In this document: positions 1-39,026 of the stretch, piece after piece
Layout of the letters: each line of letters opens with the position of its first letter
Numbering within the stretch: the first letter of the stretch is position 1
DNA from: Bacteroidales bacterium
GTDB lineage: Bacteria; Bacteroidota; Bacteroidia; Bacteroidales; UBA12077
Length of the DNA stretch: 39,026 nt
NCBI GenBank assembly: GCA_022360575.1
Contig: JAKSCO010000306.1
Location: 1 to 39,026, forward strand
Reading direction: 5' to 3'
Notes under the pieces: model-generated
Seen by the model: only the letters and a program-made list of their open reading frames with translations
What the model was told of the DNA's origin: nothing
Databases searched by the model: none
Translations under genes and position numbers: made by a program

Positions 1-158
1 ATAGTGTGTTAATTAAGATTGTTTTGATAATTTATTTAATTATAATCATGAAGATGTTTTTTATTCTTTAAATAAATTCTTAAACTTGCTTTTAGTAAAA
101 TAAAAAATCTTAAAAATTGTTTAGATTTTTAGTATGAGCTTAGTTGGGGAATTTATTT

Positions 159-767
159 ATGAGTAAAATAAAATTAAATGTTCTAGGAATTTCTTACAGT
201 CAAACACAGACAGGAGCTTATGCTTTGGTGCTTACCGAAGAACGAGGAGAAAGACGAATTCCCATTATAATAGGAGGTTTCGAAGCACAAGCAATAGCTA
301 TCCAATTAGAAGGCTTAAAACCACCGCGTCCGTTAACACATGATTTATTTATTGACTTGTCGGCATCGTTCGGAATAGAACTGATTGAGATTAATATTTA
401 TAGACTCGACGAAGGTGTTTTTTATTCGAAATTACTATGTAACAGTAAAAATAAAACAATAGAAATTGATGCACGAACATCTGATGCTATTGCTTTGGCT
501 TTAAGATTTAAATGTCCGATTTTTACTAGCGAAGAAATTTTGCAGAAATCAGGAATTGTTATTGATATAGAAGATGCTCAACGAGCAAAACCCCCGGGAG
601 GTAAAGGTGTTGAAACTTCGGATATCTCAGCTCCGATGACAAGCAAAGAGTATATGGATATTGATACTAGTACTTTAAAAGAATTGTTAGACGAAGCTGT
701 TAAAAATGAAGAATACGAAAAAGCTTCGAGAATTAAAGAAGAAATAGATCGGCGAAAATCGAAATAA
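159..767 (+). CDS. Bifunctional nuclease (BFN/DUF151) family protein with C-terminal UVR motif
   Basis: Residues 1-135 or so match the BFN/DUF151 domain: an N-terminal GAYALVLTEE strand, then RRIPIIIGGFEAQAIA and the R-P-L-T-H-D-L block, followed by a D-A-R-T-S-D-A-IALA segment typical of the family. The last 35 residues (LKELLDEAV...EYEKASRIKEEID) form a UvrB/UvrC-type helical hairpin, a common fusion in Bacteroidota. Family members have been described as nucleases, but the role here is unknown. The frame is open from a TTG at 144, but the ATG at 159 (MSKIKLNVLGIS) fits the family start better. A bidirectional terminator follows. The family call is confident, the biochemical function is not. 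Confidence 0.88.
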   Translation: MSKIKLNVLGISYSQTQTGAYALVLTEERGERRIPIIIGGFEAQAIAIQLEGLKPPRPLTHDLFIDLSASFGIELIEINIYRLDEGVFYSKLLCNSKNKTIEIDARTSDAIALALRFKCPIFTSEEILQKSGIVIDIEDAQRAKPPGGKGVETSDISAPMTSKEYMDIDTSTLKELLDEAVKNEEYEKASRIKEEIDRRKSK

Positions 768-784
768 TTTATGCTTTAACAAAG

Positions 785-819
785 AAAGGGGATTGTCTAA
801 TCAGATAATCCCCTTTTTT
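785..819. terminator. Bidirectional intrinsic terminator
   Basis: GGGGATT at 788-794 pairs with AATCCCC at 807-813. An A-run lies on the left and a T-run on the right, so the hairpin can end both the plus-strand BFN gene and the minus-strand permease gene that converge here. Confidence 0.8.
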
Positions 820-835
820 ATGAATATCGTTTATG

Positions 836-2086
836 TTATATATTTTCTACTTCTTTGGGGTTGTGTTTGTGTTTAAATAATACAGCAAACAAAACAGCAA
901 CAACTAAAGCATATAAGGCAAATGTTATCCAAATACCTCGCCAATGGAAATGACCCTCGGTATTAGTAAAGAAAGTACTAATAATAATACCACTTAACCA
1001 TGATCCTAAAATCGCTCCAAAGCCGTTGGTCATCATCATAAATAAACCTTGTGCACTTGATCGTATTTTGCTGTCGCATTGATTTTCGACAAACAATGAT
1101 CCTGAGATATTGAAAAAGTCGAAAGCCATTCCGTAAATAATACACGAAAGAATAATCATCCATAAACCCCCAGCAGGATCTCCGTAGGCAAATAATCCAA
1201 AACGCAATACCCATGCAAACATACTTATAAGCATTACATTCTTTATTCCGAATCGTTTTAAGAAAAATGGGATAGCCAAAATAAATAAGGTCTCGGATAT
1301 TTGAGATATAGACATAATAATTGTCGAATATTTTACAACAAACGAATCGGCATATTGAGGAATAGACTCGAATTCGGTTAAAAATCTATCGCCATACATA
1401 TTGGTTAATTGAAGTGCTGCTCCTAAAAACATCGAAAATATAAAGAATAAAGCCATTTTATAATTCTTAAATAATTTAAAAGCATTTAGTCCAAGTATTT
1501 CGTATAGCGAAGCATTTTTGTTTCCTTTATTTAGAGGTTTACATTGTGGCAATGTAAAGGCATATATTGCTAGCAATATCGATGCTATAGCAGCCGAATA
1601 AAACTGATTTGGGGATGATTTAAATCCTGATAAATTAGTTACCCACATAGCAACAATAAAGCCGATTGTACCCCAAACTCTTATGGGTGGGAAATCTTTT
1701 ACAACATCATGGTTGTTATCTTTTAAAATACTATACGATACCGAATTGGTTAATGCTATGGTTGGCATATAACATAGCATTGCAATAAATATGGTAACAA
1801 TAAACACCGAAGGAGTATTTATTTGAGGTAAAATAGCCAGAGTTATACCTCCTAATAAGTGGAGTATTCCGTATAATCTTTCGGCATTAATCCATCGATC
1901 GGCAATAATACCTGTTAGTGTAGGCATAAACAACGAAGCAATACCCATTGTCGAGAAAACAGCTCCGAACTCAATAGGGTTCCACCCTTTGTTTCCAAAC
2001 CAATAGTTTGCAATTGTTATTAACCACGATCCCCAAATGAAAAACTGAAGAAAATTCATTAGGGTAAGACGTATTTTTATATTCAT
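836..2086 (-). CDS. nupG: Nucleoside:H+ symporter, NupG-type MFS permease
   Basis: This is a 416-residue inner-membrane protein with about twelve hydrophobic segments. The N-terminus (FLQFFIWGSW, then FMPTLTGIIADRW, then the family-typical YGILH) closely resembles the NupG/XapB nucleoside permeases, which import nucleosides with protons. Length matches the family (about 418). It is monocistronic, facing the BFN gene, and is separated from the divergent HTH gene by about 320 bp. The exact substrate range cannot be read from sequence. Confidence 0.85.
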   Translation of the reverse strand: MNIKIRLTLMNFLQFFIWGSWLITIANYWFGNKGWNPIEFGAVFSTMGIASLFMPTLTGIIADRWINAERLYGILHLLGGITLAILPQINTPSVFIVTIFIAMLCYMPTIALTNSVSYSILKDNNHDVVKDFPPIRVWGTIGFIVAMWVTNLSGFKSSPNQFYSAAIASILLAIYAFTLPQCKPLNKGNKNASLYEILGLNAFKLFKNYKMALFFIFSMFLGAALQLTNMYGDRFLTEFESIPQYADSFVVKYSTIIMSISQISETLFILAIPFFLKRFGIKNVMLISMFAWVLRFGLFAYGDPAGGLWMIILSCIIYGMAFDFFNISGSLFVENQCDSKIRSSAQGLFMMMTNGFGAILGSWLSGIIISTFFTNTEGHFHWRGIWITFALYALVVAVLFAVLFKHKHNPKEVENI

Positions 2087-2404
2087 AGCATTTATTTTAA
2101 ATATTTTGAGACTATAAAACTATGAAAAAAAATAGGAACTTTATTAAAAGCTAAAAATTACAAGAACGATAACAAACAAAAACTAAGTTAGCTTAAGCAA
2201 AATTTTATTTTGCACTAGTAAAACAACAAAACTTATTAAACTTGTTACCCGAAACAAATAAAAAAGTCTCAAAAGGTACGATTTATCAATAAAAATATTA
2301 GATTTACGGCTCGATTTACAAAAGAACGCAAATATTTTAGTTGATAAGGGAATTATAATTTTATTAAAAATTAATAATTGTTATTAACTCTAAATATTTA
2401 GAAA
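2087..2404. other. Divergent intergenic region between permease and HTH gene
   Basis: These 318 bases hold no gene. The clearest element is a perfect hairpin or operator-like palindrome at 2197-2213 (GCAAAAT, three T, ATTTTGC), with a second small palindrome GCTTAAGC just before it. I found no exact TAnnTTTG promoter for either neighbour. Confidence 0.5.
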
Positions 2405-2710
2405 ATGAAAATGCTTGAACAAGCAAATAGATTAAAACGTATAGATGATCTTATACGAAGACAATCTACTGGTGCACCGCAAGAGTTTGCTCGAAAATTA
2501 GAAGTGTCGGTAAGTACACTATATGAGCTTTTAGATTTACTCAAACAGTTAGGAGCCGAAATAAAATATAATAAGCATAGGCTTACTTATATTTACTTAA
2601 CCCCTGTAAAATCTATATTTAAACTCGAAAAAGAAGATATTGATAAAATTAAAGGAGGAAAAAATATCTCACTCCAGAAAAATCAGAATCTGTTTTTATA
2701 CCATTGTTAA
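2405..2710 (+). CDS. Small HTH DNA-binding protein with leader-like double-glycine C-terminus
   Basis: This protein has 101 residues. Residues 1-62 are a winged-helix-like HTH of the small Bacteroidota type: an initial helix LEQANRLKRIDDLIRRQ, then STGAPQEFARKLEVSVSTLYELLDLLKQLG, then a strand pair (IKYNKHRLTYIY). It is probably a local transcription regulator. After a short linker, residues 73-85 read KLEKEDIDKIKGG, closely matching the leader of the peptide encoded 66 bp downstream (KLESNDLKKVLGG). Sixteen residues ending in Cys follow the GG. This resembles a precursor peptide fused to a regulator. The HTH assignment is confident, and the meaning of the GG motif is inference. Confidence 0.8.
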   Translation: MKMLEQANRLKRIDDLIRRQSTGAPQEFARKLEVSVSTLYELLDLLKQLGAEIKYNKHRLTYIYLTPVKSIFKLEKEDIDKIKGGKNISLQKNQNLFLYHC

Positions 2711-2776
2711 TTATTAGAAAAAGCTAACCTTAGAAGTTAGGTTGGTATTACATTAACAAATTAAAATTAACTATTT

Positions 2777-2968
2777 ATGAAAAATTTTAAAATGACAAAA
2801 TTAGAGTCTAATGATTTAAAAAAAGTTCTTGGTGGAACTTCATGTCCTACGTATGATATACAATCTAATTCAGATGCGTTAGTTTATTCAACTAAATCAG
2901 CAGCACCATATGCAGCTGGGTTGATTAAAACATTTGCAACTGAAATAATGAAATTTATTTTCTTATAG
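2777..2968 (+). CDS. Double-glycine leader peptide (candidate bacteriocin or signalling peptide precursor)
   Basis: This is a 63-residue precursor. Residues 1-20 form a classic GG leader with hydrophobic residues at regular spacing (L9, L14, V17-L18) and G19-G20. Cleavage would release 43 residues starting TSCPTYDIQ, with a single Cys (C23), a Ser/Ala-rich middle and a hydrophobic C-terminal third (AAGLIKTFATEIMKFIFL). Such leaders are cut by C39-peptidase ABC exporters, none of which is encoded in this window. It lies between the HTH gene and a CPBP protease gene and is followed by a strong terminator. I do not recognise the mature peptide, so bacteriocin versus signal cannot be decided. Confidence 0.75.
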   Translation: MKNFKMTKLESNDLKKVLGGTSCPTYDIQSNSDALVYSTKSAAPYAAGLIKTFATEIMKFIFL

Positions 2969-2979
2969 GATTTAGAATA

Positions 2980-3023
2980 AGCTGTGTTAGCCGATAAAAT
3001 CGTTAATACAGCTTTATTCTTTA
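2980..3023 (+). terminator. Terminator after the GG-peptide gene
   Basis: AGCTGTGTTA (2980-2989) pairs with TAATACAGCT (3004-3013) with one G-U pair. An inner CGAT/ATCG dyad sits in the loop and a T-rich tail follows. It would separate the HTH/peptide transcript from the CPBP gene. Confidence 0.7.
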
Positions 3024-3034
3024 AATAATCGTAG

Positions 3035-3042
3035 TAATTTTG
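3035..3042 (+). promoter_or_regulatory. Candidate -7 element (TAATTTTG) at the CPBP gene
   Basis: TAATTTTG matches the Bacteroidota -7 consensus TAnnTTTG and lies only 4 bp before the GTG start at 3047, which would make the transcript essentially leaderless. No clear -33 TTG was found. Confidence 0.35.
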
Positions 3043-3046
3043 GCGT

Positions 3047-3706
3047 GTGAGAGAATTCATCGAATATATTAAATACCCAAGATATGTTAGAACTACTAAG
3101 CTTAGTACTGCATATTTTTTTCGTCTTTGGTTTTATTTATTATTAATAGCAATTCCTTTATCGATATGTATTAATATTTTAAAAACATTTATAAATACAC
3201 AAGAGATAGATTCAAACTCATCTACACTTGTAGAGTTTTTGAGCATAGTGATATTGGGTCCTTTAGTTGAAGAATTATTGTTTCGTTTGATTCTCAAACC
3301 TAGACATAAGAATTTATTGATATTATTATTGACACTAATATATTTAGCTGTCATAGCAATTATTAAGCATAACTTATTCTCATTATTGTTTGTTATTTTT
3401 GCAGTATTTATTCTGATTATCTTGAGTAAAAGAAATAATATAAGGCTTTTGCAACGATTCTTTATTAGTAAATTCTCTTACATATATTATATATCTGCAT
3501 TTTTTTTTGGTGTAGTTCATGTATTTAATTACAGTGATCGATCATTTATCTTTTTCATTACCTCTCCGATTATTATTATTCCGATGATGATATTAGGAGC
3601 TTTTTATGGGTTTGTAAGGATAAAATATGGAATTATATATTCTATTCTTCTTCATTCTTTTTACAATTTTATCCCAGCTATTATTATGTTATTAGATATT
3701 ATATAA
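3047..3706 (+). CDS. CPBP (CAAX/Abi) family intramembrane metalloprotease
   Basis: This is a 219-residue polytopic membrane protein with all the CPBP motifs: EELLFR (E75, E76, R80), FFFGVVH (H158) and HSFYN (H203, N207), the predicted metal and catalytic residues. In Gram-positive bacteriocin loci, CPBP proteins often act as immunity proteins, and in other settings they process prenylated proteins or peptides. Its position directly after a GG-leader peptide makes self-protection or peptide handling plausible. The start is GTG: a stop lies four codons upstream and no in-frame ATG occurs before the first membrane segment. The family is certain, the role is inferred. Confidence 0.85.
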   Translation: MREFIEYIKYPRYVRTTKLSTAYFFRLWFYLLLIAIPLSICINILKTFINTQEIDSNSSTLVEFLSIVILGPLVEELLFRLILKPRHKNLLILLLTLIYLAVIAIIKHNLFSLLFVIFAVFILIILSKRNNIRLLQRFFISKFSYIYYISAFFFGVVHVFNYSDRSFIFFITSPIIIIPMMILGAFYGFVRIKYGIIYSILLHSFYNFIPAIIMLLDII

Positions 3707-3773
3707 TATTCTCGATTCCTTTTTAAAATCTTATTATGAATTAAAAATGCAAAATAATAAAACTTAACACAGT

Positions 3774-4658
3774 ATGCGATTAATATCAACACTTTTAATC
3801 CTGATAATTTTTAGAGTATTTTCTTTGGCTCAGGATTTTGCGATAGAAGGAATAGTAATAAACTCAGAAAATGGTACTCCTGTAAGTTATGCCTCGGTAT
3901 GTTTACAAAACGAAACAAAAGGTATTTCGACTAACGAAAAAGGAGCGTTTAGATTAATATTACAGACCAAAGATTTAAAAAAGCAAATCGTTATTTCGGC
4001 TATAGGCTATTACGATACAGTATTTTCAATATCAACATTAAATAAAAATGCAGTAAATTTAAAATTAAAACCAAGATCATATCAAATTCCTGAAGCGGTA
4101 GTGGTTGTTTCTCATAAAATAAAGACGATTATTATAGATAAATTACGAAAAAGTATTTTTAAACAAGTTATGATGGCAGGACCATCGAATCCTAAAATTG
4201 TAGCAAAAAATTTTAAATACATCGAAAAGTATGACGGCTTTTATTTAAATGAGATAAGTATTTTCTTTGATCGAGAGTTTGATTATTCGATTAAACCAAA
4301 GTTTATTTTAAGAGTATTTGCTAAGGATACAATAAATAATACTCCCGGAAAAGATTTAATAAGTAAAGCTTTGATTACTCTAGATAAAAGCAAACCTCAG
4401 ATGCATTATAAATATACTTATAAACTAGAGAATCCGATTAAGTTTCCTAAAACAGGACTATTTGTCGGAATCGAATGGATTGCCATTAAAGAGAATAAGT
4501 ATAACGAAAAAAGAAAGGCGTATTCTCCTTTCTTAGCAGGAAAATATCGCAAAAGGATGGATAATAATCTGTGGGAGTTTTATGGGGGAAGCTGGAAGTT
4601 AAAATCTCCTGTTAAAGACAATTCAGAACCATATATCGAATTGCGGTTAATAAAATAA
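3774..4658 (+). CDS. Secreted carboxypeptidase-regulatory-like domain protein
   Basis: This protein has 294 residues. A signal peptide (about residues 1-19, ending LAQ) precedes a CarboxypepD_reg-like beta-sandwich domain at about 22-105 (IEGIVINSENGTPVSYASVCLQ, ISTNEKGAFRL). The remaining 190 residues are not recognised but resemble the region that follows this domain in the DUF5686-type proteins (compare the gene at 34155-36506), without the beta-barrel. It is probably exported to the periplasm or cell surface. It is a single gene ending at a strong terminator, and its function is unknown. Confidence 0.7.
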   Translation: MRLISTLLILIIFRVFSLAQDFAIEGIVINSENGTPVSYASVCLQNETKGISTNEKGAFRLILQTKDLKKQIVISAIGYYDTVFSISTLNKNAVNLKLKPRSYQIPEAVVVVSHKIKTIIIDKLRKSIFKQVMMAGPSNPKIVAKNFKYIEKYDGFYLNEISIFFDREFDYSIKPKFILRVFAKDTINNTPGKDLISKALITLDKSKPQMHYKYTYKLENPIKFPKTGLFVGIEWIAIKENKYNEKRKAYSPFLAGKYRKRMDNNLWEFYGGSWKLKSPVKDNSEPYIELRLIK

Positions 4659-4675
4659 GTTTTTGCATATGTAAT

Positions 4676-4706
4676 AAAAGATCAGTTTGTGCTGATCTTT
4701 TTTTAT
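4676..4706 (+). terminator. Intrinsic terminator
   Basis: AAAAGATCAG (4676-4685) pairs perfectly with CTGATCTTTT (4692-4701) around a 6-nt loop, followed by T residues. It ends the carboxypeptidase-regulatory-like gene. Confidence 0.85.
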
Positions 4707-4939
4707 TAAAAAAATTGCAATTTATATTTTATCTATTTTGTTTGTTAATTTAAGTTATTGGTATGCCAGAAACTTTAGTTTGCGGGGTGTGGCTCGATTT
4801 TTAAAATCAAAAAACGAAAAGTAAAAATCAGATTTGTTTCTAAACATCCGAAAATAAAGGGCTTTAAAACAGTTTTGTTTTTTGCAAATCCATATTTTAA
4901 TGTTATATTTAAACTGTAAATAAATTAATCAATTAAAAT

Positions 4940-5587
4940 ATGAAACTTAAGAAAAATTACAGAACCTATACTGTAAATGCTCTGGGAGCAGTGGTTCAAC
5001 GTGTAAAAGAAATTGTAAAAGCAATAGATAACCCGGTTATTGTTGCTTTTTTGTCATCTATCGAAAAATATGTTAAAAGCTTAAACCGAGGCTTTATTTC
5101 TGCTGCCGAAATTGCCGGATCTGACGACTGTCGAGACGCTTGCTTTAGAGGCTTAACACACTTAGCCAATCTTTATACCGAATCGCCTAACAAAGAACAG
5201 GCAGAAGTGGCGCTACAGGTAAGTACTATTATCGATAAGCAAGGAGGTTTCGATATTCCTCAGATGAGTTATAAGGAAGAAACTTCGGCTTTGAAACGTG
5301 TTATTGCCGGAATTGAAGAATTGCCAGCCGAGAAGATTGATCTTATCTATTTAAACGATTGGTTGCCTTTGTTGAAAAAACAAAATGATGAATTTGAGAA
5401 ACAAATAGCCGAGTATATCGATAATCAGGTTGATTACGATGAAACCTTAAGTGCTACTGAAGCTCGAAGAGATTTAGAATTAAAATTGAAAGCTGTAGTA
5501 GAATATATCGAGGCTGTATTGGTGGTATCGCCAACCGACGAAATTAAAAGAATACATAAGGAATTATTAGAGGTATTTAATCGGTAG
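4940..5587 (+). CDS. DUF6261-like protein
   Basis: This is a 215-residue, largely helical soluble protein with no signal peptide. The layout fits DUF6261 proteins of Bacteroidota as I remember them: an N-terminal LKKNYRTYTVNALG segment, a central DDCRDACFRGL motif (compare D-x-x-R-D-x-x-F-R-G-L), a Y-K-E-E-T block, LNDWLPLLKKQNDEFE, and a terminal helix IEAVL...PTDEIKRIHKELL. The biochemical function is unknown. It has its own terminator, then a 41-bp tandem array. A fragment of a related gene lies at 37747-37983, also next to a terminator and a tandem array. The gene call is firm, the family name moderately so. Confidence 0.75.
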   Translation: MKLKKNYRTYTVNALGAVVQRVKEIVKAIDNPVIVAFLSSIEKYVKSLNRGFISAAEIAGSDDCRDACFRGLTHLANLYTESPNKEQAEVALQVSTIIDKQGGFDIPQMSYKEETSALKRVIAGIEELPAEKIDLIYLNDWLPLLKKQNDEFEKQIAEYIDNQVDYDETLSATEARRDLELKLKAVVEYIEAVLVVSPTDEIKRIHKELLEVFNR

Positions 5588-5615
5588 CGAAGTTTGATTA
5601 AATCTTTTATTCTTA

Positions 5616-5642
5616 GGGAGGTCTTAGGATCTCCCTTTTTTA
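5616..5642 (+). terminator. Terminator of the DUF6261-like gene
   Basis: GGGAGGTC (5616-5623) pairs with GATCTCCC (5628-5635, one G-U pair) around a 4-nt loop and is followed by a run of T. Confidence 0.85.
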
Positions 5643-5704
5643 GTAGCGCATTTTTAATGATTTTCGGAATAACATATTAATACTAAGCTTTCGCTAATTA
5701 TCAG

Positions 5705-5964
5705 TCTGCGATTTTGGGCTTAATACACTATTGAGTTTTGCATAATCTGGGATTTTGGGCTTAATACACTATTGAGTTTTGCGTAATCTGGGATTTTGGA
5801 CTTAATACACTATTGAGTTTTGCGTAATCTGCGATTTTGGGTTTAATACACAATTGAGTTTTGCATAATCTGGGATTTTGGGCTTAATACACTATTGAGT
5901 TTTGCATAATCTGAGATTTTGGGCTTAACTCACAATTGAGTTTTGCGTAATCTGCGATTTTGGA
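5705..5964 (+). repeat. 41-bp tandem repeat array, six copies plus a partial (array 1)
   Basis: Units start at 5705, 5746, 5787, 5828, 5869 and 5910, exactly 41 bp apart, with a 13-14 bp partial at 5951. Each unit runs TCTG(G/C)GATTTTGGGC, then TTAATACACTATTGAG, then TTTTGC(A/G)TAA. Copies differ at a few positions. CTTAATA-CAC-TATTGAG can form a small hairpin with one G-U pair. There are no unique spacers, so it is not a CRISPR. It fills the space between the DUF6261-like gene's terminator and the next gene's terminator. Confidence 0.95.
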
Positions 5965-5990
5965 GATATTTTACTTAAAATATAAAAGAA

Positions 5991-6027
5991 AAAGCACCGA
6001 TTTATTGTCAGTGCTTTAGTTTTTTTA
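5991..6027. terminator. Terminator between array 1 and the DUF1684 gene
   Basis: AAAGCAC (5991-5997) pairs with GTGCTTT (6011-6017). T-rich flanks occur on both strands, so it can end the minus-strand DUF1684 transcript and any plus-strand read-through across the repeats. Confidence 0.65.
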
Positions 6028-6041
6028 TTGTAAACCGATAT

Positions 6042-6959
6042 TTAGTGATGTCCGATGTGTGGTCCTGTTTTTTCGCCAGCAGTAATTTTAGCTGTTAAAA
6101 TATTTCCTTTAGGAGGTAGCGGGCAAGTAGCATACTGAGTAAAGGCACAAGGCGGATTGGTAGCCTTATTAAAATCGATGTAAGTAATTCCTTTTTTGTT
6201 GGGTTTTTCGACCGACAAAAATCTTCCGGTACCATATGTTTCGATAGTGCTTGTTGCATCGGCAAAAATCACAAAGAAATTTTGGTTTATTCCGTCGCCC
6301 AAAGGACGCAAAGCATGCTCTTTACCATCGATCTCGAATTTTAATAAACCGTAACATTTTTCGGTATCCGATTCGCCTAACACATTCGGGACTTCTATTT
6401 CTTCGGGGGTATCGAATTTTTCGAAACGACATTGAATACGCCATTTGCAATCGACAGGGAAAGCTGGTATTTCGTTGATTTTCGAGATCAAAGGACTTTC
6501 TAAATCGCGCAAACGAATACCATATCGGTTGCCTCGCTTAATAATATACCATTTAAATGAATTTAATTTAAAATGAGTAGTATTTTCGTCGGCATCAGAA
6601 TAAACACTAGCTTGTTTGGTAAGCGAATCGTTAATAAAAACATCTATATCGGCATTAATTTTTATGCTAATGTGTTCTTTAAATAAAAAAATCGAACCTA
6701 TTGATTTAGGAGCATTGTCTGGAAAAACAATATTGTTTTTGGTGTCGCTACCAAAAGTATTTTTGCCCTCGTTAAGCCAATATAGCCCAACTAAATTTAG
6801 CCATCCTTTTTCCGATTTAAGATTTTCGAGTCGTTTTTGTTTCCACAAGCTTATCGATTTCTGATATTCGGCATTATTGAATTTTTCGTTGTTTGTTTTG
6901 CATGCCGAAAACCCAATTATAAGGCTTGTGATGATCAGAAGTGCTATTGTTTTGTTCAT
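6042..6959 (-). CDS. DUF1684 domain lipoprotein
   Basis: The protein has 305 residues from the ATG at 6959 (MNKTIALLII). An upstream in-frame ATG at 7010 would add 17 charged residues before the signal, so it is rejected. A lipoprotein signal ends in FSAC. The body matches DUF1684: WLNLVGLYWLNEGKNTFGSD near the mature N-terminus, YGIRLRD in the middle, and the C-terminal block DFNKATNPPCAFTQYATCPLPP, then AGEK. Proteins of this family are lipoproteins or soluble proteins of unknown function. A near-consensus -7 (CAACTTTG) lies at 7008-7015 on the minus strand. Confidence 0.85.
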   Translation of the reverse strand: MNKTIALLIITSLIIGFSACKTNNEKFNNAEYQKSISLWKQKRLENLKSEKGWLNLVGLYWLNEGKNTFGSDTKNNIVFPDNAPKSIGSIFLFKEHISIKINADIDVFINDSLTKQASVYSDADENTTHFKLNSFKWYIIKRGNRYGIRLRDLESPLISKINEIPAFPVDCKWRIQCRFEKFDTPEEIEVPNVLGESDTEKCYGLLKFEIDGKEHALRPLGDGINQNFFVIFADATSTIETYGTGRFLSVEKPNKKGITYIDFNKATNPPCAFTQYATCPLPPKGNILTAKITAGEKTGPHIGHH

Positions 6960-7073
6960 TCGTATGTGTTTTTTATGCCGAAATTTATAGGATTTGTTTC
7001 GATTTTGCAAAGTTGGAATTTTGTTTAGTTTTAATACATAAATTTATATAAACTCCAAATAGAGAAAAGCTAT

Positions 7074-7157
7074 ATTTTATCTTCGAAAATTCCTAATCGT
7101 CATTCGTTTTACAATCTTATTCCTGCTACTATTGTTTTATTTGGTGTTGTTTCTTGA
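7074..7157. pseudogene. Recombination scar: CPBP gene 3' end joined to a copy of the thioredoxin-like gene 3' end
   Basis: Bases 7074-7098 match 7345-7369, inside the 3' end of the neighbouring minus-strand gene, at 24 of 25 positions. On the minus strand this part reads RLGIFEDKI between stops. Directly adjoining it, 7101-7157 on the plus strand reads HSFYNLIPATIVLFGVVS-stop, matching the last residues of the CPBP protease at 3047-3706 (HSFYNFIPAIIMLL). Neither part is an intact gene. Confidence 0.6.
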
Positions 7158-7199
7158 ATTCCTCTGTGTTTTGAAGGTTAAAATTAAAGTATCTAAAAA

Positions 7200-7250
7200 T
7201 TTAATTAGTCAAACCCGAAAAACAATACTTTCTTGATTTGACTAATTAAA
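7200..7250 (-). terminator. Long inverted repeat, probable terminator
   Basis: TTTAATTAGTCAAA (7200-7213) and TTTGACTAATTAAA (7237-7250) are a perfect 14-bp inverted repeat around 23 bp. On the minus strand a T-run follows, about 37 bp after the thioredoxin-like gene's stop. Confidence 0.6.
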
Positions 7251-7286
7251 AAACATTAACGTTTTTATAAATATAGAGAGTGTTTT

Positions 7287-9029
7287 TTAGCGATATACTG
7301 CTAAATAATGTTTTCGTTTTTCTCTAAAAATAAGGTAGGCATTTATTTTATCTTCGAAAATCCCTAATCTGTATTCGGTTGATTTTCGTCTATTCCATTT
7401 ATCTAATTTTTGTTTGCTTAACAACTTTCCATCTTTATAGCTGTAAGTACACAAAAAAGTATTTTTTTTATTTTCTTCGTACAATACATAAATACATTGC
7501 TTGTCGGCTTTTATATCGGTAATTTTATTAACAAAAACATTATCGGTTAATTCATTTATATATTTTATCGTTCCGGCTTTTTCTCTAGGGTAAGTTTTAT
7601 CTATATCAAACACTTTAAAGCTTTTATTTTGCTCTGTTTTATCAGAAAAATGGACAATTCCAGAATATCCACTAGAATAAACAGTAACATCAGAAGTAGT
7701 ATAATATAAAGGATCGATAAACGAAAAGCCACTCTTATAATATTTAAAAATATCCTCGGGTTTGCCAAAAAAACGAACACTATCTTGTGTTTCTATATTA
7801 TACATTCTTAAATAATACGAATTGTCGTAAAACTCGTCTAACAATGTATTATAATCTACCGGATTTCCGTCCCATTCGTCAATTTTATAATTAAAGGCCG
7901 GAAACCCTTTTACTGATCTTAAAACTACATTTTTATCATTATCTACAAAAAAACGCGTATGATCTACTATTACCCCTCCAATATCTTTTATTGTCTTTTT
8001 TTCTAAAATTATCTGTTTAAACCCTATTTCTAAGTCATTCATTTTGCTGGTATTGTTATCAAAATCCCAAATAAAAAACGACATAGTATTTGCGTAGGCA
8101 ATATCTCCGGAAGGATCTCGAAACAAATCAGGTAATGAGTACGAAATACAAGCAGTATGTTCCCCATTAATAATGGCTTTATTGGGCATTATAAAAGCCT
8201 CGTTGTTGGCAAGCATTTTTTTAAATTGCTGCACAGAAACCACACTTGTATCTACATTTTTTAATAAATCGTTAAAACTTGGAGTAAAAAAATTATGAAA
8301 CTTAAAATCCTTGTTTGTTTTTTTAAAAGAATAAATTTTTTCGGATAGCTCGTCGTAAAAAACTAAATTATTATTTACCAAAGAAGCTGTAAGTGGGCTC
8401 GATATCTTATTTTCTTCGTCTTCGGCAAGAAAAATCTTAGTGTACTCATGTTTTTTTTCACTCGGGGTATCACTTTCTTGCTTTTTTATTAATTGGTAAG
8501 TTCCATAATCGAAAAAAGCCTGAGGTTTTACTTTATCAACAATTTTCTGATAAGTTTCTTTAGCTACCTTCTTCACTTCTCCACCAAAAATCATACGCCC
8601 ACTTAATAAATCGATTTTTAAAAGAAGTGTTACTCTTAGCGGAGTGGTTTTTAAACTAAATATTTCGTTATATAAATGTTGATTGTCAGTTATTAAATAA
8701 TCGTATTTAAAATTTTTATTTTTAACATAACTTTCTGTAGTTGCATTGTCGTTGTAGTTACACCACAAAGCTACAGCAGCAGTACTATCGAGTTGTTTTA
8801 TGTATCGGTAAGCATGATTAATATCCATCTCGCAGCGCGGACACATTTGGGGTGTAAACAAAGTAATATACACTGTTTTGTATTTTGAGTTTATCTGTTG
8901 TAAACTCTCTTTTAATAAAGATTCGGTATTTTCTTTTTGGCTTATCTGAAAAAGATCTGCTTGAGCAAAAGCTGAAAAGTTTAATAAAAAAATTATGCAA
9001 AATAGTTTAAACGTCAATTTTAGATTCAT
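7287..9029 (-). CDS. Secreted protein with thioredoxin-like CxxC domain and long beta-propeller-like C-terminus
   Basis: This protein has 580 residues. A signal peptide (about 1-22, ending AFAQA) is followed by a thioredoxin-like region at about 35-165 with the redox motif C63-P-R-C66 (TLFTPQMCPRCEMD) and a family-like T-T-P-L-R segment near 130. From about 190 to the end the sequence is rich in beta strands and aromatic residues, with repeated IxxY/VYxxY patterns as in Bacteroidota six-bladed propeller proteins; this second call is tentative. It probably acts in the periplasm on thiols or metals. A small ORF upstream overlaps its start by 23 nt, suggesting coupled translation. Part of its 3' end is copied at 7074-7098. 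Confidence 0.6.
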   Translation of the reverse strand: MNLKLTFKLFCIIFLLNFSAFAQADLFQISQKENTESLLKESLQQINSKYKTVYITLFTPQMCPRCEMDINHAYRYIKQLDSTAAVALWCNYNDNATTESYVKNKNFKYDYLITDNQHLYNEIFSLKTTPLRVTLLLKIDLLSGRMIFGGEVKKVAKETYQKIVDKVKPQAFFDYGTYQLIKKQESDTPSEKKHEYTKIFLAEDEENKISSPLTASLVNNNLVFYDELSEKIYSFKKTNKDFKFHNFFTPSFNDLLKNVDTSVVSVQQFKKMLANNEAFIMPNKAIINGEHTACISYSLPDLFRDPSGDIAYANTMSFFIWDFDNNTSKMNDLEIGFKQIILEKKTIKDIGGVIVDHTRFFVDNDKNVVLRSVKGFPAFNYKIDEWDGNPVDYNTLLDEFYDNSYYLRMYNIETQDSVRFFGKPEDIFKYYKSGFSFIDPLYYTTSDVTVYSSGYSGIVHFSDKTEQNKSFKVFDIDKTYPREKAGTIKYINELTDNVFVNKITDIKADKQCIYVLYEENKKNTFLCTYSYKDGKLLSKQKLDKWNRRKSTEYRLGIFEDKINAYLIFREKRKHYLAVYR

Positions 9030-9303
9030 AGTAGTAGTAGTTTTTGTTGTGTTTTAATTGAACAGAATTGACTCCATTTAAATTGATTTTGTAAGTATTA
9101 ATCCCGGATTTGTCAGAATTAGATAATATTTCTGATTCATTAAATGAAAATAAACTTCCAGAAACATTAAAGTCGTCCTTAAGTTGATTGATAGAATATT
9201 GTTCTATCTTAATCTTTCTTTTACCTGATAATCGATCAAGAGTACTCCTGCAAAGAGTACAATAGTTAATAATTTTAATTTTCCCATAGGATATTGTTTT
9301 AAA
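9007..9303 (-). pseudogene. Small frame-disrupted ORF overlapping the thioredoxin-like gene
   Basis: A minus-strand frame is open from 9303 to a TAA at 9007-9009, which lies inside the start of the next gene. It lacks ATG, GTG or TTG. It reads ...IKIINYCTLCRSTLDRL, then QYSINQLKDDFNVSGSLF, then INTYKINLNGV and YYYYESKIDV-stop, which looks coding and carries a CxxC. In another frame, an ATG at 9287 gives MGKLKLLTIVLFAGVLLID, a good signal sequence, but stops after 27 residues at 9204. A single indel would join the signal to the long frame. No canonical slippery heptamer was seen, so decay or sequence error is the simplest reading. Confidence 0.45.
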
Positions 9304-9482
9304 TTAATAAAGTTGAAATATAACAAAAACAATAGAATATTTTTCTTTAAGCAAAAGAAAACATTTACCATATTTCAAAATCCAGAAAGGCTTTGGATCG
9401 CAAATCAAATAAACTGTTTGCTCGTTTTTTTCATAAACCTACCTGCTATTGCTTTATTTAGATAGAAGAAAAGAGTATTGAA

Positions 9483-9515
9483 TAAAAAAAGGCTTAAGAT
9501 AAAATTCTTAAGCCT
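9483..9515 (-). terminator. Terminator of the cupin pair
   Basis: AGGCTTAAGA (9490-9499) pairs perfectly with TCTTAAGCCT (9506-9515). The plus-strand A-run at 9484-9490 is a T-run on the minus strand, ending the cupin genes. Confidence 0.85.
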
Positions 9516-9544
9516 AAATTCTAATTACACTAAGTTGATTGTTT

Positions 9545-9850
9545 TTATAATAGTTTTACGACTAAAAGTTGTAAATCAGAATTTGAATCATTTAACCATC
9601 CTCTGTTCTTTTCAGAAGTAATTTTAATTGTGTCGTTTTGACTTAGTTTGAAATCTTCATTATCAATAGATAAAATTCCAGTACCACTAATAACAAAGAA
9701 AATAACATCGAATGGATTCTTGTGTTTATCTAGACTTTCGCCTGATTTTATGGTAATATGAATTATTTCTATTCTTTGTTCAGCATGCAAAATAAAGGCT
9801 TCTAAATTAAAAGGAACTTTAGGCGAATTGTTTAGATTTCTAATTTCCAT
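9545..9850 (-). CDS. Small cupin-domain protein
   Basis: This 101-residue single-domain cupin has the core pattern IHITIKSGESLDKHKNPFDV, then FFVISGTGILSIDNEDFKL, then the second motif region. Compared with its upstream neighbour it has fewer metal-ligand histidines: one His (H43) in motif 1 and none clear in motif 2, so metal binding is uncertain. The start is 3 bp from the stop of the other cupin, so they are co-transcribed. Function is unknown. The pairing suggests divergence after duplication or a hetero-dimer. Confidence 0.8.
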   Translation of the reverse strand: MEIRNLNNSPKVPFNLEAFILHAEQRIEIIHITIKSGESLDKHKNPFDVIFFVISGTGILSIDNEDFKLSQNDTIKITSEKNRGWLNDSNSDLQLLVVKLL

Positions 9851-9853
9851 GCT

Positions 9854-10192
9854 TTACAATAATTTAGTTTGATTTTGAGGTCGAGGAACCTTTATAACTA
9901 AAACTCTAAGAATATTGTTGCTTTTATTATACCAGCAGTGAGGGATTTTGGCTGGACTATCAATTAAAGTGTCTTTACTTACCTCTTGTTCTTCTCCACC
10001 TACTTCAACAATTCCAGTTCCTTCTAAAACATAAAATATTGCATCAACAGGAGTAATATGACGTTTGAGTTGTTGCCCTGGATGTAATAGAATATGCATA
10101 ACATCGGCATGTTCGCACGAATGTAGTCGCTTAACATCAACTCCATGTGGATTTTGTTTTGCTTCGGCTTGCGAATAATGTATTGTTTTCAT
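9854..10192 (-). CDS. Cupin-domain protein
   Basis: This 112-residue cupin has HADVMHILLHPGQQLKRHITPVDAIFYVLEGTGIVEVGGEEQEV (motif 1, with H residues near 37 and 45) and a second-motif PAKIPHCWYNKS with His85, so metal binding is likelier here than in its downstream partner. Cupins of this kind are common near redox genes in anaerobes. It follows hcp on the same strand after a strong terminator, so it is expressed by read-through or from a promoter I could not identify. Substrate is unknown. Confidence 0.82.
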   Translation of the reverse strand: MKTIHYSQAEAKQNPHGVDVKRLHSCEHADVMHILLHPGQQLKRHITPVDAIFYVLEGTGIVEVGGEEQEVSKDTLIDSPAKIPHCWYNKSNNILRVLVIKVPRPQNQTKLL

Positions 10193-10238
10193 TTCCTTTA
10201 ATTTTTATAGTTCACTCGAATATCTTGTTTTAGTTTAG

Positions 10239-10280
10239 AAAAAAACCGGAATCGTTTCTGTTAAAGAAATCGTATTCCGG
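10239..10280 (-). terminator. Terminator after hcp
   Basis: On the minus strand CCGGAAT...TTTCT pairs with AGAAA...ATTCCGG (plus-strand arms 10246-10259 and 10265-10280, with small internal mismatches), followed by a run of seven T. It separates hcp from the cupins. Confidence 0.8.
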
Positions 10281-10316
10281 CTAGTTCTAGTTTATTGATA
10301 ATAGTGTATTATAAAA

Positions 10317-11972
10317 TTAGTTCATAAACATTTTTATATCATCATCAACATTTCCAATTCCTCCTATACCAAAAGTTTCAACTAATACCTTAGCTACATT
10401 TGGCGATAAGAATGCAGGAAGTGTTGGTCCAAGATGAATGTTCTTAACTCCTAAGTATAACAATGCTAATAATACAATAACAGCTTTTTGTTCGTACCAA
10501 GCAATGTTATAAGCAATTGGAAGTTCGTTAATATCGTTAAGTTCGAATACTTCTTTTAATTTAAGAGCGATAACTGCTAATGAATAGCTATCGTTACATT
10601 GTCCAGCATCAAGTATTCTAGGAATCCCTCCTATATCACCTAATTCTAATTTGTTGTAACGATACTTAGCACATCCGGCAGTTAGAATAACAGTATCTTT
10701 CGGAAGTTTATCTGCAAATTCAGTATAGTAGTTTCTATCTTTCATTCTTCCGTCGCAACCAGCCATTACAAAGAATTTCTTGATAGCTCCAGATTTTACG
10801 GCATCAACAACCTTGTCAGCTAATTGTATTACTTGGTTGTGAGCAAATCCACCAACAATCTCACCTTTTTCAATTTCAATAGGAGCTTGACAGCGTTTGG
10901 CATGTTCTATAATTTGAGAAAAATCTTTTTGCTGACCGTTTTTTCTATCTGCAATATGAGGGAATCCTTCAAAACCTGCAGCTCCTGTGGTATATACTTT
11001 ATCATAGTATTTTACATCTTTTTTAGGAGGAACTATACAGTTTGTTGTAAATAATATTGGACCATTAAAACTCTCAAATTCTTCTTTTTGTTTCCACCAT
11101 GCATTTCCATAATTTCCTACAAAATGCTCATATTTTTTAAATGCAGGGTAGTAATTTGCAGGTAACATTTCGCTATGAGTATAAACATCAACACCCGTTC
11201 CTTCAGTTTGCTTAAGTAGTTCTTCCATATCTTTTAGATCGTGACCACTAATAAGAATTCCTGGGTTATTTTTTACTCCAATATTTACTTTTGTTATTTC
11301 TGGGTTTCCATAAGCACTAGTATTTGCTTTATCTAGTAATGCCATTGCTTCAACTCCGTATTTTCCTGTTTCCAAAGTAAGTGCTACTAGTTGATCTGCA
11401 GTTAAAGTATCATCAGTTGTTGCAACTAAAGCATCTTGCATAAACTTATAAAGTTCTTTGTTTTCATGATCTAAGTTGTATGCATGTTCGGTATAAGCAG
11501 CTAAACCTTTTAAACCATAAGTAATAAGCTCGCGTAACGATCTTACATCTTCGTTTTCTGTTGCTAAAACTCCTATTGATGTAGCTTTAGTTTCAAAAGT
11601 CTCAGGAGTTCCGTCCCATGTAGCTGATTCATGAAGTTCTGCATCATTAAACGATACACCTGCATTTTCTAATTTTTTACGCAATTCGTTTCTTATTGCT
11701 AAAGCTTTTTGTACTCTTTTTATGAAAACATTTTTATCAAAATTTGCATTTGTAATAGTGGCAAATAGCCCATCAAAAACAAATTTGTTAATTTCTTTAT
11801 CATATTCAACAGCATTTGATCGTGCTGATTTAGTAAAAAAAGAGATCCCTTTTAATGCAAACATTAATAAGTCTTGCATATTTGCTACATCATCGGTTTT
11901 ACCACAAACCCCTTTGATAGTACAACCTGTTCCTTTTGCAGCTTCTTGGCATTGATAACAAAACATACTCAT
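10317..11972 (-). CDS. hcp: Hybrid cluster protein (hydroxylamine reductase / NO-detoxification), class I
   Basis: The protein has 551 residues, the usual length for the family. The N-terminal cluster motif is C5-x2-C8-x8-C17-x5-C23 ([15 protein letters not shown]), the class I spacing seen in strict anaerobes. Later cluster-ligand regions are visible: [38 protein letters not shown], and [10 protein letters not shown]. Hcp is cytoplasmic, contains a hybrid Fe-S-O cluster, and reduces hydroxylamine or NO, protecting from nitrosative stress. It is downstream of the ferredoxin-type gene (57 bp gap), its probable electron donor. No adjacent HcpR-type regulator is present. Confidence 0.95.
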
Positions 11973-12029
11973 TTTTTTAGTTTTTAAGTTGATAATTAGT
12001 CTTTGATTTTCTTCTATTTAGTTTAAATT

Positions 12030-12953
12030 TTATACCCAATCCTCAGAAATAACTTCGCCTGAAAGATTTACTGTTATTGATTTTATAGGGACTTTGCGCG
12101 AAGCTTGTTGTAAAGCTATTTGAGCCATCTGCAAAATTCCTCCACAACATGGAACTTCCATTTTTACAACAGTAATTGTATTTACTTTTGATTTATCTAT
12201 TAATGAAACTAATTTTTCAATATATATTTCTTTATTAGCATCTAGTTTAGGGCAGGCAATAGCAAGCGATCTTCCTTTTAGAAATTTATTGTGAAAATCT
12301 CCTACAGAAAAAGCAACACAATCAGCTGCTAATAACAAATCTGAATTCTGAAAATAATTTGCAGCAGGATTTACCAAATGCATCTGTACAGGCCACTGAG
12401 TTAATTGAGAAGGAACTTCTCCAACCTCTTCTTTTTGAGTTGCATCAGGCTTATTAATAGTTTTCTCCATTGATCCAGGACATCCGCCTCCATGATGATG
12501 TTCATGATGATGTTTGGGTTTTTCTTCATGTCCACCACAACCACATGAGTCTTCGTTTTTTATGCTATTATTATGTACAGCATCCATAACTTCCTCTACA
12601 GTAAAATTAAACTCTGATTTATTTTCTTGCATCCATCGAATACCTTGTTTTAAGAATCCAAACTCACTATGATCTTTCAAATGAGAAAGATGGGCAATAA
12701 CAGTATTTTTTCCCTTCTTAACCATTTCTTTAATAACAAAAATTTCATCATAAGGTTGAGCTTCTCTTTCAATAATTTCAATAGCTCCTTCAGGACAATG
12801 ACCAATACATGCTCCTAGCCCATCACACATCAAATCACTAACTAAACGAGCTTTCCCATCTATAATCTGTAATGCCCCCTCATGACAATTTGGAATACAC
12901 TCTCCACATCCAGTGCATTTGTCTTCGTCTATTTGTATTATATCCCTTTTCAT
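12030..12953 (-). CDS. Ferredoxin-type 4Fe-4S protein, probable Hcp electron partner
   Basis: This protein has 307 residues. The first cluster is C13-x2-C16-x2-C19-x3-C23. The second is C43-DGLGA-C49-IGH-C53-P, where the usual second Cys is Leu, as I recall in this family. A central low-complexity insert (about 136-160) has CGCGG, then HHHEHHHGGGC, which could bind metal. The C-terminal half carries more Cys (C212, C234, and VPCCGG at 269-270), probably another Fe-S or thiol site. It lies first in a two-gene operon with hcp, supporting electron delivery to Hcp, though this is inferred from context. Confidence 0.82.
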   Translation of the reverse strand: MKRDIIQIDEDKCTGCGECIPNCHEGALQIIDGKARLVSDLMCDGLGACIGHCPEGAIEIIEREAQPYDEIFVIKEMVKKGKNTVIAHLSHLKDHSEFGFLKQGIRWMQENKSEFNFTVEEVMDAVHNNSIKNEDSCGCGGHEEKPKHHHEHHHGGGCPGSMEKTINKPDATQKEEVGEVPSQLTQWPVQMHLVNPAANYFQNSDLLLAADCVAFSVGDFHNKFLKGRSLAIACPKLDANKEIYIEKLVSLIDKSKVNTITVVKMEVPCCGGILQMAQIALQQASRKVPIKSITVNLSGEVISEDWV

Positions 12954-13548
12954 TTTTAATTATTGTGTTAGTTAAATTTCTAAATTTTATATTTAAGTAA
13001 TGCGGTACCAAAATAACAAGTAGTTTTTCATCTGACCAAATTTTCTTGTATGATTTTTATCATATTTTCAAATTAAGCCTCGTAAATTCTTTATTCTGGG
13101 ATCAATGGCGTTCTAAATAAAAAATCTTTCAAAATAAAATTTAACATTCATAGGGTTTATTACAGTTGAAAATTCATATTTTAAAATAAAACTCCTTGTG
13201 TTACCTCTTTTTTGTTCATAGGAGGGGGCAAATGAGTGATCTAACCATTTTAAAAAGTTAATTTTCACAAAGAGATTCAATCGAATAAAATCAATAAAAT
13301 TCGATCATCACCATTCCAAATTAAGCAAGAGTTTTCAGGTATTTTAAAACAAGCATGGTGATTAACAGTCATCTATCTTGAATTATTCCCGTATTTTATT
13401 TATTCCGATAATGGATTTAATGTGAAGTAATTGTTTCATTTCTCTGGAAAAGTCTCAACTTGCCACCTACTTTTATATAAACTCGCTAATCGCGTTTGCT
13501 ATCTAAGGTATTTAATTAGTGATAAGTTCAATTGCTTATTTATTTTCG

Positions 13549-13890
13549 CGAATCTTTTTGACTTCTCGCAAGTGTGCAAGTACTCAAACAGAATCTTTTT
13601 TGCTTCTCGCAAGTGTGCAAATGCCCAAACAGAATCTTTTTTGCTTCTCGCAAATGTGCAAATGCCCAAACAGAATCTTTTTTGCTTCTCGCAAGTGTGC
13701 AAGTGCCCAAACAGAATCTTTTTGACTTCTCGCAAGTGTGCAAATGCCCAAACAGAATCTTTTTTGGTTTCTCGCAAGAGTGCAAGTACTCAAACAGAAT
13801 CTTTTTTGCTTCTCGCAAATGTGCAAGTCCTCAAACAGAATCTTTTTGGCTTCTCGCAAGTGTGCAAGTGCCCAAACAGAATCTTGTAAA
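13549..13890. repeat. 41-bp tandem repeat array, eight copies (array 2)
   Basis: The anchor TCTCGCAA recurs at 13564, 13605, 13646, 13687, 13728, 13770, 13811 and 13852: spacing is 41 bp except one 42-bp step caused by an inserted base. Units run TCTCGCAAGTGTGCAA, then GTGCCCAAACAGAATC, then a T-run and GCT. Two variants alternate at (GTGCCC/GTACTC). Overlapping open frames on both strands result from the repeat and are not genes. There are no unique spacers, so it is not a CRISPR. Confidence 0.95.
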
Positions 13891-13952
13891 TATCCTAACA
13901 GTTTGTTAAGATGGTTTTCAGAAACAGATTGATATCTTTACGTAAAAAGTAG

Positions 13953-13977
13953 TAGAATTTCTAATTCTATATTTTTT
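13953..13977 (+). terminator. Possible AT-rich terminator downstream of array 2
   Basis: TAGAATT (13953-13959) pairs with AATTCTA (13963-13969) around TCT and is followed by seven T. The stem is weak, and no upstream plus-strand gene is known. Confidence 0.4.
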
Positions 13978-14109
13978 TCGAATAAAAACTTAATTGTTGG
14001 GGTAAAATATCTTTTTTAAAGACAAATAGTTCGATGCATAAGATTATTGAGTAAAGCTAAATGATAAACTAGTGTTATAGTGTCTCCCAAATTAACAGAC
14101 AAAAACTTA

Positions 14110-14136
14110 TTGATAAATTAATTTAGTTTAATTTTG
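14110..14136 (+). promoter_or_regulatory. Bacteroidota-type promoter for the U32 peptidase gene
   Basis: TTG at 14110-14112, 16 bp, then TAATTTTG at 14129-14136, matching -33/-7 of the Bacteroidota sigma factor. The ATG follows 26 bp later. Confidence 0.55.
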
Positions 14137-14162
14137 TCTCGCTAATTTATAAGGTGCGAGTT

Positions 14163-15977
14163 ATGAATAAAATTGAGCTATTGGCTCCGGCAAAAAATGT
14201 AGAGTTTGGAATGGCAGCCATAAATTATGGTGCCGATGCAGTGTATATAGGATCGCCAAAATTTGGAGCAAGAGTATCTGCCGGAAATTCGTTGCACGAT
14301 ATAAGTGCTCTTACAAAATATGCTCATAAGTATTATGCAAAAACATATGTTACTCTAAATACAATATTGTTTGATAAGGAGCTCGACGAAGCACAAACAA
14401 TCATTCATCAGTTGTATAACGAGGGTGTAGATGCTGTAATAGTTCAGGATATGGGTATTCTAGAAATGGATTTACCTCCAATTCCGTTATTTGCAAGTAC
14501 TCAAACTCATAATTACTCGTGGGAGAAAATAAAATTTCTCGAAAATGTAGGATTACAACGTGTGATTCTTGCTCGCGAGCTCTCGTTAAATCAGATTAAA
14601 GAAATAAGATCAAAAACCAATGTTGATTTAGAGTTTTTTGTACACGGAGCTTTATGTGTAAGCTATAGTGGAAAGTGTTATTTTAGTAGGGCTATAAATA
14701 AAGGGAGTGCCAACAGAGGAGCTTGTGCGCAAGCCTGTAGGGCATATTATTCGTTGGTTGATGCTAAGGGCGATACCTTAATAAAAGATAAACATCTGCT
14801 GTCGTTAAAAGATTTAAACTTGTCTGACTATATTGACGATTTATTAAAAGCAGGTATTAGTTCGTTTAAAATCGAGGGTCGGTTAAAAGACATTGATTAT
14901 GTAAAAAATATAACAAGTTTTTACCGACAAAAGATTGACAATAGTTTGTTAGGAACAAACTTATGCAAAGAATCGTCGGGGAAAGTATATTATGATTTTA
15001 CTCCTGACCCGAAAAGAACATTTAATCGCGACTATACATCGTATTTTGTTGATAAGCGAAATAAGAATATCTTATCGGAGCATACACAAAAATCAATTGG
15101 TAAGAAAATAGGAATTGTACGATCGATTCATAAGAATTATTTTATTCTCGACTCAACAGAAAAATTGAATAATGGAGACGGAATCTGTTTTTTCGATTCG
15201 GATAATAAGCTACAAGGAACAAAAGTTAACAAAACTGATAACAAAAAAATATTTTCGGATAGTTTAAAAAATATAAAGACAGGAACAGAGATATATCGCA
15301 ACTTTGATATTGTATTTAACAAACTTTTAGCAACATCGAAAACAATAAGAAAAATAACAGCTAAGATATCGATTGTCGAAATAGACAAAGGGGTTAAAGT
15401 TAAAGCTGTCGACGAGGATAATAACAGAATCGAATTTGATGTAATCAATAAAAAAGAAATTGCTAAAAATCCCGAAAGGGCTCTTGAGAACATAAAAAAG
15501 CAGTTAGAAAAATCGGGCGATTCGATTTTTAATATCGAAAAAGTAGATGTGAGCTTAGAAACATCGATCTTTTTCCCGATATCAGAATTAAATAATATGC
15601 GACGACAAGCGCTGATTTTGTTAGAAAAGGAGCGAGTAAAGAATTACAAAAGATCAGAATTTGAGATTATAAAAAACGATATCCCGTATTTATCTAATAC
15701 GATTACTTACAAAGAAAATACTTTAAATAAGCTTGCTGAAAAGTTTTATAAACGACATGGAGTTACTCAGATCGAAAAAGCTTTTGAAGCACAGAGTGAT
15801 TTTAAGGATAAAGATATAATGCAAACAAAACATTGTTTAAAGTATCAGATAGGGGCATGTTTAAAATATCATAACAATCCGAAAAAGATATCAGAACCTT
15901 TGTTTTTAAAAGATAATAATCGAAAATATCGTTTAGAGTTTGATTGTAAGAATTGTCAGATGAAAGTTAAGATGTAA
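14163..15977 (+). CDS. U32 family peptidase-like protein (RlhA/YegQ type)
   Basis: Numbered from the ATG at 14163 it has 604 residues; a GTG at 14154 would add three and is less likely. N-terminal IELLAPAKNVEFGMAAINYGADAVYIG starts the barrel. The U32 signature is present (FVHGALCVSYSGKCYFS, then NRGACAQACRAYY) with four Cys that in relatives hold an Fe-S cluster. FKIEGRLKDIDYV is also conserved. Length fits the longer RlhA-like subgroup, whose E. coli member makes 5-hydroxycytidine in 23S rRNA using prephenate-linked chemistry. A Cys-rich tail (CLKYQIGAC, CKNC) may add a metal site. Substrate here is inferred only. Confidence 0.85.
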   Translation: MNKIELLAPAKNVEFGMAAINYGADAVYIGSPKFGARVSAGNSLHDISALTKYAHKYYAKTYVTLNTILFDKELDEAQTIIHQLYNEGVDAVIVQDMGILEMDLPPIPLFASTQTHNYSWEKIKFLENVGLQRVILARELSLNQIKEIRSKTNVDLEFFVHGALCVSYSGKCYFSRAINKGSANRGACAQACRAYYSLVDAKGDTLIKDKHLLSLKDLNLSDYIDDLLKAGISSFKIEGRLKDIDYVKNITSFYRQKIDNSLLGTNLCKESSGKVYYDFTPDPKRTFNRDYTSYFVDKRNKNILSEHTQKSIGKKIGIVRSIHKNYFILDSTEKLNNGDGICFFDSDNKLQGTKVNKTDNKKIFSDSLKNIKTGTEIYRNFDIVFNKLLATSKTIRKITAKISIVEIDKGVKVKAVDEDNNRIEFDVINKKEIAKNPERALENIKKQLEKSGDSIFNIEKVDVSLETSIFFPISELNNMRRQALILLEKERVKNYKRSEFEIIKNDIPYLSNTITYKENTLNKLAEKFYKRHGVTQIEKAFEAQSDFKDKDIMQTKHCLKYQIGACLKYHNNPKKISEPLFLKDNNRKYRLEFDCKNCQMKVKM

Positions 15978-16026
15978 ATATATTAAGCAATGGTTGTTGG
16001 TGTTTTCTGTATACTAATTTGTGTTT

Positions 16027-16722
16027 TTATTCTATTACTTTAAAAATAAACCCAACGCCATGTTTGTTTTCGATAGATATACGATTGTTGTTTTTGAAAT
16101 ACTTTCGAAGCCTAGTTATAAAAACGTCTAAACTTCGTCCGGTAAAATAATCGCTTTCGCCCCACAAAACGGTTAATATCCGTTCGCGAGAAATTACAGT
16201 ATTCCGATTTTCGACAAAAAACTTTAATAGTTCGGCTTCGCGCAGAGTAATTTTATATTCGGTTTCGTCTTGTTTTATCTTGAAATTTTCCCAATCGAAT
16301 ATCGTATTGCCAATATGTGATAACTCTTCTGTATTTGTATTTGTTATGCGTTTGCGCTTTAAAAAAACTTTAATACGCAAGACAAGCTCGTCTATCGAGT
16401 AAGGTTTAGTAATGTAATCGTCGGCTCCCAAAGTAAGACCTTTGATTTTGTCTTCGTGTAAGGTTTTTGCGGTAATAAAAAGTATAGGTATTTCTTTGTT
16501 TATCGAGCGTATTTTGTAAGCCAAATCGAAACCATCGAGCTTAGGTAGCATGATGTCTAAAAGACAAATGTCGAATTTTTCTTGCGAAAAAGTATTTAAA
16601 GCGTCTAATCCATTATTTATATAAGTAACATCAAACCCTTTGCGAGTTAAATTCTCGTTTGTAATAAAACCCAGGGTTTCGTCATCTTCTACATATAGTA
16701 TTTTAGCTTCTTTGTTGTTCAT
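16027..16722 (-). CDS. OmpR/PhoB-family response regulator (RprY-like)
   Basis: This protein has 231 residues. The receiver domain 1-120 has the acidic pair D13-D14, phospho-acceptor D56 (LLDIMLPKLDG), T/A switch near 85 and K106 (TKPYS). A winged-helix DNA-binding domain at 135-230 has the typical ending RRLRKYF...IENKHGVGFIF. It is encoded 3 bp after the sensor kinase and is its partner. Bacteroides RprXY is the closest named pair I recognise. Target genes are unknown. Confidence 0.92.
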   Translation of the reverse strand: MNNKEAKILYVEDDETLGFITNENLTRKGFDVTYINNGLDALNTFSQEKFDICLLDIMLPKLDGFDLAYKIRSINKEIPILFITAKTLHEDKIKGLTLGADDYITKPYSIDELVLRIKVFLKRKRITNTNTEELSHIGNTIFDWENFKIKQDETEYKITLREAELLKFFVENRNTVISRERILTVLWGESDYFTGRSLDVFITRLRKYFKNNNRISIENKHGVGFIFKVIE

Positions 16723-16725
16723 TTC

Positions 16726-17991
16726 TTATTTTTTAGGAATAATTAAAGATATGCTAGTGCCTTGATTTAGTTTGCTGTCTAGTTTTAATTTCCATTTGTG
16801 CTGACATGCAATGTTTTTTACGTAGCTTAAACCTAGTCCAAAACCTTTTGTATTATGAATATTTCCGGTAGGAACCCTGAAAAATTTTTTAAAAACTCTT
16901 TTCTGATATTTCTTATCAATTCCAATTCCGTTGTCTTTAAATTGTAAAACAAGATGCTTTTTGAGTAAATGTCCTGTAATTGTTATTTTAGGTTGTTCTG
17001 ATGTGTTGTATTTTAACGAATTGTCAATAATGTTTAAAACAAGATTTCCAAAATGAAAATTATCCATATAGATATCCGTATCTAAATTATCCGGAATTAA
17101 ATCAATTTTTCCTTCTTTTTGCTGAATACGCCACGATGTTTTCTCTAATGCATCTTGTAAACCCGATAGCAGATTTTGTTTTTGAATGCTAATTGTTTTA
17201 TAGTTTTCGATTTTTTGCATTCCCAGTGTTTTTTCAACCTGATTTAATAGATAAAATGCTTGCGATTTTATTATCTGAGCATATTTTTTTATTCGATCAG
17301 GTTCTTTAACAATCGAGTCTTCGTTAAGAACATCGCTAGATAGTACTATTGACGAAAGGGGTGTTTTAAATTCGTGAGTAAGATTGTTTGTAACATCTTT
17401 TTGTAGCTCAGAAAATCTACGTTGTTGCAGGATAATTATTAAAGCATATGCTAAAAATAAAATTACAAATATTAGTATCCCCGAAAGGTAGTATACACTG
17501 TTTATATTGCCATAGATATGTTGTTTGCGCCAAGGGAAATAAATCCCGAAATAATAAATAAAATCTTCGTGCTTTGGTAGGGTTATTTGTAATGGTTTTT
17601 TCTTTTTATTACTCAGATTAACATATTTGCCATAAAGCATAACATCGGTCTGGCAATCGTAAATAGCATATTCGAAATCGAGTTTTATATTTTGTTTTTC
17701 GAATGTTCTTACAAGGTAATGTTCAAGTATTTCGGGATTTATAAAATCGTTTACGTTTACAACAAAATAATCAGAAGAGTGCTGAAAAACCGGATTTTGT
17801 CCATCGTAATAGATATTGTTTAGTTCATATATTTGTTCGACAACATCCCAAAGAGCCACTTGTATTTGTTGATTTAGTTTACGCTCTTCGTTATTGAAAT
17901 TTATTTGGAAAAAATATACTTGTATGACTATTATCCCGATAATACAAATTACCCCTAATAAAATAACAATCCTGATAGCTGGCTTTCTCAT
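16726..17991 (-). CDS. Membrane sensor histidine kinase (RprX-like)
   Basis: This protein has 421 residues. TM1 is at about 8-28 and TM2 at about 167-189, enclosing a periplasmic sensor of some 135 residues. HisKA carries the phospho-acceptor H206 (LTHEFKTPLSSI). HATPase has N (NIIDNSLKYN), D-x-G-x-G (FKDNGIGID) and GFGLGLSYV boxes. It is the first gene of a two-gene operon with the regulator. The signal it detects is unknown. A possible promoter (-7 TACTTTTG, minus strand 18138-18145, with TTG 20 bp upstream) lies near the divergent gene's start. Confidence 0.92.
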   Translation of the reverse strand: MRKPAIRIVILLGVICIIGIIVIQVYFFQINFNNEERKLNQQIQVALWDVVEQIYELNNIYYDGQNPVFQHSSDYFVVNVNDFINPEILEHYLVRTFEKQNIKLDFEYAIYDCQTDVMLYGKYVNLSNKKKKPLQITLPKHEDFIYYFGIYFPWRKQHIYGNINSVYYLSGILIFVILFLAYALIIILQQRRFSELQKDVTNNLTHEFKTPLSSIVLSSDVLNEDSIVKEPDRIKKYAQIIKSQAFYLLNQVEKTLGMQKIENYKTISIQKQNLLSGLQDALEKTSWRIQQKEGKIDLIPDNLDTDIYMDNFHFGNLVLNIIDNSLKYNTSEQPKITITGHLLKKHLVLQFKDNGIGIDKKYQKRVFKKFFRVPTGNIHNTKGFGLGLSYVKNIACQHKWKLKLDSKLNQGTSISLIIPKK

Positions 17992-18167
17992 TTTGCTAAT
18001 ATATGCAATTATGCTTGTATATATTTTTTATTAACAGAAATTAACAGGAGGCGTATTTATAATGATTTGTATTGTTATAATTGTATTTTTACAATTATCA
18101 GTTAATCGATTGCTAATATAAGATTGCTATTGAAAAACAAAAGTACTCTTGCTAAAATACGAACTCA

Positions 18168-19223
18168 ATGAGAAAATTTTATTTAACATTAATTCTTGTA
18201 TTAATTTCAATTGTCGGATTTACACAAAAAAATAATTTATTGCTAGTACATCCTACCCAGTATAATTTAGAGTTGTTTACTTATTTAATAGATAATAAAA
18301 TAATCAATATCGATAGCTTACAAATAACAGGGGTATATCATAAAGATGAAAATTATGATTATTCAAAATCTCAAACATTTATTCGTGCAAATAATTTAGC
18401 AATAAAACTTATTGAAATAGGAGGGAAGCTTACTCCAAATAGCTTGTACAAGAAAAATACATGTAGTAATAGTTATATCGAATTATTTAAGTCGAGTAAT
18501 GGAGTTTTGTTTTTTGGTGGCCCCGATTTGCCTCCTTCTGTTTATGGCGAACCAATGAGTTTATTAACACGAGTATCCGATCCTTATCGGCATTATTTAG
18601 AATTGTCGTTTCTTTTTCATCTTCTTGGAGGAATGCAAAACCCCAATTTTAATGCTTTGTTAAAGCAAAATCCCGATTATGTAATTTATGGAATTTGTTT
18701 AGGGATGCAAACAATAAATGTAGCTGCAGGCGGAACAATGATTCAGGATATTCCTTCTGAGGTTTATCAACACAAAACTGTTGAGCAAGTATTAAATTCG
18801 GCAAAAACTATTCAACATCGAAACTATAACAAGAATATAGAAAATGATAAAGCCTTATTTTCGGGTAGTTTTCATCCAATAAAAATTTTAAACCCCAAAC
18901 AACTTATAAATTCCGAAAAGGTAGAAATGACGCCATTGGTTTATAGTAATCACCATCAGGCTATCGAAAAAACAGGGAAAAATATTCAAATTATAGCTAC
19001 ATCTGTCGATCGTAAAATTATCGAAGCCATTAGTCATAAAAAATATCCAAATGTTATTGGAGTTCAGTTTCACCCCGAAGGAATTTATTTGCATAATCAG
19101 CAGTTGCAATATAAAACAGATCCCAATAAAACTCTCAAGTCAGGGAAACAAATATTGAAAGAGAACAATAGCTATCAATTTCATTTAGACTTTTGGAAAA
19201 CTTTTTCAGAAAAATTTAATTGA
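18168..19223 (+). CDS. Secreted class I glutamine amidotransferase-like peptidase (C26 family)
   Basis: The protein has 351 residues. A signal peptide (1-18, ending GFTQ) is followed by a GATase1/peptidase C26 domain: FFGGPDLPPSVYGE near 116, nucleophile C177 in YGICLGMQ, and the H302-P-E304 dyad in GVQFHPEG. Such enzymes hydrolyse gamma-glutamyl bonds, e.g. gamma-glutamyl-GABA or peptide conjugates. The signal peptide implies action in the periplasm. It is a single gene between divergent regulators, and its substrate is not predictable from the sequence. Confidence 0.85.
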   Translation: MRKFYLTLILVLISIVGFTQKNNLLLVHPTQYNLELFTYLIDNKIINIDSLQITGVYHKDENYDYSKSQTFIRANNLAIKLIEIGGKLTPNSLYKKNTCSNSYIELFKSSNGVLFFGGPDLPPSVYGEPMSLLTRVSDPYRHYLELSFLFHLLGGMQNPNFNALLKQNPDYVIYGICLGMQTINVAAGGTMIQDIPSEVYQHKTVEQVLNSAKTIQHRNYNKNIENDKALFSGSFHPIKILNPKQLINSEKVEMTPLVYSNHHQAIEKTGKNIQIIATSVDRKIIEAISHKKYPNVIGVQFHPEGIYLHNQQLQYKTDPNKTLKSGKQILKENNSYQFHLDFWKTFSEKFN

Positions 19224-19293
19224 AATTATTCACAAAGCTTTAATGAAAACAGATAAGACATAGTAGTGCCAAGGAGTATTTTCAGCTTGCAAT

Positions 19294-20046
19294 TTAATTT
19301 TCGAGATTGCTCAAAAAAGTTATGAAATCACAATATCGTCTGCGCGATACGGGAATCTCTTTTCCATCAACCATTTCTAACATATAACTATCTCGTCCAA
19401 ATCTACGAATGTAAACCCCATTTATAATGTACGATCGGTGTACTCTAAAGAAATGATCCATATTAAGTAATTCCTCTATTTGTTTTATTGGTTTCGAAAT
19501 AACCATCTGTTCCAAATTTCTGAAATGTGCAATAGTGTAAACACCATCAGCACATAAATACATCAGATTTTCGGTTTCAATAAGCTCAAAACCATTCGAA
19601 GTAGGAATTTTTATCCTCTGAAATCTACTTGAATTAAGTCCATCAAGTAGCTTTTGGTAATTTAACGAACCATCTATCTTGTTTAATTTCTTTTCTTTAA
19701 CTTTTTCTAGAGCATTTAATACTTCAGGAATAGTAGGAGGTTTTAGTATATAATCTAAAGCATTTTCTTTTATTGCTTTTATTGCATAATTCTCGAAAGC
19801 TGTAGCAAAAATAACTTCAAAATCAATATCTGGAATACTTGCCAAAACCTGAAAACCTGAAAGCTTTGGCATCTCTATGTCTAAAAAAACAACATCAGGT
19901 TTATGGGTTAATATTAAATTAATACCCTCAATAGGGTCTGTTGTTGTTGCAATAATTTCATGATCGACATTATTAACCTGTATGATTTTACAAAGAACAT
20001 TTATTGCATTGATCTCATCATCAATAATGATAATTTTTAATTTCAT
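19294..20046 (-). CDS. LytTR-family response regulator
   Basis: This protein has 250 residues. The receiver (1-120) has D9-D10-E11, phospho-acceptor D56 (FLDIEMPKLSG) and K in ILKPPTIPE. A LytTR DNA-binding domain occupies about 140-245 (KIPTSNGFELIETENLMYLCADGVYT, FFRVHRSYIING, IPVSRRR). Partner kinases are usually LytS-like with 5TMR or 7TM sensors, but none is adjacent, so it is an orphan in this window. A distant -7-like TAATTTTG is on the minus strand at 20151-20158. Confidence 0.92.
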   Translation of the reverse strand: MKLKIIIIDDEINAINVLCKIIQVNNVDHEIIATTTDPIEGINLILTHKPDVVFLDIEMPKLSGFQVLASIPDIDFEVIFATAFENYAIKAIKENALDYILKPPTIPEVLNALEKVKEKKLNKIDGSLNYQKLLDGLNSSRFQRIKIPTSNGFELIETENLMYLCADGVYTIAHFRNLEQMVISKPIKQIEELLNMDHFFRVHRSYIINGVYIRRFGRDSYMLEMVDGKEIPVSRRRYCDFITFLSNLEN

Positions 20047-20261
20047 ATTATAATCCCCTAGTATTTACTCTTAATTTTAATGCTGCAAATATCTTATAAT
20101 AACCGTAGGAAATTATATAAATCTATACAAGATATAATCTAAAAAATTCACAAAATTAAAATTTAAAACAATCAACATAAGAAAGCGACTAATATACAAA
20201 AAAGTAATAAAAATTTTGTGGGGTTTTTACCTCCTTTTTTGTTTATAATAGTTAATTTGTG

Positions 20262-21683
20262 TTATAACAGTTCTAATCTGCTAGCATCTAATCTCAAAAA
20301 GATAAATAACAATATTGTAAATGCCCATAGCGAAGAGCCTCCATAACTAAAAAAAGGAAGAGGAATCCCAATTACAGGAACCAGACCTATGGTCATTCCT
20401 ATATTAATTGCAACATGAAAGAAAATTACAGATACTACACCATAACCATATATGCGACTAAAAGCCGATCTTTGACGTTCAGCAATACCTACTAGGCGAT
20501 ACAACAAAAATGCAAACAAGAATATAACAACAGAGGTTCCTAAAAAACCCCATTCTTCGCCAATGGTACAAAATATAAAGTCGGTACTTTGTTCCGGAAC
20601 AAAATCAAATTTTGTTTGTGTTCCTTGCAAGAAACCTTTCCCCGAAAAGCCTCCCGAGCCAATGGCTATTTTTGATTGATTCACATTATATTCAACCCCA
20701 TAAGGATCCGATTCTAGACCTAGTACTACATTTATTCTTTTCTGTTGATGTTCTTCTAAAAAGTTATTAAAAACATAATCAACAGAATAAGTAAAGGCTG
20801 TTGTGCTGAATAGAAATATTAATAAAATAAAAACATTTTTAAGTTTGTTCTTAACCGATGAGTATATATAAATTAAACTCGATATAGTTAATGCAATAAG
20901 AATTATATAATAATTCGATAAATGTATTTCTAAAATTTGATTTACTACTAATAGTATAAAAATTATTGATCCTAATATCAAAAATCCAAATCCAGTTTTT
21001 TTAAAATCTTTATTTAATGCTAAAAAAATAAGAAATGTAATAATTATAGAACCAATTAAGATTACGAATTTGCTAAATACTAATGCTAGTATAAAAAGGA
21101 CTACTATTAATAATCCTATAAGTAATATACTTTCCGAAATTCCTTCGCGATACAAAACCAATATAAAAACAAAGTATACTAATGCCGAACCAGTATCATT
21201 TTGTAGAAGAATTAATACTGCAGGAAGCAGAATTATTGCAGCTAATCTGATATATGATTTAAAGCTATTTATTTTTACATTGAATGCACTTAAATAACGA
21301 GATATTGCCAGTGCTGTTGCTATTTTTGCAAATTCTGATGGCTGAACTCTAAAGCTTCCTATTTGAAACCACGAAGTAGCTCCATTAATTTCTTTCCCAA
21401 ATATTAGTACTGCTACAAGTAAAAGAATCATTGTTCCATATATAGCATAAGCAAAATATGAGTAGAAGTTTATGTCTATTAATAAAATTATAAAAGCCAA
21501 TAGTAAACCAGCCGAGATCCAAATCAACTGTTTTCCATATCTCATCGAAAAATCAAATATTGACTGATGTCCCTCATTATAAACTGCTGCATAAATATTT
21601 ATCCAACCCATAAATACAAGCAATAAATACAAGATAATAGTAAACCAATCAATGTTAAACCATATGTTAATTTTTCTTTGCAT
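20262..21683 (-). CDS. rodA: RodA, peptidoglycan glycosyltransferase of the elongasome
   Basis: This is a 473-residue SEDS-family polytopic protein, with the conserved FGKEINGATSWFQIGSFRVQPSEFAKI block, a central QNDTGSALVYF motif, and the C-terminal GLVPVIGIPLPFFSYGGSS signature. It polymerises glycan strands with PBP2. It is longer than typical RodA (about 370-420) because of an extra hydrophobic insertion around 200-300. It is the last gene of the shape operon and overlaps mrdA by 17 nt. Confidence 0.95.
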   Translation of the reverse strand: MQRKINIWFNIDWFTIILYLLLVFMGWINIYAAVYNEGHQSIFDFSMRYGKQLIWISAGLLLAFIILLIDINFYSYFAYAIYGTMILLLVAVLIFGKEINGATSWFQIGSFRVQPSEFAKIATALAISRYLSAFNVKINSFKSYIRLAAIILLPAVLILLQNDTGSALVYFVFILVLYREGISESILLIGLLIVVLFILALVFSKFVILIGSIIITFLIFLALNKDFKKTGFGFLILGSIIFILLVVNQILEIHLSNYYIILIALTISSLIYIYSSVKNKLKNVFILLIFLFSTTAFTYSVDYVFNNFLEEHQQKRINVVLGLESDPYGVEYNVNQSKIAIGSGGFSGKGFLQGTQTKFDFVPEQSTDFIFCTIGEEWGFLGTSVVIFLFAFLLYRLVGIAERQRSAFSRIYGYGVVSVIFFHVAINIGMTIGLVPVIGIPLPFFSYGGSSLWAFTILLFIFLRLDASRLELL

Positions 21684-23505
21684 TATAATTTATTTCAGCA
21701 TTTAATATATAATCTTCCCACCACTGGATAGAGATTTCTTTATTAAGATATTTTTCGATCATTAATTTGGCTGTTGGAGCAGCCCAAGTGCCTCCAAATC
21801 CTCCGTTTTCAATATAAACAGCAATTGCTATTTTAGGATTATTTTTTGGTGCAAAAGCAATAAATATAGAGTGGTCTTCGCCATGTGGATTTTGGGCTGT
21901 TCCAGTTTTTCCACATACTGTAACATTCGGAACCTGAGCTAAACGTGCTGTACTACCTGTTCCTGGAGCTCCGTTTACAGCTAAATCCATTCCTTCTATT
22001 ACTTCGTTAAAATAACTCGAATCTATTTTTGTATAATGTTTTTCATTAAACCGATCATCTAAACTATAATCTCCTTCAATTTCTTTTACTATATGAGGTG
22101 TGTAATAATATCCTTTATTAGCAATAATCGATGTCATATTTGCCATTTGCAATGGTGTGACTCCTAATTCTCCTTGTCCAATAGCCATTGATACTATTGT
22201 TAATGAGCCCCAGCCATTTTTTCCATGAATTCTGTCGTAAATTTTCTTATCAGGAACCAAACCTTTTAGTTCGTTATTAAAATCACTTCCTAGACGTCTT
22301 CCTAAATTAAATGAAAATAAATAATCACTCCATTTATCAAAAGCTTCTCTTATTGATGGATATTTTTTATTATCTAAAATATTTCGAAATACATTACAGT
22401 AATATGTATTACACGATATCTGAATTGATTCTTTTAAATTTAGAGGGCTTCTATGATAATGACATCCTACTCTTAGGTTTCGGGCAAAATAAGCACCACC
22501 ACAGCTATATTTAGTTCGAGGCAATACAACTCCTTCTTGCAAGCCTATTAAAGCATTTATAATTTTAAAAGTTGATCCTGGAGGATATTGAGCCATTAGT
22601 GCTCTGTTAAAAAGAGGTTTTAATGTATCGATTTTTAACGAAAGATAATTAGGTGATCGTTTTCGCCCAACCAACAACTCAGGATTATAGCTAGGAGAAG
22701 AAACCAATGTTAAAATTTCTCCTGTAGATGGTTCGATAGCTACAATACTACCGATTTTGTTTTTCATTAATTTTTCTCCATACGATTGTAAATCGGCATC
22801 TATTGTCGAAATTATATTAGATCCAACCAGAGCTTCTTTGTCTAATTTTTTATTGGCATACGATCCTTTTATGCGGTTATGTACATCAACTAAAAAAACA
22901 TTAACCCCTTTTTCGCCACGTAATTGTTTTTCGTAATATTTTTCAATTCCACTAATTCCAATATAATCTCCCGATTTATAATAATTATCTTTAGATATAA
23001 TCTTATCGTTTACCTCTCCTACATAGCCTAAAACATGAGCTGCATTTTCTGATGTATATTTTCGAATGGTTCGAGGCTGTACAAAAAAACCAGAAAATTT
23101 GAATAATTTCTCTTGTAATTTAGCATACGTTTTTGATGATATTTGTTTTAAGAAAATCGAAGAGTTATATACTGAATATTTACGTGCTCCTTTAATTCCA
23201 TTTCTTACATATTCTTTATCTATATCCAGTATTTGACAAAATTCGGTTGTATCAAAAGCTTTTACCTGACGTGGAATAACCATCAAGTCATAAGCAGCTT
23301 CATTATATACAAGTAGCTCGCCATTTCTGTCGTAAATTAATCCACGAGCAGGAAACTGTGTAACATATCTTAAAACATTATTACTTGCTGTTAATTTGTA
23401 GCTGTTATCAATTACTTGCAAAAAAAATAACCGAATTACATATACAAATCCGATTAGTATAACTATAAAGCGAATAATATGTCTTCTGTTTGCAAACGAA
23501 TCCAC
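21667..23505 (-). CDS. mrdA: PBP2, elongasome peptidoglycan transpeptidase
   Basis: This protein has 612 residues. It has a single TM (about 10-30), a PBP dimer domain, and a transpeptidase domain with S311-T-F-K314 (PPGSTFK), S364-C-N366 and K533-T-G535 (CGKTGTAQNPHGEDH). It cross-links side-wall peptidoglycan and works with RodA encoded just downstream (17-nt overlap). The mreD stop is 17 bp upstream, so the genes are cotranscribed. All catalytic residues are intact. Confidence 0.96.
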   Translation of the reverse strand: MDSFANRRHIIRFIVILIGFVYVIRLFFLQVIDNSYKLTASNNVLRYVTQFPARGLIYDRNGELLVYNEAAYDLMVIPRQVKAFDTTEFCQILDIDKEYVRNGIKGARKYSVYNSSIFLKQISSKTYAKLQEKLFKFSGFFVQPRTIRKYTSENAAHVLGYVGEVNDKIISKDNYYKSGDYIGISGIEKYYEKQLRGEKGVNVFLVDVHNRIKGSYANKKLDKEALVGSNIISTIDADLQSYGEKLMKNKIGSIVAIEPSTGEILTLVSSPSYNPELLVGRKRSPNYLSLKIDTLKPLFNRALMAQYPPGSTFKIINALIGLQEGVVLPRTKYSCGGAYFARNLRVGCHYHRSPLNLKESIQISCNTYYCNVFRNILDNKKYPSIREAFDKWSDYLFSFNLGRRLGSDFNNELKGLVPDKKIYDRIHGKNGWGSLTIVSMAIGQGELGVTPLQMANMTSIIANKGYYYTPHIVKEIEGDYSLDDRFNEKHYTKIDSSYFNEVIEGMDLAVNGAPGTGSTARLAQVPNVTVCGKTGTAQNPHGEDHSIFIAFAPKNNPKIAIAVYIENGGFGGTWAAPTAKLMIEKYLNKEISIQWWEDYILNAEINYNAKKN

Positions 23506-23522
23506 AAGTTAAATTATTAATA

Positions 23523-24035
23523 TTATTTTTTATTACGACTGAAAAAATACTGACTAATTATTACTAATATAAAGGTAAATATCGAGCTTAATAATACTCG
23601 TGTTAATGTAGCTAAGAAATTTGAGAAACTCGAAACTTCAATATAAAATAAAAAAAGATGATGAGATAGAATCAGAATCGAAGCATAACGAACAAACCAA
23701 TTAGCACCATAATATTTCAATTGAGGATAAGTTTCTTTTTCATAACCTTCGCGAGGAGATATTAACTTCAAAATATAAGGTCGTAAAAATGCCATAAATA
23801 CAGTGGCCGAACTATGCATTCCTAAAGTATTTGAAAAAAGGTCTATAAAAAAACCTAACGAAAAGGCAAGCACAAGTAAAAACCAATTCGGAATTTCAAA
23901 AGGTAAGATTAAAATGAACAAAACATAGAAGTATGGATTTATAAATCCTCCCAAGCGTATATTATTTAATACAAATACCTGTATTAATATTAACATCAGA
24001 AAACTTAATATATATTTGGGTAGTAGTTTAATCAT
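23523..24035 (-). CDS. mreD: MreD, rod-shape membrane protein
   Basis: This is a 170-residue protein with about five hydrophobic segments and few conserved motifs. Identification rests on size, topology (LSFLMLILIQVFVLNNI start) and position between mreC (8-nt overlap) and mrdA. It is part of the MreBCD scaffold in the inner membrane that positions wall synthesis. Confidence 0.92.
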   Translation of the reverse strand: MIKLLPKYILSFLMLILIQVFVLNNIRLGGFINPYFYVLFILILPFEIPNWFLLVLAFSLGFFIDLFSNTLGMHSSATVFMAFLRPYILKLISPREGYEKETYPQLKYYGANWFVRYASILILSHHLFLFYIEVSSFSNFLATLTRVLLSSIFTFILVIISQYFFSRNKK

Positions 24036-24858
24036 TGTTTTGAGTTTCTTCTTCTAGAGTTAAAATTTCATTTTGCATTAAATTCCCAATTACATTAACA
24101 TGGCTTAGATTTTTAAAATTTGTAGATAGTTTAACTTTTATTTCATAAAAACTTCCTGATTTTTCATGAAAATCATCAATATAACCAATTAATATTCCCT
24201 CAGGATATATTGATGAGTAGCCACTGGTAATTATAGTATCTCCTTTTTGAATATTAACATGTAGAGGAATATCTTTTAATATTGCAAATGTATATTTTCT
24301 ACCATCCCAACCTAAAGAACCATAATAACCATTCTTCTTTATTTTGGCACTAACTTTTAAATCAGTATTCAGTAAAGATATTACTGTTGAATAATTATCG
24401 GAAACGCCTTTTACAATACCAACAATACTTTCGTTAGCAACAACTGCCATTTCTGGTTTTAAGCCTTGTAAACGTCCTTTGTTTAGTGTCAGAAAATTGT
24501 GTTTCCTATCAATAGAATTATTAACAATTCGAGCAGAAGTATATCTATATCTTTGATTTAATATGGTATCATTAATTGATCTAAAAAAAAGTTCATCCGA
24601 TTTATATGTTGATTCAAGAATATTTAATAGGCGTGTATTCTCTTTAGCAAGTCTGTCATTCTCCTCGCTTAAGGTCATATATTTTTTTAGATTATTAATC
24701 TTTGAATAAAAATTACCAGCAAATTCTCTAGTAATATTTACAAACTTAGCTCTATGAAAATTATTATTATTAACTAATAAAGCAATAGAAAAGATTTCAA
24801 TAAGAATAAATAATAATAAAAAATGTATTCGTAATAAAAAATTTAATAAACTCCTCAT
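24028..24858 (-). CDS. mreC: MreC, rod-shape periplasmic protein
   Basis: This protein has 276 residues. It has an N-terminal TM (about 8-28), a coiled-coil (about 55-85, NNLKKYMTLSEENDRLAKEN), then a beta-barrel-like domain with VVANESIVGIVKGVSDNYSTV and GDTIITSGYSSIYPEGILIG. It links MreB to PBP2. It starts 30 bp after mreB and overlaps mreD by 8 nt. Confidence 0.95.
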   Translation of the reverse strand: MRSLLNFLLRIHFLLLFILIEIFSIALLVNNNNFHRAKFVNITREFAGNFYSKINNLKKYMTLSEENDRLAKENTRLLNILESTYKSDELFFRSINDTILNQRYRYTSARIVNNSIDRKHNFLTLNKGRLQGLKPEMAVVANESIVGIVKGVSDNYSTVISLLNTDLKVSAKIKKNGYYGSLGWDGRKYTFAILKDIPLHVNIQKGDTIITSGYSSIYPEGILIGYIDDFHEKSGSFYEIKVKLSTNFKNLSHVNVIGNLMQNEILTLEEETQNND

Positions 24859-24888
24859 ACTACCCTATTTATTCTTATCGAAGTTATT

Positions 24889-25911
24889 TTATCTCATTAA
24901 GAATGAAAATCTATCAACATTTTTTAATGCAATTCCAGTTCCCCTGGCAACAGCATGCAAAGGATCTTCAGCAACATAGAAAGGAATTCCAATTTTATCT
25001 GTTAAACGTTTGTCTAATCCTCGCATTAAAGCACCACCTCCTGCAAGATGAATTCCATCACTAACAATGTCTGCATATAATTCTGGAGGAGTTTGTTCTA
25101 AAACTCCTAATATAGCAGTTTCGACTTTCGAAATAGATTTATCTAAGCAATGAGCAATTTCTTGGTACGATACAGGGATTTCTACAGGCATAGCAGTCAT
25201 TAAATTGGGTCCTCTAACAACAAAGTCTTCTGGAGGATTTTCTAGTTCGGCTAAACATGATCCTACATGGATTTTTATTTCTTCGGCTGTGCGCTCACCT
25301 ATTTTTATATTATGTTGATGACGCATATAAGCTTGAATGTCAGCAGTAAATGCATCTCCTGCAATTCGAATTGATTTATTACTAACAATTCCACCTAAAG
25401 CAATAACTGCAACCTCGGTTGTTCCTCCTCCTATATCAACAACCATACTTCCTTTGGGTTCTTCAACATCTATTCCCATTCCTATAGCTGCTGCCATAGG
25501 CTCATATATCATATACACATCTCTACCTCCTGCGTGTTCAGAAGAGTCTCTTACTGCACGCATTTCTACTTCGGTACTTCCAGATGGAATACAAACAACT
25601 AATTTTAATGAAGGTGTAAACAATTGGGGCTTTTGATTTATCTTCTTTATCATCCCTCGAATCATTAATTCAGCAGCATTAAAATCTGCTATAACTCCAT
25701 CTCTTAATGGTCGGATTGTTCGAATATTGACATGCGTTTTCCCATGCATTTGTCGAGCTTTCTTTCCTATAGCTATAAGCTTATTTGAACTTTGTTCTAT
25801 AGCAACAATAGATGGTTCATCAACAACAATTTTATCATTGTGAATTATGATGGTATTGGCTGTACCCAAATCCATTGCTAATTCTTGTGTGAAAAATGAA
25901 AAAAATCCCAT
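24889..25911 (-). CDS. mreB: MreB, actin-like cell shape protein
   Basis: This 340-residue actin-fold ATPase has phosphate 1 DLGTANTII, connect 1, phosphate 2 VVDIGGGTTEVAVIALGG and adenosine motif HLAGGGALMRGL. It polymerises in short membrane-associated filaments that guide the elongasome. It follows purH by 34 bp and heads the mreBCD-mrdA-rodA part of the operon. Confidence 0.97.
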   Translation of the reverse strand: MGFFSFFTQELAMDLGTANTIIIHNDKIVVDEPSIVAIEQSSNKLIAIGKKARQMHGKTHVNIRTIRPLRDGVIADFNAAELMIRGMIKKINQKPQLFTPSLKLVVCIPSGSTEVEMRAVRDSSEHAGGRDVYMIYEPMAAAIGMGIDVEEPKGSMVVDIGGGTTEVAVIALGGIVSNKSIRIAGDAFTADIQAYMRHQHNIKIGERTAEEIKIHVGSCLAELENPPEDFVVRGPNLMTAMPVEIPVSYQEIAHCLDKSISKVETAILGVLEQTPPELYADIVSDGIHLAGGGALMRGLDKRLTDKIGIPFYVAEDPLHAVARGTGIALKNVDRFSFLMR

Positions 25912-25945
25912 TGTTTATCTTTTATATTTATTAATTCTTATAATA

Positions 25946-27472
25946 TTAATGTTTAAAATGTCGGATTCCTGTAAATACCATTGAAATATCATTCGCATTA
26001 CAAAAATCAATTGATTCATTATCTCTTACAGAACCTCCCGGCTGAATAATTGCATTAATTCCTTCTTCTTTTGCTATTTGTACCGAATCTGAAAAAGGGA
26101 AAAATGCATCCGAAGCCATTACAGCTCCATTAAGATCAAAATTAAAGTTTTTTGCTTTTGCTATTGCCTGTTTCAAAGCATCAATTCTTGATGTTTGTCC
26201 TATACCACTTGCATAAAGCTGTTTGTTTTTTGCTAAAACTATTGCATTCGATTTTGAATGTTTTACAAGTTTATTGGCAAATAATAAATCTTCAATATCT
26301 TGTTCGCTTGGCTTCTTGCTTGTTGCTGGTGTTAAATCTTCAGGTTTTTCTGTTTTTGAATCTTTGTCCTGAACTAAAGCTCCATTTAATAAAGACCTAT
26401 ATTGTTTGGTAGGGAATTTGAAAAGCTTTTGAATTAAAATAATTCTATTTTTCTTCTTTTTAAGGATATCTAAAGCTTCTTTCTCATAACTAGGAGCAAT
26501 AATTACTTCAAAAAATATCTTGTCGATTTCAATTGCTGTTTCCAAATCAACTTCTTTATTGGTTATCAAAATTCCACCAAAAGCAGAAATGGGATCTCCA
26601 GCTAAAGCATCATTCCATGCTTCTACTAGGTTATTTCTTGAAGCTACACCACAAGCATTATTGTGTTTTAATATAGCAAAAGTTGTTTCGTTAAAATCAG
26701 AAATTAATTGCACTGCCGATTCAATATCTAATAAATTGTTATATGATATTTGTTTCCCATGCAGTTGATCAAATACATCTTCTAATTTACCAAAAAAACT
26801 ACCTTTTTGGTGAGGGTTTTCACCATAGCGAAGTTCATTTGTTATATTGTAGCTTGTTTTTAAGCAAGGAATATCAAAATCTTTGTTAAAGTAATTAAAG
26901 ATAGCGGTATCGTAATGCGACGAAACTTTAAATGCTTCTAGCGCAAATCTTTTTCTATCATCAACAGAAGTTTCTCCTTTTTTCGAATCTAACAATTCAA
27001 TTAAGGACTGATATTGATCTTTTGAAGGAACAATTAATGTATCTTTATAGTTTTTTGCAGCAGCGCGAATCAATGAAATTCCTCCAATATCAATTTTTTC
27101 AATGATGTCTTCTTGATTAGCACCTGATTTTACTGTTTTCTCAAAAGGATATAGATCAACTATGATTAAATCAATTTCAGGAATTTTAAATTCAGAAATT
27201 TGTTCTTTATCTTGAGGATTATCTCGTCGAGCTAAGATTCCTCCGAAAATCTTAGGATGCAATGTTTTTACTCTTCCTCCTAAAATTGAAGGATATTCAG
27301 TTACAGATTCAACTGAGGTTACGTCTACTCCTTGTTCTTCAATAAACTCTTTGGTTCCTCCCGTCGAAAATATTTTTACATTTAAATCTTTTAATCTCGC
27401 AATAATAGGCTCTAAGTTATTTTTATCAAAAACAGAAATTAAAGCCGAATCAATTTTCTTATAATCACTCAT
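25946..27472 (-). CDS. purH: PurH, AICAR transformylase/IMP cyclohydrolase
   Basis: The protein has 508 residues. The IMP cyclohydrolase domain (about 1-190) has ALISVFDK and the GGRVKTLHP motif. The AICAR transformylase domain (about 200-508) has the K-H-N-N catalytic segment (ILKHNNACGVASR) and AFGGILITN. It catalyses the last two steps of IMP synthesis. It is the first gene of the operon that continues into mreB-rodA, an arrangement conserved in Bacteroidota. Confidence 0.97.
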   Translation of the reverse strand: MSDYKKIDSALISVFDKNNLEPIIARLKDLNVKIFSTGGTKEFIEEQGVDVTSVESVTEYPSILGGRVKTLHPKIFGGILARRDNPQDKEQISEFKIPEIDLIIVDLYPFEKTVKSGANQEDIIEKIDIGGISLIRAAAKNYKDTLIVPSKDQYQSLIELLDSKKGETSVDDRKRFALEAFKVSSHYDTAIFNYFNKDFDIPCLKTSYNITNELRYGENPHQKGSFFGKLEDVFDQLHGKQISYNNLLDIESAVQLISDFNETTFAILKHNNACGVASRNNLVEAWNDALAGDPISAFGGILITNKEVDLETAIEIDKIFFEVIIAPSYEKEALDILKKKKNRIILIQKLFKFPTKQYRSLLNGALVQDKDSKTEKPEDLTPATSKKPSEQDIEDLLFANKLVKHSKSNAIVLAKNKQLYASGIGQTSRIDALKQAIAKAKNFNFDLNGAVMASDAFFPFSDSVQIAKEEGINAIIQPGGSVRDNESIDFCNANDISMVFTGIRHFKH

Positions 27473-27496
27473 TTACTAAACACTATTAAATCTAGA

Positions 27497-27529
27497 CAAA
27501 AATACTTAAAAAAAACTGTAAAATTGCAA
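27497..27529 (-). promoter_or_regulatory. Promoter of the purH-mre operon
   Basis: On the minus strand TATTTTTG (27497-27504) matches TAnnTTTG, with TTG (27527-27529) 22 bp upstream. The leader before the purH ATG at 27472 would be about 18 nt. Confidence 0.6.
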
Positions 27530-27836
27530 TTAGATCAATGTAATTCTTTGAATAAATATGGCTTTTATAAATAGACTTTTCTCATCTTAAATTTTATTGT
27601 GCACGGATAACTGTAAAAAAATGATAAAGAAGTGTTTTGTTTCTAACTTTTTAGAGACAAAGAAACTTTAATTTTATTTAGTTCTTATGTGTATATCGTA
27701 TTATTAAATTTTTCCCAAAGTAAAACAATCTGAGGTTTTAAGAAAAAAGGATAATTTTAAAAGATTACTTTCCAATGCTTTTGCAATTATTTACAGTCGA
27801 TTAGTTCATGATACAAAAAAAATTCTATTTTAATCT
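27530..27836. other. Divergent purH-lysS intergenic region
   Basis: No gene is seen. A hairpin TTTGTTTCTA (27636-27645) / TAGAGACAAA (27652-27661), with one G-U pair, is the only clear structure. Its role is unknown: it is upstream of the predicted promoters on both sides. Confidence 0.45.
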
Positions 27837-27844
27837 TATCTTTG
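27837..27844 (+). promoter_or_regulatory. -7 element for the lysS operon
   Basis: TATCTTTG matches TAnnTTTG and lies 36 bp before the lysS ATG. No clear -33 TTG at the expected distance. Confidence 0.5.
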
Positions 27845-27880
27845 TAATGTTTTTGAAAAAGATTTTAACATTGAATTTGT

Positions 27881-29608
27881 ATGATGAATTTAGAATTAAG
27901 CGAACAAGAGATTATCCGTAGGCAATCGCTAGAAGAGTTAAGAAAGTTAGGGATAGAACCATATCCTGCAGCAAAGTACAATGTAAGTACTAATTCACAG
28001 GAGATACTTTCTAAATTCGATTCAGAAAAGAACAATTTTCAGGAAATTAGTATTGCTGGTAGGATAACAGGTCGAAGAATTATGGGGAGCGCTTCGTTTG
28101 TGGAGTTGCAAGATGATAAAGGAAAAATTCAAGTTTATTTTAAACGAGATAATATTTGTCCTGATGATGATAAAACATTATACAATACAGTATTTAAGAA
28201 ACTTTTAGATATTGGAGATATTATAGGAGTAAAAGGTAATGTCTTTATAACCAAGGTTGGTGAGATATCTGTTAATGTTACTGAATTTACAGTTTTAAGT
28301 AAATCTATCAAACCTTTACCTGTTGTAAAAGAAAAAGATGGGAAAACTTATGATGCTTTTTCAGATCCAGAACAAAGATACCGTCAGCGGTATGTTGATT
28401 TAATTGTAAATCCTCAAGTTAAAGATGTTTTTGTTCAACGAGCAAAAATTATTAATACTATGCGTGAAATGTTTAATGAACGAGGATATTTAGAAGTAGA
28501 AACTCCTATATTACAATCTATTCCAGGAGGTGCTGCTGCTCGTCCATTTATAACACATCACAATGCATTAAACATACCATTATATTTAAGAATAGCAAAT
28601 GAGCTTTATCTAAAGAGATTAATTGTTGGTGGTTTTGATGGAGTCTACGAATTTGCAAAAGATTTCAGAAATGAAGGAATGGATAGAACTCACAATCCTG
28701 AATTTACAGTGATGGAAATTTATGTTGCCTATAAAGATTACATTTGGATGATGGAATTCACCGAAGAAATGTTAGAAAAGGTAGCACTTGCATTACACGG
28801 GACAACCAAAGTAAAAATAGGGGATAACGAAATTGATTTTAAAGCTCCTTATCGTCGACTATCAATGATAGATGCTATTAAAGAATATACTGGAGTTGAT
28901 ATTTCTGGAATGGATGAAGAACAATTACGTAAATTATGTAAAGACCTAGGTGTAGATGTTGATGAAACCTTTGGAAAAGGAAAAATGATTGATGAAATTT
29001 TTGGTGAGAAATGTGAGCATCATATGATTCAACCTACTTTTATAACTGATTATCCTGTAGAGATGTCTCCTCTTTGTAAGAAACATAGAGATAATCCAGA
29101 GTTAACAGAGCGTTTTGAGTTGATGGTGAATGGAAAAGAGTTGTGTAATGCATACACTGAGCTTAATGATCCAATTGATCAATTAGATAGATTTCAAGAT
29201 CAATTAAAACTTTCCGAAAAAGGAGATGATGAAGCAATGTTTATTGATCATGATTTTGTTAGGGCTCTTGAATATGGTATGCCTCCAACATCGGGTATGG
29301 GGATTGGTATTGATCGTTTGACTATGTTTATGACAGGGCAAGACTCAATACAAGATGTATTGTTTTTTCCTCAAATGAGACCAGAGAAGAAAGTTCATAA
29401 GGATGATGTTATGCTTTATACTCAAATTGGAATTCCTGAAGAATGGGTTGCTGTTATTCAAAAAGCAGGATATTTAACTGTAGAAAGTATGAAGGACGCT
29501 AGTCCAGGAGGTTTACATCAAAAAATATGTGGGTTAAATAAAAAACATAAATTAGGATTACAAAATCCAACACAAGAAGATGTGAAAAGTTGGATTTCAA
29601 ATATTTAA
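27881..29608 (+). CDS. lysS: Lysyl-tRNA synthetase, class II
   Basis: This protein has 575 residues. An anticodon-binding OB fold (about 55-160) is followed by a class II catalytic core with motif 2 ([20 protein letters not shown]) and motif 3 ([11 protein letters not shown]). About 70 extra C-terminal residues (from about 505, [23 protein letters not shown]) form the helical extension typical of Bacteroidota enzymes. It charges tRNA-Lys. It heads an operon with gpsA (48 bp) and pgi. Confidence 0.97.
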
Positions 29609-29656
29609 TAACCTAAAATAGAAATAAAAAATAAAGATAATCGAAAAATACTACAG

Positions 29657-30652
29657 ATGAAATCTGACCAAAAAGTAGCTGTTTTAGGTGGAGGTAGTTG
29701 GGCTACTGCTATTATTAAGATGCTTCTTGAAAATGTTAATCATATTAACTGGTATATGAGAAGCATCAAGAAAATAAAACATATACAGGAACATAAACGA
29801 AATAATTTTTATTTAAGTTCTGTTACTTTAGATATAGACAGAATAAATCTTTCTAATGATATTAAAGAAGTTGTTGAGGATGCAGATATTGTAATATTTG
29901 CAATCCCTTCAGCTTTTTTAAAAGAAACTTTAGAAAATGCAGATGTTAATTTAAAAGGTAAAATTATAGTTTCGGCAATAAAGGGAATTATCCCTCAGGA
30001 TAACTTAATTATAGCTGAATTTTTTAATAAATACTATAATATTCCTTTCGAATCATTTGCAGTTATTTCAGGACCTTGTCATGCCGAGGAGGTTGCAATG
30101 GAAAGATTGTCTTATTTAACGATAGCGTCGCAAAACTTAAGAAATGCTCGGATAGTTGCAGACATTCTTAGTTCATATTTTATTAAAACAAGTATTTCTG
30201 AAGATATTTACGGAACAGAATATTCGGCTGTTTTGAAAAATGTTTTTGCAGTTGCTGCAGGTATTTGCCATGGATTAGGGTATGGAGATAATTTTAATGC
30301 TGTTTTAATATCTAATGCAATACAAGAAATAAAACGATTTGTTGATGCAGTTCATCCTATTACTCGTGATATAAAGAGTTCGGCTTATCTTGGCGATCTA
30401 TTAGTTACAGCATATTCTCAGTTTAGTCGTAATAGAACATTTGGAAATATGATTGGTAAAGGGTATTCTGTTAAAACAGCTCAGTTGGAAATGAGTATGA
30501 TTGCCGAAGGGTATTATGCTGTAAAATCAATTCATGAGATTAACAAAAATCATCTTGTTAATATGCCTATATGCGAAGCTGTGTATAATATTTTATATGA
30601 AAAAATATCTCCTGCAATTGAAATTAGATTGCTAACAGAGAATTTACGATAA
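29657..30652 (+). CDS. gpsA: NAD(P)+-dependent glycerol-3-phosphate dehydrogenase
   Basis: This protein has 331 residues. It has an N-terminal Rossmann motif GGGSWATA, SAIKGI, GPCHAEEVAMERLSYL, the catalytic Lys in AVLKNVFAVAAG, and the C-terminal domain AYLGDLLVTAYSQFSRNR. It makes sn-glycerol-3-phosphate from dihydroxyacetone phosphate for phospholipid synthesis. It is the middle gene of lysS-gpsA-pgi. Confidence 0.95.
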   Translation: MKSDQKVAVLGGGSWATAIIKMLLENVNHINWYMRSIKKIKHIQEHKRNNFYLSSVTLDIDRINLSNDIKEVVEDADIVIFAIPSAFLKETLENADVNLKGKIIVSAIKGIIPQDNLIIAEFFNKYYNIPFESFAVISGPCHAEEVAMERLSYLTIASQNLRNARIVADILSSYFIKTSISEDIYGTEYSAVLKNVFAVAAGICHGLGYGDNFNAVLISNAIQEIKRFVDAVHPITRDIKSSAYLGDLLVTAYSQFSRNRTFGNMIGKGYSVKTAQLEMSMIAEGYYAVKSIHEINKNHLVNMPICEAVYNILYEKISPAIEIRLLTENLR

Positions 30653-30668
30653 TAAAAAACACATCGTT

Positions 30669-31988
30669 ATGAAACATATCGAAGTTGATTTGTCTAAGGC
30701 AATAGCATTTGTTGATAAAGGTAATTTTAATCAAAAGTGTAAGCTTTGTGCAGAGAATGATTTGAAGCTAAAAAATAAAACCGGAGTTGGAAGTGATTTT
30801 TTAGGTTGGTATGATTTTCCGAATAAAATTTCGGACGATTTGGTTTATAGAATAAATGAAACAGCATCAATTCTGAGAAAGAATTCAGAGATTATTGTCG
30901 TTATAGGAATCGGAGGTTCTTATCTCGGAGCTGAAGCAATTATTAATACTTTGTCAGGCCATTTTCATTGTTCGAAAAATAACAAACCTCATATTATTTT
31001 TGCAGGGCAAAATTTATCAGGAGATTATCACTCTGAATTATTGTCCTTTTTAAGAGGAAAGAAATTTTCATTAATTGTAATTTCAAAATCGGGGACCACA
31101 ACAGAACCAGCTATTGCTTTTCGATTATTACGCAAAGAATTAGAACGGAGTGTAGGCAAAGAACAGGCCGCAAAACAAATAGTTGCAATTACAGATCCAA
31201 AGCAAGGAGCTTTACGTAAGCTTGCTTTACAAGAGAAGTATACTTTGTTTGAAATTCCGAGCGATATAGGAGGCCGTTATTCTGTTTTGAGTCCTGTAGG
31301 GTTATTGCCTGTTGCTTGTGCTGGTTTTGATATTCAGCAATTGATTAATGGAGCTAAATCAATGTTTGAAATTTCAAATAGTAACTATGCCGAAAATCCT
31401 GTCTACCAGTATGCAGCTCTTCGTCATATTTTTTATTCTGATTCGAAAACAATTGAGATTATAGCTAATTACAATCCTTTATTAAAAAGTTTTTCTGAAT
31501 GGTGGAAACAACTTTTTGGTGAAAGTGAGGGGAAAGATAAGAAAGGGATTTTTCCGGTTAGTGTTAGTTATACAACAGACCTTCACTCATTAGGGCAGTA
31601 TGTTCAAGATGGAATGCGAAATATATTCGAAACCGTTTTATCTGTCGAAATAGATAAGTTTGATTTAAAAATTCCGAAAGACAATTTAGATCATGATAAT
31701 ATAAATTATATTGCAGGAAAAGAGCTTGGGTATGTTAATAAAATGGCTGAACTAGGAACAATTTTAGCACATGTTAGCGGAGGAGTTCCTAATATCGTAA
31801 TAAAAATACCCGAATTGTCAGAATTCTATCTTGGTCAGTTATTTTATTTTTTCCAAAAGGCATGTGCTATTAGTGGGTATCTTCTGGGGGTTAATCCTTT
31901 TGATCAACCAGGAGTTGAGTCGTACAAAAAAAATATGTTCGCGTTATTAGGAAAAGCCGGATTCGAAAAAGATATTTCTGAAATTTAG
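30669..31988 (+). CDS. pgi: Glucose-6-phosphate isomerase
   Basis: This 439-residue protein is the shorter bacterial PGI form. Motifs are IGGSYLGAEAI, ISKSGTTTEPAIAFRLL, GGRYSVLSPVGLLP and the catalytic Glu region (HSLGQYVQDG), with a terminal VNPFDQPGVESYKKNMF. It interconverts glucose-6-phosphate and fructose-6-phosphate. It is 16 bp downstream of gpsA. Confidence 0.96.
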   Translation: MKHIEVDLSKAIAFVDKGNFNQKCKLCAENDLKLKNKTGVGSDFLGWYDFPNKISDDLVYRINETASILRKNSEIIVVIGIGGSYLGAEAIINTLSGHFHCSKNNKPHIIFAGQNLSGDYHSELLSFLRGKKFSLIVISKSGTTTEPAIAFRLLRKELERSVGKEQAAKQIVAITDPKQGALRKLALQEKYTLFEIPSDIGGRYSVLSPVGLLPVACAGFDIQQLINGAKSMFEISNSNYAENPVYQYAALRHIFYSDSKTIEIIANYNPLLKSFSEWWKQLFGESEGKDKKGIFPVSVSYTTDLHSLGQYVQDGMRNIFETVLSVEIDKFDLKIPKDNLDHDNINYIAGKELGYVNKMAELGTILAHVSGGVPNIVIKIPELSEFYLGQLFYFFQKACAISGYLLGVNPFDQPGVESYKKNMFALLGKAGFEKDISEI

Positions 31989-32045
31989 AAAAAAATGAAA
32001 TTATTTCACCTGAGGAATTTATTGTAATAATATTGAGTCGGGTAA

Positions 32046-32474
32046 TTAAGATTCTATTTTTAAATTTATTTTAGAAAGCTTATCGTTAATCAATAGCATT
32101 TTATTCATGTTTTTAAAAGAAAAGAAATCTTGTTCCTCATTTAAGAAATAATAGATTTTTAAAGTATTAGTTAAAACCTTTTTGCTGTGTTTTAAGTTGT
32201 TTTGTTTTAAAAGAATATCTCCTTTCTCGTTTAATATTTCGGCTAAATCAGATAATTCTTTTAATGAGAATCCTTTTTCATCTCTTAATATTTTAATAAA
32301 AAAATCTTCAGAAACAGAGTATAGAAAATCAGAATTAAAGTTAAAGTATTTTAATAATGTATCATCTATTTTTTCTAATGCCTCTCTGTAACGACCACTT
32401 TTTTTAAGGTCTGCTAAGATTGATAAAATATCAGAGACATTATCAATTAGGTTTAATATTCTTTCATTCTTCAA
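32046..32474 (-). CDS. Small helical protein, DUF6483-like
   Basis: This 142-residue, all-helical protein converges with pgi. Its order of elements (an initial membrane-free ILADLKKSGRYREALEKIDDTLLKYF repeat-like helix pair, a LSDLAEILNEKGDILLKQNN tetratricopeptide-like pair) resembles DUF6483 proteins as I recall them, but similarity was not computed. No signal peptide or catalytic motif. Function unknown. Confidence 0.6.
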   Translation of the reverse strand: MKNERILNLIDNVSDILSILADLKKSGRYREALEKIDDTLLKYFNFNSDFLYSVSEDFFIKILRDEKGFSLKELSDLAEILNEKGDILLKQNNLKHSKKVLTNTLKIYYFLNEEQDFFSFKNMNKMLLINDKLSKINLKIES

Positions 32475-32724
32475 AGCTTAGTTTTGTTTAAAATTATTAT
32501 TTTACGATAGGCTTAATGTAAATATAATAAAACTTAAGAGTAAAATCAGAATCTATTTTTATTTTTTACAATGGAAAAATGATTTTTATTATCTGGGATA
32601 AAATATCTTACATAATTAATAATTTGCCAGCGTTTATCTTTAGTAAAGATTTTTTTTAACTTTTTATTAAAGTTATTTTAAAAACTTGGGCAGATAATAC
32701 ATGGATATAAATTATTGCAATTAT

Positions 32725-32732
32725 TATATTTG
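32725..32732 (+). promoter_or_regulatory. -7 element for the acyltransferase gene
   Basis: TATATTTG matches TAnnTTTG, 24 bp before the ATG at 32757. No TTG at the right spacing was found. Confidence 0.45.
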
Positions 32733-32756
32733 TGCTTCATGTTTTAATTAGATATT

Positions 32757-34109
32757 ATGGCTGTTAGACGAGAAGATATTGAAAAAAAATCATTGTTTTA
32801 CACGATATTAAGACCTTATGTTGATTTAGTTACGAAGACATATTTCAGAACAAAAACACATAATTATAAAAATGTTCCTAAAGATGAAATTGTTGTTTTT
32901 GCTCTCAATCATCAAAATGCATTGATGGATGCATTAGCTATTTTAGCAACTGTACATACCGAACCTGTATTTTTAGCTCGTGCTGATATTTTTAAAAAGA
33001 AAACAATCGGGAAAATTCTTACTTTTTTAAGAATACTCCCTATTTATAGGATTCGAGATGGAAAAGAAAATCTAGGAAATAACGATGCTATTTTTCAGAA
33101 AACCATTGATGTTTTAAAAAATAAAAATGGATTAGTTATTCTGCCTGAAGGGAATCATGCCGGTTTTAGGAAATTAAGAACCCTTAAAAAAGGGATTTCC
33201 AGAATAGTGTTTGAAGCCGAAGAATCGAATGATTTTAAGTTGAATATTAAAATTGTTCCTGTAGGATTAGATTGGAGCAACTATATTAATTTCAGGAGCA
33301 GGTTGTTTGTTAATTACGGAGAGCCTATAAGCGTTTCGGAGTATTACGATGAATATAAAAAGAATGCCCCCAGAGGAATGAATATGCTTCGAGAACGAAT
33401 AGCTAAAGAGCTTAAAAAATATATGATACACATCGAAAATGATGAGTATTATGATATGTTTGATGCTATTAGATATGTTTATTTGCCTGATATGATTAAG
33501 AAAATGGGACTAAGAAAGGTGAAACAACCTAATTCGTTCTATGCTCAAAAAGAAATCATTAAAAAGTTAAATAATTATGTTGATTCTAATCCGGATAAAG
33601 TAGGTGAGTTAAACGAAAAGACAAAACGCTACTCAGAGTTACTAAAAAAATTAAATTTCAGACATTGGGTAATACAAAAGGACGGAGGATTGTTTGCTAC
33701 TGTTTGTTTAAAAATTATTTTAGCGATTCTTTTGTTTCCAATATATATATGTGGAGCTATTTTAAATTATCTTCCGTATAAAGTTCCTGTTTTATTAACC
33801 AAGAAAATTAAAGACCCTCAGTTTGTAAGTTCAGTGCGGAATGTTATTGCATTAATAGTATTTCTGGTGTATTATTTTATATTGTTTATAGTTGGAGCTT
33901 TTGTGCTTGATCCTTGGTGGATGAAATTATTGTTTTTTATAGCAACACCTTTTGCCGGATTGTTTGCTTTTCATTATTTCATTCATATGAAAAAAATATT
34001 TGCTCAATTGCGATATAAGATCAAAACAATGTTTAAGAATAAAGAACTAATTGAGTTAAAAGAATGTTATCAGTTTGTTTGTAAAACAATGGATTCTGTA
34101 ACAAAATAA
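32757..34109 (+). CDS. PlsC-type lysophospholipid acyltransferase with C-terminal membrane domain
   Basis: This protein has 450 residues. The PlsC domain (about 35-220) has NHQNALMD (H52, D58, spaced by five residues instead of the usual four, as I recall in this Bacteroidota subgroup) and VILPEGNHAG. Two pairs of TM segments occupy about 325-410. It probably acylates lysophosphatidic acid or another lysophospholipid at the inner membrane. It is monocistronic and ends at a convergent terminator. Confidence 0.82.
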   Translation: MAVRREDIEKKSLFYTILRPYVDLVTKTYFRTKTHNYKNVPKDEIVVFALNHQNALMDALAILATVHTEPVFLARADIFKKKTIGKILTFLRILPIYRIRDGKENLGNNDAIFQKTIDVLKNKNGLVILPEGNHAGFRKLRTLKKGISRIVFEAEESNDFKLNIKIVPVGLDWSNYINFRSRLFVNYGEPISVSEYYDEYKKNAPRGMNMLRERIAKELKKYMIHIENDEYYDMFDAIRYVYLPDMIKKMGLRKVKQPNSFYAQKEIIKKLNNYVDSNPDKVGELNEKTKRYSELLKKLNFRHWVIQKDGGLFATVCLKIILAILLFPIYICGAILNYLPYKVPVLLTKKIKDPQFVSSVRNVIALIVFLVYYFILFIVGAFVLDPWWMKLLFFIATPFAGLFAFHYFIHMKKIFAQLRYKIKTMFKNKELIELKECYQFVCKTMDSVTK

Positions 34110-34113
34110 AATT

Positions 34114-34148
34114 AAAGGCTATATCTTTTTTATGAAAATATAGCCTTT
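34114..34148. terminator. Bidirectional terminator
   Basis: AAAGGCTATAT (34114-34124) pairs perfectly with ATATAGCCTTT (34138-34148). It lies between two converging genes and serves both. Confidence 0.75.
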
Positions 34149-34154
34149 GTATTG

Positions 34155-36506
34155 TTATATGCTAAATACTACGGTAAGTTTATACATAAAATTGTCAGAA
34201 ATTTTCGAATATTGATAAGACCCATATCGATAAAAAGTACCAAAACCTAATCCGAAATAATTGTTTTTAATTATATCGTTAATTAAAATTCCTGTTTCGA
34301 AATAACCTTTTTCAAGAGTTTTTATAGGTTCGTTGGTTAAGTGTTTTTGTATTTTAGTTTTGTCAAAACTTCCTATTTGATAATTGTGGACTAACGATAC
34401 TCTGGGTGCCGAAAAGGAGTTACAGTATAAAGCAGACATAAAATTGTGTCGGATAAAAACAGATAAAAATCGATCGGAATAAAATTCGCCCATACTCATA
34501 GTGTTAAAACTGTTTTGTGATTCAATGAAATAAGGATTTCCATGTCCATTATAAAGTTTTGTTAATGGAACATTCCCTTTAGTAATTCCGGCAACTAATG
34601 TAAGATCTGTTTTCCCGAATTGTTTTGTTTTAAACGATTTTGTAATTTTTGTTTCGCATTTTAAGTATTCATACTTACTATTAAGCCAGTTTACTCCTTT
34701 TATCAGATTAAACATTATTATTGGAGCGTTTGATTGTGCATAAAGCATTTTCCCGTAACTTGTTTTTGCATATTTTTCGCCATAAGCATATCTGAGTTGT
34801 AAGCCTATTTCGTTAAATGTATAATTATTGATAGGGATTGTAGTATTTGAAGAGTAAAAGTAATTGCTTGTAGACTTTTCATGCGATTGATTGATAAATA
34901 ATTTAGTTTTTAAATACAGAACTGGGTTAAACGAAAAAGCTAATTCGTATTTTTCGATTTTATTCATATTTTTAATAAAGATATCTCTGTAGGATTCATT
35001 GCTTAAAAAAGCTGGTTTTTGTAAAAATTCATATTCCGAAGTTCTTTTAACATCGTTTATATACGATAAATCGAGTTTGCTTTCTGATTTCTTATGTAGG
35101 TTAAAAGTAATATTCCCGCCATATTTCCAAGCCTTATCTTTTAGTCCGTAAGCAAAATATCCTCCGACCGAAAATATCTTCGAGAAATTTTTATTGGTTA
35201 TACCTCCAACTCCAAACCGGTATCCTTCGTAATAGTTCCACCCTATAATACGAGATATCGGAATATCGATATATTTAGTTGATATTCCTCCTTTAAGTAA
35301 ATTAGTTACTATTGATGTAATATTAATTTCTTCGCAAACACTATCAATTAAATGATATGATCTTCTTTCAATTTCTTTTAATTCGTGAGTTCTTTTCGTT
35401 TCCCAATAATCTTCGGTATAGTTCATGGCATTATCAGAGATTTCAAACTCAATGTCATCAAAATCATTTTTATTTAAATCAGGGTTTAATTTAATATCCG
35501 AAATATAGCTTTTCCCTTTGGCTCTTATTGCTGCATTAATTAATTCAATCTCTGTGTCAAGCTCTCTCGGAAACCAACATTTGTTTTCAATCCAATCGTA
35601 CTGTTGTTTGATTTTGATATGCATAAAATTTTCGCGAATAGCAGGCTCGGCAACAACCGATTGTATAGCATATTGATTGGTGTTAATGTGTAGTAGTCCT
35701 TTTAATCCTAAAAAATGTTTCCCTCTTTTGGGTTGAAATGAAATAACAAAGGTTGAGTCGCCACGTTCAGAATATAAGGTGTCCTGAATCATAAAAAAGT
35801 ATCGTTTAGTACTACCTTTACTTATCGGATTAATATATGATTTTTCCGCAATTGTATAAAACTCATTGTAAAAAGAAAAAGATTGACTTTGAGATGCAAT
35901 AACGGAAAAAATAGGATCTTTTATCCCCGAAATCTTAGTCGCAATTACTTTCTCTTTGTATTTATTAGGTTTTAGATATTTTCTTTCGGCTAATGATTCT
36001 ATCAAAAAAAGATGAATACTATCAGAAAACAGTTTTTCGTAAATAACCGTGTCTTGATTTGTTTCTTCAGGCGATTGTTCGGTAAAAAAAACTTTGTTGT
36101 AACTTTTAAACGAAAAAGATTCTAATTGCTCAGGATTATTTAAATCTCTGTTTTCGGTAACTTTTCTGATTATTCTGTTTGCAGGATTTTCTCGCGAAAA
36201 AACAACAGCTTCTTTTAGTTTAAATGTTCGGGGTTTTAATTTAATCCTGAGTTTTTTGCCTGTAATTTTTACCGTGTCGCTATAGTACCCCATATAGCTC
36301 AGATACAATTTGTCTGAGTTTGTTTTAATATCGAATTCCCCATCCATATTAGAGGTTGTTCCGTGCCCTTGTTCGTTGTAAACAATATTTACAAAAGGCA
36401 ATGGGAGCTTGGTTTTAGAATCAATAACAATTCCTTGTACGTTTTGTGCTTGAGTTTTTATTATAAAAACAATAAAAACCAAAGTAAAATAATATAATCT
36501 AGTCAT
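34155..36506 (-). CDS. DUF5686 family outer-membrane protein with carboxypeptidase-regulatory-like domain
   Basis: The protein has 783 residues. A signal peptide (1-20, ending TQAQ) precedes a CarboxypepD_reg-like domain (about 23-105, VQGIVIDSKTKLPLPFVNI, TTSNMDGEFDI), then the DUF5686 region (NPANRIIRKVTENRDLNNPEQLESFSF onward). The C-terminal 350 residues alternate short strands with aromatic girdles and end in a strand finishing VVFSI, as in an outer-membrane beta-barrel. Ligand and function are unknown. A terminator-like hairpin lies in its 5' leader. Confidence 0.85.
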   Translation of the reverse strand: MTRLYYFTLVFIVFIIKTQAQNVQGIVIDSKTKLPLPFVNIVYNEQGHGTTSNMDGEFDIKTNSDKLYLSYMGYYSDTVKITGKKLRIKLKPRTFKLKEAVVFSRENPANRIIRKVTENRDLNNPEQLESFSFKSYNKVFFTEQSPEETNQDTVIYEKLFSDSIHLFLIESLAERKYLKPNKYKEKVIATKISGIKDPIFSVIASQSQSFSFYNEFYTIAEKSYINPISKGSTKRYFFMIQDTLYSERGDSTFVISFQPKRGKHFLGLKGLLHINTNQYAIQSVVAEPAIRENFMHIKIKQQYDWIENKCWFPRELDTEIELINAAIRAKGKSYISDIKLNPDLNKNDFDDIEFEISDNAMNYTEDYWETKRTHELKEIERRSYHLIDSVCEEINITSIVTNLLKGGISTKYIDIPISRIIGWNYYEGYRFGVGGITNKNFSKIFSVGGYFAYGLKDKAWKYGGNITFNLHKKSESKLDLSYINDVKRTSEYEFLQKPAFLSNESYRDIFIKNMNKIEKYELAFSFNPVLYLKTKLFINQSHEKSTSNYFYSSNTTIPINNYTFNEIGLQLRYAYGEKYAKTSYGKMLYAQSNAPIIMFNLIKGVNWLNSKYEYLKCETKITKSFKTKQFGKTDLTLVAGITKGNVPLTKLYNGHGNPYFIESQNSFNTMSMGEFYSDRFLSVFIRHNFMSALYCNSFSAPRVSLVHNYQIGSFDKTKIQKHLTNEPIKTLEKGYFETGILINDIIKNNYFGLGFGTFYRYGSYQYSKISDNFMYKLTVVFSI

Positions 36507-36511
36507 AGTAA

Positions 36512-36544
36512 TTTAAGGTTTTATCTTATTAGTAAAACCTTAAA
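36512..36544 (-). terminator. Hairpin after the pseudouridine synthase gene
   Basis: TTTAAGGTTTTA (36512-36523) and TAAAACCTTAAA (36533-36544) form a perfect 12-bp stem, lying 26 bp after the rluB-type stop. T-run is short, so it may be a terminator or a leader structure of the next gene. Confidence 0.6.
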
Positions 36545-36570
36545 ATAAGACGTTACATTTTTATTGGAAT

Positions 36571-37383
36571 TTATTTAAACGATTTTCGCTTAAGCATGCT
36601 AATCTCTACAGGAGTCAGGAACCTGAATTTTCCTCGAGGAAGATTCTTTTTTGTTAATCCGGCAAAATAAACTCGATCAAGCTTTTTTACTTTATATCCT
36701 AACGATTCGAAAATTCGGCGAACAATTCGATTTTGTCCCGAGTGGATTTCTATTCCTACCTGAGTTTTATCTTCTTCGTCTACATAGTTTATGGCATCAA
36801 TAGCAACAAAATCTTCATCTATTTGCATTCCTCCGCCAACTTTAATTAAATCGTTTTTTGTAAGATTTCTATCTAAATGTACGTGATAGATTTTCTTTTT
36901 TCTGAAACTAGGATGAGTAAGTTGTTTGGTTAGTTCGCCATCGTTTGTTAGCAATAAAACACCAGTAGTATTTTTATCTAATCTCCCTACAGGGTATACT
37001 CTTTCGGGACAAGCATTTTTAACAATATCAATAACTGTTTTTTCGGCATGTTTGTCTCTAACTGTAGTAACTACATCTTTCGGTTTGTTTAGTAAAATAT
37101 ATACTTTTTGCTCGCTGGCAACTTTCTTCTTTTTATATCTAACATCATCTTTGTGCGATACTTTTATTCCAAGTTCGGTAACAACCTTGCCGTTAACAGT
37201 AACATCTCCGGCAGTAATTAATGCATCAGCATCGCGACGAGAGCATATTCCGGCATTGGCCAGAAATTTATTCAAACGTACAGGCTCGTTTGAGGATGTT
37301 GTTTTTTCTGGTCTAGATTTATTCGATTTTATATTTTTTTGTGAAACTTGTTTTTTGCTTCTTCGGTTTTGCTCTCTCTCCAT
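36571..37383 (-). CDS. RluB/RsuA-type rRNA pseudouridine synthase
   Basis: Numbered from the ATG at 37383 it has 270 residues; a TTG two codons upstream is the alternative. A basic N-terminal tail (about 1-35) precedes an S4 RNA-binding domain (VRLNKFLANAGICSRRDADALI) and the catalytic domain with Asp in VGRLDKNTTGVLLLTNDG. The C-terminal HSGQNRIVRRIFESLGY motif fits RluB rather than RsuA. It makes pseudouridine in 23S rRNA. A -7 element (minus strand 37414-37421) is upstream. Confidence 0.88.
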   Translation of the reverse strand: MEREQNRRSKKQVSQKNIKSNKSRPEKTTSSNEPVRLNKFLANAGICSRRDADALITAGDVTVNGKVVTELGIKVSHKDDVRYKKKKVASEQKVYILLNKPKDVVTTVRDKHAEKTVIDIVKNACPERVYPVGRLDKNTTGVLLLTNDGELTKQLTHPSFRKKKIYHVHLDRNLTKNDLIKVGGGMQIDEDFVAIDAINYVDEEDKTQVGIEIHSGQNRIVRRIFESLGYKVKKLDRVYFAGLTKKNLPRGKFRFLTPVEISMLKRKSFK

Positions 37384-37413
37384 GTTCAATTAAAGTTTTC
37401 GATATTGTTTTTG

Positions 37414-37421
37414 CAAAGTTA
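37414..37421 (-). promoter_or_regulatory. -7 element for the pseudouridine synthase gene
   Basis: On the minus strand TAACTTTG matches TAnnTTTG and gives a leader of about 24 nt to the ATG at 37383. No -33 at the right spacing. Confidence 0.45.
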
Positions 37422-37522
37422 ATACAATTAACTCGAATAAAATTATTTGCATAAAGCTATTGAAAGTATCTTGTTAGTCGATAACAAAAGCAAAACTCTG
37501 TTTGCAGCAAAAAGTTTTAGAA

Positions 37523-37666
37523 TACAAAACTGTATTGAGTCAACATTTTTTAATTTTTTTATAATGCAGTATTGCATGATGTTTACATTCTCGAATGTTT
37601 TTACAATGCAGTGTTACATAGGCTTTACATTTTAAAATGTTAACACTATGCAGCATTGCGACAACC
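37523..37666. repeat. 42-bp tandem repeat with internal palindromes (array 3)
   Basis: TGCAG starts at 37565, 37607 and 37649, exactly 42 bp apart. Each full copy carries a palindrome: ACATTCTCGAATGT at 37585-37598 and ACATTTTAAAATGT at 37627-37640. A decayed copy in the same phase has ACATTTTTTAATTT at 37543. About 3.4 copies in all. It follows, on the minus strand, the DUF6261-like fragment and its terminator. Confidence 0.8.
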
Positions 37667-37683
37667 ACTATTGGTGAGAGAAA

Positions 37684-37724
37684 GCAATAAAAAACAAGTT
37701 TGGTATAAATGATCCAAACTTGTT
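37684..37724 (-). terminator. Terminator of the DUF6261-like fragment
   Basis: AACAAGTTTGG (37693-37703) pairs perfectly with CCAAACTTGTT (37714-37724). On the minus strand the stem is followed by TTTTATTG. It lies 23 bp after the fragment's stop. Confidence 0.8.
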
Positions 37725-37746
37725 AATTTTTATCAGCGATAATTTA

Positions 37747-37983
37747 TTATCGATTTAATATTTCAGATATGTTCGTATAACAAGTTTTTAGTTCAGGGGT
37801 AGGCTCTACATCTAACATTACTTCGATATACTTAATAAGTATACCCAGATTATTTTCCAAAGCGTGTCGTGTTTTTGATGCACTTTCTATACGATTTCGC
37901 TTTTCTTTGTCGCTGATGTATTTATTTAAACTTACCTCAAAGCTATTGTTTTGTCTCTTTTTATTTTTATCATTGCCGATAGT
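37747..37983 (-). pseudogene. C-terminal fragment of a DUF6261-like gene
   Basis: An open frame of 78 codons without a usable start (in-frame TAA at 37984-37986) reads KKRQNNSFEVSLNKYISD, then ASKTRHALENNLGILIKYIEVML, then EPTPELKTCYTNISEILNR-stop. This matches the end of the DUF6261-like protein at 4940-5587 (KKQNDEFEKQIAEYIDN, VVEYIEAVL, SPTDEIKRIHKELLEVFNR) over its whole length. The N-terminal two thirds are absent from the 150 bp upstream. Confidence 0.75.
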
Positions 37984-38026
37984 TTAAACGCCTTGAATTA
38001 AAATGCTTACTATAGAATTTATATAG
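37984..38026. other. Short spacer upstream of the signal peptidase promoter
   Basis: No gene or further DUF6261-like sequence was recognisable here, which marks the truncation point of the fragment. Confidence 0.5.
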
Positions 38027-38054
38027 TTTGTGTGTTTAAGTTATCTTAGGTTTG
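38027..38054 (+). promoter_or_regulatory. Candidate promoter of the signal peptidase gene
   Basis: TTTG at 38027-38030, 16 bp, then TAGGTTTG at 38047-38054, matching the Bacteroidota -33/-7 pattern. The leader to the ATG at 38132 is about 70 nt. Confidence 0.45.
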
Positions 38055-38131
38055 AGTATTTATTAGATGGAGAGGATATATTTTGAAAGAAAAATTACAA
38101 GAAATTTATAAAACCATTATTTAAAATTTAT

Positions 38132-38812
38132 ATGAGATATATTAGATATTTTAATATTGTTTTTAGTGTAATTCTTATTTGTTGGATATTATCTAATATC
38201 TTCGATATATATCGTGTTTCTTCAGCATCAATGAGTCCTACATATAATCAGGGAGATTATGTTTTAATCGCAAAAACAGAAAAGGGGATCTTTGATCTGT
38301 TTTTTAAGAAACGAAGCATTAAAAGAGGGAGTAGTTACATATTTAAATTACCCAATCATTATTCAAATCAAAAGTATTATAGCAATGATATTAATACTTT
38401 TTTTATGAAACGTTGTGTGGGAATAGCCGGAGATAGTCTTCAGATAAAAAACGAAAAGATATTTATTAATTCAAAGCCCGACAGAAAATTAGATTTGTCA
38501 AATATTGATGCAATTATAAAATTCGATATTTTGGGAGGTTACTATTATCCTCACGATTCAACTGTAAATTGGACTACGAAAAAATATGGTCCTATTTATA
38601 TTCCTAGAAGCACTGATGAAATTGTAAAAACAAACTTTAATGAGATTGTTTATAGCGATTTAATTGGAGATTATAACTCATCAAAAATATCTTTCGATGA
38701 TGATTATTATTTCTTTATAGGAGATAATAGCCGAATATCGATTGACTCAAGGCATTATGGATTTATTCCTTCGCAATGTATTGTGGGTAGAGTAGTTTGT
38801 GTTGTTTGGTAA
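38132..38812 (+). CDS. lepB: Signal peptidase I
   Basis: This 226-residue S26 peptidase has one N-terminal TM (about 7-24), catalytic Ser33 in the SASMSPT box, catalytic Lys93 (FMKRCVGIAGDSL), and the family boxes FFIGDNSRISIDSRHYGFIP and a terminal VGRVVCVVW. It cleaves signal peptides at the inner membrane. It is shorter than the main Bacteroidota LepB (often 300-470), so it is likely a secondary paralogue. Confidence 0.9.
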   Translation: MRYIRYFNIVFSVILICWILSNIFDIYRVSSASMSPTYNQGDYVLIAKTEKGIFDLFFKKRSIKRGSSYIFKLPNHYSNQKYYSNDINTFFMKRCVGIAGDSLQIKNEKIFINSKPDRKLDLSNIDAIIKFDILGGYYYPHDSTVNWTTKKYGPIYIPRSTDEIVKTNFNEIVYSDLIGDYNSSKISFDDDYYFFIGDNSRISIDSRHYGFIPSQCIVGRVVCVVW

Positions 38813-38837
38813 ACTATTTAACTTTTTTAAATAAATC

Positions 38838-38875
38838 TAAGACAAGCTTGTCTTACTAAGCTTATCTTTTTTTAG
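38838..38875 (+). terminator. Palindrome and probable terminator after lepB
   Basis: TAAGACAAGCTTGTCTTA at 38838-38855 is a perfect 18-bp palindrome. A partly overlapping stem GACAAGCTT/AAGCTTATC (one mismatch) ends at a T-run (38866-38873). Confidence 0.6.
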
Positions 38876-38906
38876 TACATTTAAGAAAATTTTACTCTAA
38901 AATATT

Positions 38907-39026
38907 ATGACCCCAAAACTACTTCTCATTTCTTTATTCATTTCAGGTGTTTTTTGTTCGTGTAGTTTAGACAATAAATCCGAACAAAATAATGATATGG
39001 AAAAACTTAAGCATTCCGAAAAAAAA
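38907..39026 (+). CDS. Lipoprotein, N-terminal part (cut by window end)
   Basis: Starts ATG at 38907 (MTPKLLLISLFISGVFCSCSL) with a lipoprotein-type signal; Cys17 or Cys19 is the likely modified residue. The rest (DNKSEQNNDMEKLKH...) is charged and too short to classify. The frame is still open at the last base of the window. Confidence 0.65.
   Translation, partial: MTPKLLLISLFISGVFCSCSLDNKSEQNNDMEKLKHSEKK

Follow-up and report, generated by a model that had tools for sequence, protein, structure and literature searches.

What would hold together a small HTH protein, a peptide with a double-glycine (GG) leader and an intramembrane protease that lie in a row in a Bacteroidales genome? The control and timing of the many GG peptides of Bacteroidota are little understood, and a survey of Bacteroidales RiPP clusters mentions HTH genes or two-component systems only now and then (PMC10352776). 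The window analyzed here, a stretch of 39,026 nucleotides, is contig C75 of a draft genome of 3.6 Mb in 362 contigs. The 3 open reading frames described in the initial annotation were confirmed on the + strand: an HTH protein of 101 amino acids (2405..2710), a GG-leader peptide of 63 amino acids (2777..2968), and a CPBP (Rce1-like, glutamic-type) intramembrane protease of 219 amino acids (3047..3706). Between the peptide and CPBP genes, on the same strand, lies a hairpin (2974..3020) whose stem is about 20 pairs long and which is probably a terminator or attenuator. The region 2966-3040 has an MFE of −21.6 kcal/mol (z −4.77), with 0 of 200 shuffled sequences as stable, and a hairpin of this strength argues against one uniform transcript. 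The remaining window genes that were tested are ordinary chromosomal genes, and an Rfam scan of the window gave no match.

The second gene does encode a peptide with a clear GG leader (MKNFKMTKLESNDLKKVLGG, 2777..2836, + strand). This leader ends in GG, is hydrophobic at positions −12 (Leu), −7 (Leu), and −4 (Val) and acidic at −8 (Asp), and outscores all 1,867 control GG sites on the leader profile described below. The predicted mature peptide (TSCPTYDIQSNSDALVYSTKSAAPYAAGLIKTFATEIMKFIFL, 2837..2965, + strand) consists of 43 residues with one Cys and a hydrophobic C-terminus and, as had been proposed, could be assigned to no family in Pfam or NCBIfam at E ≤ 0.01; the curated model TIGR01847 did not match the peptide, and no match at E < 0.07 was found among 24 relatives of its family. 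Its single Cys separates it from the bacteroidetocins, which carry at least 2 in the mature peptide according to the passages of that report cited here (PMC6671954). The exact HTH/peptide/CPBP order did not hold up as a conserved unit: the nearest related locus (L025), with an HTH protein about 53-58% identical to that of the window, has another GG peptide and no CPBP gene before the contig ends. The initial annotation had looked to conservation of the peptide beside its neighbors, and of its GG motif, as a check on the cassette. On this point the outcome is divided, as the mature peptide is not conserved, but the peptides that replace it retain the GG motif, as is usual for variable cargo.

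The small HTH protein is likewise real, with a confident AlphaFold2 winged helix spanning residues 2-64. The model contains 3 helices (2-18, 25-31, and 36-48) followed by a wing of 2 strands (53-56 and 61-64), as expected of this fold. Database matches are faint: HTH_11 was hit at E 2.8e-4, under Pfam's own cut-off, the HTH profile run against PDB sequences retrieved uninformative hits (antibody chains and one Aca7), and the best Foldseek matches were winged helices of the NiaR/BirA/CggR type, none at E ≤ 0.001. The sole PADLOC match, a WYL-like HTH at 1.9e-4, was judged to reflect the generic HTH fold. Residues 81-101 have pLDDT < 50, and this C-terminal tail is predicted to be disordered and accessible.

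The initial annotation overlooked that this tail itself carries a GG leader. It reads FKLEKEDIDKIKGG-KNISLQKNQNLFLYHC, beside MTKLESNDLKKVLGG for the leader of the neighboring peptide, and the two have in common Leu at −12, Asp at −8, Ile/Leu at −7, and Ile/Val at −4. The leader in the tail (LEKEDIDKIKGG, residues 74-85; 2624..2659, + strand) has L at −12, D at −8, I at −7, I at −4, and GG at −2/−1, and so conforms to the PCAT leader consensus of L(−12), E/D(−8), a hydrophobic residue at −4, and GG. Only 0.16% of the 1,867 control GG sites exceed its score, and TIGR01847 did not match the tail. The 16 residues that follow (KNISLQKNQNLFLYHC, 2660..2707, + strand) would be the product of C39 cleavage; SNFRPILLDGTLISLL is an example of such a post-GG 16-mer. 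A separate small GG open reading frame concealed in the HTH frame was rejected for the window because there is no in-frame start codon shortly before the leader. An operator was sought among repeats of the window and of L025, as well as in upstream alignments of 5 groups, and no convincing shared site emerged.

An HTH profile search covered 393 genomes sampled from the order and 395 from the phylum, to which larger neighborhoods, 79 named loci, and one further genus of the phylum (labeled "Flavobacterium-type" for its size and diversity) were added; removal of near-copies at 85% identity left 160 HTH proteins. A GG tail is present in 73 of these 160 Bacteroidota proteins (<85% identical), a fraction biased upward because the search profile contained the tail, while the GG position and the associations below are less affected by this. 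In L120, L128, and possibly L040, all counted among the 73, the GG is there by chance. Tailed proteins have a median length of about 107 residues, against about 85 for untailed ones, and in 29 of 33 order-level cases the GG falls at residues 82-91. Among HTH homologs in the same family as the window, L025, L026, L027, L028, L029, and L032 have the tail, and L030 and L039 are without it.

Two lines of evidence led us to reject chance as the source of GG in these tails. Shuffling predicts 8.9 GG-containing tails among the 55 that are at least 20 amino acids long, where 35 were found. In addition, a position-specific leader profile was derived from the downstream peptides (86 distinct leaders), with the HTH tails left out, and was compared with the 1,867 control GG sites, taken from long proteins of the same loci. 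On this scale, 88% of HTH tails lie above the 95th percentile of the controls and 74% above the 99th (Mann-Whitney p 6e-38), and TIGR01847 bacteriocin_sig matches 2 HTH tails unaided. The tail consensus is L/I/V/M/F at −12 (94%), E/D at −8 (74%), and a hydrophobic residue or Thr at −4 (97%). For PCATs, the passages of the substrate study cited here give a consensus of Leu(−12)-X3-Glu(−8)-Leu(−7) with a hydrophobic residue at −4, and a minimum substrate consisting of the last 13 leader residues (PMC6363468). The HTH tails fit this recognition pattern.

What follows the GG in relatives is a segment with a mean of 19 residues, rich in L and F, and conserved within some genera. Several variants depart from the standard tail. 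Ala-Gly stands in place of GG in L180, L183, L185, L206, and L322. In L171 (5878-6273), a TAA stop comes straight after the GG, with the conserved tail readable behind it, and the protein thus ends precisely in the form that cleavage would leave; in L173 (6001-6246), a TAG stop lies ahead of the leader. In 5 Aquimarina loci (L255, L257, L261, L264, and L266, at about 7300-7711), a second HTH gene sits directly upstream of the GG-tailed one, and its product has the same kind of tail with Ser-Ser replacing Gly-Gly.

The genomic surroundings of tailed and untailed genes differ. Among HTH genes flanked on either side by 4.5 kb or more of sequence, 24/36 tailed ones have a PCAT no farther than 4.5 kb away, as do 12/49 untailed ones (p 1.4e-4); often only 5-160 bp separate it from the tailed gene, and the usual gene order is HlyD-PCAT-HTH-peptides or HTH-peptides-HlyD-PCAT. 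A GG peptide lies no more than 1.2 kb downstream of 47 of 70 tailed HTH genes, as compared with 11 of 87 untailed ones and 36 of 558 background genes. In tree-controlled tests, both of them underpowered, the tail-PCAT association had 3.9 pairs for and 0.8 against (median p 0.38) and the tail-GG-peptide association 5.2 pairs for versus 1.7 against (p 0.29). A reverse search that started from the PCAT, with no HTH reference, recovered a tailed HTH within about 4.5 kb in 4 of 6 clade members (at least 58% identical), their tails having GG or AG at the cleavage position; at more distant PCAT loci, a tailed HTH within 1.5 kb was found in 0 of 24. The DITDCGAAC active-site type predominates among PCATs next to tailed HTH genes, and DAMDCGPTC among those next to untailed genes. 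The conserved element is the GG-tailed HTH together with GG peptides and a PCAT.

The earlier observation that no exporter is encoded near the cassette was correct, and C39-ABC exporters (PCATs) are found elsewhere in the window genome, on contigs C116 (followed by HlyD) and C173; the C116 PCAT is of the DAMDCGPTC type, as at the tailed locus L169. A C39-VKOR-thioredoxin protein is encoded on C183. Another contig of the same genome (G000 C103; L031:11828-12200) has a second HTH homolog that is cut by the contig end inside its tail. In its relative L032, a GG tail is followed by 2 GG peptides, CPBP, HlyD, and PCAT, a gene order from which a second such locus of the window genome may be split across contigs.

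The CPBP protease was also borne out (PF02517 at 4.4e-10, 40.2 bits against a cut-off of 22.4). Its EExxxR and His motifs are intact, and its GTG start agrees with the N-termini of relatives. CPBP/Abi immunity proteins occur in class II bacteriocin loci, and the window resembles these in that a CPBP membrane protease gene adjoins a GG peptide gene; it differs in the intergenic hairpin and in that the nearest NCBIfam CPBP family, NF052640, scores 58.5 bits and does not reach its cut-off of 220. The protein is a candidate for a role in immunity or processing. By a local CPBP profile, a same-strand CPBP gene lies within 3 kb of 13 of 70 tailed HTH loci versus 0 of 78 untailed. A genome of the same genus (G021) has a GG peptide directly followed by a CPBP relative at 2 more loci, L189 and L193, with PF02517 confirmed for the former and not the latter, and the mature peptide part differs at each such pair. 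Most likely, the CPBP protein would protect the producer or trim the peptide or leader.

Selection on the tailed proteins was estimated from dN/dS in 2 sets. In the Flavobacterium-type loci, 9 distinct sequences gave 0.12 in the HTH domain, 0.26 in the linker and leader together, and 0.47 beyond the GG; in 5 Aquimarina loci the values were 0.06, 0.04, and 0.12, respectively. Both the HTH domain and the tail are therefore under purifying selection, weaker on leader and tail in the Flavobacterium-type loci, so that the HTH domain is no mere leader, and drift of the leader and tail is constrained. Over the whole tree, supported branches carry no fewer than 15 changes of the tail label, indicating that the tail was gained or lost repeatedly.

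We give roughly even chances to a reading in which these loci are GG-peptide (bacteriocin-like) export cassettes where the tail of a winged-helix regulator bears a PCAT recognition/cleavage signal and couples export to transcription. The exporter would then bind or cleave the regulator as a substrate, and the tail would dock on the PCAT's C39 domain in the manner of a cargo peptide. The tail of most members would next be cut after GG, with 7-39 residues leaving through the exporter and the DNA-binding part staying behind. An idle exporter would cut the regulator, and an exporter that is absent or occupied by cargo would leave it uncut; transcription of the peptide genes would in this way be tied to the presence or availability of the exporter, which in the window genome would act in trans. 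Precursors tagged with maltose-binding protein are cut, as stated in the cited passages of PMC6363468, so a folded domain ahead of the leader need not block cleavage. Because of the AG, SS, and stop variants, normal cleavage cannot be universal, and docking is favored in those members. A bolder version, in which the C-terminus of a transcription factor is cut and secreted by an adjacent exporter that serves as both sensor and protease, the tail being released as an extracellular peptide, we regard as possible but rather improbable.

Other readings divide over what the tail does. The HTH protein could be processed into a short pheromone for export, its DNA-binding domain taking the place of a simple leader, for which one might point to the post-GG sequence RPxLLDGTxISLL conserved in Flavobacterium-type loci and the related ILDG in L181 and Belliella L206, to LTAxFLQ endings common to L075/L076 and L170/L175, to post-GG dN/dS below 1, and to the precedent of domain-derived GG leaders in the cited portions of PMC2887384. 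We nonetheless think it unlikely, since selection is stronger on the HTH than on the tail, a full winged-helix fold is an improbable mere leader, and the post-GG tails of other clades are poorly conserved (identity 0.17 in one). Alternatively, the GG leader might tether the regulator to an idle exporter without cleavage, with cargo displacing it, making the regulator an occupancy sensor. The recognition residues do lie upstream of the GG, and PCATs also adjoin members whose tails have AG or SS or are truncated; most members, however, keep the GG that docking alone could dispense with, and as a general account we find this doubtful.

The remaining readings give the tail no role. Repeated read-through of an HTH gene into a decayed GG-peptide gene could have left a functionless relic, in keeping with the 15 or more changes of the tail label on supported branches and the wide variation of the post-GG parts. 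A relic would not be expected to show position-specific GG, a leader consensus, and within-genus leader and tail dN/dS below 1, and we consider it very improbable. The initial annotation pointed to a bacteriocin unit, which in its ordinary form would comprise a regulator, a GG toxin, and a CPBP protein for immunity; the tail would then be incidental. Recurrence of CPBP beside GG peptides speaks for this account, as do the neighboring peptides of related loci, 21 of 61 of which match TIGR03949 (class IIb bacteriocin-like), but it leaves the GG tail and its phylum-wide recurrence unexplained, and the window peptide matches no bacteriocin family at E ≤ 0.01; we hold the chances of this account to be small.

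The nearest precedent is the set of Nif11- and nitrile-hydratase-derived leaders, which share a domain before the GG, a variable segment after it, and a link to PCATs (PMC2887384). The present domain differs from these in being a strongly selected DNA-binding winged helix, the post-GG segment is short, and nothing seen marks most of the present loci as encoding modified-peptide precursors. GG peptides of Bacteroidales, from RiPP clusters (PMC10352776) to bacteroidetocins (PMC6671954), are alike in the C39-ABC export of GG precursors, often with HlyD, and in their small variable mature parts, but the cited sections of these 2 reports describe no GG motif inside a regulator, which is a feature of the present loci. 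Nor did the literature searched, most of it open-access, yield any account of a DNA-binding protein that bears a GG leader. The phylum-wide occurrence of GG-tailed HTH proteins by exporters thus suggests an undescribed link of gene control to peptide export, possibly a categorically new regulatory mechanism. If so, export capacity would set transcription in a simple, directly testable circuit, and short secreted peptides hitherto unnoticed would be added to those of the phylum. GG-tailed HTH genes also offer a handle for locating PCAT loci and their peptides phylum-wide. Untailed Bacteroidota HTH proteins (HTH_11-like, about 75-95 amino acids) have the same HTH domain without the GG tail and are significantly rarer beside a PCAT or GG peptide; some occur at lanthipeptide or graspetide-like loci. 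In L039 (7566-10195), an untailed HTH gene adjoins a gene for a 57-aa peptide and 2 genes whose products, judged by eye, resemble graspetide-type ATP-grasp enzymes.

Some further genes of the window and its genome deserve mention. Downstream of the cassette, 3774-4658 encodes a CarboxypepD_reg protein of 294 amino acids. Two homologs lie in tandem upstream of the C173 PCAT, and a third lies amid housekeeping genes on C54, on account of which a specific tie of this protein to the C173 PCAT was judged weak. On the − strand, 7287-9029 encodes a 580-aa protein with a signal-peptide-like start, a CPRC motif near its N-terminus, and no Pfam match at 1e-5. Elsewhere in the genome (G000), contig C235 (L286) has 2 tandem GG peptides of 48-49 amino acids with short acidic cores, and contig C263 (L287) has 2 Cys-rich GG peptides followed by a gene encoding 439 amino acids.

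Follow-up and report, generated by a model that had tools for sequence, protein, structure and literature searches.

Several described bacterial systems pair short repeats with a neighbouring gene. The F-plasmid centromere sopC (parS_F) consists of twelve 43-bp repeats with ten 16-bp inverted repeats (PMC6238139) and adjoins the gene for its reader, SopB (ParB_F), a plasmid-borne member of the ParB family that acts with a ParA partner. In type III toxin-antitoxin systems (ToxIN, CptIN, TenpIN), a short tandem array of ~3-6 repeats lies directly upstream of a single gene; a promoter precedes the array, a terminator separates it from the toxin gene, the RNA folds into a pseudoknot and the toxin is an endoribonuclease (PMC8860590). 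REP and BIME elements are palindromic intergenic repeats, some of which have a cognate RAYT gene beside them while orphans occur elsewhere (PMC2817692); RAYTs belong to the HUH tyrosine transposases, and the sequence of REPs is conserved within a genome. Loci of the DUF6261 family (PF19775) in Bacteroidales share features with each of these systems. A literature search on DUF6261 returned a passing mention alone and no link to arrays.

Two such loci and a third array lie in the window, by which we mean the whole 39,026-nucleotide stretch of DNA analysed here. Their features are as follows.

4880..4911, plus strand: putative Bacteroidetes-type promoter of the DUF6261 gene (TTTTGC ... TATATTTA; by-eye match to TTTG-N19-TAnnTTTG)
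4940..5587, plus strand: DUF6261 (PF19775) gene, 215 aa, predicted all-helical (Pfam; AlphaFold model)
5615..5645, plus strand: intrinsic-terminator-like stem-loop and T run, 3' of the DUF6261 gene (sequence GGGAG...CTCCCTTTTTT)
5705..5963, no strand assigned: 41-bp array of 6.3 copies beyond the terminator (TRF score 427, 92% matches)
13550..13885, no strand assigned: orphan 41-bp array of 8.2 copies with no adjoining DUF6261 gene (TRF score 537)
37543..37661, no strand assigned: 42-bp array with six 14-bp dyads of the form 5+4+5 (TRF 42 x 2.4 copies at 37543-37641; dyad comb)
about 37691..37724, minus strand: strong terminator-like inverted repeat and T run after the relic gene (sequence AACAAGTTTGG...CCAAACTTGTTTTTT)
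37747..37975, minus strand: DUF6261 relic, 5'-truncated, with the C-terminal ~73 aa left (BLASTP, reading frame)

The open reading frame at 4940-5587 matches Pfam DUF6261 with an E value of 1.8e-20 and 73.8 bits, above the curated cut-off of 27, and gene, terminator and 41-bp array follow one another in the order and at the positions given by the original prediction, as judged by Pfam, TRF and the sequence itself. Successive units of the 5705-5963 array bear the dyads CTTAATAcacTATTGAG and CATAATCtggGATTTTG, and a relative of this array, 88% identical, is found at C243 in the same genome (G000). The prediction had also described the locus near 37.5-38 kb as a mirror of the first. Its order of gene fragment, terminator and 42-bp array is indeed the same, but the gene is a decayed relic reduced to its last ~73 aa, 36% identical to the 4940-5587 product over 70 aa (BLASTP E 2e-13, single comparison). 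The relic's array displays the array design best: arms ACATT/AATGT alternate with ATGCA/TGCAT around four free central bases at a step of exactly 21 bp, and the comb of six dyads has 26 of 30 arm pairs matched, compared to a maximum of 21 of 30 in 2000 shuffles and 2000 column-permuted controls.

The linkage between gene and array extends well beyond the window. PF19775 is present in 45 of 392 genomes of the order, frequently in multiple copies, and in the 3.6-Mb draft to which the window belongs, 11 of 12 DUF6261 genes have a 40-42 bp array in their fetched flanks. Across many Bacteroidales genomes, TRF detects an array of period 39-44 within 420 bp of 85 of 119 distinct DUF6261 genes, in a sample of loci biased toward the strongest PF19775 matches, and a scan for the best self-match lag in the 600 bp upstream returns 40-43 bp for 91 of these 119 genes versus 1 of 300 other upstream regions from the same locus stretches. 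In 60 stretches of ~10 kb, 43 arrays lie no more than 400 bp from DUF6261 and 3 lie elsewhere; 42 of the 60 DUF6261 genes are array-bearing, compared to 5 of 441 other ORFs. The association first suspected from two loci is therefore real, and it survives the comparison named at the outset as able to refute it, namely a search for array-less DUF6261 genes and for arrays equally common by unrelated genes. The order found in the window, which the original prediction took as the rule, is a recurring minority: among the 85 TRF-positive genes the array is upstream in 76, downstream in 7 and on both sides in 2. Genes scored as array-less include some with masked bases and some with a more distant array. 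At L080 in genome G197, ~1.4 kb of other sequence (3303-4866), insertion-sequence-like by eye, parts the array from the gene, and in the near-identical ortholog L099 of genome G267 the array adjoins the gene.

Individual loci depart from the common layout in other ways. At L155 (2983-4581), two DUF6261 genes in tandem have a single upstream array region in common, and L047 carries two extra 43-bp arrays 3' of its gene, with the perfect palindrome CCCCAGCCTTCAGGCTGGGG, in addition to an upstream array. A cobalamin riboswitch lies near the DUF6261 locus L045 (982-1186, minus strand). In the window's genome, repeats with periods of 21 bp and 105-126 bp at L028 (3953-4146) and L016 (958-1334) possibly encode coiled-coil repeats.

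The arrays have a constant geometry. Their period is 41 or 42 bp in 81 of 86 distinct arrays, which, together with dyads at half that spacing, fits the earlier suggestion that each copy spans about four turns of DNA. Dyad density is 17 per kb in arrays versus 5.8 in column-permuted arrays (~3-fold), and the commonest offset between dyads besides the full unit is the half unit, 20.5 or 21 bp. The unit sequences themselves are unrelated between loci, even inside one genome. In an array of Parabacteroides goldsteinii, TCAGA-N4-TCTGA recurs about every 41 bp between unrelated spacers that have T-tracts about midway between the dyads, and other degenerate arrays likewise hold their dyads in a 41-bp register while the remainder drifts. 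That dyads stay in register despite unrelated spacers argues that they are sites rather than mere copies. Two observations weigh against the module proposed below: averaged over the AT-rich genome that contains the window, the signal of the dyads is weak, and compensatory changes within arrays are only weakly enriched (27 of 69 versus 71 of 275). These arrays also do not behave as CRISPR-type arrays, since either the whole unit repeats or just short dyads are kept, and PADLOC, run on 28 family members, gave no consistent defence family.

The protein encoded beside the arrays offers few clues from homology. The AlphaFold model of the window's protein is an all-helical bundle (pLDDT 86.8), and that of another family member (pLDDT 92) contains no strands. 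Neither sequence nor structure searches of the PDB yielded a convincing relative; the top structural ranks are generic helical bundles such as the TorS sensor and LemA, which for bundles means little, and no known DNA-binding fold was recognised in these searches. PADLOC, PHROGs and NCBIfam gave single stray matches. A wide alignment has a mean column identity of 27% and no invariant column, and a core subset conserves a few polar residues (D71, R74, T122, N156, F159 and R182). Most DUF6261 proteins are acidic (median pI 5.9). No relatives were found in the viral contigs searched or, with a single query protein, in plasmids or phages.

Based on these data, we propose that DUF6261 and its neighbouring array form one two-part module, in which phased dyad sites are recognised by the adjacent DUF6261 protein, a reading to which we give slightly less than an even chance. 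The array would be a row of dyad-symmetric DNA sites placed 2 or 4 helical turns apart (20.5-21 or 41-42 bp), a spacing at which all sites face the same way. The adjacent protein, probably acting as a dimer or larger oligomer, would recognise its array as DNA and form a regular nucleoprotein assembly on it, for instance for autoregulation or for organising local DNA. Arrays of a single genome carry unlike dyads, so that no general host factor can read every one of them by sequence. With a host reader unfit for this task, and no companion gene family seen with the DUF6261-array pair, we infer that the adjacent DUF6261 protein is the likeliest reader. We keep our confidence in this role, too, just under the midpoint, because the protein is acidic and shows no known DNA-binding fold. 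Such an arrangement would resemble sopC and SopB, given the nearly equal repeat period (40-43 bp, with dyads) and, if DUF6261 is the reader, repeats that lie next to the gene for their own reader. The DUF6261 loci differ from sopC in being chromosomal, in having many diverged copies per genome and two dyads per unit, and in a sequence that is not conserved. Pfam scans of DUF6261 and of neighbouring genes in the window show no ParB or ParA domain, which argues against membership of ParABS.

The alternative that fares best makes the array a cis-regulatory or structural element that tunes the DUF6261 promoter through bending, supercoiling or repeat-number control. DUF6261 would then not bind it; its reader would be a host factor, or it would have no specific reader at all. 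The location of the arrays speaks for this possibility, as most are found 45-310 bp before the start codon, directly upstream of a promoter-like box, as do the T-tracts midway between the P. goldsteinii dyads and the acidity of DUF6261. We nevertheless consider it unlikely. A protein tree scatters downstream arrays among upstream ones, such that the array has switched sides several times, and some downstream arrays sit behind the gene's terminator; the window gene and L002, both with downstream arrays, are sister to L078 and L100, with upstream arrays, with good support. Linkage that is kept while the side changes suits a cognate cis-linked site and not a fixed promoter element. In addition, a single host reader would not follow dyads that vary between loci of one genome, and in most genomes the arrays are nearly confined to the DUF6261 family.

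Position and hairpin potential also bring to mind an RNA module, in which the array would be transcribed into a chain of hairpins bound by DUF6261, as in type III toxin-antitoxin systems or another ribonucleoprotein. Like the arrays of those systems, DUF6261 arrays adjoin a gene; they have 3-9 copies. Their gene strand is A-rich (p 1e-4) and ACGA-biased, a hint of strandedness that counts against reading at the DNA level, and the sense strand folds better in 7 of 9 downstream arrays, although this is not significant. Overall there is no strand preference: locally, the two strands fold equally well (p 0.38) and far better than permuted controls (p 1e-11), and G-T and A-C mismatches in dyads are equally frequent (226:236). 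The transcriptional layout differs from that of type III systems as well, because a terminator stands between array and gene in 3 of 77 loci, leaving 74 without one, and after the gene in 33 of 77; the closest loci have in common a promoter-like box that lies 35-60 bp upstream of the start codon, 3' of the array, and no cluster of promoters feeding into the arrays from upstream was seen. Equal folding and mismatches on the two strands, the placement of terminators and a promoter that follows the array favour a DNA-level role. The period locked to 41-42 bp points the same way, as does the fact that neither a loop nor a strand-specific core is conserved, and an Rfam search of the arrays gave no match. 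ToxN has a beta-containing endoribonuclease fold, and the all-helical DUF6261 is not of this type. We therefore dropped the RNA model of the array on the strand and terminator tests and regard an RNA-based system of any kind as improbable.

Arrays without a gene raise the possibility of selfish repeats, in which DUF6261 would aid array amplification or spread, as RAYTs do for REP elements, leaving orphans. The array at 13550-13885, overlooked in the original prediction, is flanked by genes for a ferredoxin-type protein and a U32 peptidase and is 85% identical to the array of another DUF6261 gene of the same genome (L009, on C143) and 90% identical to the C204 array; orphan arrays of this genome, the one on C243 included, are sequence relatives of DUF6261-linked ones. 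In G197, 18 arrays were found in 400 kb sampled, 4 of them at DUF6261 genes and ~14 orphans (L168-L187) of period 41-42 away from any such gene. These orphans, together with the patchy, multi-copy distribution of the family, are what a selfish element might leave. However, other DUF6261-bearing genomes lack orphans in 200 kb: in evenly spaced genome samples of 180-200 kb each, arrays of period 39-44 were absent from G396 and G404, which bear DUF6261, as well as from G373, with one partial gene, and from the DUF6261-free relative G016. Arrays that lack a DUF6261 neighbour are a feature of some genomes. DUF6261 shows neither a transposase signature nor a catalytic motif; Pfam assigns the window gene to DUF6261 alone, and no His or Tyr is invariant in the alignments, both of which set it apart from RAYTs, as do arrays that vary from locus to locus. 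Nothing in our analysis supports the earlier ideas that the protein copies the array or is marked by it, and we give a selfish origin little credence, on a par with an RNA module. Orphans may instead be remnants, since the 37.7-kb relic illustrates gene decay beside an array, although tblastn found no convincing DUF6261 relics beside the orphan arrays of the window's genome; if not left behind by lost genes, orphans would be copies that act in trans. Dyads are not enriched in the G197 orphans, unlike in the DUF6261-linked arrays of that genome, which weighs against a module. Finally, many 42-bp arrays away from DUF6261 in G197 might suggest chance, or a tandem-repeat habit general to these genomes, but 91 of 119 versus 1 of 300, and the absence of arrays from random stretches in most genomes, make this hardly conceivable.

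For a module of DUF6261 protein and array, the evolutionary record is mixed. The close paralogs L002/L003, L004/L005 and L006/L007 have array sequence in common, which speaks for a locus-specific reader, and beyond such pairs array similarity does not follow protein similarity, an observation against a module. In the orthologs L081 and L101, whose proteins are 82% identical, one half-unit is kept and the other half is, by eye, a different palindrome. Because arrays diverge even between close orthologs, recognition would need to change quickly or depend on shape. The DUF6261 proteins of L082 and L098, at the same site in G197 and G267, are strongly diverged, with terminal branches of 0.45 each in the protein tree, although their flanking DNA is 77-90% identical, which reflects either unusually fast evolution or replacement. 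Comparison of G112 and G267 showed that gene content differs around the DUF6261 gene at one site and revealed no clean empty site.

Collectively, these data suggest that gut and environmental Bacteroidales carry a two-part module of DNA and protein that has not been described before. It is possible, if rather less than evenly balanced, that a protein with its own phased dyad array constitutes an unrecognised widespread class, in which diverged paralogs each read a private, fast-evolving array. For DUF6261, a family with no assigned function, a DNA partner beside nearly every member is a strong clue. Given that the geometry remains constant (41-42 bp, half-unit dyads) as the letters change, these loci offer a rare natural experiment in the co-evolution of protein-DNA recognition or of array-based scaffolds. 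With as many as dozens of diverged copies on a chromosome, the question arises whether they serve segregation, regulation or local chromosome structure, or take part in conflict between elements and, if the module holds true, the private array of each paralog would be akin to a private centromere or operator satellite.
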